A stretch of 64,000 nucleotides of DNA, from the NCBI RefSeq assembly GCF_016919445.1, contig NZ_CP070356.1, forward strand, positions 1,371,501-1,435,500, in the 5' to 3' direction. The stretch is from Pseudomonas sp. PDNC002. GTDB lineage: Bacteria; Pseudomonadota; Gammaproteobacteria; Pseudomonadales; Pseudomonadaceae. The translations under genes were made by a program, and so were the position numbers. Positions 1 to 64,000 of this stretch are shown here, in pieces (positions within the stretch are counted from its first letter, which is position 1; each line of letters begins with the position of its first letter). The notes beneath the pieces are model-generated. The model made no database searches and was not told the origin of the DNA. It saw only the letters and a list, made by a program, of their open reading frames with translations.

Positions 1-210
1 TGCCACAACCCCAGCGGCCTGGGCAACGCCGAAGCCGGCTTCCCGCACCTGGGTGGCCAGCACGCGGCCTACACCGCCAAGCAGCTGACCGCTTTCCGCG
101 AAGGCGAGCGCACCAACGACGGCGACGCCATGATCATGCGCAGCATCGCCGCCAAGCTGTCCAACAAGGACATCGCCGCGATCTCCAGCTACATCGAAGG
201 CCTGCACTAA
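1..210 (+). CDS. Cytochrome c4, C-terminal part (gene runs off the left edge)
   Basis: The reading frame is open from base 1 and ends in TAA at 210, giving the last 69 residues. It begins with Cys-His, the end of a CxxCH haem-binding motif, so the second haem site is just cut by the edge. Further on, the segment AMIMRSIAAKL carries the methionines typical of the axial-ligand region of dihaem cytochrome c4, and the chain ends SSYIEGLH. Cytochrome c4 is a periplasmic dihaem electron carrier feeding terminal oxidases. Its position directly upstream of dsbA is the usual Pseudomonas arrangement. The family call rests on a short fragment plus this context. Confidence 0.85.
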   Translation, partial: CHNPSGLGNAEAGFPHLGGQHAAYTAKQLTAFREGERTNDGDAMIMRSIAAKLSNKDIAAISSYIEGLH

Positions 211-240
211 GCAGCCGAACCGGCGGAAATCGACGGAATG

Positions 241-270
241 AAAAAAGGGTGGCTTCGGCTGCCCTTTTTT
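241..270 (+). terminator. Intrinsic terminator of the cytochrome c4 gene
   Basis: An A-run, a GC stem with a TTCG tetraloop (GGGTGGC-TTCG-GCTGCCC) and a T-run lie 31 bases after the stop codon. The A/T tracts extend the stem, so it could act in either direction. Confidence 0.85.
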
Positions 271-377
271 ATATCCGACGCCACTACAATGCTGGAACCG
301 TGTCTGGCCCCTCCGGTCAAACCGCTTCATCCCGCCGCGCCCGCGCTCGGCGGACCCGCTCAGCCAAGGAGTGAACC

Positions 378-1019
378 ATGCGTAACCTGATTTTCACCGC
401 CGCGCTTGCCTTCGCCGGCCTGTTCGCCCTCAACGCGAACGCTGCCGATTTCGAAGCTGGCAAGAACTACACCGAGCTGAGCCAGGCCGTGCCTGTTTCC
501 CAGCCGGGCAAGATCGAGGTGGTGGAGCTGTTCTGGTACGGTTGCCCGCATTGCTATGCCTTCGAACCCACCATCAATCCGTGGATTGAGAAGCTGCCGG
601 CCGACGTGCACTTCGTGCGTATCCCGGCCATGTTCGGCGGTCTGTGGAACATCCACGGCCAGCTGTTCCTGACCCTGGAATCCATGGGTGTCGAGACGAA
701 GGTCCACCACGCGATCTTCGAGAAGCTGCACAACAACCCGAAGGCGCTGACCACTCCGGAAGAAATGGCTGACTTCGTCGCCGAGCAGGGCGTCGACAAG
801 GACAAGTTCCTCAGCACCTTCAACTCGTTCGCCATCAAGGGCCAGATCGAGAAGGCCAAGAAACTGGCGATGTCCTATCAGATCAGCGGCGTGCCGACCC
901 TGGTGGTCAATGGCAAATACCGCTTCGACATCGGTTCGGCCGGCAGTCCGGAACAGGCGCTGCAGCTGGCTGACCAGCTGATCGCCAAGGAACGCGCCGA
1001 CGCCAAGGCTGCTCAGTAA
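378..1019 (+). CDS. dsbA: Thiol:disulfide interchange protein DsbA
   Basis: Periplasmic oxidase that introduces disulfide bonds into exported proteins. The 213-residue product has a signal peptide (about residues 1-22, ending NANA), a thioredoxin fold with the DsbA active site CPHC at residues 56-59 (context FWYGCPHCY), and the cis-proline loop GVPTLVV near residue 173. Length is normal for Pseudomonas DsbA. The start is supported by an AAGGAG ribosome site ten bases upstream. It lies between cytochrome c4 and an endonuclease/phosphatase-fold gene, the common Pseudomonas order; DsbA activity also matters for cytochrome c maturation and for assembly of envelope machines. Confidence 0.96.
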   Translation: MRNLIFTAALAFAGLFALNANAADFEAGKNYTELSQAVPVSQPGKIEVVELFWYGCPHCYAFEPTINPWIEKLPADVHFVRIPAMFGGLWNIHGQLFLTLESMGVETKVHHAIFEKLHNNPKALTTPEEMADFVAEQGVDKDKFLSTFNSFAIKGQIEKAKKLAMSYQISGVPTLVVNGKYRFDIGSAGSPEQALQLADQLIAKERADAKAAQ

Positions 1020-1031
1020 GGTCCGACGAGC

Positions 1032-1904
1032 ATGCTGCGCCGGCGGACTCGTGAACGTGTCGCGGAGGCCTGCAGTCCGCGGGTGAACACCGCCCACGGC
1101 GCCTCCACCGGTTTGCCCGAAGACGGCCGGCTGCGGCTGCTCAGCTTCAACATCCAGGTTGGCATCAGTACCGAACGGTACCGACACTACCTGACCCGCG
1201 GTTGGCAGCACCTGCTGCCCGCCGCCGGGCGCGCCAACAACCTGCAGCGCATCGGTGAACTGCTCGCCGACTACGACGTGGTCGCCCTGCAGGAAGCCGA
1301 TGGCGGGAGCATCCGCTCCGGCAATATCAACCAGGTCGAACACCTGGCCCAGCTCGGTGCCTTCCCCTACTGGTACCAGCAGCTCAACCGCAATCTCGGG
1401 CGCATCGCCCAGCACAGCAACGGCCTGCTCAGCCGCCTGCAACCCGCCGCCCTGGAAGACCATCCTCTGCCCGGCCCGCCCGGCCGCGGCGCGATCCTCA
1501 TGCGCTTCGGCGAAGGCAAGGACGCGCTTGCGGTGGTGATGATGCACCTGGCCCTCGGCGCCCGTACGCGGACCCGCCAGCTCGCCTATATCCGCGAGCT
1601 GCTGCAGGACTACCGCCACCATGTGCTGATGGGCGACATGAACACCCATGCCACCGACCTGCTGGAAAGCTCGCCCTTGCGCGACCTCCGGCTGATTGCC
1701 CCGCAGGTCGAGGCCACCTTCCCCAGCTGGCGCCCGCAGCGCTGCCTGGACCACATCCTGCTCAGCTCCGAGCTGGCGCTGGAACGCGTCAGTGTCCTCC
1801 CGCACCCGATTTCCGACCACCTGCCCGTGGCCGTGGAAATCCGCCTGCCGGATGCCCTGCGTTCGTCCTCGTCGCTCGCCTTGTGCGACGAGGCCCCTGA
1901 ATGA
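1032..1904 (+). CDS. Endonuclease/exonuclease/phosphatase-family protein
   Basis: The 290-residue protein has the metal-site motifs of the DNase I-like (EEP) fold in order: FNIQ near residue 40, LQEADGG (catalytic Glu), [15 protein letters not shown] (GDxN) and a C-terminal SDHLPV (Asp-His pair). There is no obvious signal peptide or membrane segment. The substrate could be nucleic acid, a phospholipid headgroup or an inositol phosphate; the sequence does not decide. It begins 12 bases after dsbA and overlaps the next gene by four bases (ATGA), so it is probably translated together with the downstream GGDEF protein. Confidence 0.85.
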
Positions 1905-3919
1905 GTCGCGACGACGACCAACGCTGGAAGCAGAAGTACCTGGACAGCCTCGAGCAGCAGGAAAAGCTCGAGCGGCGCTGGGACGCGCGGGTCGATCTGT
2001 TGCGCCGCGGGTTGGTGCGCAGCAGCCTCGCCGCCGAAGGCAGCGACAAGGCGGTGGACGCCTGCATGCAGGAGCTGCGTGAAGTCCTGCGGCGCGACGA
2101 GATGGACGCCGGCCTTGCGCGGCTCATCCCGCAGCTGGAGAAGGCCGTGCTCGACTCCGAGCAGCGCCGACAGCAACGCATCGAACAGAACATCGCCGCG
2201 CTCAGCCAGCTGTCCCAGCAACTGCTGGCCCTGGACGTGCCGGGCGAAGTGCGCAAGCCGCTCAAGCGCCTGGCCAAGGACATTCCCAGCCGCGCCAGTA
2301 CCTCGCGTGAGCTGCCGGCGCTGCTCAGTGAGCTGAGCCGCCTGCAGCGTGGGGTGCTGGAGCATTTCGGCAGCGCCGCTGCGGAACAGCGGCCCGGTTT
2401 CCTGCAACGGCTCTTCGGCGGTCGCGACAATGCGACCACGGAGCTCGGCCCGGCCTCTGTCACCGAGGTGCCGAGTGTGCAGGTCTCGGCTGGCGAAACG
2501 GCCGTGGCGGCACTGGCGTTGCCGGAACATCCGGCGCCTGCCGAACTCCAGCTGGCACCGGCGGTGAAATCCGAACCGGCGATGGAGTCCGCACCTGCGG
2601 TGGATGCGGTTGTGGCGCTGGCGGAAGCGATTGCCCCGCCGCATGCCGCGCCCGTGGTGATTGCGCAGGACAGCGCGCGGCAGCCGGGCGCTCAGACCGC
2701 GCCGACGATGATGGCCGAGTCCCTGTCGGCGTTGGCGCCAGTCGCCACGCCTGCCGCGAACAGCGATCCCGCTTTGCTCGATAGCCTGCCGGTGCCACCG
2801 GGCCTGTTCGGCACGCCGGAAGAGGCGCGCCAGGCCAACGATCCCTACGCGCTGCCGGCGCGTCCGGAGCCCGGGTACAGCGCGGTGGCGCCGCACATCG
2901 AGGCGAGCCTGCTGCACCTGCTGGACGAGATGCACCTGCCGCTCACCCACCAGCCGCAGGCCGAGGCGCTGCGCTCGCGCATCCACGGTAGCCTGAACTG
3001 GTACGAACTGGTGCCCGTGCTGGACGACCTGGCGGTGCTCGTTCTGTCGCTCAACGACAGCGGCCAGCGCGAATTCGAAGGCTACCTGCATCAGCTCAAC
3101 GCGCGCCTGGGAGCCTTCCTCGACGGCCTGCAAGCGGTGCACGAGAACCACGCCGGTTCCAGCTCCAGTGCCCGCGACCTCGACGACACCTTGCGCGAAC
3201 AGGTCAGCGGTCTGAAGGAGAGCGTGCTCGAGGCCACCGACCTGGAAGGCCTCAAGCGCAACGTGGAAAGCCGCCTGCAAGGGTTGGTGGGCACCATGGA
3301 CCGCTTCCGCGAGGAGCGCGAAGCCCGCGAGCGTGAAGTGGGCGAGCGCATCCAGTCGCTGATGACCCGCGTCTCCAGCATGGAGGAAGAAGCCCGCAGC
3401 TTCCAGGCGAACATCGAGGATCAGCGCCAGAAGGCCATGACCGATGCGCTGACCGGGCTGCCCAACCGCGCAGCGCTGAGCGAACGCCTGGAGCTGGAGG
3501 TGTCGCGCTGGCAGCGCTACGGCGGCGACCTGCTGCTGGCGGTGCTGGACGTCGATCACTTCAAGCGCATCAACGACGACTTCGGCCATCTGGCCGGCGA
3601 CAAGGTGCTGAAGATCATCGCCAACGAGCTGGCCAAGCGTGTGCGCAAGACCGATTTCATCGCCCGCTATGGCGGCGAGGAGTTCGTTGTCCTGCTGCCC
3701 GCCACACCGCTGGAAGGCGGGCAGCAATTGCTCGACGTCCTGCGCGGTGCCATCGAAGCCTGCCCGTTTCACTTCAAGGGCGAACGCCTGAGCATCACCT
3801 GCTCGGCGGGCCTGACGGCTTTCCGCGAAGGCGAGCGCGCCGAGACCGTCTTCGAGCGTGCCGACCAGGCGCTGTATCGTGCCAAGCGCGGTGGGCGCAA
3901 CCGTCTCGAAGTCGACTGA
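1901..3919 (+). CDS. Diguanylate cyclase with long N-terminal coiled-coil region (GGDEF)
   Basis: 672 residues. The C-terminal ~170 residues form a GGDEF domain with signature GGEEF at about 591-595. RKTD lies five residues before it, which is a complete RxxD inhibitory (I) site, so an active, product-inhibited cyclic-di-GMP synthase is expected. The N-terminal ~500 residues are soluble, rich in Gln/Glu/Leu heptads with an Ala/Pro-rich linker around 190-320; no membrane segment or recognised sensor domain is visible. It overlaps the preceding gene by four bases. The same neighbourhood in P. aeruginosa holds the cyclase I recall as DgcH (PA5487); orthology is inferred from order, not alignment. 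Confidence 0.93.
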
Positions 3920-3964
3920 TCGCGTTGCTCCTACAGGAAAACGCTTCCGTTCTGACCGGAAATT

Positions 3965-4020
3965 CTTGACGAACGAAAGCACATAGGTTTTGATTCGCAC
4001 AATTATCTTTCGAATCGAAA
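3965..4020 (+). promoter_or_regulatory. glmR promoter/operator candidate
   Basis: TTGACG at 3965-3970 resembles a -35 box. The stretch up to the start codon repeats CGAA/TTCG half-sites and ends in the palindrome TTTCGAATCGAAA (4008-4020), only 11 bases before glmR. DeoR-family proteins bind repeated TTTCG-like sites, so autoregulation by GlmR is a reasonable inference. Confidence 0.5.
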
Positions 4021-4031
4021 CTTAATCGTCC

Positions 4032-4802
4032 ATGTCGAAACGCAATACGCCGCAACGCCGCCACGACATCCTGGCGCTGCTCGCCGATCAGGGCGAGGTC
4101 AGCGTGGACGATCTTGCCCGCCGCTTCGCCACCTCCGAGGTGACCATCCGCAAGGACCTGGCCGCCCTGGAAGGCAACGGCCTGCTGCTGCGCCGCTACG
4201 GTGGCGCGGTGCCGATGCCCCATGAGCTGATTGCCGAGCCGAGCCAGCCGCTGTCGCGCTACAAGCAGGCCATCGGCAAGGCAGCCGCTGCCTGCATCCG
4301 TGAGCACGCGCGGATCATCATCGACAGCGGCAGCACCACCGCCGCGCTGATCCCGGAGCTGGGCCGCAAGCCCGGCCTGGTGGTGATGACCAACTCGCTG
4401 AGCGTCGCCAACGCCCTGCGCGAATTGGAGCGCGAGCCGGTGCTGCTGATGACCGGTGGCACCTGGGACCCGCACTCCGAGTCGTTCCAGGGGCAGGTGG
4501 CCGAACAGGTGCTGCGCTCCTACGATTTCGATCAGTTGTTCATCGGCGCAACCGGACTCGATCTGGCGCGCGGGACCACGACGTTCAACGAACTGCTGGG
4601 GCTGAGCCGGGTCATGGCCGAGGTCGCCCGCGAGGTGATCGTCATGGCCGAGGCTGACAAGCTGGGCCGGCGCATCCCCAACCTGGAACTGCCATGGAGC
4701 AGCGTCCAGACCCTCATTACCGACGAACGCCTGAGTGACGAGGCGTTCGACCTGATCCAGGCGCGTGGCGTGAAAGTGATCCGCGCCCGCTGCGAAGACT
4801 GA
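4032..4802 (+). CDS. glmR: DeoR-family transcriptional regulator GlmR
   Basis: 256 residues. An N-terminal DeoR helix-turn-helix ([20 protein letters not shown], about residues 18-40) is followed by a sugar-phosphate-sensing DeoR C-terminal domain ([10 protein letters not shown] near 100, IGATGLD near 180, ADKLGRR near 215). In Pseudomonas the DeoR gene next to glmS controls amino-sugar synthesis, presumably sensing glucosamine-6-phosphate or a related metabolite. glmS begins 14 bases after its stop, so the two form an operon. Palindromic TTCG/CGAA sites upstream may be its own operator. Confidence 0.88.
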
Positions 4803-4816
4803 AGGAGAACACAGCC

Positions 4817-6652
<1,836 letters not shown>

Positions 6653-6670
6653 GCGCGCAGGCGCAACGAG

Positions 6671-6697
6671 AAAGGTCCCTTCGGGGGCCTTTTTTCG
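6671..6697 (+). terminator. Intrinsic terminator of glmR-glmS
   Basis: AAAGGTCCC-TTCG-GGGGCCTTT stem with a TTCG loop followed by a T-run, 19 bases after the glmS stop. Confidence 0.88.
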
Positions 6698-7158
6698 TTT
6701 CAGGGCGCGGGAATTCGGGAGTAGAGGCGAGGGGAAGATCAACATTCCCCCGGTGCCTGCACGTCCGGGGGTGTGGACGGGGCACCGAGGCCAGGCGGCT
6801 TGAGCCGCTACACGAGGGGAATGGAAATCGACCTTGTCTTGTGGACAAGGTCGGGCTCCTGCCCTGCGAGGGGTACCTGACAAGTCTCCCGCAGGGCCGG
6901 GAGCGGGCCAACGATAGAAGCTGGCTAGTGGCCGGTCAATCAGAAACGACAAACGCGCGTTCATCGTTGTCCGATATTCGAACCGAAAGCGGTGGTCGGA
7001 CCCGCGGATTTCGTTAGCCGGCTATCGGAGGTGTCTATACTGTTTCCGAATGTGTCGGCGAAAAATCCCGCCTTGGGATGGATTGCGCCGACTCGGGACG
7101 GCACAGGGATTTCCGTCCACCGAACCGGGACGTACGTTAAACCGACAAGAGAATCCCC
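6698..7158. other. Intergenic region with a cluster of stem-loops, no gene seen
   Basis: No convincing coding frame. At least four inverted repeats lie within ~155 bases: CCCCCGG/CCGGGGG (6747-6771), GCGGCT-TG-AGCCGC (6795-6808), the perfect 10-bp stem CGACCTTGTC/GACAAGGTCG (6829-6853) and GCCCTGCG/CGCAGGGC (6861-6897). This may be a structured RNA or a multi-part terminator region. The right half carries a possible promoter for the transporter at 7159. Confidence 0.5.
7014..7041 (+). promoter_or_regulatory. Possible sigma-70 promoter of the dicarboxylate transporter
   Basis: TATACT at 7036-7041 with TTAGCC 16 bases upstream. The -35 match is weak. No sigma-54 -24/-12 element was found here, although the P. 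aeruginosa homologue is reported to be RpoN-regulated. Confidence 0.35.
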
Positions 7159-8460
7159 ATGAACGCACCTGCACCGCAGTATTCCGCCCACGAGCGCCGC
7201 TCGCGCATCCTGGCCATCGTCGGCGCCTCGTCGGGCAATCTGGTGGAGTGGTTCGACTTCTACGTCTATGCCTTCACCGCGCTGTACTTCGCCCACGCCT
7301 TCTTCCCCTCGGACGACCCGACGGTACAACTGCTCAATACCGCCGGGGTATTCGCCGCGGGCTTCCTGATGCGCCCCATCGGCGGCTGGCTGTTCGGCCG
7401 CATCGCCGACAAGAAGGGTCGCAAGACCGCGATGATGATCTCGGTACTGATGATGTGCGGCGGCTCGCTGGCGATCGCGGTAATGCCGACCTACGCCACC
7501 ATTGGCGTCGCGGCGCCGGCGTTGCTGCTGATCGCCCGGCTGTTCCAGGGACTGTCCGTGGGTGGCGAGTACGGCACCAGCGCGACCTACATGAGCGAGG
7601 TAGCGCTCAAGGGGCAACGCGGTTTCTTCGCTTCGTTCCAGTACGTCACGCTGATCGGCGGCCAACTGCTCGCCGTGCTGGTGGTGGTGGTCCTGCAGCA
7701 ACTGCTGACCACCGATGAGCTGAAGGAATGGGGCTGGCGGATTCCCTTCGTGGTCGGCGCGATCACCGCGGTGATCGCCTTCTACCTGCGCCGTTCGCTG
7801 AACGAGACGGCCAAGGAAGCCAACCTCAACCGCAAGGAGTCCGGCACGCTCACCGAGCTGTTCGCCCACCACAAGCGCGCCTTCTTCACCGTGCTGGGCT
7901 TCACCGCTGGCGGTTCGCTGATCTTCTACACCTTCACCACCTACATGCAGAAATACCTGGTGAACACCGCCGGGATGGACGCCAAGGTCGCCAGCGGCGT
8001 GATGACCTTCGCGCTGTTCTGCTATATGTGCATGCAGCCGCTGTTCGGCGCGCTGTCCGACCGGATCGGCCGCAAGACCTCGATGCTCTGGTTCGGCGCG
8101 CTGGGCATGCTGTGTACCTGGCCGATCCTGGCGGCGCTGAAGACCGTCAGCAGTCCCTACGCGGCGTTCGGCCTGATCATCCTGGCGATGGCCATCGTCA
8201 GCCTGTACACCTCCATCAGCGGCCTGATCAAGGCGGAGATGTTCCCGCCACAGATCCGTGCCCTGGGCGTGGGCCTGTCCTACGCGGTGGGCAACGCGAT
8301 CTTCGGTGGCTCCGCCGAGTACGCTGCGCTGGGCCTGAAGAGCATCGGTATGGAGGACGTGTTCTACATCTATGTCTCGGTCATGTGCGGCGTGGCGCTG
8401 GTGGTCTGCCTGCTGCTGCCGGACCTGCGCAAGGTCAGCTACCTCAACGACGAGGACTGA
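7159..8460 (+). CDS. MFS transporter, metabolite:H+ symporter family (C5-dicarboxylate / alpha-ketoglutarate type)
   Basis: 433 residues with twelve predicted membrane segments. MFS loop motifs include [10 protein letters not shown] after helix 2 and DRIGRK after helix 8. The N-terminal [14 protein letters not shown] and [14 protein letters not shown] are hallmarks of the MHS subfamily (KgtP, ProP, ShiA). The closest match I recognise is the alpha-ketoglutarate/glutarate permease of Pseudomonas (PA5530-like), so import of a C5 dicarboxylate with protons is the best guess. It is transcribed alone, convergent with the drug-efflux type MFS gene 15 bases downstream. Confidence 0.85.
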
Positions 8461-8475
8461 CCCTGCGTTGAAGGG

Positions 8476-9948
8476 CTAGTCGTTGGCCCGGCCGCGCAGC
8501 GCGTGGTCGGGCAGCGACAGCCCGATCAGCAGTGCCAGGGCACCGAAGCCCGCGTTGATCAGGAACAGGTGGCCGAACACCCCGTCGAGCACGTGCCGCT
8601 GCTCCTCATGCCCTTCACCACTCAGGCTGGCCAGCAAGGCGCTGGCTGACAGACCGTGGCCGGCATCGCCTGCCAGCGGTTGCAGCATCGCCAGCAGCAG
8701 GGCCGACATCAGAGCGATCCCTACGGCGCCGCCGAGGGAGCGGAACAGCGTGATGTTGCTGGTCGCCACACCCAGGTGTTTCGTCTCGACCGCGCTCTGC
8801 GCCGCCACCAGGCTGGTGGGGAACTGCGTGCCGGCGGCGATGCCGGTGAGCAGCATGCAGATTCCCGAAAGGAAGTACGCGCTCGGCGGCGTCAGGGCCA
8901 GGCCCGCAATCGCCAGGGGCATCAGCAGCGCGCCACCGACGATCTGCGGCTTGTAGCGGCCTATGATGGCAGTCAGGCGGCCACAGCAGTACGCGCCAAT
9001 GGGCACGCCCATGGCCAGCGGCAGCAGGTGCAGGGCCGCGCTGTCGGCACCCGCGCCGGTCACCGACTGGAAGCGCAGCGGTACCAGCACCGATAGCGAG
9101 ATGACCTGGAAGCTGGCGAAGAAGCTGATCAGCCAGCTCAGTGTCGCCGCGCGAATACCGAACAGGTGCATCGGCACCAGCGGTTCCGGCGCGCGGCGTT
9201 CCTGCAGCACGAACAGCGCGATCAGCAGCAGTGCGGCGGCGAACAGCGCGAGCATCTTCGGATCGTTCCAGCGTGCGCCCTGGCCCACCTCGGTGATCGC
9301 CAGCAGCAGGCTTCCCAGGCCGGCGATCATCAGCATCGTGCCGAGGTAGTCGATCACCGGCTTGCGGCCCGGCACCGGCAATCCACGCAGGGTGCGGCGG
9401 GAAACGGCGAAGGCGACCAGGCCTACCGGCAGGTTGATCAGGAACACCCAGCGCCAGGACAGGTATTCGGTGAGCAGACCGCCCAGCACCGGGCCGGCGA
9501 TGCTCGCCACCGCGTACATGCTGCTGAAGTAGCCCTGGTAGCGGCCGCGTTCGCGTGGCGGAACGATGTCGCCGATGATCGCCTGGCTCACCGACATCAT
9601 GCCGCCGGCGCCGATGCCCTGCAGGACGCGGGCGATCACCAGTTGCTCCATGCTCTGGGCGGCGCCGCACAGCAGCGAGGCAGCGGTGAACAGGCCGATG
9701 GCGAACAGCATCAGCACGCGGCGCCCATAGAGGTCGCCGAGCTTGCCGTAGATCGGCATGGAGATGGTCATCGCCACCATGTAGCCGGAGATGACCCAGG
9801 CGAGCAGGTCGAAATTACCGAAGCCGGCGGAGATCGCCGGCAGGGAGACGGCGACGATGGTCTGGTCGAGCGCACCGAGGAAGATCGCCAGCATGAGTCC
9901 CACCAGCACGGTGCGGACCGCCGGACGCGGCTCGGAAAAGGTATTCAA
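8476..9948 (-). CDS. DHA2-family (EmrB/QacA type) multidrug MFS efflux transporter
   Basis: Fourteen-helix drug:H+ antiporter of about 490 residues. Motifs: LDQTIVAVSLPAIS in helix 1 (DHA2 motif), GRRVLML after helix 2, RVLQGIGAGGMM, and GPVLGGLLTEYLSWRWVF in helix 5 (antiporter motif C). I place the start at a TTG (9946-9948) because an AAGGGGG ribosome site sits six bases before it. A longer ATG frame from 10035 would add 29 non-conserved residues. Convergent with the upstream MHS transporter. Substrates cannot be predicted. Confidence 0.85.
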   Translation of the reverse strand: MNTFSEPRPAVRTVLVGLMLAIFLGALDQTIVAVSLPAISAGFGNFDLLAWVISGYMVAMTISMPIYGKLGDLYGRRVLMLFAIGLFTAASLLCGAAQSMEQLVIARVLQGIGAGGMMSVSQAIIGDIVPPRERGRYQGYFSSMYAVASIAGPVLGGLLTEYLSWRWVFLINLPVGLVAFAVSRRTLRGLPVPGRKPVIDYLGTMLMIAGLGSLLLAITEVGQGARWNDPKMLALFAAALLLIALFVLQERRAPEPLVPMHLFGIRAATLSWLISFFASFQVISLSVLVPLRFQSVTGAGADSAALHLLPLAMGVPIGAYCCGRLTAIIGRYKPQIVGGALLMPLAIAGLALTPPSAYFLSGICMLLTGIAAGTQFPTSLVAAQSAVETKHLGVATSNITLFRSLGGAVGIALMSALLLAMLQPLAGDAGHGLSASALLASLSGEGHEEQRHVLDGVFGHLFLINAGFGALALLIGLSLPDHALRGRAND

Positions 9949-10300
9949 GACGGCCCCCTTCACTTCAGAGGTCCTCCGGTCGGAATGCGCGCGGAGGGAG
10001 CCACAGTGTAGTGCAATGGAGCCATGGACTGTCATGCCGACGTCATCGTTGCCGGGTAGTAAAGGCTCTATCTCAGGCCTGGAAACGATTGCTGGCGAAT
10101 CGGCTGCTACGCTTGCGTAGCGAACTATCCTTCCGTTGCGGTGCAGGGTTTTTTGGAACGCATTTCACCCGGATGCACTCCACTGCAAAGGAGTCGGCAC
10201 GTGGTCGGTGCCCCGATAGTTTTTTGGCGGGCCAGGCCATAGGGGAAGACTATGGATGAGCTGGTCTATAGTTTTTCAGCCCTGTGACCAGGAGGTATGC
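9949..10300. other. Divergent intergenic region with an orphan terminator-like hairpin
   Basis: Lies between the divergent drug transporter and the cyclopropane-synthase-like gene. It contains the hairpin GCTACG-CTTG-CGTAGC (10106-10121). A second hairpin followed by six T's lies at 10194-10225 on the + strand, although no + strand gene precedes it. No open frame looks like a gene. A small RNA or a leader attenuator is possible. Confidence 0.4.
10266..10272 (+). promoter_or_regulatory. Candidate -10 element (CTATAGT) of the cyclopropane-synthase gene
   Basis: CTATAGT resembles the extended -10 preferred by RpoS (CTATACT). It sits 29 bases before the ATG, and cyclopropane synthases are commonly stationary-phase regulated. 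No clear -35 is visible. Confidence 0.35.
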
Positions 10301-11485
10301 ATGAACGCCAATCTGCCCTCTGAGTTGCTGTCCCTGCAGTTGCCGCTGCGTATCCGCATCGGCGAGGCCCAGGCATTCGACCTGGGGCCGGATCCGCAGG
10401 TAACTCTCGTTGTTCGCGATCCCGCGCTGCTGACCGAGATCACCCATCCCAGCCTCGATGTGCTGGGGCGGGCCTATGTCGAGAAGCGCATGGACATCGA
10501 AGGTCCCATTGGCGAGGTGATCGCCATGGCCGATGCGCTGAGCACAGCGCTGGGCGACGAGGATGACCCTGGCGACTACGTTCGCGAGAGCCACGACAAG
10601 GTGACCGACGCCGAGGCCATCCACTACCACTACGACCTCTCCAATGACTTCTACCAGCTTTGGCTCGATCCGGAGATGGTGTATTCCTGCGCCTACTACG
10701 AGAGCGGCACCGAGGATCTTGCGACCGCCCAGTTGGCGAAGCTGCGCCACTTGTGCCGCAAGCTGCGCCTGAAGGCCGGCGAGAAGCTGCTCGATGTCGG
10801 CTGCGGCTGGGGCGGCCTTGCGCGATTGGCGGCGCGGGAGTTCGGCGTCGAGGTACACGGCATCACCCTCAGCGAGGAGCAGCTCAAGCTCGGCCGCGAG
10901 CGGGTCAAGGCAGATGGCCTGGAAGGCAAGGTGACGCTGGAGCTGCTGGATTACCGCGACCTGCCGCGCGATGGCCGCTATGACAAGGTGGTCAGCGTCG
11001 GCATGTTCGAGCACGTCGGCCACGCCAACCTGGGGCTGTATTTCCAGCAGCTGTATGACGCGGTGCGCCCGGGCGGACTGGTCATGAACCATGGCATCAC
11101 CTCGAGCAACACCGATGGCCGTCCGGTCGGACGAGGCGCTGGCGATTTCATCGATCGCTACGTCTTCCCTCACGGCGAGCTGCCGCACCTGTCGCTGGCC
11201 GTGGCGCGGATGAGTGAGGCGGGCCTGGAAGTGGTGGACGTCGAAGGCCTGCGCCTGCACTACGCACGTACCCTGGATTTCTGGAGCACCAACCTCGAAG
11301 CGAAACTCGCCGAAGCGGCCAGGCTGGTACCCGAAGAGGCGTTGCGTATCTGGCGTCTGTACCTGGCTGGCTGCGCCTATGGCTTCAAGAAGGGCTGGAT
11401 CAACCTGCACCAGATACTGGCCAGCAAACCCCACGCCGATGGCAGCCAGGAATTGCCCTGGAACCGAGGCGACATCTACGCCTGA
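10301..11485 (+). CDS. Cyclopropane-fatty-acyl-phospholipid synthase family methyltransferase
   Basis: 394 residues from the ATG at 10301, chosen because AGGAGG lies five bases upstream; an ATG at 10256 without a ribosome site would add 15 residues. The SAM-binding motif LLDVGCGWGGLA is near residue 165. The family segment YHYDLSNDFYQLWLD, the following MVYSCAYYE, and VSVGMFEHVG and YVFPHGELPHLS are all present. The enzyme would add a methylene bridge from S-adenosylmethionine to unsaturated acyl chains of membrane phospholipids, typically on entry to stationary phase. It is a single gene with a possible RpoS-type -10 element upstream. Confidence 0.9.
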   Translation: MNANLPSELLSLQLPLRIRIGEAQAFDLGPDPQVTLVVRDPALLTEITHPSLDVLGRAYVEKRMDIEGPIGEVIAMADALSTALGDEDDPGDYVRESHDKVTDAEAIHYHYDLSNDFYQLWLDPEMVYSCAYYESGTEDLATAQLAKLRHLCRKLRLKAGEKLLDVGCGWGGLARLAAREFGVEVHGITLSEEQLKLGRERVKADGLEGKVTLELLDYRDLPRDGRYDKVVSVGMFEHVGHANLGLYFQQLYDAVRPGGLVMNHGITSSNTDGRPVGRGAGDFIDRYVFPHGELPHLSLAVARMSEAGLEVVDVEGLRLHYARTLDFWSTNLEAKLAEAARLVPEEALRIWRLYLAGCAYGFKKGWINLHQILASKPHADGSQELPWNRGDIYA

Positions 11486-11488
11486 TCG

Positions 11489-11752
11489 TCAGTCATTGTC
11501 GGCGGCCAGCCAGCCTTCGGGGCTGGTCGCTGGCGCTACCCCGCTGTTCCTTTTCCCTGCCTCGAAGGCTGTTGCCCAACGCTGTGCATCGCAGTGTTGC
11601 CGATAGTCTTGCGCCAGGGTTTCCACGCGTTGCAGGGCGGCGTCGCTGGCGGTGCCGGCGGCCGGGGTGCGTCCCAACCGTGCGACGGCTTCACGGGCAT
11701 TGAGTGTTTGCTCGGAGATCTCCAGGCAACGGCTGAAGGCGGCGTCGGACAT
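11489..11752 (-). CDS. Small hypothetical protein (87 aa)
   Basis: A soluble, mostly helical 87-residue protein with no signal peptide or recognised domain; the N-terminal half is Glu/Arg/Leu-rich (SRCLEISEQTLNAREAVARL). It is convergent with the cyclopropane-synthase gene, only three bases away, and lies 24 bases downstream of a small membrane-protein gene on the same strand, so the two probably form a mini-operon. I do not recognise a function. Confidence 0.65.
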   Translation of the reverse strand: MSDAAFSRCLEISEQTLNAREAVARLGRTPAAGTASDAALQRVETLAQDYRQHCDAQRWATAFEAGKRNSGVAPATSPEGWLAADND

Positions 11753-11776
11753 ACCCGGATAGGGCGAGTCATGCAG

Positions 11777-11941
11777 TTACATGTACCCCACCACGCGCCT
11801 CACCGCGCCGACCAGGACAATCGAGCCAACCATCGCCGCCACCACGAGTAGCGCCATCAGCAAGGGCCACGCCTGCAGAGCCTGCCTGCGCAGGCCACGA
11901 TCCAGCTGGTTCCAGATTGAAAGCCATTCCTTGGGCGACAT
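11777..11941 (-). CDS. Small single-span membrane protein
   Basis: 54 residues from an ATG at 11941 with AGGG eight bases upstream; in-frame starts at 11947, 11956 and a GTG at 11968 are possible. After a polar N-terminus (MSPKEWLSIWNQ) and the basic run DRGLRRQALQ comes one hydrophobic helix (WPLLMALLVVAAMVGSIVLV) with a short RRVVGYM tail. Orientation inside the membrane and function are unknown. Probably cotranscribed with the 87-residue protein that follows. Confidence 0.55.
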   Translation of the reverse strand: MSPKEWLSIWNQLDRGLRRQALQAWPLLMALLVVAAMVGSIVLVGAVRRVVGYM

Positions 11942-12006
11942 GACCATCCCTGTCATGAAAGTGGGCACAATGAGGCCGACTCTAGGGATTTACGACGGAC
12001 CTCGCC

Positions 12007-12474
12007 ATGACGGCTTCGCTGTATCTACGTGAACTCGATTTCCACCAGGCTCCCTGGCCACTGCTGTTGCTGGCCGATCCGAGCCGTGAGCAGGTGCTGA
12101 GCTACCTGCCGCAATCACGGCTGTTGGCAATGCTCGATGGCGAACGTGCCGTCGGTGTGGTGGTGGTCACGCCGGGTGACAACGGCGAGGCGGAAATCAC
12201 CAACCTAGCGGTGGACGAAGCCTGGCAAGGGCGCGGTCTCGGACGCAGGTTGCTGGAATCTGCCATCGAGCGCGCACGCGACGGCGGCCTGCGCCGCTTG
12301 TGCATCGCCACCGGCAACTCCAGCCTCGCTCAACTGGGCCTCTACCAGCGGCTGGGCTTTCGTATCGTTGGCGTCGAGCCGGACCATTTCCTCCGCCACT
12401 ATCCCGAGCCGATCTTCGAAAACGGCATCCAGTGCCGCGACCAGATTCGCCTGGCGATCGAGCTGAATCCCTAG
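12007..12474 (+). CDS. GNAT-family N-acetyltransferase
   Basis: 155 residues with the acetyl-CoA-binding motif QGRGLGRRLL (Q/RxxGxG/A) near residue 80, preceded by the beta-strand EITNLAVDEAW and followed by LCIATGNSS and YQRLGFR, the usual order of GNAT motifs. The acyl acceptor (protein amine or small molecule) cannot be inferred. It converges on folE2, overlapping it by four bases at the 3' ends. Confidence 0.85.
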   Translation: MTASLYLRELDFHQAPWPLLLLADPSREQVLSYLPQSRLLAMLDGERAVGVVVVTPGDNGEAEITNLAVDEAWQGRGLGRRLLESAIERARDGGLRRLCIATGNSSLAQLGLYQRLGFRIVGVEPDHFLRHYPEPIFENGIQCRDQIRLAIELNP

Positions 12475-13358
12475 CCGCGCGTCCATCGGCTGATCGCGAC
12501 CGCGTCATGGGCGTGCAGGCTTTCGGCGTGCACCACGCGCACCTCGAACCCGATCACCTCGTCACGCTGGATCAAAGCCTGGTGCAGCCGGCGTGCGGCA
12601 TCTTCGCAGAACATCAGGTTCTGTCCGTTGGCCAGGGCGAAGGCTTGCTCGTCGGCGCGTTTCACGGCGGTCTGCACGGCCGTGCCGAGAGCCGCTTCCG
12701 CGTGGTCGATCAGCTCGGCGCACGGCAGCCGTGTTGCCGTCGGATCCAGCCGCATGTGCAGCTGCGCTTCACTGCGTTGGCTGTGCGGCGTGGCGACTAT
12801 GCCCTGGGTGCTGCCAAGCCAGGCGCGCACGTCGCTGGCATTCAGGGCGCGCCCGGCGAAATCGGCGTCGAAGCGTTCCTGGATCAGTTGACGCGCGAGT
12901 GCCGCGGAGCACGGACACGTCGACGAGTAGGGCAGCGACAGGCGCAGTTCCAACTGCAGCGATTCATCCTCCAGATGCCCATGAAGTTCGCACGTGTAGC
13001 GCTTCCAACCGCTCAACGCGCTGACCAGCGCCGGCCGCCGCAGCATCAGCTCGAAGCGCAACGTCAGGCTGGCGCTGCGGGAGAGCTGCGCGTGGCTCTT
13101 GAGGAATCGTCCCAGCAACTCCCTCAGCAGCTTGGGCGAGAGTTCGTGGTCTTCCAGGATTTCCAGCGCCAGGTACAGGCGTGACATGTGGATGCCGCGC
13201 GCGTCGGCTTCATCGAGGCTTACGCCCGCATCGGCGAACGCCGCGACGCGCTCGCCGGCGATCCGCAGCGGCACGGCGATGCCCTGCATGCCGACCCAGT
13301 CGAGCGCGATGGGCAGGCGGGTGGATTGGCAGGCGATATCGGGGAGCAGGGTGGTCAT
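12471..13358 (-). CDS. folE2: GTP cyclohydrolase I, zinc-independent type IB (FolE2)
   Basis: Converts GTP to 7,8-dihydroneopterin triphosphate for folate synthesis. 295 residues, typical of the FolE2/MptA family, with the conserved catalytic-Cys region YSSTCPCSAALAR near residue 150, plus PLRIAGE and HMSRLY near the N-terminus. FolE2 tolerates metals other than zinc and backs up the zinc enzyme FolE during zinc starvation. A Zur-like palindrome lies 23 bases upstream, and further zinc-sparing genes (dksA2, COG0523 GTPase) follow in the neighbourhood. Confidence 0.93.
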   Translation of the reverse strand: MTTLLPDIACQSTRLPIALDWVGMQGIAVPLRIAGERVAAFADAGVSLDEADARGIHMSRLYLALEILEDHELSPKLLRELLGRFLKSHAQLSRSASLTLRFELMLRRPALVSALSGWKRYTCELHGHLEDESLQLELRLSLPYSSTCPCSAALARQLIQERFDADFAGRALNASDVRAWLGSTQGIVATPHSQRSEAQLHMRLDPTATRLPCAELIDHAEAALGTAVQTAVKRADEQAFALANGQNLMFCEDAARRLHQALIQRDEVIGFEVRVVHAESLHAHDAVAISRWTRG

Positions 13359-13380
13359 GGGCGGGTCACGGTCGGCAATT

Positions 13381-13393
13381 GTAATAATATAAC
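13381..13393 (-). promoter_or_regulatory. Zur box upstream of folE2
   Basis: GTAATAATATAAC differs at one position from the palindrome GTTATAATATAAC seen upstream of dksA2 and matches the known gammaproteobacterial Zur consensus. It lies 23 bases before the folE2 start. Confidence 0.75.
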
Positions 13394-13435
13394 GTATTTG
13401 CTTCCCGGCGTTCCCGCAATGGGTTCGTCAGAGCT

Positions 13436-13837
13436 TCAGCGTTCCTGCTGCTTGCAGCCGCTGACCCGGCCGCAGGTCAGCCGCGCGCTGTCGCCCGAGG
13501 AGCTGCTGAAACGGCTGATATTGGTCCAGCCGATGCCGCGGCTGGTGCCGACCCACACCTGGCCGTCGCTGGTGATGCCGCTGAAGAAGGTCAGGCTGCC
13601 GTAGCGCGTGCCGGTCTGCGCCCAGCGCCGCCCGCTGCTCGCCTCGAAGCCGCGCAGGTAGGTGTCATGGCCCTGGGTGGCGATGCTGTAGAGATTCCCC
13701 GAGTCGTCCATGCAGGCCAGCACCGAGGCTGACCAGGCGCAGCGCGCCGGCTCTTCGCCGGGGAAGGGCAGTGGCGCAGAACCGCTGGCCTGGGCGAGGG
13801 GAGTGAACAGGCAGAGCAACAGGGCGCGGCGCAGCAT
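13436..13837 (-). CDS. Putative Zur-regulated exported protein of unknown function
   Basis: 133 residues from the ATG at 13837; an upstream in-frame ATG at 13870 adds 11. The signal peptide is MLRRALLLCLFTPLAQASG. The mature part has one WD/Kelch-like stretch (DSGNLYSIATQGHDTYLRGF, then SGITSDGQVWVGTSRGIGW) and four cysteines, two in a C-terminal CGRVSGC. It could be a small beta-propeller fragment or a metal-binding periplasmic protein. A perfect Zur-type palindrome lies 73 bases upstream, shared with divergent dksA2. I do not recognise the family. Confidence 0.65.
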   Translation of the reverse strand: MLRRALLLCLFTPLAQASGSAPLPFPGEEPARCAWSASVLACMDDSGNLYSIATQGHDTYLRGFEASSGRRWAQTGTRYGSLTFFSGITSDGQVWVGTSRGIGWTNISRFSSSSGDSARLTCGRVSGCKQQER

Positions 13838-13909
13838 TGAGGGTCTCGAAAGGCGGGTGGGGCGGAGCATGGGTATCGCACGTCGGAGGGCTATTGTCGA
13901 GAATGGAAG

Positions 13910-13922
13910 GTTATAATATAAC
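13910..13922. promoter_or_regulatory. Zur box in the divergent dksA2 / exported-protein promoter region
   Basis: GTTATAATATAAC is a perfect palindrome (GTTATA-A-TATAAC). It lies 29 bases before dksA2 (+) and 72 bases before the exported-protein gene (-), so one Zur dimer pair could control both. Confidence 0.82.
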
Positions 13923-13951
13923 ATAAAAATCACTCCCTTCCGGAGACGGTC

Positions 13952-14356
13952 ATGACCGAACAGGAACTGCTCGCCCAGCCCGGCGAGGTCTACATGAGCG
14001 AGGCGCAACAGGGCTATTTCCGCGCGTTGCTGCTGGACCAGCGCGACGAATTGCAGGGGCGCATCGACGAGGAATTCCAGGCGCTGCAGGACACCGAGCG
14101 GGCCAGCGACGAGGCTGATGTCGCCAGCCGCGAGGAGGCGCGCCAGTGGCAGCTGCGCCTGCTGGAGCGCGAGAAGAAGCTGCTCGACAAGATCGACCAG
14201 GCGCTGGAGCGCCTGGCCCGGGGCGACTACGGCTGGTGCGAGGAAACCGGCGAACCGATCGGCCTGCGCCGCCTGCTGCTGCGCCCCACCGCCTCGCTGT
14301 GCATCGAGGCCAAGGAGCGCCAGGAACGGCGCGAACTGCACGTCCGCGAAGCCTGA
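13952..14356 (+). CDS. dksA2: Zinc-independent transcription factor DksA2
   Basis: 134 residues; binds RNA polymerase through the secondary channel and acts with ppGpp. The coiled-coil tip motif DxxDxA is intact (DEADVA, about residue 53). The zinc finger is degenerate: where DksA has four cysteines, this protein has C-E-E-T and C-I-E-A, leaving two cysteines (GWCEETG...LCIEAKE). That matches the Pseudomonas paralogue DksA2, which works without zinc. A perfect Zur box precedes it, and a COG0523 GTPase follows 17 bases later, so both should be induced when zinc is scarce. Confidence 0.93.
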
Positions 14357-14373
14357 TTGTCTGGAGTCCACCC

Positions 14374-15600
<1,227 letters not shown>

Positions 15601-15654
15601 TATCCCTCTGAATTCGCCTGTCTCCACCCACGTAATGGTCAGGCCATGGGCGTT

Positions 15655-15690
15655 GCAAAAAAAATAGGCCGCTCCGGGAGAGCGGCCCAA
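15655..15690 (-). terminator. Intrinsic terminator for the 15785-16138 gene
   Basis: Read on the - strand: GGGCCGCTC-TCCC-GGAGCGGCC followed by TATTTTTTTT. The 8-bp GC stem with a U-run lies about 95 bases after the gene's stop. Confidence 0.75.
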
Positions 15691-15784
15691 TTCACCAAGA
15701 TCATGCCCGGCGTGGGGTGCCGAGAGGGTGTGAGGTACCCGCGATCAGTAAGCCTGCGTTGTGTGACAGGGCGATGAACGGTTG

Positions 15785-16138
15785 TCAGGGCTTGCGCCAC
15801 TGACCGTGGCTCTGGCTTTCGCAGAAGGGCTGGAGGACGCGCGCGTCGCTGGCGACGCCGTAGTAGTGGATGTCCTGGCGGTATGGCGCGCCCTGCACCT
15901 GGGCATTTTCGCAGACGCCGAAGGCGCCGGTCGGGCAGCTGTCGGCGTAGGTCACCTCGACTTTCTGGTCCTTCAGCTGCGGCTGGCAAAAGCCCTCGCG
16001 GAAGAGTTTCTGCGGAATGCTGCGGTTCTGCTGGCAGACCTTTACGTCGACGCCCTTGCCCTGGCTGTGCACCACGCAGGCCTCACCATGAGCGAAGAGG
16101 GGAAGGCAGGCGAGTGCGAAAGGCAGGAGCAGGCGCAT
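15785..16138 (-). CDS. Exported cysteine-rich hypothetical protein
   Basis: 117 residues with a clear signal peptide (MRLLLPFALACLPLFAHG-EAC). The mature chain has six cysteines at C20, C35, C51, C68, C76 and C105, an even number suited to periplasmic disulfides. No transmembrane or enzyme motif is seen. It is divergent from the second COG0523 GTPase, with 76 bases between the starts. I do not recognise a family. Confidence 0.65.
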   Translation of the reverse strand: MRLLLPFALACLPLFAHGEACVVHSQGKGVDVKVCQQNRSIPQKLFREGFCQPQLKDQKVEVTYADSCPTGAFGVCENAQVQGAPYRQDIHYYGVASDARVLQPFCESQSHGQWRKP

Positions 16139-16214
16139 GGTCGATCCGGGGTCGTGTGAACAAGCCGCGACTCTAGCGCTTTTCCCGGCAAGCGTCAGGC
16201 GGCACCATGGGCGA

Positions 16215-17177
16215 ATGTTGAAGCAGATCCCGACTCACCTCATCGCCGGCCCCCTTGGGGCGGGCAAGACCAGCCTGCTGCAGTCCCTGCTGGCGCAACG
16301 CCCGGCGGGCGAGCGCTGGGCCGTGCTGGTCAACGAATTCGGCCAGGTCGGCCTGGACGTCGCCTTGCTGTCCCGCGACGAGGACGGCATCGCCCTGGGC
16401 GAAGTCGCCGGCGGCTGCCTGTGCTGTGTGAACGGCGCGCCGTTCCAGGTCGGCCTCGCTCGCCTGCTGCGCAAGGCCCGACCGCAACGCGTGTTCATCG
16501 AACCCTCCGGCCTTGGCCATCCGGCGCAGTTGCTGGCGCAGTTGCGGGCGGCGCCCTGGCAGGGTGTGTTGGCCGTGCAGCCGCTGGTGATGGTGCTGGA
16601 TGCCGCCGCACTGGCCGCCGGACAACCCTTGCCGCAAGCGCAGCAGCTGGCGCTGGAGCATGCCGCCTTGCTGCTGTTGAACAAGTCCGAAGGGCTGGAC
16701 GATTCGGCGCGTGCGGCCCTCGCCGCTGGTCTTCCCGCCGCGCCGTTGCGCTGGACGACGCAGGGACATCTCGCGCTGGATGAACTGCCCATGCTGGATG
16801 TCGAGGAAGCGGGCGGCGAATTGCCGCGGATGTCGGGGAATAACGAGCCGGGGTTGCTGTTGCGCCGCGAGCTGCCGCTGCGCCAGGTGCGTCTCGATGA
16901 GGGGCGACAGGCGGTTGGCTGGCGTTTTCACCGCGACTGGAGCTTCCGCATCGCGGAGCTGGATGCCTGGCTGGCCGGGCTTCCCGGCCTGCTGCGCGCC
17001 AAGGCGATAGTGCATGACGAGGGAAACTGGCTGGCGCTGAACCGCACCCACGAACCGGCGCCGTGGACGCCCAGCGCTTGGCGCAAGGACAGCCGCATCG
17101 AGCTGATCCTGGCTGCCGAGCTCGATGCGCAGGCCTTGCAGGACGGGCTTCTGCGCTGCGCCATCGCACCTAACTGA
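16215..17177 (+). CDS. Second COG0523/CobW-family GTPase
   Basis: 320 residues from the ATG at 16215; the frame is open upstream, but no better ribosome site is seen. Walker A is AGPLGAGKTS near residue 15, the CxCC metal motif is GGCLCC near 66, and the nucleotide-base motif is LNKSEG. It is shorter than the first COG0523 protein and clearly a different subgroup. No Zur-type palindrome precedes it, so its metal may not be zinc. tonB lies 85 bases downstream behind its own Fur box. In P. aeruginosa a CobW-like gene likewise sits beside tonB1. Confidence 0.82.
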   Translation: MLKQIPTHLIAGPLGAGKTSLLQSLLAQRPAGERWAVLVNEFGQVGLDVALLSRDEDGIALGEVAGGCLCCVNGAPFQVGLARLLRKARPQRVFIEPSGLGHPAQLLAQLRAAPWQGVLAVQPLVMVLDAAALAAGQPLPQAQQLALEHAALLLLNKSEGLDDSARAALAAGLPAAPLRWTTQGHLALDELPMLDVEEAGGELPRMSGNNEPGLLLRRELPLRQVRLDEGRQAVGWRFHRDWSFRIAELDAWLAGLPGLLRAKAIVHDEGNWLALNRTHEPAPWTPSAWRKDSRIELILAAELDAQALQDGLLRCAIAPN

Positions 17178-17208
17178 CAGACGAGGTTGCCCTCGCGTAA
17201 CGAGTGAA

Positions 17209-17223
17209 TGATAATAATTATCA
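17209..17223 (+). promoter_or_regulatory. Fur box of tonB
   Basis: TGATAATAATTATCA is a perfect 15-bp palindrome matching the Fur core (TGATAATNATTATCA). It lies 40 bases before the tonB ATG. Confidence 0.88.
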
Positions 17224-17262
17224 GCAGATACTGCTTCGTGAACTCTTCCCGCAGGCTTTCTC

Positions 17263-18288
17263 ATGTCGTTACCCCAACCGCGCAAAGCGGCGGACACCCA
17301 TTCCGCCGTGGACGCTGAGGAACAGCTGTTCACTTCCGCCACAGCGGAAGAGGGCGCCCATTTGCCCAGCGTGAATGCCCAGCGCGTCAATGAGGCGACC
17401 CTGCGACTCGTCAGCTGCGCCGGTGCGCGTCGCGACGAGGACGTGGTTCCCGAAGAGGTATTGATCCCCTACGCCGCGCCGGTCGAAGGCGTGGAAGAGG
17501 GCGAGGGGCCGCCGCCGACCGGTGGCTGGTGGAAGTCCTCGGGCCTGGCCATTGCCATGCACGTGGCCATCGTCGCCGCGCTGGTCTGGGTGATGCCCAC
17601 GCCTGCCGAGCTGAACCTGGGTGCGGGCGAGATGCCCAAGGCGATGCAGGTGAGCGTTGTCACCCTGCCGCCCAAGCCCGAACCGGTGCAGCAACCGCCC
17701 GCCGCCGCGCCGACCCCGCCGCCGCCGGAGCCCGAGCCGCCCAAACCCATCGAGCCGCCCAAGCCGGTGGAAAAGCCCAAGCCCAAACCCAAGCCGGTCG
17801 AGAAGGCCGTGCCCAAGGTGTCGCCCAAGCCAAAGCCGAAACCCAAGCCCGAGCCGGATCCCGAGCCCGCCGAGGAAGCCGTCGCGCCGCCGACCCCGGC
17901 CGCCCCGCCGCCGCCTGCCGCGCCGACCGTTGGCCAGTTCACCCAGGGCGCCCAGGCCGCGCCGACCGGCTCCCAGGGTCCCGCCGGCCTGCCCACCGGC
18001 AGCCTCAACGACAGCGACATCAAGCCGCTGCGCATGGACCCGCCGGTCTATCCGCGCATGGCGCTGACCCGTAGCATCGAAGGTCGTGTGAAGGTGCTGT
18101 TCACCATCACCAGCGATGGCCGCATCGCCGATATCCAGGTGCTGGAGTCGTCGCCGCCGCGCATGTTCGACAATGCCGTGCGCGACGCCATGGACAAGTG
18201 GCGCTTCGAGCCCCGCGTCAGTGGCGGCCGGATTGTCGCCCGCCAGGCGACCAAGGTGTTCTTCTTCAAGCTCGAAGGGCGTCGCTGA
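17263..18288 (+). CDS. tonB: TonB energy-transducing protein (TonB1 type with cytoplasmic extension)
   Basis: 341 residues. TonB couples the ExbB-ExbD proton motor to outer-membrane siderophore and haem receptors. The single membrane helix (GLAIAMHVAIVAALVWVM) starts only near residue 94, after a ~90-residue hydrophilic N-terminus; this extension is a known trait of Pseudomonas TonB1. Next come the Pro-Lys/Pro-Glu periplasmic spacer (about 130-215) and a C-terminal TonB domain with YPRMALTRSIEGRVKVLF and DAMDKWRFEP. No exbB or exbD adjoins. A perfect Fur box upstream predicts iron repression. Confidence 0.95.
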   Translation: MSLPQPRKAADTHSAVDAEEQLFTSATAEEGAHLPSVNAQRVNEATLRLVSCAGARRDEDVVPEEVLIPYAAPVEGVEEGEGPPPTGGWWKSSGLAIAMHVAIVAALVWVMPTPAELNLGAGEMPKAMQVSVVTLPPKPEPVQQPPAAAPTPPPPEPEPPKPIEPPKPVEKPKPKPKPVEKAVPKVSPKPKPKPKPEPDPEPAEEAVAPPTPAAPPPPAAPTVGQFTQGAQAAPTGSQGPAGLPTGSLNDSDIKPLRMDPPVYPRMALTRSIEGRVKVLFTITSDGRIADIQVLESSPPRMFDNAVRDAMDKWRFEPRVSGGRIVARQATKVFFFKLEGRR

Positions 18289-18308
18289 CAGCCATTGCGA
18301 GCCAAACG

Positions 18309-18335
18309 AAAAACGCGCCCCAGGGCGCGTTTTTT
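18309..18335 (+). terminator. Intrinsic terminator of tonB
   Basis: AAAAACGCGCCC-CA-GGGCGCGTTTTTT, about 20 bases after the tonB stop; strong GC stem flanked by A and T runs. Confidence 0.88.
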
Positions 18336-18356
18336 GTCGTCAGGGGAACGGCTTTG

Positions 18357-18593
18357 GTAGGAGCGAGCTTGCTCGCGAACACCGGTGGATACCGATACCG
18401 CCGGCTGCCCTCACCCTAACCCTCTCCCTCTGGGAGAGGGGACTGATCGGCGCGTCTGGAGCGTCCTGTGTTTGCCGGCTGGCTCCGCCAGTGCTGGCGC
18501 ACTCCGGACAGCCCCCTCTCCCTCGGGAGAGGGCTGGGGTGAGGGGCTCTCTGCATCCGGGCCAGAAATGTTCGCGAGCAAGCTCGCTCCTAC
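18357..18593. repeat. Inverted pair of REP palindromes flanking a second palindromic element
   Basis: GTAGGAGCGAGCTTGCTCGC begins at 18357 and its exact reverse complement ends at 18593 (24-base arms in total). Between them, 18408-18545 is a copy of the CCCTCACCC...GGGTGAGGG element. The right arm overlaps the end of the deoxyribosyltransferase gene and supplies its stop codon. Otherwise this stretch holds no gene. Confidence 0.85.
18408..18545. repeat. CCCTCACCC...GGGTGAGGG palindromic element, copy 1
   Basis: Starts CCCTCACCCTAACCCTCTCC and ends with the complementary arrangement. Each end folds on itself (CCCTCTCCC...GGGAGAGGG). The interior is not conserved with other copies except for short pieces. 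Confidence 0.8.
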
Positions 18594-19096
18594 AACGGCG
18601 GCAGCTCCATGCGCAGTAGTTCCAGGGCTTCTCTGGGGCCGCCCACGGCAATCTTCGCCGGCACCCCGAGCATCAGGTTCAGCGGCAGGCCGAAGCCTTC
18701 GATCTGGTTGCCATCGCGATCCCGATCCGGTTCGTTGCCTTTCCATTCGCACGGCAGACGCTCCGCGCAGCTGCCGCCTTCCTCGATGTAGCCGAACAAC
18801 GGTTTGCCCAGCGCGGCGGCGTAGCCCAGCTCGAAGGCGGTGCCGCTGTCCGGCTCGGCGCCGCGGAAGGGGTTGAGATTGGCCAGCACCGCGTCGGCCT
18901 CGGCGATCAGCGCCAGGTTGGCCTGGTAGATCCAGCGCGCCTGCGCCGTTGGCTCGACGATGCCCTCGGGCACCGAATGATCCAGCGGGTACAGCCCCTG
19001 CACGCCGAATTCGGCGCACAGGGCCTTGAGCCGCTCGCCCTGCTCGAAGGCATCGGGGCGGAACACGTCGGGGCCGGCGAGGTAAAGCTTCAGCAT
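18590..19096 (-). CDS. Nucleoside 2-deoxyribosyltransferase family protein
   Basis: 168 residues from ATG 19096; an overlapping GTG at 19102 is a weaker start because the ribosome site would be too close. Motifs: LYLAGPDVF at the N-terminus, a basic middle, ADAVLANLNPFRG (Asp ligand) and DSGTAFELGYA containing the catalytic Glu. Such enzymes exchange or hydrolyse the base of deoxyribonucleosides in purine/pyrimidine salvage. It follows the ChaA-type antiporter, overlapping or abutting its stop. Its own TAG stop lies inside a REP palindrome. Confidence 0.85.
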   Translation of the reverse strand: MLKLYLAGPDVFRPDAFEQGERLKALCAEFGVQGLYPLDHSVPEGIVEPTAQARWIYQANLALIAEADAVLANLNPFRGAEPDSGTAFELGYAAALGKPLFGYIEEGGSCAERLPCEWKGNEPDRDRDGNQIEGFGLPLNLMLGVPAKIAVGGPREALELLRMELPPL

Positions 19097-19098
19097 GG

Positions 19099-20181
19099 TC
19101 ACAGTCCCATGAGCGACAGCATCAGGAAGGTGGCGAACAGCACGAAGTGGGTCATGCCCTCGATGGCGTTGGTCTTTCCGTCATGCAGGTTGTAGCCGGC
19201 CACCATCAGGGTGAGGAACATCATGCCGGTCTGCAGCGGGGTCATCGCCATCTGGATCGGCTGGCCCTTGAACAGTGCCAGGGCTTCGATCACCGGCACG
19301 GTAAGGATCACCGTGGACAGCGAGGCGCCCAGGGCAATGTTGACCACTGGCTGCATGCGGTTGGCCAGCGCGGCGCGCAGGGCGGTGAGGATCTCCGGGC
19401 TGGCGGAGATCGCCGCCACCAGCAACGCCGGTACGATGGGCGGCACGCCGCTGCCTTCCAGGCTGACGTCCAGGGTCTTGGACATCACCTCGGCCAGCGC
19501 GCCGATCAGCACCACGCCGACCACCAGCAGGGTCATGGATTGCTTGCTGCTGCCCGGCGCCTCGTGGCCCTCGGCGTGCTCGCCGTGGGTCGCGTAGTTG
19601 TAGCTGAAGAAGTAGCTGTGCTGGCCGGTCTGCATACGCAGGAACAGCGCGTAGAGCATGACCATGCAGCCGATGGTGAAGAACGAGTAGAGCTTCCACT
19701 GCTCGGCCGGGATCAGCTCCGGCACCACCATGGAGATGCCCACGGCGGTCAGGATCATGGTCACGTAGGTCTTGCCCGAGTCGTCGTTGTACGACTGCTC
19801 GCCGTGCTTGAGGCCGCCCAGCAGCGCGGCCAGGCCGAGGATGCCGTTCATGTCGAGCATCACCGCGGCATAGATGGTGTCGCGGGCCAGGGTCGGCGAG
19901 TGGTTGTGGCCCATCATGATCGCCAGGATCACGACTTCCACCAGCACCGCCGCCAGGGTCAGGATCATCGTGCCGTAAGGTTCGCCGACCTTCTCGGCGA
20001 GAATCTCGGCGTGGTGCGCCACCCGCAACGAGACGCTGATGATCACCGCCAGCAGCAGCGTCGCGGCGATCCCCGCGACCATCTTGCCGCCGCCCAGCAG
20101 GCTGTGCTCCAGCGGGTACACCGCGACAGCCACCAGCAGGGCGATGATGAGAAATTTTTCGTCTTTGAGCGCACGCAGCAT
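19099..20181 (-). CDS. chaA: Calcium/proton antiporter, ChaA family
   Basis: 360 residues, about eleven membrane helices. Both halves of the CaCA-type repeat are visible: GEPYGTMILTLAAVLVEVVI near residue 65 and PALLVAAISASPEILTALRAALANR near 265, with a charged loop (HGEHAEGHE) between halves. It would expel Ca2+ (and perhaps Na+ or K+) in exchange for protons at high pH. The gene is first in a two-gene unit with the deoxyribosyltransferase and divergent from the BMP binding protein; the functional link to salvage genes is not evident. Confidence 0.85.
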   Translation of the reverse strand: MLRALKDEKFLIIALLVAVAVYPLEHSLLGGGKMVAGIAATLLLAVIISVSLRVAHHAEILAEKVGEPYGTMILTLAAVLVEVVILAIMMGHNHSPTLARDTIYAAVMLDMNGILGLAALLGGLKHGEQSYNDDSGKTYVTMILTAVGISMVVPELIPAEQWKLYSFFTIGCMVMLYALFLRMQTGQHSYFFSYNYATHGEHAEGHEAPGSSKQSMTLLVVGVVLIGALAEVMSKTLDVSLEGSGVPPIVPALLVAAISASPEILTALRAALANRMQPVVNIALGASLSTVILTVPVIEALALFKGQPIQMAMTPLQTGMMFLTLMVAGYNLHDGKTNAIEGMTHFVLFATFLMLSLMGL

Positions 20182-20326
20182 CGAGGGATATCCGTTCCGG
20201 AGAGAGGCGGGTTTGCCATCTTAGGCAATGCACCAGAGGCGCACCAGCGCGAGCAGTGACGCACCATCGGGAGTCATGCGCGGTTCGCGAAGGGCCCGCG
20301 AAGGCCCTGGCACCGGTGACTTGTCC

Positions 20327-20338
20327 ACCTGGTCAGGT
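20327..20338 (+). promoter_or_regulatory. Possible operator upstream of the BMP-protein gene
   Basis: ACCTG-GT-CAGGT is a perfect palindrome within CTTGTCCACCTGGTCAGG, 75 bases before the start codon, in the chaA/BMP divergent region. It has the look of a GntR- or TetR-type site; the binder is unknown. Confidence 0.35.
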
Positions 20339-20412
20339 AATTGCATTGGCCGTCGGGCCCGGAGCGCCGCGCGCTCCGTCACTCGCACAGCACTGCATCG
20401 ACAGGAGCGTCA

Positions 20413-21498
20413 ATGAACAACAAGACCCTGAACACCCTGCTGCGTGGCCTCGTCCTGGCCATGGGCCTTGGCGCCAGTCTCGGCGCCAGCGCCGCCGACC
20501 CGCTGAAGGTCGGCTTCGTCTATGTCGGCCCGGTGGGCGACCATGGCTGGACCTACCAGCACGAGATGGGCCGCCGCGAACTGGTGGAGCACTTCGGCGA
20601 CAAGGTGAAGACCAGCTTCGTCGAAAACGTCGCCGAGGGCGCCGACGCCGAGCGCGTCATCCGCAACATGGCCAAGGACGGTTACGACCTGGTGTTCACC
20701 ACGTCCTTCGGCTTCATGAATCCCACCGCCAAGGTAGCCCGACAGTTCCCCAAGGTCACCTTCGAGCACGCCACTGGCTACAAGCAGGACAAGAACCTCG
20801 GCACCTACCTGTCGCGTTCCTATGAGGGCCGCTACGTTGGCGGCTACCTCGCGTCGAAGATGACCAAGACCCACAAGATTGGCTACATCGCCTCCTTCCC
20901 CATCCCGGAGGTGATCCGCGACATCAATGCCATCCAGTTGGCGCTGAACAAATACGACCCGCAGGCCGAACTGAAAGTGATGTGGGTGAACACCTGGTTC
21001 GATCCGGGCAAGGAGGCCGACGCGGCCAACGCGCTGATCGACCAGGGCGTCGACGTGCTGTTCCAGCACACCGACAGCCCGGCGCCGATCCAGGCCGCCG
21101 AGCGCCGGGGTGTGTACGCCGTGGGCTACGCCTCGGACATGCAGCACTTCGGACCGAAGACCGTGCTGACTTCCATCGTCAACGACTGGGGCCCGCACTA
21201 CATCAAGTCGACCCAGGCGGTCATGGACGGCACCTGGAAGCCGCAGGACTTCTGGGGCGGGCTGGCCGAGGAGACCATCGTCCTGCCGCTCAACAAGGAC
21301 GTGCTACCCGCCGACGTGCAGGCGGAAGCGAGCAAGATCATCGCCGACATCAAGAGCGGTGCGTTCCACCCTTTCACCGGCCCGATCAAGGACCAGAGCG
21401 GCAAGGAGCGCTTCGCCGCCGGCGTGAAGGCGACCAACGCCGACCTGGCCTCGATGGACTATTACGTCGACGGCATCAAGGCCGACCTGCCCAAGTAA
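20413..21498 (+). CDS. BMP-family (PnrA/Med type) ABC transporter substrate-binding protein
   Basis: 361 residues from the ATG at 20413 with AGGAG upstream. A signal peptide (about residues 1-26, ending GASA) precedes a Med/BMP domain with FVYVGPVGDHGWTYQHE, FTTSFGFMNPT, YVGGYLASKM and GYIASFPIPEV. BMP proteins bind purine nucleosides or nucleobases for ABC import. No ATPase or permease gene adjoins, so its transporter partners must be encoded elsewhere. It lies upstream of an oxygenase and an adenine deaminase, which suggests a purine-type ligand. Confidence 0.9.
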   Translation: MNNKTLNTLLRGLVLAMGLGASLGASAADPLKVGFVYVGPVGDHGWTYQHEMGRRELVEHFGDKVKTSFVENVAEGADAERVIRNMAKDGYDLVFTTSFGFMNPTAKVARQFPKVTFEHATGYKQDKNLGTYLSRSYEGRYVGGYLASKMTKTHKIGYIASFPIPEVIRDINAIQLALNKYDPQAELKVMWVNTWFDPGKEADAANALIDQGVDVLFQHTDSPAPIQAAERRGVYAVGYASDMQHFGPKTVLTSIVNDWGPHYIKSTQAVMDGTWKPQDFWGGLAEETIVLPLNKDVLPADVQAEASKIIADIKSGAFHPFTGPIKDQSGKERFAAGVKATNADLASMDYYVDGIKADLPK

Positions 21499-21510
21499 AC
21501 CTGCGCCACG

Positions 21511-21537
21511 GTCCCTCTTCCAGGGGGAAGAGGGACT
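21511..21537 (+). terminator. Stem-loop after the BMP-protein gene
   Basis: GTCCCTCTTCC/GGAAGAGGGAC, a perfect 11-bp stem 13 bases after the stop, without a T-run. It resembles one end of the CCCTCTCCC/GGGAGAGGG repeat family and may attenuate transcription. Confidence 0.45.
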
Positions 21538-21666
21538 GATCGGCGCAGAATGACCCCAGTTGCCAGCCGGCACCGCCTGCCCCTTGTCGTTGCGGAAGAA
21601 GGCCGGGGCTGGCGCGAACATCCAATCGAAGACAGTCGCTCCCGCCCGGAGCCAGCGAGAACGCCC

Positions 21667-22629
21667 ATGGACCGCTTACCCATCATCGACATCGCCCCGC
21701 TCTACGGCCGCGACGAAGCCGCCTGGCCCGAGGTGGCCCGGCAGATAGACAGCGCCTGCCGCGAGTGGGGGTTCTTCTACATCAAGGGCCATCCGCTGTC
21801 GGCCGCGCGTTTCGACGCGCTGCTGCACGCGGCCAAGGTCTTCTTCGCCCAGCCGGCCGAAGAGAAGCTGAAGATCGATATCACCCAGAGCCCCAACCAT
21901 CGGGGCTACGGGGCAATCGCCACCGAGCAGCTCGATCCTGCGCTGCCCAGCGATTTCAAGGAAACCTTCGACATGGCCCTGAACCTGCCGCCTGAGCATC
22001 CCGACGTGCTGGCCGGCAAGTCGTTCTACGGCCCCAACCGCCACCCCGACCAGCCGGGCTGGGAGGCGTTGCTGGAAGCGCATTACGCGGACATGCAGGA
22101 ACTGGCCAAGACCGTGCTGCGCGCCCTGGCCATTGCCCTGGGCATCGACCGCGACTTCTTCGACCGGCGCTTCGTCCAGCCGGTCAGCGTGTTCCGCATG
22201 ATCCACTACCCGCCGGCCGCCGCCCGCCAGAGCAGCGACCAACCCGGCGCCGGCGCGCACACCGACTACGGCTGCGTGACCCTGCTCTATCAGGACGACG
22301 CCGGCGGCCTGCAGGTGCAGAACCGCCAGGGCCAGTGGATCGACGCGCCGCCGATTGCCGGCACCTTCGTGGTCAACATCGGCGACATGATGGCGCGCTG
22401 GAGCAACGACCGGTACCGCTCCACCCCGCACCGGGTCATCAGTCCGGAGGGCGTGGACCGCTACTCCATGCCGTTCTTCGCCGAGCCGCACATGGACACC
22501 ACCATCGAGTGCCTGCCAGGCTGCTTCGACGAAGGCAATCCGCCGAAGTACCCGCCGACTACCTGTGGCGACTGGCTGACGGCGCGCTTCGCGGCGACCT
22601 ATGCCTACCGGCGCGAGGAGGTGGCGTAG
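21667..22629 (+). CDS. 2-oxoglutarate/Fe(II)-dependent oxygenase (isopenicillin-N-synthase-like)
   Basis: 320 residues from ATG 21667; the frame stays open upstream to 21550, but the fold begins at RLPIIDIAPLYG. It has the N-terminal DIOX_N block (REWGFFYIKGHPLS) and iron ligands HTDYG (HxD) and TPHRV (distal His), followed by RYSMPFF (RxS, 2-oxoglutarate). The substrate is unknown; position between a BMP binding protein and adenine deaminase suggests a purine or a modified base. In P. aeruginosa I recall the same oxygenase-deaminase pair (PA0147-PA0148). Confidence 0.85.
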   Translation: MDRLPIIDIAPLYGRDEAAWPEVARQIDSACREWGFFYIKGHPLSAARFDALLHAAKVFFAQPAEEKLKIDITQSPNHRGYGAIATEQLDPALPSDFKETFDMALNLPPEHPDVLAGKSFYGPNRHPDQPGWEALLEAHYADMQELAKTVLRALAIALGIDRDFFDRRFVQPVSVFRMIHYPPAAARQSSDQPGAGAHTDYGCVTLLYQDDAGGLQVQNRQGQWIDAPPIAGTFVVNIGDMMARWSNDRYRSTPHRVISPEGVDRYSMPFFAEPHMDTTIECLPGCFDEGNPPKYPPTTCGDWLTARFAATYAYRREEVA

Positions 22630-22721
22630 GCAGTCGGCGGGTTGGGAACCCGCGCACTCCATCGGCACGAGTCCCTGCACGCCGCCCGAGCCATGCGATA
22701 ATTCCCGCGATTGCCTGATAA

Positions 22722-23684
<963 letters not shown>

Positions 23685-24001
23685 GGGTTTGGCTCCGCAG
23701 CGGGCCTTTCCCCTCACCCCAGCGCTGGCTACGCGCCCCGCTCATAGGGAGAGGGGGCCGTCCTCTACCAGCCGAAGATGCCGCCGTGATCCGTATACGT
23801 CGCTCGGCGGATATCGCATCGGGCACAAGAGTCACCCGTCGCGCCGATCCGTCCCCTCTCCCTTTGGGAGAGGGTGAGGGTAGCGCCCAGCACCGCCCTC
23901 CTCCCGGAATGCCCGTCCCCCCATCTGACGCCCGCGACCTTTCACGCCGGGACTGCTAACCCTATAAGTGCGCCTCCCACTTCTTCGCGAGGAAGCACGA
24001 C
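23685..24001. other. Intergenic: palindromic element copy only
   Basis: Occupied by a repeat copy (23711-23880); the last 120 bases show only the GAGGAAG ribosome site of the next gene. Confidence 0.6.
23711..23880. repeat. CCCTCACCC...GGGTGAGGG palindromic element, copy 2
   Basis: Left end CCCTCACCCCAGCGCTGGC then GGGAGAGGGGGCCGT; right end GTCCCCTCTCCCTTTGGGAG then AGGGTGAGGG. The left end carries an inserted TACGCGCCCCGCT variant also found, inverted, in the copy at 49455-49585. Confidence 0.75.
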
Positions 24002-24682
24002 ATGAACAGAATCGTCGCCATCACCGGTGGTTTCGGGCACCTGGGCAGCGTGGTCGGGCAGGCGTTCGCCGATGCCGGCTGGCAGGTCGCTCTGCTGGAC
24101 CGCGCCGTCAGTCCGCGTTATCCACAAGCCGGGGCACTGTCCGTTGGCAGCGTCGATCTCACCGACCCGACCGCCGCCCGCGCCGCGCTGGATCAGGTCA
24201 ACCAGCACTTCGGCGCGCTGGATGCGCTGATCAACGTGGCCGGCGGCTTCCACTGGGAAACCCTGGCCGACGGCGACGTCGACACCTGGGACCTGATGTA
24301 CCGCATCAACCTGCGCACCGCTGTGGTGTCCAGCCAGGCCGCGCTGGCGCATCTGAAGGCGCGTGGCCGCGGGCGCATCCTCAACATCGCGGCGGCCGCC
24401 GCCACCCGTGCGGCGCTGGGGATGGGTGCCTATGCCGCGTCCAAGGCCGGCGTCATGCGCCTCACCGAGGCTCTGGCGGAAGAGCTGAAGGATGCGCGGA
24501 TTACCGTCAATGCGCTGATGCCGAGCATCATCGATACCCCGCAGAACCGCGCCGACATGCCCGAGGCCGAGTTCGACCGCTGGGTGCGTCCGGAGCAGTT
24601 GGCGGCGACCTTGCTGTTCCTTGCCTCGGACAACGCGGCGGCGATTACCGGCGCGTGTATCCCGGTTACTGGGCGCGTCTGA
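24002..24682 (+). CDS. Short-chain dehydrogenase/reductase (SDR)
   Basis: 226 residues. Nucleotide-binding motif TGGFGHLG at residues 8-15, NVAGG near 79, catalytic YAASK near 146 with an upstream alanine-rich segment where the catalytic Ser is expected (NIAAAAATRAALG), and MPSIIDTPQNR near 180. The usual catalytic Ser before YxxxK is not obvious in that Ala/Thr-rich stretch; a Thr may substitute. The substrate is unknown. It precedes the AEC transporter by 87 bases. Confidence 0.85.
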   Translation: MNRIVAITGGFGHLGSVVGQAFADAGWQVALLDRAVSPRYPQAGALSVGSVDLTDPTAARAALDQVNQHFGALDALINVAGGFHWETLADGDVDTWDLMYRINLRTAVVSSQAALAHLKARGRGRILNIAAAAATRAALGMGAYAASKAGVMRLTEALAEELKDARITVNALMPSIIDTPQNRADMPEAEFDRWVRPEQLAATLLFLASDNAAAITGACIPVTGRV

Positions 24683-24769
24683 CTCGCGGTATTCGACCGA
24701 GGACGTATTGGACGGTGGTGGCCTTCGCCCCTATGCTCACCGGCCGTTCCACTGCCTGGTTGCGTCGCC

Positions 24770-25699
24770 ATGTTCCACGTCCTGTCCGTCGTCCTGCCGA
24801 TCTTCGCGCTGATCCTGGTGGGCTGGCTGTGCCGGCGCAGCAACCGCCTCGGCCCGCAGGCGGCGTCGGAGGTGAACAAGTTGGTGGTCTGGCTGTGCCT
24901 GCCGGCACTGCTGTTCAAGGTCACCGCCACCGCGACCTGGGCAGAAATCTGGCAGCCGGGCTTCCTCGCAGCCTTCACCGGCGGGTGCCTGCTGGTGTTT
25001 TTCGCCACGTTGATCTGGCGCCTGATGCAGGGCCGCCCATTGCCGGCGGCGAGCATCGACGGGCTCAGCGCTTCCTATGCCAACACCGGTTACATGGGCA
25101 TCCCGTTGTGCCTGCTGGTGTTTGGCCAGGACGGCCTGGAGCCGGCGTTGATCGCTTCCTTGCTGGTGGTCTGCGTGCTGTTCGCCATCTCGGTAGTCTT
25201 CATTGAGGTCGGTCTGCAGACCGAGAAACACATCGGCCGCGCCGTGTGGGTGGTGACCAAGGCGCTGGGCAAGAACCCGCTGGTGGTGTCGCCGATCATC
25301 GGCGGGCTGTGGGCGGTGACCGGCATCGGCCTGCCGGCGCCGCTGCTGCACTTCCTCGACCTGCTGGCTGCCGCCACCACGCCGTGCGCGCTGGTGTCCC
25401 TGGGCCTGTTCCTGGCCCAGCGCCAGGAGGGCGAGCAGGTCGGCGCCTGGCCGCTGGTAGCGATCAAGCTGATCGGCCAGCCGCTGCTTACCGGTTTCCT
25501 CGCCTACAAGGTCTTCGACCTGCCGCCGCTGTGGGCCGATTCGGCGCTGCTGCTCAGTGCGCTGCCTACCGGCACCGGGCCGTTCATGCTCGCCGAGTAC
25601 TACCAGCGCGAGGCGGCGGTGGTGTCGCGGAGCATTCTGCTGTCCACCCTCGGCTCGCTGGTGACCCTGTCGCTGTGCCTGCTGTGGATCGCGCGATAG
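24770..25699 (+). CDS. AEC-family (auxin efflux carrier-like) transporter
   Basis: 309 residues, about ten membrane helices, matching the AEC family (malonate/organic-acid permeases). Typical features: the N-terminal VLPIFALILVGWL, NKLVVWLCLPALLF near 45, and ANTGYMGIPLCLLVFG near 105, the conserved NxGxxG region. The C-terminal half repeats the fold (SALPTGTGPFMLAEYY). The substrate is unknown. Transcription continues toward a repeat copy and an opposing terminator. Confidence 0.85.
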   Translation: MFHVLSVVLPIFALILVGWLCRRSNRLGPQAASEVNKLVVWLCLPALLFKVTATATWAEIWQPGFLAAFTGGCLLVFFATLIWRLMQGRPLPAASIDGLSASYANTGYMGIPLCLLVFGQDGLEPALIASLLVVCVLFAISVVFIEVGLQTEKHIGRAVWVVTKALGKNPLVVSPIIGGLWAVTGIGLPAPLLHFLDLLAAATTPCALVSLGLFLAQRQEGEQVGAWPLVAIKLIGQPLLTGFLAYKVFDLPPLWADSALLLSALPTGTGPFMLAEYYQREAAVVSRSILLSTLGSLVTLSLCLLWIAR

Positions 25700-25745
25700 C
25701 AGTACGAGCCGTGAATTCTTTCGGCTAAACCCGTGCCGTGCTTCC

Positions 25746-25921
25746 CCCTCACCCCAGCCCTCTCCCTCAGGGAGAGGGGGCTGTCCGTGCCGGCTGATAC
25801 CGGGACTTTCTCCTGTGTTGAATGACCGATCTTCCGCAGGGAGAGTTAACTCTCGGGGCCGGCTGACTTCCTCCTGCTCCAAACGGTCCCCTCTCCCTCA
25901 GGGAGAGGGCTAGGGTGAGGG
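25746..25921. repeat. CCCTCACCC...GGGTGAGGG palindromic element, copy 3
   Basis: CCCTCACCCCAGCCCTCTCC at the left and GGGAGAGGGCTAGGGTGAGG at the right, each forming a CCCTCTCCC/GGGAGAGGG hairpin. The interior also contains the small palindrome GAGAGTTAACTCTC. Confidence 0.8.
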
Positions 25922-25964
25922 CCGACCCGAGCGCCGACACTTCCCGTGGGAACGGGCCACCATA

Positions 25965-26002
25965 AAAAAAACGGACCAACCCTCGGGAGAAGGCGGTCCG
26001 TC
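25965..26002 (-). terminator. Intrinsic terminator of the APC permease / N-demethylase operon
   Basis: On the - strand: ACGGACCGCCTTCTCCCGAG then GGTTGGTCCGT followed by TTTTTTT. Stem ACGGACC/GGTCCGT plus partial inner pairing, about 90 bases after the permease stop. Confidence 0.8.
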
Positions 26003-26091
26003 GCGCAAACGCAGGGGAGCGTCACCGGGAATAGGTGGCGCTCCAGACGCAGCCCCTCAGGCGTATGGCCCGAATTGCGTCAACGTTGCGA

Positions 26092-27621
26092 TCAAGCCGG
26101 TTCGGTCAGCGCGCCCGCAGCGCGCACGGATGGTTGGCGGCGGGAAATCCGGTGGGCGTCGCCCGCTGGCGCAGTGCCCTTGTCGTAGGGCTTGGCCAGC
26201 AGCATGTAGAGCAGGCCGGCGCCGAGCACGATCACCGTGGTGAGGATCATCGAGTAGTTCATGTACCAGGGCGCGTCCGGGGTGCGCGGCCAGACCATAT
26301 TGGTGATCGCCGCCACGCCATAGAGCAGCGCCGCCACATTCACCGGCACGCCCCACTTGCCCAGGGTGAACTGGCCGCCCGGTGCCCAGCCCTTGGCGCG
26401 GGCGATCAGTGCGGCGACGACGATCAGCTGGAACGCGATGTAGATGCCGATCGCGGCGAAGCCGACGATGGTGGCCACGGCGTCGGCCATGAACAGGCCC
26501 AGGCAGACGATGGCTGCCGGCATCACACCCGCCACCATCAGCGCAACGGCCGGTACGTGGTTGCTGTTGAGCTTCGACAGGGCCTTGCTGCCGACGATCA
26601 TCTCGTCGCGGGCATAGGCGAACAGCAGGCGGCTGGCGGCGGCCTGCAGGCTCAGCACGCAGGACACGAACGACACCATCACCACCGCCATCACCAGCTT
26701 CGAGCCTACCGGACCGAAGGCATTGGCAAGTATGGTGGTCACCGGGTCGGTGTCTTCGCCGTTGATCACGCGCTGGATATCCGGCACCGAGAGGATCAGC
26801 GCCAGGCAGGCGAACATCGCCGCCGCACCACCGATGTAGATGGTCATGCGCATGGTCTTGGGGATCATCTTGCCGGGGTTCGGGGTTTCCTCGGCGACGT
26901 CACCGCAGGCTTCGAAGCCGTAGTACTGGAACAGACCGGCCAGCGATGCGGCGAGGAAGGCCGGCCAGTAGCTGCCATCGACCTTGATGTCGAAGGTGTT
27001 GAACAACACGCTGAAGTCGTTGTGGCGCTCGAAGATCAGCAGGTAGCCGCCCACCAGCAGCGCACCGCCCAGCTCGCAGATGAAGCCGAACATGGCGACG
27101 CGGGCGAGCAGCTTGGTGCCGGACAGGTTGAGCACGGTGGACAGGGCGATCAGGCCCAGGGCGATGCCGATGGCGGCGTTGCCGTGCATCTCGAAGCCGA
27201 GCATGGCGGCCATGTACGGACTGGCGCCCACCGCGATGCCGGCGATGGAGGTACACAGCGCCCAGGCATACACCCAGCCGACCATCCACGCCCAGCGTTT
27301 GCCCACCAGGCGACGGGCCCAGGGGTAGACGCCCCCGGAGATGGGGAATTGCGAGACCACTTCGCAGAACACCAGGCACACCAGCAGCTGGCCCAGGCCG
27401 ATCAGCAGGTAGGTCCAGAACATCGGCGGACCACCAGCGGCCAGGCACAGGCCGAACAGGGTGTAGACGCCGACGACCGGCGACAGGTAGGTGAAGCCCA
27501 GGGAGAAGTTCTCCCACAGGCCCATGCTGCGTTCGAAGTTGGAGCTGTAGCCGAGGGCAGCGAGCTGCTCGGCGTCTTGATCGGTAACGCCAGCGGCACG
27601 CTTGGCAGGGGACCCACTCAT
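26092..27621 (-). CDS. APC-superfamily amino acid/amine permease
   Basis: 509 residues, about twelve helices. APC motifs: NFSLGFTYLSPVVGVYTLF in helix 1, FPISGGVYPWARRLVG near residue 95 (consensus region after helix 2), and the helix 6 region GLFQYYGFEACGDVAEETPNPGK. The relatives I can name carry amino acids, choline, GABA or ethanolamine. It is the last gene of the DUF3445 N-demethylase operon (108 bases after it), so it most likely imports the methylated amine or amino acid that the enzyme attacks. A strong terminator follows. Confidence 0.85.
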   Translation of the reverse strand: MSGSPAKRAAGVTDQDAEQLAALGYSSNFERSMGLWENFSLGFTYLSPVVGVYTLFGLCLAAGGPPMFWTYLLIGLGQLLVCLVFCEVVSQFPISGGVYPWARRLVGKRWAWMVGWVYAWALCTSIAGIAVGASPYMAAMLGFEMHGNAAIGIALGLIALSTVLNLSGTKLLARVAMFGFICELGGALLVGGYLLIFERHNDFSVLFNTFDIKVDGSYWPAFLAASLAGLFQYYGFEACGDVAEETPNPGKMIPKTMRMTIYIGGAAAMFACLALILSVPDIQRVINGEDTDPVTTILANAFGPVGSKLVMAVVMVSFVSCVLSLQAAASRLLFAYARDEMIVGSKALSKLNSNHVPAVALMVAGVMPAAIVCLGLFMADAVATIVGFAAIGIYIAFQLIVVAALIARAKGWAPGGQFTLGKWGVPVNVAALLYGVAAITNMVWPRTPDAPWYMNYSMILTTVIVLGAGLLYMLLAKPYDKGTAPAGDAHRISRRQPSVRAAGALTEPA

Positions 27622-27729
27622 CGTTGTTTCCTCTCAGGGGGTTGATGGGCAGAAGGCAATCGTCCGGCGGGCCTCACGACGCCCGCCGGTTCCCTTTTCG
27701 GGTTGGTTTTTATGTGTGCGAAGCGACGA

Positions 27730-28746
27730 TCACTGGCCGTCGTCGTACTGCGAGAGCCACTCCACCGCTTGCGGGTGGTAGCGGGTGAAGCCCTTGTAGT
27801 CGACCAGTTCCTGGTTGAGGGACTTGAGCACGCGGTGCATGCGCTTGGCCCACGCCGGGTTGGTGGCGATGTCTTCCAGGCTCAGCAGGTAGGTGCGGAT
27901 CGGGAACACGATGGCGTTGCTGCGCGGCAGACGGTGCAGCGGTTGGAGTTCGATGCGCAAGTAGACCTTTTTCCCGGCGTTCTCGGCGGTCACCGTGGTG
28001 CGGTCCGGCGCCCACTCGGGCAGGGACTCGGCGGAGACGTCCAGGCGCGGGTTGACCGTCAGCGACCAGTTCAGGCGGCGCACCGGGTGGCCGTTGCGCA
28101 GGCGCAGGAGGAACTTCAGCGCGCGATCGAGCATGCCGGTTTCCTTCACCAGCGGCACCGGGCCGTGGAACTCGTGCCAGGCCATGCCGAGGTTGAAGCG
28201 CAGCGAATAGTCGGCGCGCTGGGTGGCGATGCCCGCGCCCCAGTACAGGGTGCCGTCACGCTCTTCCTGCAATACCCAGTCGCCCTGGGCCTGGCGGGTG
28301 ACGTACTCCATCGGCTCGTAGGGCAGGGTCGACGGATCACCGAAGGTGAAGGTGTCGTCGATGTTCAGCAGCTTGTTGGTCCAGTGCCAGCGGGTGCCGT
28401 CCTTCTCCAGGGAGAAGTACTCCGGGTAGTCCTTGGCGTAGGACTCCATGATCAGTTCGAGCAGGTCCCACTGCGCCTCCATCATGTGCGGCGCGGAGAC
28501 GTAGTGCATGCCCGGGTCCTTCTCCAGGGTGATCGCACGGTCGCGGCACTCGCTGATGTAGTGCTCGTCGATGTCGAACACCGCGCGGAAGGCATCGGTG
28601 CCCACCGAGACGTGCGGCTCCAGGTTCATCGAGTACATGTACTCGTCGTCCGGGAAGGGCCAGGGCGCGCGGTCGATACAGGCCTGGCTGTTCGCGTAGG
28701 TGTAGTCGTCGCGGTAGGTTTCGTCGGGGCGGAATTGGATGGTCAT
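27730..28746 (-). CDS. Haem-dependent oxidative N-demethylase, PAS haem subunit (DUF3445)
   Basis: 338 residues from ATG 28746. It belongs to the DUF3445 family, the alpha subunit of haem-dependent oxidative N-demethylase (HODM of P. mendocina) and DmmD of dimethylamine monooxygenase: a PAS fold carrying haem where dimethylamine is oxidised to methylamine and formaldehyde. Family features include the opening FRPDETYRDDYTYANS, the central HWTNKLLNIDDTFTFGD, and the late NWSLTVNPRLDV and HRLPRSNAIVFPIRTYL, rich in conserved His/Arg. The operon reads small zinc-ribbon subunit, reductase, this subunit, permease. Dimethylamine is the reference substrate, but a different N-methyl compound is possible here. 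Confidence 0.88.
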   Translation of the reverse strand: MTIQFRPDETYRDDYTYANSQACIDRAPWPFPDDEYMYSMNLEPHVSVGTDAFRAVFDIDEHYISECRDRAITLEKDPGMHYVSAPHMMEAQWDLLELIMESYAKDYPEYFSLEKDGTRWHWTNKLLNIDDTFTFGDPSTLPYEPMEYVTRQAQGDWVLQEERDGTLYWGAGIATQRADYSLRFNLGMAWHEFHGPVPLVKETGMLDRALKFLLRLRNGHPVRRLNWSLTVNPRLDVSAESLPEWAPDRTTVTAENAGKKVYLRIELQPLHRLPRSNAIVFPIRTYLLSLEDIATNPAWAKRMHRVLKSLNQELVDYKGFTRYHPQAVEWLSQYDDGQ

Positions 28747-28760
28747 GTTCGTTCTCCGGC

Positions 28761-29729
28761 TCAGCAGTCGATGACCAGCCGCGAGCACTTGGCACGCGAC
28801 ACGCAGGGCATGATTTTCTTGTTGGCGGCCTTGTCCTCGTCGGACAGCCAGTCGTCGGTGTGGAGGATCTCGCCGTCCAGTTCGAGGACGTTGGTCTCGC
28901 ACATGCCGCAGGCGCCGCCGCGGCACAGGTACGGGATGTCGTGGCCGGCGGCCTCGGCGGCTTCCAGCAGGCTCTGGTCGGGCGACACATCGATCGTTGC
29001 GCCACTGCGTGCCAGGGTGACCTGGAACGCCTCGCCGACACTGCCCTGTTCGAGGAAGCGTTCGTAGTGGATGTGGCTGTCGGTCCAGCCGTGGGCGCGG
29101 GCGGCGTCGATCGTGCCCTGGATCATGCCCTCGGGGCCACAGACGTAGACGTCGCTGCCCAGTGGCCGGTCGGCCAGCACGGCGCTGATGTCCAGGCGCT
29201 CGCCGCGGTCGTCACGGTACAGGTGCACGGCATCGCCGTATTCGCGCAGCAGCTCTTCACCCAGGCGTGCGTGGGCGTCGCCGCGCACGGCCAGATGCAC
29301 TTCGAAGGGCGTGCCGCGCAGGCGCAGTTCGGCCAGCTGCGAGCACACCGGCGTGATGCCCACGCCGCCGGCAATGAACAGGTGCAGGCGCGCATGCTTG
29401 CTCAGCGGGAACAGGTTCACCGGGCGGAGGATTTCCAGCTCGTCGCCTTCCTTTACCACGTCATGCATGTGCTTCGAACCGCCACGGCCTTCTTCCACGC
29501 GGCGCACGGCGATCTGGTAGGCGCTGGCGTCGTAGGGCGAGCTCATCAGCGAGTAGGCGTTGCGGTAGGTGCCGCTGGCGTGGGGCATCAGCACCACGAC
29601 GTTGCTGCCGCCGGAGAACGGCGTCAGGTGCGCGCCGTCGGTGGAAGCCAGGGTGAAGCGCTTGATCTCCGGAGTCACCTGCTCGATGCGGGTGACACGG
29701 ACATTCAGGGTTCCGTTGGACTGGCTCAT
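28761..29729 (-). CDS. N-demethylase reductase subunit (FMN/NAD(P)H, 2Fe-2S)
   Basis: 322 residues from ATG 29729. It has a ferredoxin-NADP-reductase-type flavin domain (RNAYSLMSSPYD near 57), a nucleotide domain (IAGGVGITPVCSQLAEL near 117, VYVCGPEGMI near 195), and a C-terminal plant-type 2Fe-2S domain with CRGGACGMC near 268-276 and a fourth Cys about 30 residues on (IMPCVSRAKC). This is the dioxygenase-reductase layout that passes NADPH electrons to the haem subunit. Its start overlaps the preceding gene by four bases, and the haem subunit begins 14 bases after it. Confidence 0.9.
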   Translation of the reverse strand: MSQSNGTLNVRVTRIEQVTPEIKRFTLASTDGAHLTPFSGGSNVVVLMPHASGTYRNAYSLMSSPYDASAYQIAVRRVEEGRGGSKHMHDVVKEGDELEILRPVNLFPLSKHARLHLFIAGGVGITPVCSQLAELRLRGTPFEVHLAVRGDAHARLGEELLREYGDAVHLYRDDRGERLDISAVLADRPLGSDVYVCGPEGMIQGTIDAARAHGWTDSHIHYERFLEQGSVGEAFQVTLARSGATIDVSPDQSLLEAAEAAGHDIPYLCRGGACGMCETNVLELDGEILHTDDWLSDEDKAANKKIMPCVSRAKCSRLVIDC

Positions 29730-30325
29730 GTGTCGAGCTCCTCGGCTTCCGGCAGCTCGCCGGGGACTTCGGCGTCGGCCTTCACCGCCTGGAAGGCAGC
29801 GAGGCGGCGGGAGTAGTGGTCGCGGACCACCAGGGTGCGGGCGCAATGCGGGCAGTCGAAGACGCGTTGGGTAACGTTCTCGGTGTAGCCGTCGCAATGC
29901 ACGCACCAGACGCGACGGACGAAGGAGCCGGCGTGTTCGCGCAGCACTTCGTCCTTGTTCAGGTTGATTGCGTCGGCGGCCTGCATGGCGGTGCCGATGA
30001 AGCTCTCCGAGCCGGCCAGATACAGGCGGGTACCCATGCGTGACTGGCCGAGCAGGGCGTGCAGGTCGTCGACCAGCGCGCGGTTGCTCGGGTAGATCGT
30101 CAACTCCACGTCGGTGAGGTCGCGCAACGCGGCGAGGTGATCCTGCCCGGAGAAGGATTCGCGGGAATACAGCACGCGGATCGGCGCGCTGCGCGGCATC
30201 TCGGCGAGCAGACGGAGCATGGCGCCGCCGCCACTGCCCTGGCCGGCGATGATGTGGTGGTTGCCACCGGCGAGCGGACGCAACTGGTCGTAGACCGGCC
30301 GGCTCTTGATACCTGTGATGAGCAT
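29726..30325 (-). CDS. N-demethylase small subunit (DmmA-like, zinc-ribbon)
   Basis: 199 residues, first gene of the operon. A Rossmann-like N-terminal part (IIAGQGSGGGAMLRLL, then TRLYLAGSESFIG near 100) is followed by a four-cysteine ribbon: WCVHC at about 140-143 and DCPHC about 16 residues later. Proteins of this type accompany DUF3445 in dimethylamine monooxygenase operons. The exact role (flavin or structural subunit) is not settled from sequence. A sigma-54 promoter lies about 95 bases upstream. Confidence 0.78.
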   Translation of the reverse strand: MLITGIKSRPVYDQLRPLAGGNHHIIAGQGSGGGAMLRLLAEMPRSAPIRVLYSRESFSGQDHLAALRDLTDVELTIYPSNRALVDDLHALLGQSRMGTRLYLAGSESFIGTAMQAADAINLNKDEVLREHAGSFVRRVWCVHCDGYTENVTQRVFDCPHCARTLVVRDHYSRRLAAFQAVKADAEVPGELPEAEELDT

Positions 30326-30418
30326 TATTCTTGTGCCTCCAGAACTGCCGGCGCTCTCGTTGAGGAGCGCCAGCGCGATTCGAGGACCCGCGCACGGTCA
30401 CGGGTCGGAGATACACAG

Positions 30419-30434
30419 AGCACAGGCTGTGCCA
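30419..30434 (-). promoter_or_regulatory. Sigma-54 (-24/-12) promoter of the N-demethylase operon
   Basis: Read on the - strand: TGGCACAGCCTGTGCT, that is TGGCAC at -24 and TGC at -12 with exactly ten bases between GG and GC. Transcription should start near 30407, giving an ~80-base leader. It fits the sigma-54 activator gene encoded 0.8 kb away. Confidence 0.82.
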
Positions 30435-30598
30435 AATAGTTAAGTAATTGAAATTTAAAGAAAAAGTAAAATTACGAAATCAGAGGTGTAAGCAGAAATG
30501 ACAACGGCTGTAGGCAGGGATGCAGCGGTGGATTGTCGCAGGGGACTTCTGCCGGGCGTGGGTAAGCGGTGCGGTCGGGTGGTGAGGAAATAACATTT

Positions 30599-30622
30599 GT
30601 AGGAGCGAGCTTGCTCGCGAAC
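30599..30622. repeat. REP palindrome, single copy
   Basis: GTAGGAGCGAGCTTGCTCGC followed by GAAC, identical to the arms at 18357 and 18593. Confidence 0.85.
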
Positions 30623-30649
30623 CTCGCCGTACCTCGGTGCCTGCGGCTG

Positions 30650-31237
30650 CCCTCACCCCAGCCCTCTCCCAGGGGGAGAGGGGGCCGTCTGGAGCGCGCT
30701 GAAAGCAGGGAGTCAGCCGGTGAACTCGTAGGGTGAAGCTCACGCCGATTAGTCCCCTCTCCCTTCGGGAGAGGGTTAGGGCGAGGGGCTTTGGGACAAG
30801 GTGTGCTATGTCAGGGGGAGAGGGGGCCGTCTGGAGCGTGCTGAAAGCAGGGAGTCAGTCGGTGAACTCGTAGGGTGAAGCTCACGCCGAATAGTCCCCT
30901 CTCCCTCCGGGAGAGGGTTAGGGTGAGGGGCTTTGGGACAAGGTGCGCTATGTCAGAGGGAGAGGGGGCCGTCTGGAGCGCGCTGAAAGCAGGGAGTCAG
31001 CCGGTGAGCTCGTAGGGTGAAGCTCACGCCGATTAGTCCCCTCTCTCTGGGAGAGGGTTAGGGTGAGGGGCTTTGGGACAAGGTGCGCTATGTCAGGGGG
31101 AGAGGGGCCGTCTGGAGCGTGCTGAAAGCAGAGAGTCAGTCGATGAACTCGTAGGGTGAAGCTCACGCCGATTAGTCCCCTCTCCCTCTGGGAGAGGGTT
31201 AGGGTGAGGGGCTTTGGGGCAAGGTGCGCTATGTCAG
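30650..31237. repeat. Palindromic element copy 4, expanded to four tandem ~142-bp units
   Basis: The unit starts near GGGGGAGAGGGGGCCGT and recurs at about 30672, 30814, 30956 and 31096 (spacing 142, 142, about 140). Each carries CTGGAGCG, GCTGAAAGCA, AGTCAG, CTCGTAGGGTGAAGCTCACG, GTCCCCTCTCCC and the joint GGGGCTTTGGGACAAGGT. Units differ at a handful of positions. Only the first unit has a full left end (CCCTCACCCCAGCCCTCTCC). Confidence 0.9.
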
Positions 31238-31244
31238 GCGGCGC

Positions 31245-32681
31245 TCAATCGTCGCGCTGCAGCTTGCGGATCAAGGTGCCGACGTCGATGCCCAGGTGGA
31301 TCGCCGCCTTGCGCTTGCTGCCGCACAGGCGCACCGCGCGCAGGATGACCTGGCGCTCGTAGCGCTGCACCTGGGCCTTGAGTGGCTGGTCGTCGATGGC
31401 CGCGACCGGTTCGGCGGCGGCGATTGGGCTGCCGGCCGGCGGTGCGCCGAGCAGCTCCGGCGGTAGGTGCAGTTCATCGGCGACATCGTCGGCCAGTACC
31501 GCCAGGCGTTCGAAGATGTTCACCAGCTCACGGATGTTGCCGGGGTAGTCATAGCCCAGCAGGCGTTCGCGGCATGCCGAGGACAACCGCAGCGGCGGCT
31601 GGCGATCACGGTTGATCCGCGCCAGGAGGATGTCCATCAGCACCGGCAGGTCGTCGCGGTGGGCGCGCAGCGGCGGGATTTCCACCGGCAGCACGGCCAG
31701 GCGGTAGTAGAGATCGGCGCGGAATTCGCCGGCCGCGACCTGGGCGCGCAGGTCCTTGTTGGTGGCGGCGATCACCTGCACCTGCACTTGCTTGGACAGC
31801 GGCGAACCCACTGGCTGGATGGTGCCGTCTTCCAGGAACTTGAGCAGCTTTGCCTGCACCTGCAGCGGGATCTCGCCGATCTCGTCGAGGAACAGCGTCC
31901 CGCCCGATGCGCTCTCGATGTAGCCGCGCTTGCCCGATTGCAGCGCGCCAGTGAAAGCGCCGCGCTCGTAGCCGAACATCTCGGACTCGAACAGCGTCTC
32001 CGGGATGCTCGCGCAGTTCACATCGATGAAGGGCCGGTCGCCCCAGCCGGCGGCGCGGTGGATGTGCCGGGCAATGGCGGTCTTGCCTACGCCGGGTTCG
32101 CCGAGCAGCAGCAGGCGCGCACGGCGACGGAACGCGCGCACGCCCATGTCGGCGATGGAGGACAGCAGCGGCGACATGTGCAGCGCATTGTCCTGCGGGT
32201 CGCCCAGGCCTTGCAGGTCGGTGGTCGAGGCGCGCCCGGAGGGGCTGCGCAGGCTGCCGGCGGTGCCCGGCTCGTATTCGCGCTGGATCAGCAGGCTGTA
32301 GGGCTTCTCGTAGGCGCCAGTGGGCACGGCCTGGGCGCGGGTGAGGAACACCCGGCCATCGCGCGAGCGGGTCAGTGCACTCTTGCCGCCACGGCGCAGA
32401 GCCTGCTGGAAATCGTCGAACTGCAGCGCCGAGCGCTGGAAGAAGTCCACGTCGGGCAGGCCCAGCACATCGACGCGGGTGACGCGGTTGACCCGTTCCG
32501 CCGCGAGGTTGATGAAGCGCACCCGCGAGTCACCGTCGCAGACGATCAGCGCCTCGCTGAAGCTGTCCAGCAGGGCGTGCAGCGCCGGGGTTTCCAGCAG
32601 CGCGGAGAGCATCTCCCCGGACGCGCTGACCGAGGAGCGCATGCCCATCCGCAGCGGCGCGAAGAAGCCTTCTTCGCTCAT
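31245..32681 (-). CDS. Sigma-54-dependent transcriptional activator with N-terminal PAS domain
   Basis: 478 residues. A PAS domain (about 35-130, SEALIVCDGDSRVRFINLAAE) precedes the AAA+ central domain: Walker A GEPGVGKT near 195, the sigma-54 contact loop GAFTGA near 240, Walker B GGTLFLDEIGE, and the R-finger region FRADLYYRLAV. It ends in a Fis-type HTH (SKRKAAIHLGIDVGTLIRKL). It most likely activates the N-demethylase operon from the sigma-54 promoter upstream of 30325, on the same strand 0.9 kb downstream. A PAS-only protein gene precedes it by ten bases and may supply the sensory input. Confidence 0.93.
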   Translation of the reverse strand: MSEEGFFAPLRMGMRSSVSASGEMLSALLETPALHALLDSFSEALIVCDGDSRVRFINLAAERVNRVTRVDVLGLPDVDFFQRSALQFDDFQQALRRGGKSALTRSRDGRVFLTRAQAVPTGAYEKPYSLLIQREYEPGTAGSLRSPSGRASTTDLQGLGDPQDNALHMSPLLSSIADMGVRAFRRRARLLLLGEPGVGKTAIARHIHRAAGWGDRPFIDVNCASIPETLFESEMFGYERGAFTGALQSGKRGYIESASGGTLFLDEIGEIPLQVQAKLLKFLEDGTIQPVGSPLSKQVQVQVIAATNKDLRAQVAAGEFRADLYYRLAVLPVEIPPLRAHRDDLPVLMDILLARINRDRQPPLRLSSACRERLLGYDYPGNIRELVNIFERLAVLADDVADELHLPPELLGAPPAGSPIAAAEPVAAIDDQPLKAQVQRYERQVILRAVRLCGSKRKAAIHLGIDVGTLIRKLQRDD

Positions 32682-32691
32682 GCTTCTTTGC

Positions 32692-33813
32692 TCATGGATG
32701 TAGCTCCGTCGCCTTGTTCGCCAGGCGCAGCACGAAGACGCGCCAGGCCACGCCCTCGCGGATGAGGATGCGCGAGCAGTGGCTGTTGAAGGACTGGTAG
32801 TTGCCGAACTGGTCCGGCAGGTCGAGCACCTGCCAGGTGCGCTCGGGCAGCGGCATGCGGTTCAGGGTCGAAGCCAGGCCGGCGGCGCGGGTGATGCCGA
32901 AGGTCTGCTCGAAGGCCGCGTTGCGCCATTGCGGCTGGGCCGCTTCGTCGATCACCAGTACCGCGTCGGGCACCGCATCGAACACCCGGCGCAGCGCTTC
33001 GATACGCTGCTCGGCGTCGTGCTGCATGCGCAGCTCCTGGCTGACGTCGCGCAGGCTGCCCCACATGCGCAGCAGGCGGCCGTTGTGGATGCTGGCGCGC
33101 ACGTCGTTCTCCACGTAGGCCGGCGAGCCGTCGTGACGGCGGTCCACCGACAGCGCGCCATCGACGTGGAATTCCGCCTCGATCAGGCGCCGCACGAACT
33201 CTTCGTTGGCTGGGCTGCGCGGCCAGTACAGGCGCACCGGCTGTTCGCTGAAATCGACGTCGGCGGGCATCTCATAAATGTTGGCCATGGCGCGGTTGCA
33301 CATGCGCCAGTAGGAGCGGTTTTCGAACACCTGGCGGACGATTTCGTCCGGCGTCTCGCGCACATCCACCGACTCGGCGAACTCGATGCACCAGTAGGCC
33401 ACCCGCGCGCTGAAGAGCATCTGGCTCATCACTTCATTGGCGCTTTGCAGCTCGCCCAGCCGGCGGCTGACCGGCCCCAGCGGCATCTTCACCAGATACA
33501 GGCGCGCCGGCTCGCCGTCGCGCCATTGCAGCACGCCGCTGGCAAGCACCGGCAGCAGGCCGCCGTTGTGGCGAATCAGGGTCAGCTCCAGGTCCTGCAC
33601 GCGCTCATCGGCCGGCGGGTTGGCGAACAGCTGCATCAGCGCGTTCAGCGAGTCGGCGGTGTAGATCAGCTCGGCGCCCTGGCCGTCCAGCGAACCCGGC
33701 GCATAGCCGAGCTGGTCGGTCTGCTCGGCGGAAACCTCGATGAAGCGTCCCTGGGACGTCAGGCTGTCGGACAGCAACAGGCCTCTGTCCAGCAGCAGTT
33801 TTAGCGGGTCCAT
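32692..33813 (-). CDS. PAS-domain protein without an output domain
   Basis: 373 residues from ATG 33813, chosen because GGAGGGAGAA directly precedes it; the frame is open for 47 more codons upstream. Up to three PAS-like regions can be read (about 15-110, 130-260 and 270-370; for example RRVFDAVPDAVLVIDEAAQPQWRNAAF). No kinase, GGDEF, HTH or methyl-accepting module follows, and no membrane helix is present. It ends ten bases before the sigma-54 activator. A role as a soluble co-sensor for that activator is inferred. Confidence 0.78.
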   Translation of the reverse strand: MDPLKLLLDRGLLLSDSLTSQGRFIEVSAEQTDQLGYAPGSLDGQGAELIYTADSLNALMQLFANPPADERVQDLELTLIRHNGGLLPVLASGVLQWRDGEPARLYLVKMPLGPVSRRLGELQSANEVMSQMLFSARVAYWCIEFAESVDVRETPDEIVRQVFENRSYWRMCNRAMANIYEMPADVDFSEQPVRLYWPRSPANEEFVRRLIEAEFHVDGALSVDRRHDGSPAYVENDVRASIHNGRLLRMWGSLRDVSQELRMQHDAEQRIEALRRVFDAVPDAVLVIDEAAQPQWRNAAFEQTFGITRAAGLASTLNRMPLPERTWQVLDLPDQFGNYQSFNSHCSRILIREGVAWRVFVLRLANKATELHP

Positions 33814-34168
33814 TTCTCCCTCCAAGGCAGATCTCCAATGCAAATTCCCAACACGGCGGTGCGGCCACTCGGCGGCCCGCAGGGAGAGCAAGGCATGTTG
33901 CATGCCAGCCTGAAACGCCCGTGCGCCGTGGGGGCGCGGAAGGGGTGTGTGCAAAATCGCAGCACTCTGTGCAAGTGCGCAGCGCAGTTTGCAGAGTATC
34001 TGCTGCGTGGTTGCAGCGGCGTGCCGGGCGATGGAAGGCGCGGGATTTCTTGCTGAATACTGGCCAGTTGATAGCTTTTGAGTTCGTTTGAGCGGCTGGC
34101 GCTGCTAGGATGCGCGCGCGTTTTTCTTACCTGTCCGTCCCAGAGCCCGTTCCCTACAAGAGGCCAGC
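33814..34168. other. Divergent intergenic region with 20-base-phased direct repeats
   Basis: Between the PAS gene (-) and the PilZ gene (+). TGTGCAAAATCGCAG (33948-33962) and TGTGCAAGTGCGCAG (33968-33982) are direct repeats two helical turns apart. No gene is seen; the ribosome site of pilZ (AAGAGG) is near 34158. Confidence 0.5.
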
Positions 34169-34531
34169 ATGCGCAAGCACCGTCGATTGACCTTCCGCCA
34201 CATCGGCCAGATCAACGTGACCAACCGCCTGAGCGGCGATTCCATGGGGACGGTGCTCGATGTCTCGATGGGAGGTTTGCGGCTGGTGACGGAGGAGCCA
34301 CTGGCGCCGGGCAGTTGCTACGACATGCGCCTGGAGATTCCGGTGCGTGAGGACCACACCCGATCGGTGGATATCACTGCGATCTGCCAGTGGTCGAAGA
34401 AGGACGCCAAGAATGCTCGCTTCGAGCAGGGGTTCAAGCTGGATCGGCCGAGTGCGGCGTTTACCGAGCTGGTGACGTCGATGTCGGTGAGTTTCAACCG
34501 CAGTTTGTTGGGGCGGGCGCGGTTGTCGTGA
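34169..34531 (+). CDS. PilZ-domain c-di-GMP-binding protein
   Basis: 120 residues, a single PilZ domain. Both ligand motifs are present: the N-terminal arginines RKHRR (RxxxR, residues 2-6) and DVSMGGLRL (D/NxSxxG) near residue 31. It should bind cyclic di-GMP, like the product of the GGDEF enzyme at 1901. It stands alone, but the flagellar locus begins 230 bases downstream on the opposite strand, so an effect on motility is plausible but unproven. Confidence 0.88.
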   Translation: MRKHRRLTFRHIGQINVTNRLSGDSMGTVLDVSMGGLRLVTEEPLAPGSCYDMRLEIPVREDHTRSVDITAICQWSKKDAKNARFEQGFKLDRPSAAFTELVTSMSVSFNRSLLGRARLS

Positions 34532-34568
34532 TGGATTTGCGGGTGGGGTAGTTCGGCGCTCGGGCGGG

Positions 34569-34707
34569 CCCTCACCCCAGCCCTCTCCCAGGGGGAGAGG
34601 GGGCCGTTCGGTGTGTTGTGGCTATTCCGGAGTCAGCCGGCGAGCCTGCAACTACCAGCCCGCTCCGGACAGTCCCCTCTCCCTTTGGGAGAGGGTTAGG
34701 GTGAGGG
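34569..34707. repeat. CCCTCACCC...GGGTGAGGG palindromic element, copy 5
   Basis: Left CCCTCACCCCAGCCCTCTCC, right GGGAGAGGGTTAGGGTGAGG; the interior shares GGAGTCAGCCGG and CCGGACAGTCCCC with other copies. It fills most of the gap between pilZ and flhA and may terminate both. Confidence 0.8.
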
Positions 34708-34758
34708 GAAAGCACACACACCGGGCGCTCAGGAAAGCACCCGCTCCGCCAGACCTCA

Positions 34759-36855
34759 TCACCCCAACGTCCCCAATATCTGCACCCCCACCCGCTCCGG
34801 AATCTCGTTCTGCGACAGCACATGCAGCCCCGGACTGAACACCCGCGCATAGCGCGCCAGCAGAGGCCGCAGTTGCGGCATCACGGTGAGGATCGGCGGG
34901 TGGCCTTCCTTGCGCAGTTTTTCCTTCACCACCGGCATGCTGTGCTGCAGCTGGTTGAGCAGGCTGGGCTCCACCGGAATATTGTCCAGGCTCACCGGAC
35001 CGGCCTGCTGGGCGATGCTCAGGGCGCCGAGCAGGGTGTTCTCCAGGGCGTTCTCCAGGACGAACACGGTTAGCTCCGGCCGGTCGCCGGCAATCGAGGA
35101 AACGATGCTGCGGCGCAGCGCGTAGCGCACATCGGAAGCCAGCAGCACCGGGTCCTTGGTGGTCTCGCTGCCTTCGAGCAGGGCGCTGGCGATGGTGACG
35201 ATGTCCTTCAGTGGCACTTCTTCCTGCAGCAGCTGGCGGAACACCCGGTGCTGCTGCGAATAGGTCAGCTGCGCCTTCAGCGATTCGGCCAGCTTGGGCG
35301 CCTGCAGGGTCAGGCGCTGCATCAGGTGCTCGACGTCGTCGTGCTTGAAGATGTCCGGCAGGTGCTCGCGCACCACCTTGTTCAGGTGCGTGGCGACCAC
35401 GCTGGCGCAATCGATCACCTGGTAGCCCAGGTTCAGTGCGCGGGATTTGTCGGCCGGGAGAATCCACACCACCTGCATGCGGTACGCCGGGTCGACGCCG
35501 AGGATGCCGTCGATCTCGCCGTACAGCTCCGGCGAGGGAATCGCCATCAGCCGGTCGGCGTGGATTTCCGCGCCGTCGATGCGCTCGCCGTTGATGTGGA
35601 TGGCGTACTGCGAGGCCTTCAGGCGCAGGCTGTCGCGGATCTGCACTTCCGGCAGGAGGAAGCCGAGGTTCTCCGAGAGCGTCTGGCGTACCCCGCGAAT
35701 CCGTTGCGGCAGCGGCGCGCCGCTGGCCTCGTTGACCAGGCTGACCAACTTGTAGCCCAGCGAGATCGACAGCCGCTCCACCAGCGGGATGTCTTCCCAG
35801 GCCAGCTGCTGCGCCTTTTCCTGGTCCATCGCGTGCGTCAGCGCCTGGGTCTGCTCCAGCGTCTGTGCTTCGATGGGCGGGCCGGCCAGCGATAGCCGCC
35901 AGGCGATGAAGGCCACCAGCGCGGCGAAGGCGAAGAAGGCGGTGTGCGGCATGCCCGGCACCAGGCCGAGCACCACGAGGATGCCGGCGACGGTGTACAG
36001 CAGCGACGGCGAGGCGAGCATCTGCCGGCGCACCAGGCTGGTGATTTCCGCCGACTCGTTGACCCGCGTGACGATGATCGCCGCCGCGGTGGACAGCAGC
36101 AGCGCCGGAATCTGCGCCACCAGGCCGTCGCCGATGGTCAGCAGGGCGTAACGCTGGAAGGCTGCGCCGGCTGGCAGGTCGTAGACGAACACGCCGATGG
36201 CCAGGCCGCCGAACAGGTTGATCAGCAGGATCAGGATGCCGGCGATGGCGTCGCCACGGACGAACTTCGAGGCGCCGTCCATCGCGCCGTAGAAGTCGGC
36301 TTCCTTGGCCACTTCCGAGCGGCGGCGCTTGGCTTCGTTCTGGTCGATCAGGCCGGCGTTGAGGTCGGCGTCGATGGCCATCTGCTTGCCGGGCAGGGCG
36401 TCCAGGGTGAAGCGCGCGGTCACCTCGGAGATGCGCTCGCCGCCCTTGGTGATGACCATGAAGTTGATGATCATCAGGATCACGAAGACGATCAGGCCGA
36501 CGATGAAGTTGCCGCCGATCACCACGTGGCCGAAGGCCTCGATCACCTTGCCCGCCGCGCCCGTGCCGGTGTGGCCGTCGAGCAGCACCACGCGAGTGGA
36601 AGCGACGTTGAGGGTCAGGCGCAGCAGCGTGGTGACCAGGATCACCGTGGGCAGCAGCGAGAAGTCCAGCGGACTCTTCGACGACACGCTGACCAGCAGC
36701 ACCAGGATCGCCACGACGATGTTGAAGGTGAACAGGGCGTCCAGCACCAGCGGCGGCAGCGGCAGGATGATCATCGAGAGGATCGACAGGATGATCAGCG
36801 GGATGCCGATGCGGCCGCTCTGGAAGGTCGGCAATAGTGACTGCAGTAGGCGCAT
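34759..36855 (-). CDS. flhA: Flagellar export gate protein FlhA (lateral system)
   Basis: 698 residues: eight N-terminal membrane helices (about 1-320), with FHIPEP-family segments such as RISEVTARFTLDALPGKQMA near 145 and DADLNAGLIDQNEAK near 165, then a large cytoplasmic domain (about 350-698) that docks export chaperones. FlhA forms the nonameric ring of the flagellar type III export gate. It is last in the leftward flhB-flhA end of a secondary flagellar locus whose order equals the Flag-2/laf type; the polar system's own flhA should exist elsewhere in the genome. Confidence 0.95.
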   Translation of the reverse strand: MRLLQSLLPTFQSGRIGIPLIILSILSMIILPLPPLVLDALFTFNIVVAILVLLVSVSSKSPLDFSLLPTVILVTTLLRLTLNVASTRVVLLDGHTGTGAAGKVIEAFGHVVIGGNFIVGLIVFVILMIINFMVITKGGERISEVTARFTLDALPGKQMAIDADLNAGLIDQNEAKRRRSEVAKEADFYGAMDGASKFVRGDAIAGILILLINLFGGLAIGVFVYDLPAGAAFQRYALLTIGDGLVAQIPALLLSTAAAIIVTRVNESAEITSLVRRQMLASPSLLYTVAGILVVLGLVPGMPHTAFFAFAALVAFIAWRLSLAGPPIEAQTLEQTQALTHAMDQEKAQQLAWEDIPLVERLSISLGYKLVSLVNEASGAPLPQRIRGVRQTLSENLGFLLPEVQIRDSLRLKASQYAIHINGERIDGAEIHADRLMAIPSPELYGEIDGILGVDPAYRMQVVWILPADKSRALNLGYQVIDCASVVATHLNKVVREHLPDIFKHDDVEHLMQRLTLQAPKLAESLKAQLTYSQQHRVFRQLLQEEVPLKDIVTIASALLEGSETTKDPVLLASDVRYALRRSIVSSIAGDRPELTVFVLENALENTLLGALSIAQQAGPVSLDNIPVEPSLLNQLQHSMPVVKEKLRKEGHPPILTVMPQLRPLLARYARVFSPGLHVLSQNEIPERVGVQILGTLG

Positions 36856-36857
36856 GG

Positions 36858-37991
36858 TCAGACTCTGTTCAGCAGTTCTTCGGGAATGGGGACGTTACGG
36901 ATCAGCTCCGGGCGTTCACGGCGCCCGGAGCGCCAGGCCTTGAGCTGGAGGATGTAGGTCAGGACGTGGGCGACGGCCTTGTACAGCTGCGCCGGGATCT
37001 GCTGGTTCACCTGGGTGGTGGCGTAGATCGCACGGGCCAGCGGCGGCAGTTCGAGCACTTCGAGGTCATGGGCCTTGGCCATCTTGCGGATGTACAGCGC
37101 GGTCTCGTCCAGGCCCTTGGCGACCACGTAGGGCGCCTGGGCCTTCTTCGGGTCATAGCGCAGCGCCACGGCGAAGTGCACCGGGTTCACTATCACCACG
37201 TCGGCGGTCTTGATCGTCTTGCTGATCTGCCGGTGCACCAGCTGGCGCTGCAACTGGCGGATGCGCGCCTTCACCTCCGGGCGGCCTTCCTGGTTCTTGT
37301 GCTCTTCCTTGCGCTCCTGCTTGGTCATGCGCAGCTTCTTCTTGAAGAAGAAGTACTGGATCGGGATATCGATGACCGAGAACAGGATGAACACCACCAG
37401 CAGTGAAAGCGTGATGTCGTAGAAGGTGCCGAAGGCCGTGGCGATGGCACTGCGCACATCGCCGCGCTGCAAGGCGAGCAGGCCGGGCAGGGCGCCGTGC
37501 AGTTGGTAAAGGGCGACAGCGATCAGCACGGCGATCTTCAGCAGCGACTTGGCCAGCTCCGTCCAGTTCTGCAGCGAGAAGATGCGGCCGAACCCGGTGA
37601 TCGGGTTGAGCTTCGACAGCTTGGGCATGAAGTTCTTGCTGGAGAAGATCCAGCCGCCGGGGATCATCGAGAACAGCACCACCAGCAGTGGCGTGACCAG
37701 CAGCGGCAGCAGCGTGGTGATGAACAGCACCAGGTGGTGGCCGAGCACCAGCGGCAGGTCGTCGAGGCCGATCTCGCTGTTCCTCAGGTCGATGAAGGAC
37801 AGCGCGAAGCCCTGCTTCAGGCCGTCGTAGAAATGCTCCACGCAGAACTTCAGGGCGATCAGCGTGGCCAGCAGCGAGAGCGTGGTGGAGAGGTCCTTGG
37901 AGCGGCTGACCTGACCATCCTCGCGGCTCTTCTTGAGCTTCTGCTGGGAGGCCTCTTCCGTCTTCTCCTGGGCACTGTGCTGGTCAGCCAT
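36858..37991 (-). CDS. flhB: Flagellar export switch protein FlhB (lateral system)
   Basis: 377 residues with the charged N-terminus, four membrane helices and a cytoplasmic FlhB-C domain. The autocleavage site normally reading NPTH is NPVH here (context VVIVNPVHFAVAL); Asn, Pro and His of the cleavage reaction remain. FlhB switches export from rod/hook to filament substrates after cleavage. It overlaps fliR by eight bases and precedes flhA by two bases. Confidence 0.95.
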   Translation of the reverse strand: MADQHSAQEKTEEASQQKLKKSREDGQVSRSKDLSTTLSLLATLIALKFCVEHFYDGLKQGFALSFIDLRNSEIGLDDLPLVLGHHLVLFITTLLPLLVTPLLVVLFSMIPGGWIFSSKNFMPKLSKLNPITGFGRIFSLQNWTELAKSLLKIAVLIAVALYQLHGALPGLLALQRGDVRSAIATAFGTFYDITLSLLVVFILFSVIDIPIQYFFFKKKLRMTKQERKEEHKNQEGRPEVKARIRQLQRQLVHRQISKTIKTADVVIVNPVHFAVALRYDPKKAQAPYVVAKGLDETALYIRKMAKAHDLEVLELPPLARAIYATTQVNQQIPAQLYKAVAHVLTYILQLKAWRSGRRERPELIRNVPIPEELLNRV

Positions 37992-38784
37992 GGTGCCCCT
38001 CGCGGAAGATCACGCCGATGGCGTCGAGCAGTTGGCGGGTGAGCTTCAGGTAGTTCTCGGGGATGTCCGGCAGGGTCAGCCAGATGCACATCAGGCCAGC
38101 CAGCACGGCCATGGGAAAGCCCAGGGAGAACAGGTTCAGCGCCGGCGAGATGCGGTTGAGCAGGCCGAAGCAGAACTGCACGAGGGTCATGCAGAACACC
38201 ACCGGCAGGGTGATCAGCACCGCGGCGGCGAATACCCAGGCCAGGCTGCCGGCCACCGATTCCAGCCCCAGGTAATGCAGGCCGCTGCCCACCGGCCAGT
38301 AGACGAAGCTCTGGTAGAGGATGCTCACCACCAGCAGGTGGCCGTCGATGGAAAGGAACAGGAACACCAGCAGGATGAAGTACAGCTGGTAGAGGATCGA
38401 GGACGACGACACGCCGTTCATGGGATCGTTGTACACCGCCATGCTCAGGCCGAGCTGGGTGGAGATCACGTCGCCCACCAGGGTGAACACGGTGAACACC
38501 AGCATCAGCGCCAGGCCCAGCATCAGGCCGAAGGCGACCTGCTCCAGTGCCACCAACAACCCCTGGGCCGACAGCGGATCGATGGCCGGCGGGCGCGGCA
38601 GCGCGGCGCCGAGGGCGACGGTCAGCGCCAGGCCGAGGAGGATGCGCAGGCGCATGGGGATCGCCTTGTGGCTGAAGATCGGCGCCAGGGCGAACACCGC
38701 CATGATCCGGCAGAAGGGCCACCACCAGGCCTGCAGCGTTTGCAGGTAGTCGAAGGCCTGCAGGATGGATGCACCTTGCTGCAT
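37984..38784 (-). CDS. fliR: Flagellar export protein FliR (lateral system)
   Basis: 266 residues, about six membrane helices, with the FliR/YscT-type segments ALGAALPRPP, ALMLVFTVFTLVGDVISTQLG and NLFSLGFPMAVLAGL. It forms part of the FliPQR export channel core. Overlaps flhB and follows fliQ by four bases. Confidence 0.93.
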   Translation of the reverse strand: MQQGASILQAFDYLQTLQAWWWPFCRIMAVFALAPIFSHKAIPMRLRILLGLALTVALGAALPRPPAIDPLSAQGLLVALEQVAFGLMLGLALMLVFTVFTLVGDVISTQLGLSMAVYNDPMNGVSSSSILYQLYFILLVFLFLSIDGHLLVVSILYQSFVYWPVGSGLHYLGLESVAGSLAWVFAAAVLITLPVVFCMTLVQFCFGLLNRISPALNLFSLGFPMAVLAGLMCIWLTLPDIPENYLKLTRQLLDAIGVIFREGHHG

Positions 38785-38788
38785 GGCA

Positions 38789-39061
38789 TCAGCCGACCAG
38801 GCGGCCTGCCTGGTGGAACGACTCGATGAACAGTTCGGACAGGGTGCGCAGGATCCAGTGCCCGGCGAACACCAGCATCCCCAGGGTGATCAGCAGGCGT
38901 GGCAGGAAGCTGAGCATCTGTTCGTTGATCTGCGTGGCGGCCTGGAAAATGCTGACCAGCAGGCCGCCGATCAGGCTCGGCACGATCAGCACGCAGACGA
39001 TCAGCGCGGTGATGTGCACGGCGTTGGAAACGATGTCGACGGCGCTTTCCGGGGTAAGCAT
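38789..39061 (-). CDS. fliQ: Flagellar export protein FliQ (lateral system)
   Basis: 90 residues, two membrane hairpin helices with the family segment LIVPSLIGGLLVSIFQAATQ and an ETLSF-like QINEQMLSFLPR. Component of the FliPQR channel. It lies between fliP and fliR with gaps of 19 and 4 bases. Confidence 0.94.
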   Translation of the reverse strand: MLTPESAVDIVSNAVHITALIVCVLIVPSLIGGLLVSIFQAATQINEQMLSFLPRLLITLGMLVFAGHWILRTLSELFIESFHQAGRLVG

Positions 39062-39080
39062 GGCGTTTTCCGAAAGGCCG

Positions 39081-39836
39081 CTAGAACGGCTGCACGCTGC
39101 TGGTCAGCGTGCCCATCATCAGGGCCCAGCCGTCCACCAGCACGAAGATCATCAGCTTGAACGGCAGCGAGATCATCATCGGCGAGAGCATCATCATGCC
39201 CATCGCCATCAGCACGCTCGCCACCACCAGGTCGATCACCAGGAACGGGATGAAGATCATGAAGCCCAGCTGGAACGCGGTCTTCAGCTCGCTGAGCACG
39301 AAGGACGGCAGCAGCAGGGAGAAGTCCAGGTCCTCCAGTTTCTCCGGCAGGGTTTCGCCGGCCAGCGAGACCATGGTTTCCAGCGAGGTGCGGTTGGTCT
39401 GCGCGAGCATGAAGCGGCTCAGCGTCTGCTTGGCGTGGCCCAGGCCGTCTTCCAGGCTGATCTGGTCGGCCTCGAAGGGCTGGTAGGCGTTGACGTAGAT
39501 GTCCTGCCACACCGGGCGCATCACCAGCAGCGTCATGATCAGGGCAATGCCCACCAGCACGTTGTTCGGCGGGCTCTGCTGCAGGCCGATGGCCTGCCGG
39601 AGGATCGCCAGCACGATGACGAAACGGGTGAAGCAGGTCATCAGCATGAGCATCGCCGGGAGGAAGCCCAGCAGTGTCATGACGATGAGGATCTGCAGCT
39701 TGACGCTGAAGGCCTGGCCGTCCGCCGTGTCGTGCAGGTTGAACAGCGTGACCTCGCCGCCGGCCGCCTGCGCGTAGAGCGGGCACAGGGCGGCCAGGCA
39801 AAGGCCCGCAGCCGCCAGGCGTCGGCGCCAGATCAT
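39081..39836 (-). CDS. fliP: Flagellar export protein FliP (lateral system)
   Basis: 251 residues from ATG 39836, which overlaps the fliN stop (ATGA). It has an N-terminal signal-like segment (MIWRRRLAAAGLCLAALCPL), then the FliP blocks LLGFLPAMLMLMTCFTRFVI, LRQAIGLQQSPPNNVLVGIA, PSFVLSELKTAFQLGFMIFI and ATSVLMAMGMMMLSP-like VASVLMAMGMMMLSPMMISL. It forms the pentameric core of the export channel. Confidence 0.95.
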   Translation of the reverse strand: MIWRRRLAAAGLCLAALCPLYAQAAGGEVTLFNLHDTADGQAFSVKLQILIVMTLLGFLPAMLMLMTCFTRFVIVLAILRQAIGLQQSPPNNVLVGIALIMTLLVMRPVWQDIYVNAYQPFEADQISLEDGLGHAKQTLSRFMLAQTNRTSLETMVSLAGETLPEKLEDLDFSLLLPSFVLSELKTAFQLGFMIFIPFLVIDLVVASVLMAMGMMMLSPMMISLPFKLMIFVLVDGWALMMGTLTSSVQPF

Positions 39837-40204
39837 GCGGTCAGCGCGTCCAGGCTGGCGCCGCACAGTTCCAGCACGCGCAGGCCATAGTTGCCGTTCA
39901 TCACCACCACTTCGGCCTTGGCGAACAGCGCGCCATTGACCTTCACGTCCAGCGGCTCGCCGGCGAGCTTGTCGAGGATGATCACGCTGTTGGCGTCGAC
40001 GTCCATCAGCTCCTTCAGCGAGATCTCGACCGAGGCGACCTCCAGGGTGACGTTCACCGGAATCTTGCCGAAGAAGCTCAGGTCCTGCTGCGGCAGCGAC
40101 GCGCGCACGGGCTCGGCGGGGATGTCGGTGACGTCCTGGGTCAGGTCGAGGTCGCCATCGTTGATCAGCGACTCGAACTCGGAGTCGGAGAGAGAACCGG
40201 TCAT
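39833..40204 (-). CDS. fliN: Flagellar motor switch protein FliN (lateral system)
   Basis: 123 residues from ATG 40204, overlapping the fliM stop by four bases. A variable acidic N-terminus precedes the SpoA/FliN domain (about 45-120) with VNVTLEVASVEISLKELMDV and KVNGALFAKAEVVVMNGNYG. Forms the lower C-ring with FliM. Order fliM-fliN-fliP is conserved. Confidence 0.93.
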   Translation of the reverse strand: MTGSLSDSEFESLINDGDLDLTQDVTDIPAEPVRASLPQQDLSFFGKIPVNVTLEVASVEISLKELMDVDANSVIILDKLAGEPLDVKVNGALFAKAEVVVMNGNYGLRVLELCGASLDALTA

Positions 40205-41040
40205 GGGTTTTTCACGCTTTCCAGGGAGGAGAGGAAGAGGGTGCCGTCGTCTTCGAAGATGGCGCCGCGGAACAGCTTCTGCTGGTTCACGCGGACCTCG
40301 ACGCGGTCCAGCGGGCGGATCGTCAGCACATCGCCAGGCTCCAGGCCGAGCACTTGCGAGAGCGGCATCCTGGCGGCGGCGACGACGCAATCCAGGCGCA
40401 GCGGCAGGTGCTTGATGTGCTCCACCGGGTTGCCGGTCAGGCGCGGTGGTGGCGGGCCGGCGAGGCGGCGGGTGAGTTCGTCCGCCAGCGGGTTGTCCAG
40501 GTAGAGGTAGAGCGAGGAATGTTCGCCAGTCAGGTGGCTGACGTAGCTGAACTCGGCCACGTACTCCCACTGCACCTCTTCATAGGTGGGGTCGATCTGC
40601 TGCAGCCGGCCCACCGACTCGCCCATCAGCAGGGCGCGGCCGAACAGGTCGACCACGTCCAGGCCGAGGCGGTCGAGCATGCGTTGCTCGGAGCTGCTGA
40701 TCGGCGGCGTATCGCGATTGGCGACCAGGGTGCCGCCGTAATAACACTCGATGACTTCGGTCAGCAGGGCACGGTCCATGGCGAAACCGAACTTGCCCAA
40801 AGGCGAATCGAACAGGCATTCCAGTTCACGGGGAAGTTCCTCGTGAATACGCAGGTTATCCAGTTCGAGATTGATTCGATAATGCCGCAGGAAATAGTCG
40901 CTGATGATCCGCGGATACTTTCCGGAGATCTCTTTGATATGCTGCGGAATCTTGTGATAATGCCGGCCGAGTTTCTGCGGTTTCAGTCGAATCAGACTGT
41001 CGGCGGGCACGCCATGGTGGACTTTTGATTTGCCAGTCAT
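40201..41040 (-). CDS. fliM: Flagellar motor switch protein FliM (lateral system), lacking the CheY-binding tail
   Basis: 279 residues from ATG 41040; a GTG at 41088 would add 16 (SLGRWQIEPGSTTL). The FliM middle domain (CheC-like, about 30-190) and C-terminal SpoA domain (about 205-275) are present. The usual FliM N-terminus with the EIDALL-type CheY-P-binding motif is missing with either start, and typical length is about 320-330. The lateral motor may therefore ignore CheY or receive chemotactic input differently. First gene of the leftward export/switch operon, divergent from lafK. Confidence 0.88.
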   Translation of the reverse strand: MTGKSKVHHGVPADSLIRLKPQKLGRHYHKIPQHIKEISGKYPRIISDYFLRHYRINLELDNLRIHEELPRELECLFDSPLGKFGFAMDRALLTEVIECYYGGTLVANRDTPPISSSEQRMLDRLGLDVVDLFGRALLMGESVGRLQQIDPTYEEVQWEYVAEFSYVSHLTGEHSSLYLYLDNPLADELTRRLAGPPPPRLTGNPVEHIKHLPLRLDCVVAAARMPLSQVLGLEPGDVLTIRPLDRVEVRVNQQKLFRGAIFEDDGTLFLSSLESVKNP

Positions 41041-41452
41041 GCTCAGCGTCGTACTTCCAGGTTCGATCTGCCATCTGCCCAAGGACACGCAAGGTGTCTT
41101 GACCGCCGGGGTCGGCTGATCGTTGCTCGCGGCATGCTCTGTCTGTCAGGAGGCCCGTGACTGCTGCGTCACAGGCTGCTGACATGGCGCAATGATAGCG
41201 ATCTGAGGTCGCCCGATTAAATCAATAGATATCAAATGCTGTTTTTGACGGAACTTTTTGTCTATTGATCTTAATTAATCGGCGGGAAGCTATGGCGATT
41301 TACTGGCACTTGTTAGTGTGGGCGGGTTGGTTATAGGTTGCGCAACTTCATGGAGACGTAAGTTGCTGCAATGCCACCCGTGAGATAAGCCGTCCTGGAA
41401 AACGTTCCGCTGTTCCCGATGTATGTTTCGGGAGACGCAAGCGATGTAACGA
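41041..41452. promoter_or_regulatory. Divergent fliM / lafK control region
   Basis: 412 noncoding bases with an AT-rich core unlike the surrounding DNA. It holds an extended inverted repeat: GATTAA and ATCAATAGA at 41215-41229 mirrored by TCTATTGAT and TTAATC at 41261-41280, a likely binding site for a master regulator. No convincing sigma-54 -24/-12 pair was found; TGGCACTT at 41304 lacks the GC partner. Confidence 0.55.
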
Positions 41453-42892
<1,440 letters not shown>

Positions 42893-42917
42893 TTTCGTCT
42901 TCCGGGGGAGACCTTCC

Positions 42918-43253
42918 ATGAGTTCGATCATGCAGGTGCAGCAGGACATGCTGGACCGGATGAACCGCTACGCCGACCTGGCCAGCGGCCCGGCCGTGCG
43001 GCCCGCCGCGCAGCTTTCCGGCAATGCGCCGGCGCAGGGCATCGGCGCCAGCTTTGAGCAGGCGCTGCGTTCGGTGGACGCCGAGCAGCACCAGTCCAGC
43101 GCCGCCATGGCCGCGGTGGACAGCGGCCAGAGCGACGACCTGGTCGGCGCCATGATCCAGAGTCAGAAGGCCAGCGTGTCGTTCTCTGCGCTGCTGCAGG
43201 TGCGCAACAAGCTCACCGGCGCCTTCGACGAAATCATCCGCATGCCGCTGTAA
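42918..43253 (+). CDS. fliE: Flagellar hook-basal body protein FliE (lateral system)
   Basis: 111 residues from ATG 42918 with GGGGGAG upstream. The FliE C-terminal half (QSDDLVGAMIQSQKASVSFS and VRNKLTGAFDEIIRMPL) is clear. FliE links the MS ring to the rod and is the first export substrate. First structural gene after lafK; fliF follows in nine bases. Confidence 0.93.
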   Translation: MSSIMQVQQDMLDRMNRYADLASGPAVRPAAQLSGNAPAQGIGASFEQALRSVDAEQHQSSAAMAAVDSGQSDDLVGAMIQSQKASVSFSALLQVRNKLTGAFDEIIRMPL

Positions 43254-43262
43254 GGACTGACA

Positions 43263-44954
43263 GTGCTGCAGAAACTCAAAGGGCGCCTGCCGCTCGACAA
43301 ACTCAAGCTCGACCCGCGCCTGGGGCTGCTCGTTATCGCCCTGGGCGCTGCGTTGCTGGCCGCCGCCGTGGTCTTCTATCTATGGCGCGACCAGGGGGCC
43401 TACCGCCCGCTGTACGGCGCCGGCGAAGCCTACCCGGCCGCCGACGTGATGCAGGTGCTGGACGCCGAAGCCTTCGACTATCGCCTGCACCCGCAGAGCG
43501 GCCAGGTGCTGGTGCGCGAAGAGGACCTGGCCCGCGCGCGAATGCTGCTCGCGGCCAAGGGCGTGAAGGTATCGGTGCCGGCTGGCTACGAGCTGTTCGA
43601 CAAGGATGAGCCGCTGGGCACCAGCCATTTCCTCCAGGACGTGCGCCTCAAGCGCAGCCTGGAAGGCGAGCTGGCGCGGACCATCATGGGCCTGAAGGGT
43701 ATCGAGCAGGCGCGTGTGCATGTCGCCCGCGAGGACAGCAATTCCTTCGTCGTAGGCCGTCGCGAACCGGCCAAGGCCTCGGTGCTGCTGCAACTCGCGC
43801 CCGGCCAGCGGCTGAGCCCGGAGCAGGTCGGCGCCATCGTCAACCTGGTGGCCGGCAGCGTGCCGCAGCTCAAGCCCGAAGACGTCAGCGTGGTGGACCA
43901 GAACGGTGTGCTGCTGTCGCGCGGCATCAACGGCGCTGGCGGCCCATCGCAGAACTGGCAGGCGGTGGACGAGTACCAGCGCAAGGCCGTGGGCAATGTC
44001 GAGGAAGTGCTGGCGCCGGTGCTGGGCCTGGGCAATTACCGCATCAGCGTCTCCGCCGACATCGACTTCAGCCAGAAGGAAGAAACCCTGCAGGCCTACG
44101 GCGAGGCGCCGCGTCTGCGCAGTGAATCGCTGCGCAACGAGACCACACTCGACCAGTTGGCCCTTGGCGTACCCGGCTCGCTGAGCAACCGTCCGCCGGA
44201 GCCGCCGCCGCAGGCGCAGCAGGGCCAGGCGCAGAACGCCAACGCCCCGGCCGGCAACGGCAAGACCGCCAGCACCGACAACAAGGCCGCGACCTCGACC
44301 CGCAACGAGACCACCCGGCAGAACGATTTCGACCAGAGCGTCACCCACATCAAGTACCCGGCCTTTGCCCTGCGTCAGCAGAGCGTGGCGGTGGTGATCA
44401 ACGCCAGCACGGCCCCCGAAGGCGGCTGGACCGACAAGGCCCGCGCCGACCTGGAAGCCATGGTGAAGAGCGCCGTGGGCTTCAACGCGCAGCGCGGCGA
44501 CCTGATCACCGTCAGCGTGTTCCCGTTCGCCGCCACCGCGGTGGAAGAGTCCTCGGCGAGCTGGTGGGAAAGCAGCGCCCTGCAATCCCTGGTGCGCTAC
44601 ACCGTGCTCGGCCTGATCGCGCTGCTGTTCCTGCTCTTCGGCGTCCGCCCGGCAGTGCGCAGCCTGACCCAGCGCACCCAGCCGGCAGCCACCGTGGCCC
44701 TGCCCGACGGTGCCGGCGACTACCCGCTGGCCCTGGATGCCGAGCGGCGCCTGGCGCTTTCCAATGAAACCGTCGGTGGCCTCAACGTCCTCGGCGAGCT
44801 GAACCCGCTCTCGGAGATCCGCCTGCCGGCGCCGGGGTCGGGGCTGGAACACCAGATCGAGCATCTGCAGATGCTGGCGAAGAACGACCCGGAACGGGTC
44901 TCGGAAGTGATCAAGCACTGGATTGGCCGCAATGACCGACACGAGCCTGCCTGA
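43263..44954 (+). CDS. fliF: Flagellar MS-ring protein FliF (lateral system)
   Basis: 563 residues from a GTG. Two membrane helices (about 22-42 and 445-465) bracket the periplasmic ring-building motifs (YLWRDQGAYRPLYG, LARTIMGLKGIEQARVHVA, VVDQNGVLLS) and a disordered Gln/Ala/Asn-rich linker near 310-345. The C-terminal tail (about 520-563) binds FliG. It overlaps fliG by 23 bases, suggesting coupled translation. Confidence 0.95.
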   Translation: MLQKLKGRLPLDKLKLDPRLGLLVIALGAALLAAAVVFYLWRDQGAYRPLYGAGEAYPAADVMQVLDAEAFDYRLHPQSGQVLVREEDLARARMLLAAKGVKVSVPAGYELFDKDEPLGTSHFLQDVRLKRSLEGELARTIMGLKGIEQARVHVAREDSNSFVVGRREPAKASVLLQLAPGQRLSPEQVGAIVNLVAGSVPQLKPEDVSVVDQNGVLLSRGINGAGGPSQNWQAVDEYQRKAVGNVEEVLAPVLGLGNYRISVSADIDFSQKEETLQAYGEAPRLRSESLRNETTLDQLALGVPGSLSNRPPEPPPQAQQGQAQNANAPAGNGKTASTDNKAATSTRNETTRQNDFDQSVTHIKYPAFALRQQSVAVVINASTAPEGGWTDKARADLEAMVKSAVGFNAQRGDLITVSVFPFAATAVEESSASWWESSALQSLVRYTVLGLIALLFLLFGVRPAVRSLTQRTQPAATVALPDGAGDYPLALDAERRLALSNETVGGLNVLGELNPLSEIRLPAPGSGLEHQIEHLQMLAKNDPERVSEVIKHWIGRNDRHEPA

Positions 44955-45972
44955 AGAACCGAAAAAGCGCGGCCCGCAGATGCGCGCCGTGAGCTCGCTG
45001 GAACAGGCGGCGATCCTCATGCTGAGCATGGGTGACGAAGCCTCCGCGGGCATCCTGCGCAATTTCAGCCGCGAGGAGATCGTCAGCATCAGCCAGGCGA
45101 TGGCGCGGCTGTCCAACGTCAAGCAGAACACCGTCTCCGACGTCATCGGGCGCTTCTTCGACGACTACAAGCTGCAGTCCAGCATCAAGGGCGCCTCGCG
45201 CTCCTACCTCGCCGGCATGCTCGGCAAGGCGCTGGGCAGCGACATCACGCGCAACCTGCTGGACAGCATCTACGGCGAGGAAATCCGCGCCAAGATGGCG
45301 CGCATGGAGTGGATCGATCCCAAGCAGTTCGCCGCGCTGATCGCCAAGGAACACGCGCAGATGCAGGCGGTGTTCCTCGCCTTCCTGCCGCCGGGCATGG
45401 CCACCGACGTGCTCGAGGCGATGCCCGCCGAACGCCAGGACGAACTGCTGTTCCGCATCGCCAACCTCAGCGAAGTGAACAGCGACGTCATCGCCGAGCT
45501 GGAACAACTGATCGACCGCAGCCTGCGTGTGCTCTCCACCCAGGGCTCGCAGGTACGCGGGGTCAAGCAGGCGGCGGACATCATGAACCGCTTCAAGGGC
45601 GACCGTAACCAGATGTTCGAGCTGCTGCGCGCCCACAACGACAGCCTGGTCGGCAAGATCGAGGATGAGATGTACGACTTCTTCATCCTCTCCCGGCAGA
45701 ACCAGGAAGTGCTGCAGACCCTGCTGGAAGTCATCCCGCTGGACGAGTGGGTGGTCGCGTTGAAAGGCGCCGAGCCCGAGCTGGTGCGCGCCATCCAGGG
45801 CGCCATGCCGAAGCGCCAGATGCAGCAGATGGAGTCGATCAACCGCCGCCAGGGCCCGGTGCCGCTGAGCCGCGTGGAGCAGGTGCGCAAGGAGATCATG
45901 GGCGTTGTGCGTGATCTCGCCGCCGAGGGCGACCTGCAGGTGCAGCTGTTCCGCGAGCAGACGGTGGAGTAA
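44932..45972 (+). CDS. fliG: Flagellar motor switch protein FliG (lateral system)
   Basis: 346 residues from ATG 44932. It has the three FliG segments: N-terminal FliF-binding part (AAILMLSMGDEAS), middle domain with EHPQ-like KEHAQMQAVFLAFLPP, and C-terminal torque domain containing charged helix residues (VVALKGAEPELVRAIQGAMPKR). FliG transmits torque from MotA to the rotor. It is encoded within the fliE-J operon, six bases ahead of fliH. Confidence 0.94.
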   Translation: MTDTSLPEEPKKRGPQMRAVSSLEQAAILMLSMGDEASAGILRNFSREEIVSISQAMARLSNVKQNTVSDVIGRFFDDYKLQSSIKGASRSYLAGMLGKALGSDITRNLLDSIYGEEIRAKMARMEWIDPKQFAALIAKEHAQMQAVFLAFLPPGMATDVLEAMPAERQDELLFRIANLSEVNSDVIAELEQLIDRSLRVLSTQGSQVRGVKQAADIMNRFKGDRNQMFELLRAHNDSLVGKIEDEMYDFFILSRQNQEVLQTLLEVIPLDEWVVALKGAEPELVRAIQGAMPKRQMQQMESINRRQGPVPLSRVEQVRKEIMGVVRDLAAEGDLQVQLFREQTVE

Positions 45973-45978
45973 CCGCGC

Positions 45979-46677
45979 ATGGCGATCAAAGTCATCAAGG
46001 CCGACAGCCGTGCCTGGCGCCCGTACCGCTTCCCGCCACGCTGCGCGACCGCCAGCGCCGACAACCACGGCTGGGACAGCGACCCGGCCGCGCGCCAGCG
46101 CGCCATCTCCGAAGGCTTCCAGGAAGGCCTGGAGAAGGGCTACCAGGACGGCGTCGGCGAAGGCCGCGAGGCAGGCTTGCGCGAAGGCTTCGAGGCTGGT
46201 CGCCAGGACGGCCTGCGCAAGGGCCGCGAGGAAGGTCGAGCCGCTGGCCGGCAAGTGTTCGATGAAGCCAGCGCGCCGTTGCAGGCCGCCGTCGAGGCCT
46301 TCACCGACTATCACCAGGCCTTCCAGCATGCGCGGCAGAAAGAGCTGCTGGAGCTGGTGCAGAAGGTGGCGAAGCAGGTCATTCGTGTTGAACTCACGCT
46401 CAATCCCACGCAGCTGCTGACGCTGGCCGAGGAAGCCCTTGCCGCGATGCCGGGCGAGCAGGGCGAGGTGCAGATCCTGCTCAACCCGGAAGAATGCGCG
46501 CGGATTCGTGAGCTGAACCCCGAGCGCGCCGCCAGGTGGCGACTGGTGCCGGACGAGCGCCTGGCGCTGGGCGAATGCCGTGTCGTTACCGCCCAGGCCG
46601 AAGCCGACATCGGTTGCCAGCAGCGCTTGGACAGTTGCATGGAAGCGCTGAGCGCGCACCTGCAGGACGAAGACTGA
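45979..46677 (+). CDS. fliH: Flagellar export ATPase regulator FliH (lateral system)
   Basis: 232 residues. The middle (about 45-95) is a run of glycine-spaced repeats of the form ExGxxxGxxxG (EGFQEGLEKGYQDGVGEGRE), the GxxxG helix characteristic of FliH. The C-terminal FliH/V-ATPase-E-like domain binds FliI. Located between fliG and fliI; one base separates its stop from the fliI start. Confidence 0.9.
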   Translation: MAIKVIKADSRAWRPYRFPPRCATASADNHGWDSDPAARQRAISEGFQEGLEKGYQDGVGEGREAGLREGFEAGRQDGLRKGREEGRAAGRQVFDEASAPLQAAVEAFTDYHQAFQHARQKELLELVQKVAKQVIRVELTLNPTQLLTLAEEALAAMPGEQGEVQILLNPEECARIRELNPERAARWRLVPDERLALGECRVVTAQAEADIGCQQRLDSCMEALSAHLQDED

Positions 46678-46678
46678 C

Positions 46679-48010
46679 GTGGCCCTGGGCGACGGCTTCA
46701 AGCTCGAAGAAGCGCTGCGCTCGCTGGATTCGGTCCAGCTGGCGCGGGTCAGCGGTCGCCTGGTGCGCGTCTCCGGCCTGCTGCTGGAAAGCCTCGGCTG
46801 CCGGCGCATGACCGGCCAGCGCTGCTACGTGGAAGTCGCCGACGGCGAGCGCCTGGAGGCGCAGGTGGTCGGCTTCAACCGTGATATCACCTACCTCATG
46901 CCTTTCAAGAAACCCGTCGGCCTGACCTCCGGCTCGCGGGTATTCCCGGCACCGGACGAAGCAGTGCTGCATATCGATCATTCCTGGCTGGGGCGCGTGG
47001 TCAACGGCCTCGGCGAACCGCTCGACGGCCTCGGCAAACTCGCTGGCCGTCATCCCCTGCCCACCGAATTGCCGCAGGTGAACCCGCTGCGCCGGCGCCC
47101 GGTGTCCGAGCCGCTGGACGTTGGCGTGCGCGCCATCAACGGCCTGCTGACCCTGGGCAAGGGCCAGCGCGTCGGCCTGTTCGCCGGCAGCGGGGTGGGC
47201 AAGAGCGTGCTGCTGGGGATGATCACCCGGCAGACCAAGGCCGATGTGGTAGTCGTCGGCCTGATCGGCGAGCGCGGCCGCGAGGTGCAGGAGTTCATCC
47301 TGCACTCCCTCGGCCCGGAAGGTTTGCAGAAGGCCGTGGTGGTGGTGGCGCCGGCCAATGAATCGCCATTGATGCGCCTGAAGGCCACCGAGCTGTGCCA
47401 CAGCATCGCCGCGTATTTCCGCGACCAGGGCAAGGACGTGCTTCTGCTGGTGGACTCCCTGACCCGCTACGCCATGGCCCAGCGCGAGATCGCCCTGGCG
47501 CTGGGCGAGCCGCCGGCGACCAAGGGCTATCCGCCGTCGGTGTTCGGCATGCTCCCGGAACTGGTGGAAAGTGCCGGCAACGGCGAGGGCGAGACGGGCA
47601 GCCTGAGCGCCATCTACACCGTGCTGGCGGAAGGCGACGACCACCAGGACCCGATCGTCGATTGCGCCCGTGCGATCCTCGATGGGCACATTGTGCTGTC
47701 GCGGCGCCTGGCGGATGTCGGACATTACCCGGCCATCGACATCGGCGCTTCGGTCAGTCGCTGCATGAGCCAGGTGGCGGACCCTCTGCATCTTTCCGCG
47801 GCAAGGCAGTTCAAGGAGTTCAGCGGCACCTACGAGCGCATCAAGGAGCTCATCCCGCTGGGCGGCTACACGCCGGGCATGGACGTGAAGACCGACCGCG
47901 CCGTGCAGCTGGCGCCGATGCTGGAGCGCTACCTGCGCCAGGAAACGGCGGATGGTGCCGAGCTGGCCAACAGCGTCGCCACCCTGCAAAGCATCGTTGG
48001 TGGCCGCTGA
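46679..48010 (+). CDS. fliI: Flagellum-specific export ATPase FliI (lateral system)
   Basis: 443 residues from a GTG. F1-beta-like ATPase: Walker A GLFAGSGVGKSVLLG near 170, GLIGERGREVQEF, Walker B DVLLLVDSLTRYAMAQREIA near 258, and PPATKGYPPSVF. It energises unloading of export substrates. The start codon of fliJ overlaps its stop (ATGA-type junction at 48010). Confidence 0.96.
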   Translation: MALGDGFKLEEALRSLDSVQLARVSGRLVRVSGLLLESLGCRRMTGQRCYVEVADGERLEAQVVGFNRDITYLMPFKKPVGLTSGSRVFPAPDEAVLHIDHSWLGRVVNGLGEPLDGLGKLAGRHPLPTELPQVNPLRRRPVSEPLDVGVRAINGLLTLGKGQRVGLFAGSGVGKSVLLGMITRQTKADVVVVGLIGERGREVQEFILHSLGPEGLQKAVVVVAPANESPLMRLKATELCHSIAAYFRDQGKDVLLLVDSLTRYAMAQREIALALGEPPATKGYPPSVFGMLPELVESAGNGEGETGSLSAIYTVLAEGDDHQDPIVDCARAILDGHIVLSRRLADVGHYPAIDIGASVSRCMSQVADPLHLSAARQFKEFSGTYERIKELIPLGGYTPGMDVKTDRAVQLAPMLERYLRQETADGAELANSVATLQSIVGGR

Positions 48011-48432
48011 TGAAGGCGCAGATCGACATGCTCGGGCGCCTGGCCGATGTGCGCGGTGGCAAGGTCCGCGAGCTGCTGGGTCGAGTGAATTACCAGCAGA
48101 CGCTGTGCCAGCGCTACCGCAACAACATCACCGGACTCGACCGCCTGTGTGGCTTCAGTGTCGCCACCAGCACGCCGTTGCAGCGGCACAACCAGCAGCA
48201 GTACAAGGCGACCCTGCACAAGATGCTGCAGTTGCAGCGCCGCGAGCTGGAAGTCGCCGAACAGGCCCTGGCGCGTATTCAGGGCGAGTTGCTGGCGGCC
48301 ATGCGCAGCGAGAAGGTGCTGACCCAGGTCATCGAGGCCAAGGTCGGCCAATGGCAGGCGCAGCTTGCGCAGCAGGAACAGAAAATCCAGGATGGCCTCG
48401 CCGCGCAGTCCTGGTGGCGGGCGCGGGCTTGA
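48010..48432 (+). CDS. fliJ: Flagellar export chaperone-type protein FliJ (lateral system)
   Basis: 140 residues, almost wholly coiled-coil helix rich in Gln, Leu and Arg (for example MLQLQRRELEVAEQALARIQ), the expected nature of FliJ, which inserts in the FliI hexamer. The identification rests on position after fliI and predicted shape, because FliJ sequences are poorly conserved. Last gene of the lafK-fliE-J run. Confidence 0.8.
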   Translation: MKAQIDMLGRLADVRGGKVRELLGRVNYQQTLCQRYRNNITGLDRLCGFSVATSTPLQRHNQQQYKATLHKMLQLQRRELEVAEQALARIQGELLAAMRSEKVLTQVIEAKVGQWQAQLAQQEQKIQDGLAAQSWWRARA

Positions 48433-48445
48433 AACCGGTGAACAT

Positions 48446-48526
48446 GGCGGATAACGCGTTCCGCGTTATGCGCCCTACGCCGGGACATGGAGCCGTAGGG
48501 CGAATAACCGCTTGCGGTTATCCGCC
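48446..48526. repeat. Palindromic GGCGGATAACGC element
   Basis: Left arm GGCGGATAACGCGTTCCGCG..CGCCCTACG and inverted right arm CGTAGGGCG..CTTGCGGTTATCCGCC, together a BIME-like pair of about 80 bases between fliJ and flgM. This is a third repeat type, distinct from the GTAGGAGCG and CCCTCACCC families. Confidence 0.75.
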
Positions 48527-48555
48527 GGCCGTTTGGCGAACTCTGAACATGGCAT

Positions 48556-48583
48556 TTAAGTTTTCCTTCGAGGCGGTCGCCCT
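48556..48583 (+). promoter_or_regulatory. Sigma-28-type lateral promoter of flgM-flgN
   Basis: TTAAG-N15-GTCGCCCT, 36 bases before the flgM ATG. The same TTAAN-N15-GTCGCCYT pattern occurs before fliD and flagellin. Confidence 0.68.
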
Positions 48584-48619
48584 CTGAGGGAAAGCCCCAA
48601 AAATACTCGGATAACGACC

Positions 48620-48904
48620 ATGGAAATCACCCGGCAACTGACCAGCGCCGCGCTGGCCACCAGCGAGTCCGCCAAGAGCGCGCGCAGCGAGCGTGCCGCC
48701 CCGGTGGCAGAGACCAGCGCCAGTGCGCCGGTCAGCGATTCGCTGCGCCTGGACGAGATGCAGGAAACCCTGCGCGCCATGCCCGACGTGGACCAGGATC
48801 GCGTCGCCGAAATCCGCCGCGCCCTGATGAATGGCGATCTGGCCAACGACACACGCCTGCTCGCCACCAGCATTCTCTCCTACCATCGCGGCAGCGACGC
48901 ATGA
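48620..48904 (+). CDS. flgM: Anti-sigma-28 factor FlgM (lateral system)
   Basis: 94 residues. A disordered Ser/Ala-rich N-terminal half precedes the FlgM C-terminal helices (VDQDRVAEIRRALMNGDLAN, then TRLLATSILSYHR), which clamp sigma-28 until the hook is complete. Overlaps flgN by four bases. A LafS/FliA-type promoter precedes it, so sigma-28 would feed back on its own inhibitor. Confidence 0.9.
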   Translation: MEITRQLTSAALATSESAKSARSERAAPVAETSASAPVSDSLRLDEMQETLRAMPDVDQDRVAEIRRALMNGDLANDTRLLATSILSYHRGSDA

Positions 48905-49341
48905 CCCAGCGCGCGCGGCTGTTGCAGGTGATCGAGCAGGACATCCAGCAGGATGCCCGCGATTGCCTGGCGCTGCGCGAGCGCCTGCAGGAGCTGTATC
49001 GCCACCTGCTGGCGCGGGACAGCGCGCAGATCGAAGCGCTGAATCCCGATATCCAGGCGCTGCTCGACGCTGTCGCCGGCCGCGCCCAGCGCCGCAGCCG
49101 CGTGCTGCGCGCCTTCCATCTGCCGATGGACGCAGAGGGCATGCGCACGCTGCTCTCCAACTACACGCCGCCGCGCCGTGAGGAGCTGCAGCAGGAGTGG
49201 CTGCAACTGGGCCAGCTCACTGCCCAGTGCAAGCGCCTCAACGAGCGCAACGGCAAGCTGCTGGCGATGCACCACGACATCCTCAGCCAGCTGATGGGCG
49301 ATCCGCGCGAACAGCCGGTGTATTCCCAGCAGCTGTACTGA
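48901..49341 (+). CDS. flgN: FlgN-type flagellar export chaperone (lateral system)
   Basis: 146 residues, helical. The order flgM-flgN and a typical FlgN length support the call; family features include the long N-terminal helix and CKRLNERNGKLLAMHHDIL near 115. FlgN escorts the hook-filament junction proteins FlgK and FlgL, which are not encoded in this window. In related Flag-2 loci the rod and hook genes follow here; instead repeats and fliD come next. Confidence 0.78.
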   Translation: MTQRARLLQVIEQDIQQDARDCLALRERLQELYRHLLARDSAQIEALNPDIQALLDAVAGRAQRRSRVLRAFHLPMDAEGMRTLLSNYTPPRREELQQEWLQLGQLTAQCKRLNERNGKLLAMHHDILSQLMGDPREQPVYSQQLY

Positions 49342-49349
49342 CCTGATTC

Positions 49350-49420
49350 GTAGGAGCGGACTCCGTCCGCGATGGTGTCCGGCGTGATGCGGACCTATCG
49401 CGGACGGAGTCCGCTCCTAC
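49350..49420. repeat. Inverted REP pair (GGACTCCGTCC type)
   Basis: GTAGGAGCGGACTCCGTCCG..CGA at 49350-49372 and its exact reverse complement at 49398-49420, with 25 bases between: a perfect 23-bp stem. Same GTAGGAGCG start as the other REP family but a different core. Confidence 0.88.
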
Positions 49421-49454
49421 GCGAGTTCCTGTCTCTCTGTGCAGTGCACAAGGC

Positions 49455-49585
49455 CCCTCACCCTAACCCTCTCCCGCTTGCGGGAGAGGGGACCGTTCGG
49501 CGCAGGATGAAACCTCGACATCAGCCAGCACAATCTGCCCCCTCTCCCTCAGGAGCGGGGCGCGTAGCCAGGGCTGGGGTGAGGG
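49455..49585. repeat. CCCTCACCC...GGGTGAGGG palindromic element, copy 6
   Basis: Left end CCCTCACCCTAACCCTCTCC; right end contains the TACGC-type insert (GGGGCGCGTAGCCAGGGCTG) before GGGGTGAGGG, the inverse of the left end of the copy at 23711. Confidence 0.78.
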
Positions 49586-49652
49586 AAGGCCGCTGGCAGC
49601 GATACGTCCGGCAGCGGCTGCAGAGTCTGCAAAAACACCCCGCCGAAACCCC

Positions 49653-49680
49653 TTAACAAATCCCTCCCCACGGTCGCCCT
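49653..49680 (+). promoter_or_regulatory. Sigma-28-type lateral promoter of fliD-S-T-K-L-A-motAB
   Basis: TTAAC-N15-GTCGCCCT, about 190 bases before fliD. Same spacing and -10 as the flgM and flagellin promoters. It would make the fliA gene of this operon autoregulated. Confidence 0.65.
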
Positions 49681-49868
49681 TCCTCTGCATCAGGGCGCGC
49701 GCCCGGCAGGCGGAAATTCCGCTTCCCGCTACGCGCCAAACCACGCCGGGCGGAAGTTCACCTTCTCCCCGGGTAGCCCGCAAAGCCTTGAACGACGGGC
49801 CTTACGGCATTGGCATCGTAATTGCTCCTGACCTTATGCAGAGGGGGGGCACAAAGAGGTGGATTCAG

Positions 49869-51218
49869 ATGGCGACCATAGATTCCGATTACGTCAAACA
49901 GATGGCCCAGCAGCTGGCCACGTACGAAGTGCAGAACGGCCTGAGCAAGGCTGATCGCAACAAGTCGTCGTACCAGTCCCAGCTGACCGCGGTGACCTCC
50001 CTGGAGACGGCGCTCAAGAGCTTCTCCACGGCGGTGAAGAACCTGCAGGGCGTGACCGGCAGCAAGACCAGCATGCTGGTCAACAGCGCCACCCTGAGCA
50101 AGGACGGCTACCTGACCGCCAAGGTGGACAAGACCGCTGTGCCCGGCAGCTACGACTTCTTCGTCGAGCAGCTCGCCACCAGTCACCAGCTGTCGCTCTC
50201 CGGTTTGCAGGCCAGCGACATCGACACCCAGGGCACCCTGACCCTGGGCCAGAACGGCAAGTCCTTCGACATCGACCTGAGCAAGATCGACACCGACGGT
50301 GACGGCAGCAACTCGCTGGACGAGTTGGCTGCGGCGATCAACAAGGCCACCGACAACACCGGCGTGAAGGCCACCCTGGTGCGCAGCAACGGCCAGGTCT
50401 CGCTGGTACTGGGCGCGGACAAGTCCGGCGCGGCGAATGCCATCAGCCTGTCGCTGAGCGGCACCGACAGCGGTAACAGCGCCTTCGAGAACGCCATCGG
50501 CAATCCGCAGGAGCTGTCCAAGGCGCAGGACGCCCGTGTCCGCCTGGGCGGCGAGAGCGGCATGTTGCTGAGCAACGCCAGCAACACCTTCGACAACATC
50601 ATCGACGGCGTCAGCGTCACCTTCACCCAGGCGCAGAAGCCCGGCGAGGCGCCCATCACCATGACCGTGGCGCAGGATCAGAGCGAGACCAAGAAGAAGG
50701 TGCAGACCTTCATCGACGCCTTCAATGCGCTGGCCGGCCAGATCGACAGCCTGACCGCCGCCGGCGACCAGAACGGCAACGCCCGTGGCGCCCTGGCTGG
50801 CGACTCCAGCGTGCGGGCCATCGAGAACGCGCTGAACCAGATGGTCCGCACCACCTTCGGCGGCGCCAACCTGATCAACTTCGGCATCAGCGCCGACCGC
50901 AGCGGCAAGCTGACCCTCGATGCCACGCGCTTCGAGAAGGCCATCGCCGCCGACCCGGAAGGGCTCGACAAGCTGTTCATGGGCAAGGGCAACCTGCTCG
51001 ACAGCCTGGACAAGGGTGTCGCGGTCTACACCAACAGCACCAACGGTGTGATGAAGAACCGCAAGGACGCGCTGAACAACAGCCTGCGCCGCGTCGACGA
51101 TGACTACGACAACCTGCAGAAGCAGTACGACACCTACTACGCGCGCTACCTCAAGCAATACACCTCGATGATGCAGGTCATGCAGTCGATGAGTCAGACC
51201 AGCGGGATGTTCGGATGA
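49869..51218 (+). CDS. fliD: Flagellar cap protein FliD (lateral system, LafB)
   Basis: 449 residues from ATG 49869 (MATIDSDYVKQMAQQL); an upstream frame from 49788 lacks similarity. N-terminal FliD_N segment (FSTAVKNLQGVTGSKTSMLV, YDFFVEQLATSHQLS) and C-terminal FliD_C with coiled-coil end (DDDYDNLQKQYDTYYARYLK, MMQVMQSMSQTSGMFG) frame a short variable middle. It caps the growing filament and folds flagellin. It overlaps fliS by four bases and starts the filament/motor operon. Confidence 0.92.
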   Translation: MATIDSDYVKQMAQQLATYEVQNGLSKADRNKSSYQSQLTAVTSLETALKSFSTAVKNLQGVTGSKTSMLVNSATLSKDGYLTAKVDKTAVPGSYDFFVEQLATSHQLSLSGLQASDIDTQGTLTLGQNGKSFDIDLSKIDTDGDGSNSLDELAAAINKATDNTGVKATLVRSNGQVSLVLGADKSGAANAISLSLSGTDSGNSAFENAIGNPQELSKAQDARVRLGGESGMLLSNASNTFDNIIDGVSVTFTQAQKPGEAPITMTVAQDQSETKKKVQTFIDAFNALAGQIDSLTAAGDQNGNARGALAGDSSVRAIENALNQMVRTTFGGANLINFGISADRSGKLTLDATRFEKAIAADPEGLDKLFMGKGNLLDSLDKGVAVYTNSTNGVMKNRKDALNNSLRRVDDDYDNLQKQYDTYYARYLKQYTSMMQVMQSMSQTSGMFG

Positions 51219-51613
51219 GTGCCTACGGCATGAACGAAAGCTACGACAGCTATCGGATGATCGACCTGGAGGCCAAGGCCGCGTCGTCTTCGCCCTATGA
51301 ACTGGTGCTGGTGCTGTTCGACGGCCTGCTCGACGAGCTGGCCCGTGCCCGTGGGCATATCGAGCACAAGCGTTATCAGCAGAAGGGCCGCTCGCTGGAG
51401 AAGTGCCTGAACATCCTCAATGGGCTCAACGGCGCGCTCGACTACGAGAATGGCGGCGACACCGTCCAGGGCCTGGCGCGCCTGTACGACTACTGCATCT
51501 ACCGGCTCTCCGACGTCAGCGTGTCGCTGGACGTCGCCGGCATCGATGAAGTCGTGCGCCTGCTGGGCATCCTGCGCGAAGGCTGGGAGGGCGTGAGTGC
51601 CGCTCGTGGATGA
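51215..51613 (+). CDS. fliS: Flagellin export chaperone FliS (lateral system, LafC)
   Basis: 132 residues. FliS signature near the N-terminus: SPYELVLVLFDGLLDELARA with the following KGRSLEKCLNILNGLNGALD, and LYDYCIYRLSDVSV near 90. It binds the flagellin C-terminus to prevent premature assembly. It overlaps fliT by 17 bases. Confidence 0.92.
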   Translation: MSAYGMNESYDSYRMIDLEAKAASSSPYELVLVLFDGLLDELARARGHIEHKRYQQKGRSLEKCLNILNGLNGALDYENGGDTVQGLARLYDYCIYRLSDVSVSLDVAGIDEVVRLLGILREGWEGVSAARG

Positions 51614-51914
51614 TCGCCAGCGCCTGCTCGAGCTGTACGAACGGCTCGGTGCGGCGCTGCAGCGCAAGGACTGGAAAGCCATGGGGCAGGTCGACCTGGC
51701 GATCCGCGCGCAACTGGTGACGATGTCGTCGCAAGCCGGGTTGGCGGCCGATGTGCTGCTGGCCAAGAAACGTCTCAAGCGCCTGCATGAGCAGGCATCC
51801 CAGGCCTGCGCCGAGGAGTGCGAGCGCCTGCGTCGCCTGCTGCTGTCGCACCTGGAGTACGCCGAGGGGCGTTCGGCGTACATGCAGGTGGACAGCTTCC
51901 AGGAGGGTCGATAG
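51597..51914 (+). CDS. fliT: FliT-like flagellar chaperone (LafD position)
   Basis: 105 residues from a GTG, all helical, with little sequence conservation. The identification comes from its place between fliS and fliK, matching lafD, and from length. FliT binds FliD and modulates export. The start lies inside the end of fliS. Confidence 0.65.
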   Translation: MPLVDDRQRLLELYERLGAALQRKDWKAMGQVDLAIRAQLVTMSSQAGLAADVLLAKKRLKRLHEQASQACAEECERLRRLLLSHLEYAEGRSAYMQVDSFQEGR

Positions 51915-51917
51915 ACC

Positions 51918-53069
51918 GTGATCCAGTTACCGACCCAATCCCCGCCCACCACGGACCGCGATGCGCGCCCGGTGGCCGAGGCACGTCCGCCGGTTTCAAC
52001 GCGTGACGACTCACGCGTTGCCGGCTTCCGCGCGCAGCAGCCGACGCAGTCGAATGCCGGCGAGCGGGCGATCAGCGTGCAGTCCTTCCTGACCCAGTTC
52101 GACACGGCGCAGGTCGAGCAAACCACGCAGCCACCGACCGTCGCGCAGCCGGGGCTTCCCGAGGCACTGCCTGCGGAAGACACCGACGCCGACATGTCCG
52201 CCCAGCGGGTCGACGATGCCTCGCCTTCCGGCGCGGAAAGCTGGCTCGCCGGCATGCTCAGCCAGGCCGGGCTGGTGGTCCAGGCGCGGGATAATCCACC
52301 GGCACGGACTTCCGCACAGGTTCCGGGGTTCGCCACCCAGTCCGTCGATCCATCTGTGCAGTCCGCACCCGCTGCGGTCAAGCCCGAAGACATGCTGCTG
52401 CCGCCCGCCGAGCCGCAGGACGAGGCTGGGAAAGTCGCTGCCCCGGCCCCGCGCGAGGCCACCCAGAGCCAGGCGCAGACGCTGCTGCAACAGCACCTGA
52501 CTGCGACCTCGGTGGCACCGGAATCCCCCGCGCCGTCATTGCCTGGTGCAGCGCCCGTCACGAGTCTTCCGGCCGGCGACAACAACGCTCCAGCCACTGT
52601 CAGCGCAGCCGCGACGCCACTGTTCGACAAGCCCCTGCACCTCAAGGGCAACACCGAGGCCCATTGGGGCGAGCAGATGCTGACGGCGCTGCGCGACAAC
52701 GTCGAGCTGCAACTGACCCAGCGCGTACAGAACGCCACGATCCGTCTCGATCCGCCGGAGCTGGGCGCCATGGAGATCCTCGTGCGCCACGAGGCCGGCC
52801 AGCTCAACGTGCAGATTTCCGCCAGCAACGGCGACGTCGTGCGCCTGCTGCAGAACACCAGCGAGCGACTGCGCCAGGAGCTGGTCGGGCAGAACTTCCT
52901 GCAGGTCAACGTGCAGGTCTCGCCCGATGCCCAGTCCGGCCAGCAAGGCCAGCAGAACCGCCAGCGCTTTGCCGACGAGCAGGTCGCGGTCGCCGCCAAC
53001 CCGCGCGATGCGCAGGCGGGCGAGCGCTCCGCGCCGCGTGGCGACAGCGACGTACTGATTACCGTGTAG
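51918..53069 (+). CDS. fliK: Flagellar hook-length control protein FliK (lateral system, LafE)
   Basis: 383 residues from a GTG. The first ~250 residues are Pro/Ala/Gln-rich and disordered; the Flg_hook domain follows (about 255-345) with VQNATIRLDPPELGAMEILV and NVQISASNGDVVRLLQNTSE. FliK measures hook length and triggers the FlhB switch. Its presence implies that a hook is made even though hook genes are not in this window. Confidence 0.9.
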   Translation: MIQLPTQSPPTTDRDARPVAEARPPVSTRDDSRVAGFRAQQPTQSNAGERAISVQSFLTQFDTAQVEQTTQPPTVAQPGLPEALPAEDTDADMSAQRVDDASPSGAESWLAGMLSQAGLVVQARDNPPARTSAQVPGFATQSVDPSVQSAPAAVKPEDMLLPPAEPQDEAGKVAAPAPREATQSQAQTLLQQHLTATSVAPESPAPSLPGAAPVTSLPAGDNNAPATVSAAATPLFDKPLHLKGNTEAHWGEQMLTALRDNVELQLTQRVQNATIRLDPPELGAMEILVRHEAGQLNVQISASNGDVVRLLQNTSERLRQELVGQNFLQVNVQVSPDAQSGQQGQQNRQRFADEQVAVAANPRDAQAGERSAPRGDSDVLITV

Positions 53070-53113
53070 GCCGTCTGCGGTCCGCATCCCCACAGGATTT
53101 TTCGAGAAACCCC

Positions 53114-53602
53114 ATGTCCACGCCGCGTCTCGTTCTACTGATGCTCATCGTGAATATCGCCGTCGTGCTGGGTGGCGTGTTCGTCAATTACAAGATGATC
53201 AAGTCCGCCAGCCTCGCCCCGGCCGCTGCTGCTTCCGACAAGGAGGGCGGCAAGGAAGACGCCGGGGAGGAGGAAGAGCAGGAGAGCGCCGAATACCTCT
53301 TCGTGCCGGTGGAAAAGATCATCGTCAGCTCCCGTGGCGAAGACCGCGAACACTACTTCGTGATCGACCTGGTGCTGCAGGCCAAGGCTGAGCAGGAGCG
53401 CAAGAAGCTGGAAAGCGTCGCGCCCATGGTGCGCAGCTCGGTGGTTGCAAACCTGACCCCGGAGAAGTTCGAAGTGCTGCGTGCCATGCCCATCGGCGAC
53501 GTGCAGACGCGCCTGGAGAAGGCGGTGATCGACGACTTCGCCGCGCGCAAGGTGGTGGTGCCCTTCGAGCACGTGATGCTCAGCAAGATGGTCGTCCAGT
53601 AA
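53114..53602 (+). CDS. fliL: Flagellar basal body protein FliL (lateral system, LafF)
   Basis: 162 residues: one N-terminal membrane helix (about 5-25), an acidic linker (EEEEQES), then a FliL periplasmic domain (EYLFVPVEKIIVSS, YFVIDLVLQAKAE, PEKFEVLRAMPIGDVQTRLE). FliL encircles the stator and supports torque. It lies between fliK and fliA. Confidence 0.9.
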   Translation: MSTPRLVLLMLIVNIAVVLGGVFVNYKMIKSASLAPAAAASDKEGGKEDAGEEEEQESAEYLFVPVEKIIVSSRGEDREHYFVIDLVLQAKAEQERKKLESVAPMVRSSVVANLTPEKFEVLRAMPIGDVQTRLEKAVIDDFAARKVVVPFEHVMLSKMVVQ

Positions 53603-53608
53603 GCCGCC

Positions 53609-54358
53609 ATGCATGCCCTTCGCGATCCCGCCTGCGACTACGTCGCCGCCTATGCCGGTGAGGGTGGACATGTCCGCCTGACGCCGGCCGCCGAGCAGCG
53701 CTGGATGATGCAGTACCTGCCCCTGGTACGCCGCATCGTCAGCCAGCTGTCGCTGCAGGCCAACCAGGTGCTGGACCGCGAGGACATGGAGCAGATCGGC
53801 CTGATGGGCCTGCTTGAAGGCCTGCGCCGCTACGGCGAACCGGATGAGCAGTTCGGCCGTTTCGCCGCGCTGCGTATCCGTGGTGCGATCCTCGACGAAC
53901 TTCGTCGCCTCGACTGGCGGCCGCGCCAGGTCCGGCAACAGGCGCACAAGGTGCGCGATGCGATCCGCGCGCTGGCACGCCAGCTCGGCCGCGTGCCCAG
54001 CGACGAAGAGGTACTCGCCGCCACCGGTCTCGACGAGGCGGGCTACCAGGACTACCTGCGCGCCGAATCCTCCGAGGCCATCGAGAGCTTCGACGCGCTG
54101 CTGCAAAACGGCCACGACGGCGTGCAGGGAAGCGGCGAAGCGCTGGAGGAGCGGGTGCTCAAGGAGCGTCTGCTGGCCCAGGCGCTGGAACGCCTCAATG
54201 AACGCGAGCGGCTGATTCTCAACCTGTATTACCAGCACGAGCTGAACCTCAAGGAAATCGCCCTGGTGCTGGAGCTGACCGATGCGCGCATCTGCCAGCT
54301 GATGAAGCAGGCGATCGGCAAGTGCAGCCGTTTCCTCAACGACCCCGACACTCTCTGA
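53609..54358 (+). CDS. fliA: Flagellar sigma-28 factor FliA (LafS)
   Basis: 249 residues. Sigma-70 family regions 2 (EDMEQIGLMGLLEGLRRY near 50, RFAALRIRGAILDELRRLDW near 80), 3 (KVRDAIRALARQLGRVPSDE) and 4 (RERLILNLYYQHELNLKEIA, VLELTDARICQLMKQAI) are all present. It should transcribe late lateral genes; FlgM (48620) is the predicted inhibitor. Its -10-recognising part may be adapted to the GTCGCC element seen at three lateral promoters. It lies in the fliD operon, 13 bases before motA. Confidence 0.93.
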   Translation: MHALRDPACDYVAAYAGEGGHVRLTPAAEQRWMMQYLPLVRRIVSQLSLQANQVLDREDMEQIGLMGLLEGLRRYGEPDEQFGRFAALRIRGAILDELRRLDWRPRQVRQQAHKVRDAIRALARQLGRVPSDEEVLAATGLDEAGYQDYLRAESSEAIESFDALLQNGHDGVQGSGEALEERVLKERLLAQALERLNERERLILNLYYQHELNLKEIALVLELTDARICQLMKQAIGKCSRFLNDPDTL

Positions 54359-54371
54359 AGAATCCATAACC

Positions 54372-55244
54372 ATGCAGAAAATCATCGGCGCCCTGATCAT
54401 CATCGCCGCCGTGCTCGGCGGCTACGCCATGGCCCACGGCGACATGCGCGCACTCTGGCAGCCGGCGGAAATGCTGATCATCCTCGGCGCTGGCCTCGGC
54501 TCGCTGGTCGTCGCCAACCCGCGCGAAGTGCTGCTGGAGATGTGCTCGCAGATCAAGGGCGTGTTCGTCTTCAAGCGCCGTGGCGAGGAGTTCCAGCGCC
54601 AGTTGCTGATGCTCCTCTACGAACTGCTGGAGATGGTCGACGTCGGCGGCCTGAAAGTGCTCGATGCACACATCGAGGAGCCGGAGCAGAGCGATCTGTT
54701 CGCCCGCTATCCGCTGATCCTCCAGGAAAAGAACCTGATGGCGTTCATCGCCGACAACTTCCGCCTGATGGCCATGGGCAAGATCAGCGCGCACGAGCTG
54801 GAAGGCTTCCTCGAGCAGGAGCTGGACGCCATGGAGCACGCCCTGCTGCAACCGTCCAAGTCGCTGCACAAGGTTGGCGAGGCGATGCCCGGCTTCGGCA
54901 TTCTCGCGGCGATCCTCGGGATCATCATCACCATGGGCAACATCGGCGGATCGGTGGCCGAGATCGGCGCCCACGTGGCGGCCGCGCTGGTGGGGACCTT
55001 CTTCGGTATCTTCGTCTGCTACTGCTTGATGGACCCGCTGTCCAACGCCATGTCGCAGCGGGTGAAGACCGAGCTGTCGGCGCTGGAATGCGTGCGCACC
55101 ACGCTGGTCGCCCACGTCGCAGGCAAGCCGACGCTGCTGGCGGTGGACGCCGGCCGCAAGCTGATCGAGCAGGACGTGAAACCCGCCTTCAAGCAGCTGG
55201 AAACCTGGGTGACCCGCTATGAGGAAGAGCGGGACGCAGCATGA
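54372..55244 (+). CDS. motA: Flagellar motor stator protein MotA (lateral system, LafT)
   Basis: 290 residues with four membrane helices and the MotA cytoplasmic loop (GKISAHELEGFLEQELDAME, PGFGILAAILGIIITMGNIG near 175, GTFFGIFVCYCLMDPL near 210). It includes the conserved prolines of helix 3 and helix 4. Forms the stator channel with MotB. Overlaps motB by four bases. Whether protons or Na+ drive it cannot be told. Confidence 0.93.
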   Translation: MQKIIGALIIIAAVLGGYAMAHGDMRALWQPAEMLIILGAGLGSLVVANPREVLLEMCSQIKGVFVFKRRGEEFQRQLLMLLYELLEMVDVGGLKVLDAHIEEPEQSDLFARYPLILQEKNLMAFIADNFRLMAMGKISAHELEGFLEQELDAMEHALLQPSKSLHKVGEAMPGFGILAAILGIIITMGNIGGSVAEIGAHVAAALVGTFFGIFVCYCLMDPLSNAMSQRVKTELSALECVRTTLVAHVAGKPTLLAVDAGRKLIEQDVKPAFKQLETWVTRYEEERDAA

Positions 55245-56233
55245 AGAAACGTGCCGACAAGCATGGCGAGATCATCATCAAGCGCCGCAGCAAGAAGGGC
55301 CACGATGATGAGCACGGCGGCGCCTGGAAAGTCGCCTTCGCCGACTTCACCCTGGCGATGATGGCGCTGTTCATGGTGCTGTGGATCGTCCACCCGCAGA
55401 CCGAGCCGCAGCCGGTGGCGGTGGGCGATCAGGACGCCAACCCGGTGGTCGATGGTGGCGCCGGCGTGTTCGATGGCGCCAGCCGCACACCTGTCGAACT
55501 GGACGGCATGCCCCAGCCGATCAAGACGCCGGAGAAACCCGCGCCGCAGCTCGCGCTCGACGCCGGCAAGCAGGGCAAGGCGGGCGAGCAGGCGAGAGAC
55601 TCCAACGTGCAGCAGGACGGCGACGGTCGTCAGTACGACAGCAACGAGGACCTGCGCGAGCTGGCCGAGCTGATCCGCGAGGTGTCCGGCAAGGTCGACG
55701 CGCTGGCCAACATCGAGGTGACGGTAGTGCCGCAGGGCCTGCGCATCCTGATCAAGGACGACCAGCAGCGCTTCATGTTCGAGCGCGGCCAGGCGACACT
55801 CGACCCGCACTTCCGGACCCTGCTCGGCGCGCTGTCCGGCGTGCTGTCCAAGGTGCAAAACAAACTGATCCTCAGTGGCCACACCGACGCCGTGCAGTAC
55901 CGCCGGCCGGATGGCTACAACAACTGGAACCTGTCCGGCGACCGTGCCCTGCGCGCGCGCAACGTGATGGTCGACAGCGGGCTGCCTGCGGCGCACGTGT
56001 TGCAGGTGGCGGCCCAGGCCGATGTCATGCCGCTGCGCCCGGAAGACCCGGAGAACGGCGCCAACCGGCGCATCGAAATCCTGCTACTGACCCAGCGCGC
56101 GGAGAGCCTGTACCGGGAAATCTTCGGCGAGAGTTATGCACAGGTGCACTACTCGGCGTCCGGTGCGCAGCTGGTGACGCCCAGGGCAAACGACGCAGCG
56201 CCCGCCAAGGCGGCCGCGCCGGTGACGCCGTGA
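55241..56233 (+). CDS. motB: Flagellar motor stator protein MotB (lateral system, LafU)
   Basis: 330 residues: cytoplasmic basic N-terminus, one helix with the proton-carrying Asp at residue 35 (AFADFTLAMMALFMVLW), a plug/linker, and an OmpA-like peptidoglycan-binding domain (about 185-285) with LSGHTDAVQYRRPDGYNNWN and NRRIEILLLT. It anchors the stator to the cell wall. Last gene of the rightward lateral operon, converging with the ToxS-like gene five bases beyond. Confidence 0.93.
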   Translation: MKKRADKHGEIIIKRRSKKGHDDEHGGAWKVAFADFTLAMMALFMVLWIVHPQTEPQPVAVGDQDANPVVDGGAGVFDGASRTPVELDGMPQPIKTPEKPAPQLALDAGKQGKAGEQARDSNVQQDGDGRQYDSNEDLRELAELIREVSGKVDALANIEVTVVPQGLRILIKDDQQRFMFERGQATLDPHFRTLLGALSGVLSKVQNKLILSGHTDAVQYRRPDGYNNWNLSGDRALRARNVMVDSGLPAAHVLQVAAQADVMPLRPEDPENGANRRIEILLLTQRAESLYREIFGESYAQVHYSASGAQLVTPRANDAAPAKAAAPVTP

Positions 56234-56238
56234 ACGGG

Positions 56239-56727
56239 TCAGCGCTTGCTCAGGTGGTATGGGCAGAACACCTGGCGCGTCTCCACACCGTAGAGGCAGT
56301 CGCCCAGCGGTTCGAGGGTGATGCGCGCGCCACGCTGGCGGCCGTAGAGCAGGTTGAAGATCAGCTCGCTGTCCAGGCCGCTGTCGGCCTGCAGGTTGCT
56401 GATGCTGTTCTCCTCGACCCGCAGCTGGTAGCGCCCAACGAGGTCGTTGCCGACGCCGCCGGAGACTTCGAGGATGTTGGCGTCCTGCTGGATCATCGAG
56501 TAGAAGCGCCCCTCGTGAACCATGGTGGTCTGGGCGATATCCAGTACCCGGCCGTTCCCCAGCACGACTTGCCCGGACGATGCGTAGCGACCGTCGATCT
56601 TCGAGGAGCTCTGCGTGTGCTTCCACAGCATGGCTACCGAGAGTGCGAGGCAGGCGAGGCCGAACAGCGAGATCAACAGGCAGCGGCGAGCCACGCCGGC
56701 CTGGCGGAACTGGTTCAGTTCAGGCAC
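56239..56727 (-). CDS. Inner-membrane protein paired with the ToxR-like regulator (ToxS-like position)
   Basis: 162 residues: one N-terminal membrane helix (CLLISLFGLACLALSVAML, about 16-35) and a periplasmic domain with two late cysteines (GDCLYGV, QVFCPYH). It starts 13 bases inside the end of the transmembrane regulator gene, the same arrangement as toxR-toxS. A ToxS-like partner that stabilises or signals through the regulator is inferred from context; no sequence family is recognised. Confidence 0.68.
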   Translation of the reverse strand: MPELNQFRQAGVARRCLLISLFGLACLALSVAMLWKHTQSSSKIDGRYASSGQVVLGNGRVLDIAQTTMVHEGRFYSMIQQDANILEVSGGVGNDLVGRYQLRVEENSISNLQADSGLDSELIFNLLYGRQRGARITLEPLGDCLYGVETRQVFCPYHLSKR

Positions 56728-57551
56728 TTGCGCAGCTGCTCCTGGGGAATCCGGGCGACCTGGCTCTCGTGGATCAGCAGCCAGTTGGACGTGCCTTCGG
56801 GTTGCACACAGACCAGTTCGTAGAAACCCGAGGTCATGTGCAGTAGCAAGGCGACGGGGCGAGTGGCCAGGTCGGCGAGCTGGCGCGCCAGCGGCCGGGT
56901 GTTGCGCATCAGTCGCTGCAACGCCTGTTCGTTCTCTTCGACGTAGGTGATCTGCAGGCTGCCGACGCTCTCTTCGGCAGTGAGGACCGGGCTGCGCACC
57001 TGGGTGTAGTAGAAGGCGCCGGCAAGAACCAGCAGGCCGAGGATGCAGAGGCTGGCGGCGACGAGTTTCAGACGCCGGGGATTCGGCGTTTCGGCGATTG
57101 TTTCGGCGCTCGCCAGTGGAATGACTTCCGGTGTGGCGTCGACGATTTCCTCGTCCGGCTCGCTGGCCGCGGTCACCAGGTATTGCGGATTGAACATGTA
57201 GCCGCGACGCGGCAGCGTCTGGATGATCTGTCGCTGCTTTTCGTCCGCCAGCACCTGGCGCAGGGTATAGATCTGCTGGTTCAGGCTGCCCTGGCCGACT
57301 ACCCGGTCGGACCAGGCGTGGGTCAGCAGTTCGTCGCGCGCGACCACGTCTCCCGGGCTTTGCAGCAGGCGTTCGAGCACGCGACTGCCGGAAAAGCCCA
57401 GGTCGATGCGTTCCACCTGGCCATCACGGTCGAGGTCGAGCTGATATAGCGCTGGATAGAACTGCGCGATGCAATCGGAACGGCCGGTACGGAGGGTCAG
57501 GCAGGCGATGGAAGGCCGACTGTCCGCAAGCGTTGAAGTGAATGTGCTCAT
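56715..57551 (-). CDS. ToxR-like transmembrane transcriptional regulator (LafZ-like)
   Basis: 278 residues from ATG 57551; a longer frame starts at 57605. An OmpR/ToxR winged helix (about 38-125: RVLERLLQSPGDVVARDELL, HAWSDRVVGQGSLNQQIYTL, PRRGYMF) is followed by one membrane helix (about 162-182) and a ~95-residue periplasmic part with a terminal Cys. E. coli Flag-2 loci carry a predicted transmembrane regulator, LafZ, near the filament genes, which fits this position. It may couple envelope or surface signals to lateral flagellin expression. Confidence 0.82.
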   Translation of the reverse strand: MSTFTSTLADSRPSIACLTLRTGRSDCIAQFYPALYQLDLDRDGQVERIDLGFSGSRVLERLLQSPGDVVARDELLTHAWSDRVVGQGSLNQQIYTLRQVLADEKQRQIIQTLPRRGYMFNPQYLVTAASEPDEEIVDATPEVIPLASAETIAETPNPRRLKLVAASLCILGLLVLAGAFYYTQVRSPVLTAEESVGSLQITYVEENEQALQRLMRNTRPLARQLADLATRPVALLLHMTSGFYELVCVQPEGTSNWLLIHESQVARIPQEQLRKCLN

Positions 57552-57840
57552 CTTGCCCTTGCGAGCCGCTCCCTTGACGGTCGCGGGGAAACTCCATATG
57601 TCCATGGAGGCAGGGGCATTATTTTGACGTCAGAAAAATGTGGGTGCAAGTTCTGAATTTTGCACACTCGTGCTTGCAATTTTCACACAAGCCACGAAAT
57701 CACCACGCCAGAGCGGCGCTACGCGGATGATGCAGCTCGCGCCCACGTGTCAGCGTACCCGCAGACAGCAGAACGCCCCGCCGAGGCGGGGCGTTCGGAT
57801 GGCACTGCGCGAGACGGAGACGTCTCGCGCGGACCGGGCC
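57552..57840. other. Region between flagellin end and the LafZ-like gene
   Basis: 289 bases with two strong stem-loops near flagellin and an AT-rich stretch (57610-57700) holding TGCAA-type repeats (TTTGCACAC, CTTGCAATTT). No gene is seen. Presumably the LafZ-like promoter lies here on the - strand. Confidence 0.5.
57771..57830 (-). terminator. Two stem-loops at the end of the flagellin transcript
   Basis: Just past the flagellin stop: GCGCGAGACG/CGTCTCGCGC (57807-57830, perfect 10-bp stem) and GAACGCCCCGCC/GGCGGGGCGTTC (57771-57796, perfect 12-bp stem). Neither has a clear U-run, so they may protect the mRNA as well as stop transcription. Confidence 0.65.
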
Positions 57841-58722
57841 TTAGCCCAGCAGGCCCATGATCATGCTGGGCATCTGGCCGGCTTGCTTGAGCATGGAGAT
57901 GCCGGACTGCATGAGCATGGAGTTCTTGCTCATGTTGGCGCTTTCGACGGCGAAGTCGGCGTCCATGATGCGGCCTTTGGACAGGTCGGTGTTGTCCTTC
58001 ATGTTGGCCAGGTTGTTGGAGGTGTGCTGCAGGCGGTTGATGTTCGCGCCGAACTGCGCGCGCAGGCTGCCGATGGCGTCCAGCGCCTTGCTGGCGTTAT
58101 CGATGGAATCGTTGGCGCCGCTCAGGGTTTCCAGCTCGGTGCCGGCAGCCGGGGTGGCGGCGAATTGCTTGGTCAGGGTGCCGAAGGCGTCGGTCACGGC
58201 TTTCAGCTGGGTGGCGACGTCGACGTTCAGGGTTTCGGCTTTGTCCGAACCGATCTGGAAGGTCACGCCACCGGTGGTGCCGAACTTGCCGCTGGCGCCA
58301 TCGACGCCGAACAGCGCGTCACCGGCGAACTTGGTGTTGGAGATGATGTTGGTCAGCTCCTTGCCCAGCTCGTTGAACTCGGCGGACAGGGCCTTGCCGT
58401 CGTCGGTGGAGTTGGTGCCGTTGGCGGCCTGGGTGGCCAGGTCCTTCATGCGCTGGGTGATGTCGGTCAGCTCGCTGAACGCGCCGTCGGCGGTCTGCAT
58501 CAGGGAGATGGCGTCGCTGGTGTTGCGCATGGCCACGTCCATACCGCGGGACTGGGCGTTCAGGCGGGTGGCGATCTGCAGGCCGGCGGCGTCGTCGGCG
58601 GCGGAGTTGATGCGCAGGCCGGTGCCCAGGCGCTGCTGGTTGGTCGCCAGCAGGCTGTTGGTCTTGCCCAGGTTGGTCTGGGTGATCAGGGAGGAGTAGT
58701 TGGTTTGAATCGACAAGGCCAT
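57841..58722 (-). CDS. Lateral flagellin (LafA)
   Basis: 293 residues. Flagellin N domain (SIQTNYSSLITQTNL, LRINSAADDAAGLQIATRLN near 50) and C domain (NNLANMKDNTDLSKGRIMDA, ANMSKNSMLMQSGISMLKQA) with only a small middle region, so the D2/D3 outer domains are nearly absent. The short length is typical of lateral flagellins. A single flagellin gene is present, 48 bases downstream of a predicted sigma-28-type start site. Confidence 0.93.
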   Translation of the reverse strand: MALSIQTNYSSLITQTNLGKTNSLLATNQQRLGTGLRINSAADDAAGLQIATRLNAQSRGMDVAMRNTSDAISLMQTADGAFSELTDITQRMKDLATQAANGTNSTDDGKALSAEFNELGKELTNIISNTKFAGDALFGVDGASGKFGTTGGVTFQIGSDKAETLNVDVATQLKAVTDAFGTLTKQFAATPAAGTELETLSGANDSIDNASKALDAIGSLRAQFGANINRLQHTSNNLANMKDNTDLSKGRIMDADFAVESANMSKNSMLMQSGISMLKQAGQMPSMIMGLLG

Positions 58723-58776
58723 GGTGGACTTCCTGTATGAGCTGGATGAAGCCGGCGTTGTGCCTGCTGAAGAGGT

Positions 58777-58804
58777 AAGGCGACAGCTCGCAGGAGGGCA
58801 TTAA
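58777..58804 (-). promoter_or_regulatory. Sigma-28-type lateral promoter of flagellin
   Basis: On the - strand TTAAT-N15-GTCGCCTT. Same spacing and -10 core as the elements before flgM and fliD. Predicted start site near 58770. Confidence 0.7.
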
Positions 58805-59015
58805 GGGGCGGCGAAAAATTTTTGGCGTGGGGTTTCTGGCGGGCGGCGTGGTGGGCCCGGTGCCGCCACTGTGCCTCGGCACCGTCGATCGGACATCTAT
58901 GGTGATGAGACACATCCGATAGTCCTGCCCCGGGCGTACGGCTAAGCTCGGCGGGTCCACAGGGCTGTGGATCGCTCCTGTAGATAGTTCGCTTCGAACG
59001 ATGAGAAGGACCTCC
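58805..59015. promoter_or_regulatory. Leader and promoter region of the phospholipid operon
   Basis: Rest of the flagellin/lipid-operon divergent gap. It contains the perfect palindrome TCCACAG-GG-CTGTGGA (58956-58971) about 45 bases before the first lipid gene, a possible operator or leader hairpin, and the AT-containing TAGATAG at 58981. The ribosome site is GAGAAGGA. Confidence 0.4.
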
Positions 59016-59636
59016 ATGATCTCCGTCTACCAACTCAAGTCCCGCTTCCAGAACCTGCTGCGCCCGCTGGTCACGCGCCTGTACGAGCGGGGCGTTACCG
59101 CCAACCAGGTGACGCTGGCCGCGTGCGGCCTCTCGCTGCTGGTCGCGCTGGTCGTCGCGATCTTCTCCGGCCACCCCTGGGTATTCCTGCTGATCCCCCT
59201 GTGGATGTTCCTGCGCATGGCGCTCAATGCCATGGACGGGATGCTCGCCCGCGAATTCGGCCAGCAGTCGAAGCTGGGCGCCTACCTCAACGAACTGACT
59301 GACGTGGTTGCCGACAGCGCTCTCTACCTGCCTTTCGCGCTGTTGCCCGGTGTGACGCCGGGACTGGTCGTGCTGGTGGTGCTGCTGGCGGTGATCAGCG
59401 AATACGCCGGTGTGCTGGGCGTGATGGTCGGGGCCTCGCGGCGCTATGACGGGCCGATGGGCAAGAGCGACCGCGCGCTGTGCTTCGGCGTCTTCGGTGC
59501 CGGCGTAGCCAGCGGCCTGCTGCCGCTCTACTGGCTCGACCCGCTGCTGGGACTGCTGGCGCTGCTGCTGGTGCTGACTATCGTCAACCGGGTGCGTCAG
59601 GGATTGGCCGAGCAACGCAACCAATCGGCCGGCTGA
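59016..59636 (+). CDS. CDP-alcohol phosphatidyltransferase family protein (YnbA-like)
   Basis: 206 residues, about five membrane helices, start at ATG 59016 after GAGAAGGA. The CDP-alcohol motif is readable but altered: where the family has DxxDGxxAR..GxxxDxxxD, this protein has NAMDGMLAR and GAYLNELTD, so the first and third Asp are Asn. It would transfer a phosphatidyl group from CDP-diacylglycerol to an alcohol, or a related reaction. First gene of an operon resembling E. coli ynbABCD. The acceptor alcohol is unknown. Confidence 0.83.
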   Translation: MISVYQLKSRFQNLLRPLVTRLYERGVTANQVTLAACGLSLLVALVVAIFSGHPWVFLLIPLWMFLRMALNAMDGMLAREFGQQSKLGAYLNELTDVVADSALYLPFALLPGVTPGLVVLVVLLAVISEYAGVLGVMVGASRRYDGPMGKSDRALCFGVFGAGVASGLLPLYWLDPLLGLLALLLVLTIVNRVRQGLAEQRNQSAG

Positions 59637-59701
59637 GTCGCGGCCAGGACATTTCACGGTGGAGGCCGGAGCGCCTCCGAATGCATCCAACAGAGGAAGT
59701 T

Positions 59702-61459
59702 ATGCGCAAATCTTCGAACCACCATTTCGTGACCCACGACGGCGTCGAGCTGTTCTATCGCCACTGGCCCGCAGCGACCGCCAGCGATGAGCCGCGCCGC
59801 GCGGTCGTGCTGTTCCACCGTGGTCATGAGCATTCCGGCCGCATCGGCCATCTGGCCGACGAGCTGGACCTGCCCGGTTTCGACGTCTTCGCCTGGGACG
59901 CTCGCGGCCACGGCCAGTCGCCGGGCGCGCGGGGCGACAGCCCGAGCTTCGGCACCAGCGTGCGCGATGTGCAGACCTTCGTCGAGCACATCGCCGCCAC
60001 CCACGGCATCGCCATCAGCGATATGGCCGTCGTGGCGCAGAGCGTCGGCGCCGTGGTCGCGTCCACCTGGGTCCACGACTATGCCCCGCCGATCCGCAGC
60101 CTGGTGCTCGCTTCGCCGGCGTTCAAGGTCAAGCTCTACGTGCCCTTCGCCCGGCCGGGCCTGAAACTGGCAAGGGCGTGGCGCGGCAACTTCTTCGTCA
60201 ACAGCTACGTGAAGGCGAAATTCCTCACCCACGATCCCGAGCGCATCGCCTCCTATGACAGCGACCCGCTGATCGCCAAGGCGATCTCGGTGAACGTGCT
60301 GCTGGGCCTCTACGAAGCGGCTGATCGCGTGGTCGCCGATGCCCAGGCGATCCAGGTGCCGACCCAGCTACTGATTTCCGGCTCCGACTTCGTGGTGCAC
60401 CGCAAGCCCCAGCAGCGCTTCTTCGACAACCTTGGCACAGCGCGCAAGGAACTGCACATCCTGCCCGGTTTCTTCCACGACACCCTGGGCGAGCTGAACC
60501 GCGAGCAGGCAGTGACCCGTGCCCGGCGCTTCATTCTCGAATGCTTTGCCCGCGCGCCGGAGCGCCCGGACCTGCGCGACGCCGACCGCTTCGGCTACAC
60601 CTGCGCTGAAGCTGAAGCCCTGGCGACCCCGCTGCCCAGCTGGTCGATCCGCGACCTCTACTGGCGCGCGACCCGCGCCAACATGCGCCTCGGCCGGTTG
60701 CTCTCCGACGGCATCAACCTCGGTTTCCAGACCGGTTTCGATTCCGGCAGCACGCTGGATTACGTCTACCGCAACCAGCCCGCCGGCGCGGGGCCGGTGG
60801 GGCGGATGATCGACCGCACTTACCTGGAGTCCGCCGGCTGGCGCGGCATCCGCCAGCGCAAGGTGCACATCGAGGAACTGCTGCGCCTGGCCATGGCCAG
60901 CCTGCGCGAGCAGGGCCGCGAGGTGCGCATCCTCGACATCGCCGCCGGCCACGGGCGCTACATTCTCGAAGCGCTGCAGGGCGTCGAACCGCTGCCCGAA
61001 AGCGTGCTGCTGCGCGACTACAGCGAGCTGAACGTGCGCGAAGGCTCGGCGCTGATCGAGCGCCTGGGGCTGAAGGAGCGTGCGCGCTTTGTCCAGGGCG
61101 ATGCCTTCGATGGCGCGGATCTCGCCGCCGTCGAACCGAAACCGAGCCTGGCGGTGGTGTCCGGTCTCTACGAGCTGTTCGCCGACAACGCCATGGTCAG
61201 CGGCTCGCTGGCCGGCCTCGGCGCAGCGGTGGAAGAGGGCGGTTACCTGATCTACACCGGCCAGCCCTGGCACCCACAGCTGGAGCTGATCGCCCGCGCC
61301 CTGACCAGCCACCGCGCCGGGCAGGCCTGGGTGATGCGTCGCCGCACGCAACTGGAGATGGACCAACTGGTCGAAGCGGCGGGCTTCCGCAAGCTGGCCC
61401 AGCGCATCGACGAGGATGGCATCTTCACTGTCTCCCTGGCCCGCCGGGAGCGCCGTTGA
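59702..61459 (+). CDS. Fused alpha/beta-hydrolase and SAM-dependent methyltransferase (YnbC-like)
   Basis: 585 residues from ATG 59702 (GAGGAAG upstream); an ATG at 59681 is possible. Residues ~5-300 form a monoacylglycerol-lipase-like hydrolase: DELDLPGFDVFAWDARGHGQ, nucleophile VAQSVGA near 107, late Asp/His (SGSDFVVH, LPGFFHDTLGE). Residues ~330-585 form a class I methyltransferase with motif RILDIAAGHGRYILEAL near 410. E. coli YnbC has, as I recall, the same length and architecture. The fusion suggests deacylation plus methylation of a lipid intermediate. It overlaps the next gene by one base. Confidence 0.85.
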   Translation: MRKSSNHHFVTHDGVELFYRHWPAATASDEPRRAVVLFHRGHEHSGRIGHLADELDLPGFDVFAWDARGHGQSPGARGDSPSFGTSVRDVQTFVEHIAATHGIAISDMAVVAQSVGAVVASTWVHDYAPPIRSLVLASPAFKVKLYVPFARPGLKLARAWRGNFFVNSYVKAKFLTHDPERIASYDSDPLIAKAISVNVLLGLYEAADRVVADAQAIQVPTQLLISGSDFVVHRKPQQRFFDNLGTARKELHILPGFFHDTLGELNREQAVTRARRFILECFARAPERPDLRDADRFGYTCAEAEALATPLPSWSIRDLYWRATRANMRLGRLLSDGINLGFQTGFDSGSTLDYVYRNQPAGAGPVGRMIDRTYLESAGWRGIRQRKVHIEELLRLAMASLREQGREVRILDIAAGHGRYILEALQGVEPLPESVLLRDYSELNVREGSALIERLGLKERARFVQGDAFDGADLAAVEPKPSLAVVSGLYELFADNAMVSGSLAGLGAAVEEGGYLIYTGQPWHPQLELIARALTSHRAGQAWVMRRRTQLEMDQLVEAAGFRKLAQRIDEDGIFTVSLARRERR

Positions 61460-62811
61460 TGGCTGCAGCGATGCCGCCGCGCGACCCCGGCGTGTTTCGC
61501 CGGGCGGTGATCTGGCTGCTGTGCCTCGCGCCGTTCTTCTTCGCCAGCTACGGCTTCGCCAACTGGGTGACGGGGCAGCGCGAGACGGTCGGCGTGCTGG
61601 TGTTCGACTGGGAACGCGGCATGCCGCTGTGGCCGTGGGCGATCATTCCGTACTGGTCGATCGACCTGCTCTACGGCTTGTCCTTCCTGCTACCACGCAC
61701 CCGGCGTGAGCTGGACAGCCATGCCCTACGACTGCTCACGGCGCAGGTCATCGCAGTCAGCTGTTTCCTGCTTTTCCCGCTGCGCTTCAGCTTCGAGCGC
61801 CCGGCGCTGGACGGCCTGTTCGGCTGGCTGTTCGACGTGCTGATGGGCTTCGACAAGCCGTTCAACCAGGCGCCTTCGCTGCATATCGCGCTGCTGGTGG
61901 TGCTCTGGGCGGCCTACGGGCGCTACGCCAGCGGGGTCTGGCGCTGGTTGCTGCATGGCTGGTTCGCGCTCATCGGGCTGTCGGTACTGACCACCTGGCA
62001 GCACCACTTCATCGATGTGCCGACGGGTGCCCTGGCCGGTTTCTTCTGCCTCTGGCTGTGGCCGCGGGAAGGGCGGTCGCCTTTGGCCGCCTGGACGCTG
62101 AGCTTCGATCCGCGGCGACTTCGACTGTCCGCCTTGTATGCCATCGGCGCGGCGCTTTGCGGAATGTTGGCACTGAGCGGAGGCGGCATCTGGCTCTGGT
62201 TGTGCTGGCCGGTGGTATCGCTGGCGCTGGTTGCGCTGTGCTACCTGGGCGTCGGCGCGGAGGGCTTTCAGAAGCGCGCGGAGGGCCGCCACTCGCTGGC
62301 TGTCTGCTGGCTGCTGGCGCCTTATCGGCTGGCCGCCTGGATCAATTCCCGCGCGTGGACGCGCCAGCACCCGCAGCCCGATGAGGTACTGCCCGGGCTC
62401 TGGCTGGGGCGCCTGCCCGGCGCGGCAGAGCGCAAGGCGCGGCCCGAGCTGGGAGTGCTCGACCTGTGCGCCGAGCTTCCCTGCACTGCGCATGACGATC
62501 GTTACGCGAGCCTGCCGTTGCTCGACCTGATTGCGCCCAGCGTCGATCAGTGCCGACTGGGCGCCGCCTTGATCGACGAACTTCGCGCGCGTGGCCCGTT
62601 GCTGGTCTGCTGCGCCCTGGGTTATTCGCGCAGTGCGACGGTTCTGGCCGCGTGGCTGCTGTTATCCGGCCAGGCGGCCACGGTCGAGGACGCGGTGGCG
62701 CAGATTCGCCGCGCGCGTCCACACATCGTGCTCAAGGCCGAACAACTGGCGGTGCTGGCGCAGGTCGCCGGGCAGCCGCAACTACCACGAGAGGTGAGTC
62801 ATGTCGGTTGA
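61459..62811 (+). CDS. Fused PAP2 lipid phosphatase and dual-specificity phosphatase (YnbD-like)
   Basis: 450 residues from ATG 61459. N-terminal integral-membrane PAP2 domain (residues ~15-290; PSLHIALLVVLWAAYGRY near 137 and QHHFIDVPTGALAG near 180 carry the His residues). C-terminal cytoplasmic dual-specificity phosphatase (about 305-440) with active site CALGYSRSA (Cx5R) near 395; the usual His before the Cys is a Cys here (VCCALG). It would dephosphorylate lipid phosphates such as phosphatidylglycerophosphate-like products. It overlaps the next gene by 11 bases. Confidence 0.86.
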   Translation: MAAAMPPRDPGVFRRAVIWLLCLAPFFFASYGFANWVTGQRETVGVLVFDWERGMPLWPWAIIPYWSIDLLYGLSFLLPRTRRELDSHALRLLTAQVIAVSCFLLFPLRFSFERPALDGLFGWLFDVLMGFDKPFNQAPSLHIALLVVLWAAYGRYASGVWRWLLHGWFALIGLSVLTTWQHHFIDVPTGALAGFFCLWLWPREGRSPLAAWTLSFDPRRLRLSALYAIGAALCGMLALSGGGIWLWLCWPVVSLALVALCYLGVGAEGFQKRAEGRHSLAVCWLLAPYRLAAWINSRAWTRQHPQPDEVLPGLWLGRLPGAAERKARPELGVLDLCAELPCTAHDDRYASLPLLDLIAPSVDQCRLGAALIDELRARGPLLVCCALGYSRSATVLAAWLLLSGQAATVEDAVAQIRRARPHIVLKAEQLAVLAQVAGQPQLPREVSHVG

Positions 62812-63247
62812 TCCGGGCCTGATCCTGGTGGCCAGCCTGCTGCGCCGCGGCAGCAGTCTCAATGGGTTGTCTTCGGCGCTGACGGTGCTCGCGCTGGCGC
62901 TGGGCTTCTACGGCGCGCTGATGGCCAGCGCCACGCTGGCGTTCAGCCTGAGCATGGCGCTGCTGGTGCTGCTCGGCCTGGTACAGAAGTTCTACGCCAT
63001 GCGTGTGGCGCTGGACGCCGATCTGTTCGAGGCCATGGCCAACGCCGGAGAGACGCTGCCGGAGAAAACCCGGCAACTGGACGACGCGCTGGCCACCTAT
63101 GTCGGTGTGCCTGCGGAAATGTCCGGTCGCACCTGGAGCGAGCGCAGCCGTGGTGCGCTGAAACTCCTGCGTCGGCAGGTGATGCTGTGTGCGCTGCAGT
63201 GGCTCGTTGCGCTGCTGTGCCTGATCGCCCTGACTTTCCAATCCTGA
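62801..63247 (+). CDS. Small membrane protein of the phospholipid operon
   Basis: 148 residues with three hydrophobic segments (about 25-45, 47-64 and 127-146) and a central soluble part (ADLFEAMANAGETLPEKTRQ). No known family. It is translationally coupled to the phosphatase (11-base overlap) and lies 14 bases before the acyltransferase, so a supporting or scaffold role in the same pathway is likely. It is not part of the four-gene E. coli ynb operon as I know it. Confidence 0.7.
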   Translation: MSVDPGLILVASLLRRGSSLNGLSSALTVLALALGFYGALMASATLAFSLSMALLVLLGLVQKFYAMRVALDADLFEAMANAGETLPEKTRQLDDALATYVGVPAEMSGRTWSERSRGALKLLRRQVMLCALQWLVALLCLIALTFQS

Positions 63248-63261
63248 GGAACGCCCCCGCA

Positions 63262-63891
63262 ATGCTGGAACGACTGTTCGCCTATGCCATCATCGCCGGT
63301 GCCCGCGCGGTGACCGGCCTGCGCAGCTTGTGGATCGGCACCACGCCGATCCCGGCGCAGCGCATCTACTACGCCAACCACAGCAGCCACGGCGACTTCG
63401 TGCTGCTCTGGGCCTCGCTGCCGCCCGAACTGCGCGCGCGTACGCGCCCGGTCGCCGGGATGGACTATTGGGGCAAGGGCGGCCTGCGTGGCTTCATCAT
63501 CAACCGCGTGTTCCACGGCGTGCTGATCGACCGCACGCGCGGCGCAGAAGGCGGCAATCCGCTGGAACCGGTCGAGCAGGCACTGGCCGACGGCGACTCG
63601 CTGATCCTCTTCCCCGAGGGCACGCGCAACCTCGACGAGGAGGTGCGCCTGTTGCCCTTCAAGAGCGGCATCTATCACCTGTCCAAAGCACATCCGCAGG
63701 TCGAGCTGGTGCCGGTATGGCTGGACAACCTCAACCGCGTCATGCCCAAGGGCCGCGCACTGCCGTTGCCATTGCTTTGCACCTTGAGCTTCGGTTCGCC
63801 GCTGGCGGTGCAGGAAGGGGAGGCCAAGGAAGCCTTCCTCGAACGCGCCCGCGAGGCGCTGTTGAAACTCGCCGCGCCGGAGGGTCGCTGA
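63262..63891 (+). CDS. 1-acyl-glycerol-3-phosphate acyltransferase family protein (PlsC-like)
   Basis: 209 residues from ATG 63262. Acyltransferase motif I NHSSHGDF (Hx4D) near 39, motif III FPEGTRN near 117, and PVWLDNL near 153. An N-terminal membrane-associated helix precedes. It would acylate a lysophospholipid or glycerol-phosphate-like acceptor within this operon; a separate housekeeping PlsC is expected elsewhere. The next gene starts two bases later. Confidence 0.85.
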   Translation: MLERLFAYAIIAGARAVTGLRSLWIGTTPIPAQRIYYANHSSHGDFVLLWASLPPELRARTRPVAGMDYWGKGGLRGFIINRVFHGVLIDRTRGAEGGNPLEPVEQALADGDSLILFPEGTRNLDEEVRLLPFKSGIYHLSKAHPQVELVPVWLDNLNRVMPKGRALPLPLLCTLSFGSPLAVQEGEAKEAFLERAREALLKLAAPEGR

Positions 63892-63892
63892 G

Positions 63893-64000
63893 ATGAACCA
63901 GACCTGGCTGCTGTTCGCCGGTATCGGCGGCATTCTCGTTCTCGCCTCGCTGGTCGGCGCGGTACTGCGCTGGCGCGCGCCGGCGGGGCCGCACGCGGTG
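63893..64000 (+). CDS. Phosphatidate cytidylyltransferase-like protein, N-terminal fragment
   Basis: The first 36 residues are visible: a hydrophobic helix (WLLFAGIGGILVLASLVGAV) followed by LRWRAPAG. Membrane topology and the operon context (E. coli YnbB is CdsA-like) support a CDP-diacylglycerol synthase-type enzyme, but the signature is beyond the edge of the window. Confidence 0.55.
   Translation, partial: MNQTWLLFAGIGGILVLASLVGAVLRWRAPAGPHAV

Follow-up and report, generated by a model that had tools for sequence, protein, structure and literature searches.

Three copies of one element in the 64,000-nucleotide stretch of Pseudomonas sp. PDNC002 DNA analysed here (the window) are very likely recognised as promoters by the LafS form of RNA polymerase, LafS being the sigma-28 factor of a lateral flagellar system. 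To judge from sequence, they represent a promoter class specific to lateral flagella, TTAA-N16-GTCG[CT][CT]YN, found at flgMN, flgK, fliD...lafS-motAB and flagellin. The system would be started up by sigma-54, held by FlgM and then amplified by LafS itself, with its regulon apart from that of polar FliA.

Results

The lateral flagellar locus and its sigma factor

The relevant features of the window are:

41453..42892, + strand: sigma-54-dependent activator, LafK-like (FlbD/NifA-type models, below cut-offs)
48556..48583, + strand: LafS-type promoter element TTAAG-N15-GTCGCCCT, 36 nt 5' of flgM, exact match
48620..48904, + strand: lateral flgM (anti-sigma factor), named from the initial annotation and its recurrent place 5' of flgN
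48901-49341: flgN, after flgM (Pfam FlgN)
49653..49680, + strand: LafS-type promoter element TTAAC-N15-GTCGCCCT, 188 nt 5' of fliD, exact match
49810..49826, + strand: sigma-54-type promoter TTGGCATCGTAATTGCT, between the LafS element and fliD
49869..51218, + strand: lateral fliD, first gene of the run fliS, fliK, lafS, motAB (Pfam)
51215-51613: fliS, in the fliD run (Pfam)
51918-53069: fliK, in the fliD run (Pfam)
53609..54358, + strand: lateral sigma-28 (FliA-like, here LafS; Pfam sigma-70 regions 2, 3 and 4)
54372-55244, + strand: lateral motA (Pfam)
55241-56233, + strand: lateral motB (Pfam)
56715-57605: Trans_reg_C regulator, conserved
57841..58722, - strand: lateral flagellin (translation)
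58777..58804, - strand: LafS-type promoter element TTAAT-N15-GTCGCCTT, 54 nt 5' of lateral flagellin, exact match

This is a lateral (laf/Flag-2) system, with a LafK-type activator (a name given by position and kind), its own sigma-28 in a fliD-S-K-lafS-motAB run, a lateral-type flagellin and a second flg cluster. A second flgH lies at G000:C1:1442024, and the gene order is that of E. coli A10 Flag-2. The lateral and polar flagellins are 48% identical across their N-terminal part.

The initial annotation credited the locus with a sigma-28 and a FlgM of its own, and both are present, the former at 53609 and the latter as an flgM-like gene at 48620. LafS exceeds the Pfam cut-offs for sigma-70 regions 2 and 4 and falls slightly under that for region 3 (23.8 vs 25.3 bits). 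Its best sequence matches in the PDB are FliA entries (6pmi at 9.7e-34), and the flgM-like gene and a flagellar run adjoin it, all of which places it in the sigma-28 family. It shares 40% identity with the polar FliA of the same genome, and in a phylogeny LafS and FliA form two clades (split support 100/100). A class-wide search of 229 genomes found only this genome's own LafS above 40% identity; 29 loci from that search (L123-L151, best-scoring first) were used as FliA-type rows. The alignment examined below comprises 83 LafS and 31 FliA-type sequences.

One element at late lateral genes

The three elements lie at flgM, fliD and flagellin where they had been reported, on the reported strands and with 0 mismatches. 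Allowing up to 2 mismatches, the window contains 13 matches to the pattern against 3.2 expected, and 0 of 100 shuffles reach 13. A genome scan, proposed earlier as a check, bore the claim out: TTAA-N16-GTCGCCYT occurs exactly three times in 6.39 Mb, each time at one of these lateral genes, and the reversed pattern has one exact match in the whole genome. The looser TTMA-N16-GTCGCYT is not enriched genome-wide (7 matches, two of them at lateral genes, vs 14 in the reversed control).

A fourth lateral site lies outside the window (G000:C1:1444613-1444640), its end 87 nt 5' of lateral flgK. It departs from the exact pattern at the last base only, and is present in 18/18 other Pseudomonas loci tested. 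The genes bearing the element (flgM, flgK, fliD and flagellin) are those of the classical late, class III flagellar operons. Among the early and middle lateral genes tested no element was found, with one exception: in the P. citronellolis group the lateral fliM operon carries it although fliM is not a late gene.

Conservation among related loci

The same genes are preceded by the element in Pseudomonas, in Stutzerimonas and in genera further removed, and its spacers have diverged. Regions were scored with a matrix built from matches, in related genomes, to the pattern given in the initial annotation itself. Scores of at least 12 were reached by 75/83 flagellin regions (reversed control, 0) and 65/79 fliD regions (reversed control, 1). 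For flgM, 45/50 regions scored at least 8 and 28/50 at least 12 (reversed control at the latter threshold, 0). None of 398 regions before motA, fliS, fliK, fliA, fliI and the regulator in related loci scored 12 or more, and enterobacterial relatives have a fliD without the upstream element. When spacers of 14 to 18 were allowed, 109 of 115 matches had a spacer of 16. Because the variants GTCGCTT, GTCGTCTT and GTCGTTTT are found, the lateral -10 is better written GTCG[CT][CT]YN.

Twenty-five congeneric genomes hold 61 exact matches. Eighteen of these genomes encode LafS and have 53 of the matches in or near their lateral loci and 6 at other places; the 7 that lack LafS have 2, which is background level. 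Within the genus, the element accompanies the lateral sigma-28. Functionless common descent of intergenic DNA might be read from the P. nitroreducens group, where spacers are nearly identical gene by gene, but across groups and among genes mean pairwise spacer identity is 0.35-0.44 and the element persists; moreover, its presence tracks lafS. Such descent therefore has next to no probability, and the same goes for chance recurrence, which we rejected on the 0/100 shuffles, the genome count, the link to LafS-bearing genomes and the near-zero controls.

The pooled logo hinted at a general UP element, a candidate we discarded: the A/T tract is a feature of the flagellin promoters (A+T 0.81, vs 0.45 at flgM and at fliD). 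The same logo has a purine in 98% of sites at nine bases past the -10. We also dropped the idea that this purine marks a fixed start site, since consensus sequences drawn gene by gene place it one base further from the -10 at flgM.

A different reading makes the element the operator of a lateral transcription factor, for example the Trans_reg_C protein, which is found again in most related loci, and not a sigma-factor promoter. We consider this very improbable. Five betaproteobacterial loci (L112, L115, L116, L117 and L122) have no regulator match in the stretch examined, yet their fliD elements score 14.4 to 24.0, and on this ground an operator for the neighbouring regulator was rejected as the main reading. 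Nor is the element palindromic; its spacer is fixed, it looks like a sigma-28 promoter (TAA, then GnCG) and it sits 5' of a sigma-28 gene set. An ECF-type promoter was considered on account of the GTC in the -10, which we take to be a trait of that class.

Lateral and polar promoters compared

Canonical sigma-28 (FliA) promoters read TAAA-N15-GCCGATAA in the table of E. coli FliA promoters (PMC4183435). Set beside that table, the lateral elements agree in the kind of gene set, the TAA at -35, the distance to the -10 and the GnCG that opens it. The canonical spacing initially claimed for them holds provided that TTAA is read as T+TAA+N, with TAA at the start of the canonical TAAA, followed by N15. 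They differ from the tabulated form in the extra T before TAA, in a fourth base that is G, T or C rather than A at the three late genes, and in the -10, where CCYT (or CTT, TCT) replaces ATAA, a departure in the second half that had been rightly pointed out. A further difference is the second base of the -10, which is T at lateral elements and A or C at polar flagellin sites. The lateral elements, TTAA[GTC] with GTCGCCYT, are accordingly not canonical FliA promoters.

In the same 25 genomes, the polar flagellin has a canonical TAAA-N15-G[AC]CGATA promoter in 24. With the polar matrix, no lateral site scores above 4.7 and no polar site below 20.9; the two sets, both of which were chosen by pattern, do not cross-score. 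The comparison with polar promoters that had been called for thus finds a canonical polar flagellin and a different class at the late lateral genes. Because the common start signal of the late lateral genes differs from the polar one, each flagellar set is probably under its own sigma factor. The private specificity suggested earlier for the lateral sigma-28 is supported by the gene set, the absence of the element from earlier genes, its co-occurrence with the sigma factor in the genus and the canonical polar flagellin promoters.

At flgM, fliD and flagellin, none of 161 unique sites has an A directly after TTAA, and the flgK sites listed have none either. As a general rule this was rejected, since an A occurs in 2/5 fliM sites (L173, L175) and at V. 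campbellii fliD. At L085 flgM and L089 fliD, TAAA replaces TTAA.

If the lateral sites were sigma-28 promoters read by both LafS and polar FliA, the -10 change would be drift and there would be no insulation. The core TAA-N16-GnCG common to lateral and polar promoters fits such sharing, as do residues R74, D81 and R91, which we take to be those that read the -10 in sigma-28 and which are identical in LafS and FliA in the alignment. E. coli FliA accepts varied sites (PMC4183435). We nevertheless regard sharing as unlikely, given that the difference between lateral and polar promoters is maintained throughout the LafS clade, that the polar matrix separates the two sets and that A is missing after TTAA at the three late genes.

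With R74, D81 and R91 unchanged, any change in specificity must sit at other positions. Residues typical of LafS are R89, H98, A219 and K226 (E. coli FliA numbering), and LafS also changes at 68/69 and 92/95/98, positions that we presume to match the residues with which sigma-70 reads the -10 and extended -10. An attempt to pin the promoter change on residues was abandoned: LafS and FliA differ at so many clade-specific columns that no residue can be assigned to it.

A predicted sigma-54 site before fliD

The predicted sigma-54 site before fliD conforms to the consensus TTGGCAC-N5-TTGCT, with GG and GC 10 bases apart, and sites with at least 10/13 consensus letters are present in 70/77 related fliD regions. 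This conserved site, 3' of the LafS site and 5' of the fliD...lafS operon, suggests start-up by sigma-54, then self-amplification by LafS. We infer the following order of events. The LafK-like activator would first fire the sigma-54 promoter 5' of fliD, and LafS would be made; FlgM would retain it until the hook is complete. Freed LafS would then read TTAA...GTCGCCYT at the late operons, its own included, and polar FliA would read TAAA-N15-G[AC]CGATA, keeping the two regulons separate in the cell.

Discussion

Lateral (laf, Flag-2) systems with a sigma-28, LafS or FliA-L, are described in Vibrio, Aeromonas, Plesiomonas and E. coli (PMC4481668, PMC3930126, PMC3658858). The PDNC002 locus resembles those accounts in gene content, the LafK-type sigma-54 activator, its own sigma-28 and FlgM, and a hierarchy of sigma-54 then sigma-28. 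The sections of that literature cited here give no consensus for lateral sigma-28 promoters; we find related but looser elements at E. coli A10 lafA and at V. campbellii fliD and lafA. A second cluster of flagellar genes is also known from P. fluorescens (ogarae) F113, another pseudomonad, but that system is described as FlhDC-controlled and Azotobacter-like (PMC5031763), whereas the one in PDNC002 has a LafK-like activator and LafS.

More broadly, the sigma-28 family may have split into two orthogonal promoter languages within one cell, TAAA...G[AC]CGATA for FliA and TTAA...GTCG[CT][CT]YN for LafS, the split being old and kept partly by selection against cross-recognition. It would be old because it is common to beta- and gammaproteobacterial LafS, and such selection would be seen in the missing A after TTAA at the late genes flgM, fliD and flagellin. 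The exceptions to that rule lowered our estimate for this proposal from slightly better than even to evenly balanced.

That lateral flagellar systems own a sigma-28 was already known; how two such factors in one cell separate their genes is not stated in the cited sections of the lateral-flagella literature. A defined promoter class makes this separation directly testable, and makes late lateral genes predictable in other genomes, as with flgK here and, in the P. citronellolis group, with fliM and a PilZ protein. LafS and FliA, with their promoters, may also offer a natural orthogonal sigma-promoter pair.

Candidate lateral promoter elements in the source genome

The initial annotation had reported one element, TTAAN-N15-GTCGCCYT, upstream of three lateral flagellar genes, and the coordinates and strands it gave were right in each case:

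48556-48583, + strand, flgM element, TTAAG-N15-GTCGCCCT, 0 mismatches, 36 nt upstream of the flgM start
49653-49680, + strand, fliD element, TTAAC-N15-GTCGCCCT, 0 mismatches, 188 nt upstream of the fliD start
58777-58804, - strand, flagellin element, TTAAT-N15-GTCGCCTT, 0 mismatches, 54 nt upstream of the flagellin start

The window is the segment G000:C1:1371501-1435500 of a one-contig genome of 6.39 Mb, in which these were the only three exact matches, compared to one match for the reversed pattern. A looser form, TTMA-N16-GTCGCYT, was not enriched (seven matches genome-wide vs. fourteen in the reversed control). A weight matrix run over the window and the DNA adjoining it on the right picked out a fourth element:

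G000:C1:1444613-1444640 (source genome), flgK element, TTAAGCGCCACGCCGATTCCGTCGCCTA, score 20.8, 87 nt before lateral flgK

This element sits within the preceding reading frame, and Pfam confirms the identity of the lateral FlgK. The remaining matches in the window scored at most 14.7, and none was seen upstream of a lateral late gene. In E. coli, sigma-28 serves flgM, flgK, fliD, and flagellin as late operons. Entries in an E. coli FliA table include flgMN and flgKL (PMC4183435). Inverted repeats (GTAGGAGCGGACTCCGTCCGCGA; CCCTCACCCTAACCCTCTCCC type) lie between flgN and the fliD promoter (49345-49590) and look REP-like by eye.

Distribution within Pseudomonas

We compared twenty-five Pseudomonas genomes, including the source genome, with E <= 1e-50 as the cut-off for calling a lateral sigma factor. 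It was present in eighteen (70-100% identity) and absent from seven. The exact pattern had 61 matches across the set (reversed control: 20), of which 53 by hand count were in or near the lateral loci of the eighteen genomes carrying the factor; six were elsewhere in those genomes and two were in the seven genomes lacking it. Each lateral locus had two or three matches, no more than 30 kb from lafS on the same contig, with one exception in another genome of the set (G001), where a match was on a different contig from lafS, yet upstream of lateral fliM.

The flgK element was found in all eighteen other Pseudomonas loci tested, seventeen scoring at least 20.8 and one (L101) 16.6, though in the P. 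nitroreducens group the element falls in coding sequence, so that informative flgK comparisons come only from loci further away. The source organism probably belongs to that group, since the nearest named relative of its LafS (the lateral sigma-28), among the best 80 of 127 loci, is that of P. nitroreducens 381H (93% identity). The flgB and flgA regions reached at most 4.0 with the matrix, and reversed flgB controls reached 11.6. The high-scoring flgL rows were 25-29% matches that we read as flagellin genes by position.

Loci of the P. citronellolis group have further copies of the element, upstream of the lateral fliM operon in five of them (L173-L177) and of the gene for a small PilZ-domain protein in two (L174:3135 and L175:2472); Pfam, run on one example each, returned FliMN_C for L176 and PilZ for L174. 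The PilZ-domain protein raises a possible link to c-di-GMP. Four loci of the P. mendocina/alcaliphila group (L058, L064, L067, L069) have two or three tandem lateral flagellins, with a separate element for each gene.

Distribution beyond the genus

A scan of genome contigs yielded 127 related loci. The best 80, used here, are chiefly Pseudomonas and Stutzerimonas, along with Saccharophagus, Serpens, a Lysobacteraceae MAG, Hafnia, Kluyvera, and betaproteobacteria. Counted from TTAA, the N16 spacing gave 109 exact matches in sixty-six of these 80 loci, and other spacings gave almost none (N14, 0; N15, 2; N17, 4; N18, 0). We then scored upstream regions with a matrix that left out the locus being scored; as it was built from matches to the originally proposed pattern, the scoring tests the element's place and not its core letters. 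Among the best 80 loci, scores of at least 12 were found for 75/83 flagellin copies, 65/79 fliD, and 28/50 flgM regions (reversed controls: 0, 1, and 0), and scores of at least 8 for 77/83, 71/79, and 45/50 (2, 1, and 0). No region upstream of motA (80), fliS (79), fliK (40), fliA (80), fliI (47), or the regulator (72) reached 12, and a single regulator row reached 8; fliF, with no usable row, is outside these counts. The spacers between the element's halves, a neutral yardstick, have a mean pairwise identity of 0.35-0.44.

Because flgM sites often end in GTCGCCTG or GTCGCTTG, the general form is better written TTAA-N16-GTCG[CT][CT]YN. A looser TT[AC]A-N16-G[TC]CG[CT][CT] occurs within 300 nt upstream of flgM, fliD, or flagellin in 79 of the best 80 loci (a count made without a control); only L114 has no such site there.

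Some loci matched poorly. No good fliD match was found in L101, L102, or L103, and fliD scored just 7.8 in two Pseudoduganella loci (L111, L120). Hafnia and Kluyvera have no element at fliD and carry variant forms at flagellin (GTCGTTTT, GTCGTCTT). E. coli A10 Flag-2 has TTAA-N15-GTCGTTTT at lafA and a flgK site scoring 16.2 with GCCGCTTT; no element was seen upstream of its flgM or fliD. In V. campbellii, we noted by eye TTAA-N17-GTCGCCTT in the fliD region and TTAA-N16-ACCGCCTC at lafA.

A conserved stretch, CAGCAGGC, directly follows the flagellin-promoter -10 in the source genome (58720-58776, - strand) and its relatives, and an A-then-T tract lies upstream of flagellin promoters only; these are possibly a leader signal and a UP element, respectively. 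A Trans_reg_C protein (56715-57605, - strand) keeps its place beside the lateral flagellin across most loci of Pseudomonas, Hafnia, and Kluyvera. The betaproteobacterial loci had no match to it, and in E. coli A10 a transcriptional regulator adjoins lafA.

Comparison with polar promoters and FliA

TAAA-N15-G[AC]CGATA was found within 220 nt upstream of the polar flagellin in 24 of the same twenty-five Pseudomonas genomes (exception: L230), and no polar flagellin upstream region exceeded 2.2 with the lateral matrix. In cross-scoring of site sets both chosen by pattern, 95 lateral sites reached at most 4.7 with the polar matrix, which was built from 21 unique polar sites (their own minimum, 20.9); with the lateral matrix these polar sites did not exceed -8.9 (lateral minimum, 21.3). 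Relaxed canonical sites numbered nineteen in the source genome vs. five in the reversed control, and none of the nineteen was inside the window. Downstream frames were taken for eight, and Pfam on seven of these (all but L164) identified FliS, a CheA-like kinase (Hpt and dimer domains), two MCP-domain receptors, one HAMP protein cut off at the locus end, and two PAS proteins.

The canonical sigma-28 -35 is TAAA. Across 161 unique lateral sites (flgM, fliD, and flagellin), the fourth -35 base was G in 99, T in 46, C in 16, and never A, which makes up 14% of the spacers; the sites are related, so we give these counts without a probability. The missing A could mean that G or T is preferred, or that FliA, the polar sigma-28, is avoided. 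It is not a class-wide rule, as A occurs in 2/5 fliM sites and at V. campbellii fliD.

LafS and FliA of the source genome share 40% identity. In a tree built from 64 rows (33 of 83 lateral sequences, hand-chosen to thin near-copies, and 31 FliA-type), the two split at 100/100; the Vibrio row sits on a very long branch, and its placement is unsure. In the alignment of all 83 LafS and 31 FliA-type rows, R74 and D81 are invariant and R91 almost so (K in four FliA-type rows); these three residues read the -10 in sigma-28. R89 (83/83), H98 (83/83), A219 (81/83), and K226 (82/83) are typical of LafS and absent from the FliA-type rows as listed.

A probable tandem promoter of the lafS operon

Between the predicted LafS site and fliD, close to fliD, is a second candidate promoter:

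49810-49826, sigma-54-type site, TTGGCATCGTAATTGCT

Such a site is upstream of fliD in 70/77 loci, with about one expected from shuffles, and is kept in most gammaproteobacterial loci of L043-L119. It was found in 0/69 flagellin and 0/50 flgM regions. Testing seven betaproteobacterial loci gave none before fliD, and in these the LafS site lies 24-65 nt from that gene. The two sites appear to form a tandem promoter for the operon encoding LafS. Since the fliD run behind them carries lafS and motAB, we suggest that the first LafS would be made by sigma-54 with the LafK-like activator encoded in the window, and that LafS would then amplify its own production.

The V. parahaemolyticus system differs in that, in the gel shifts of one study, RpoN binds the flgB2 and lafA (flagellin) promoters and not those of lafB (fliD) or flgM (PMC9817140), whereas lateral flagellin in the loci examined here lacks a sigma-54 site. 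The lafB site is nevertheless listed there as a predicted RpoN site (PMC9817140).

Lateral systems with their own sigma-28 are described in earlier papers (PMC3930126, PMC3658858, PMC4481668). No promoter consensus for a lateral sigma-28 was found in the portions of the open-licence literature covered, and an earlier description in the V. parahaemolyticus or E. coli Flag-2 literature is possible. While the lateral sigma-28 itself is known, its variant promoter class, as predicted from these comparisons, appears to be new.
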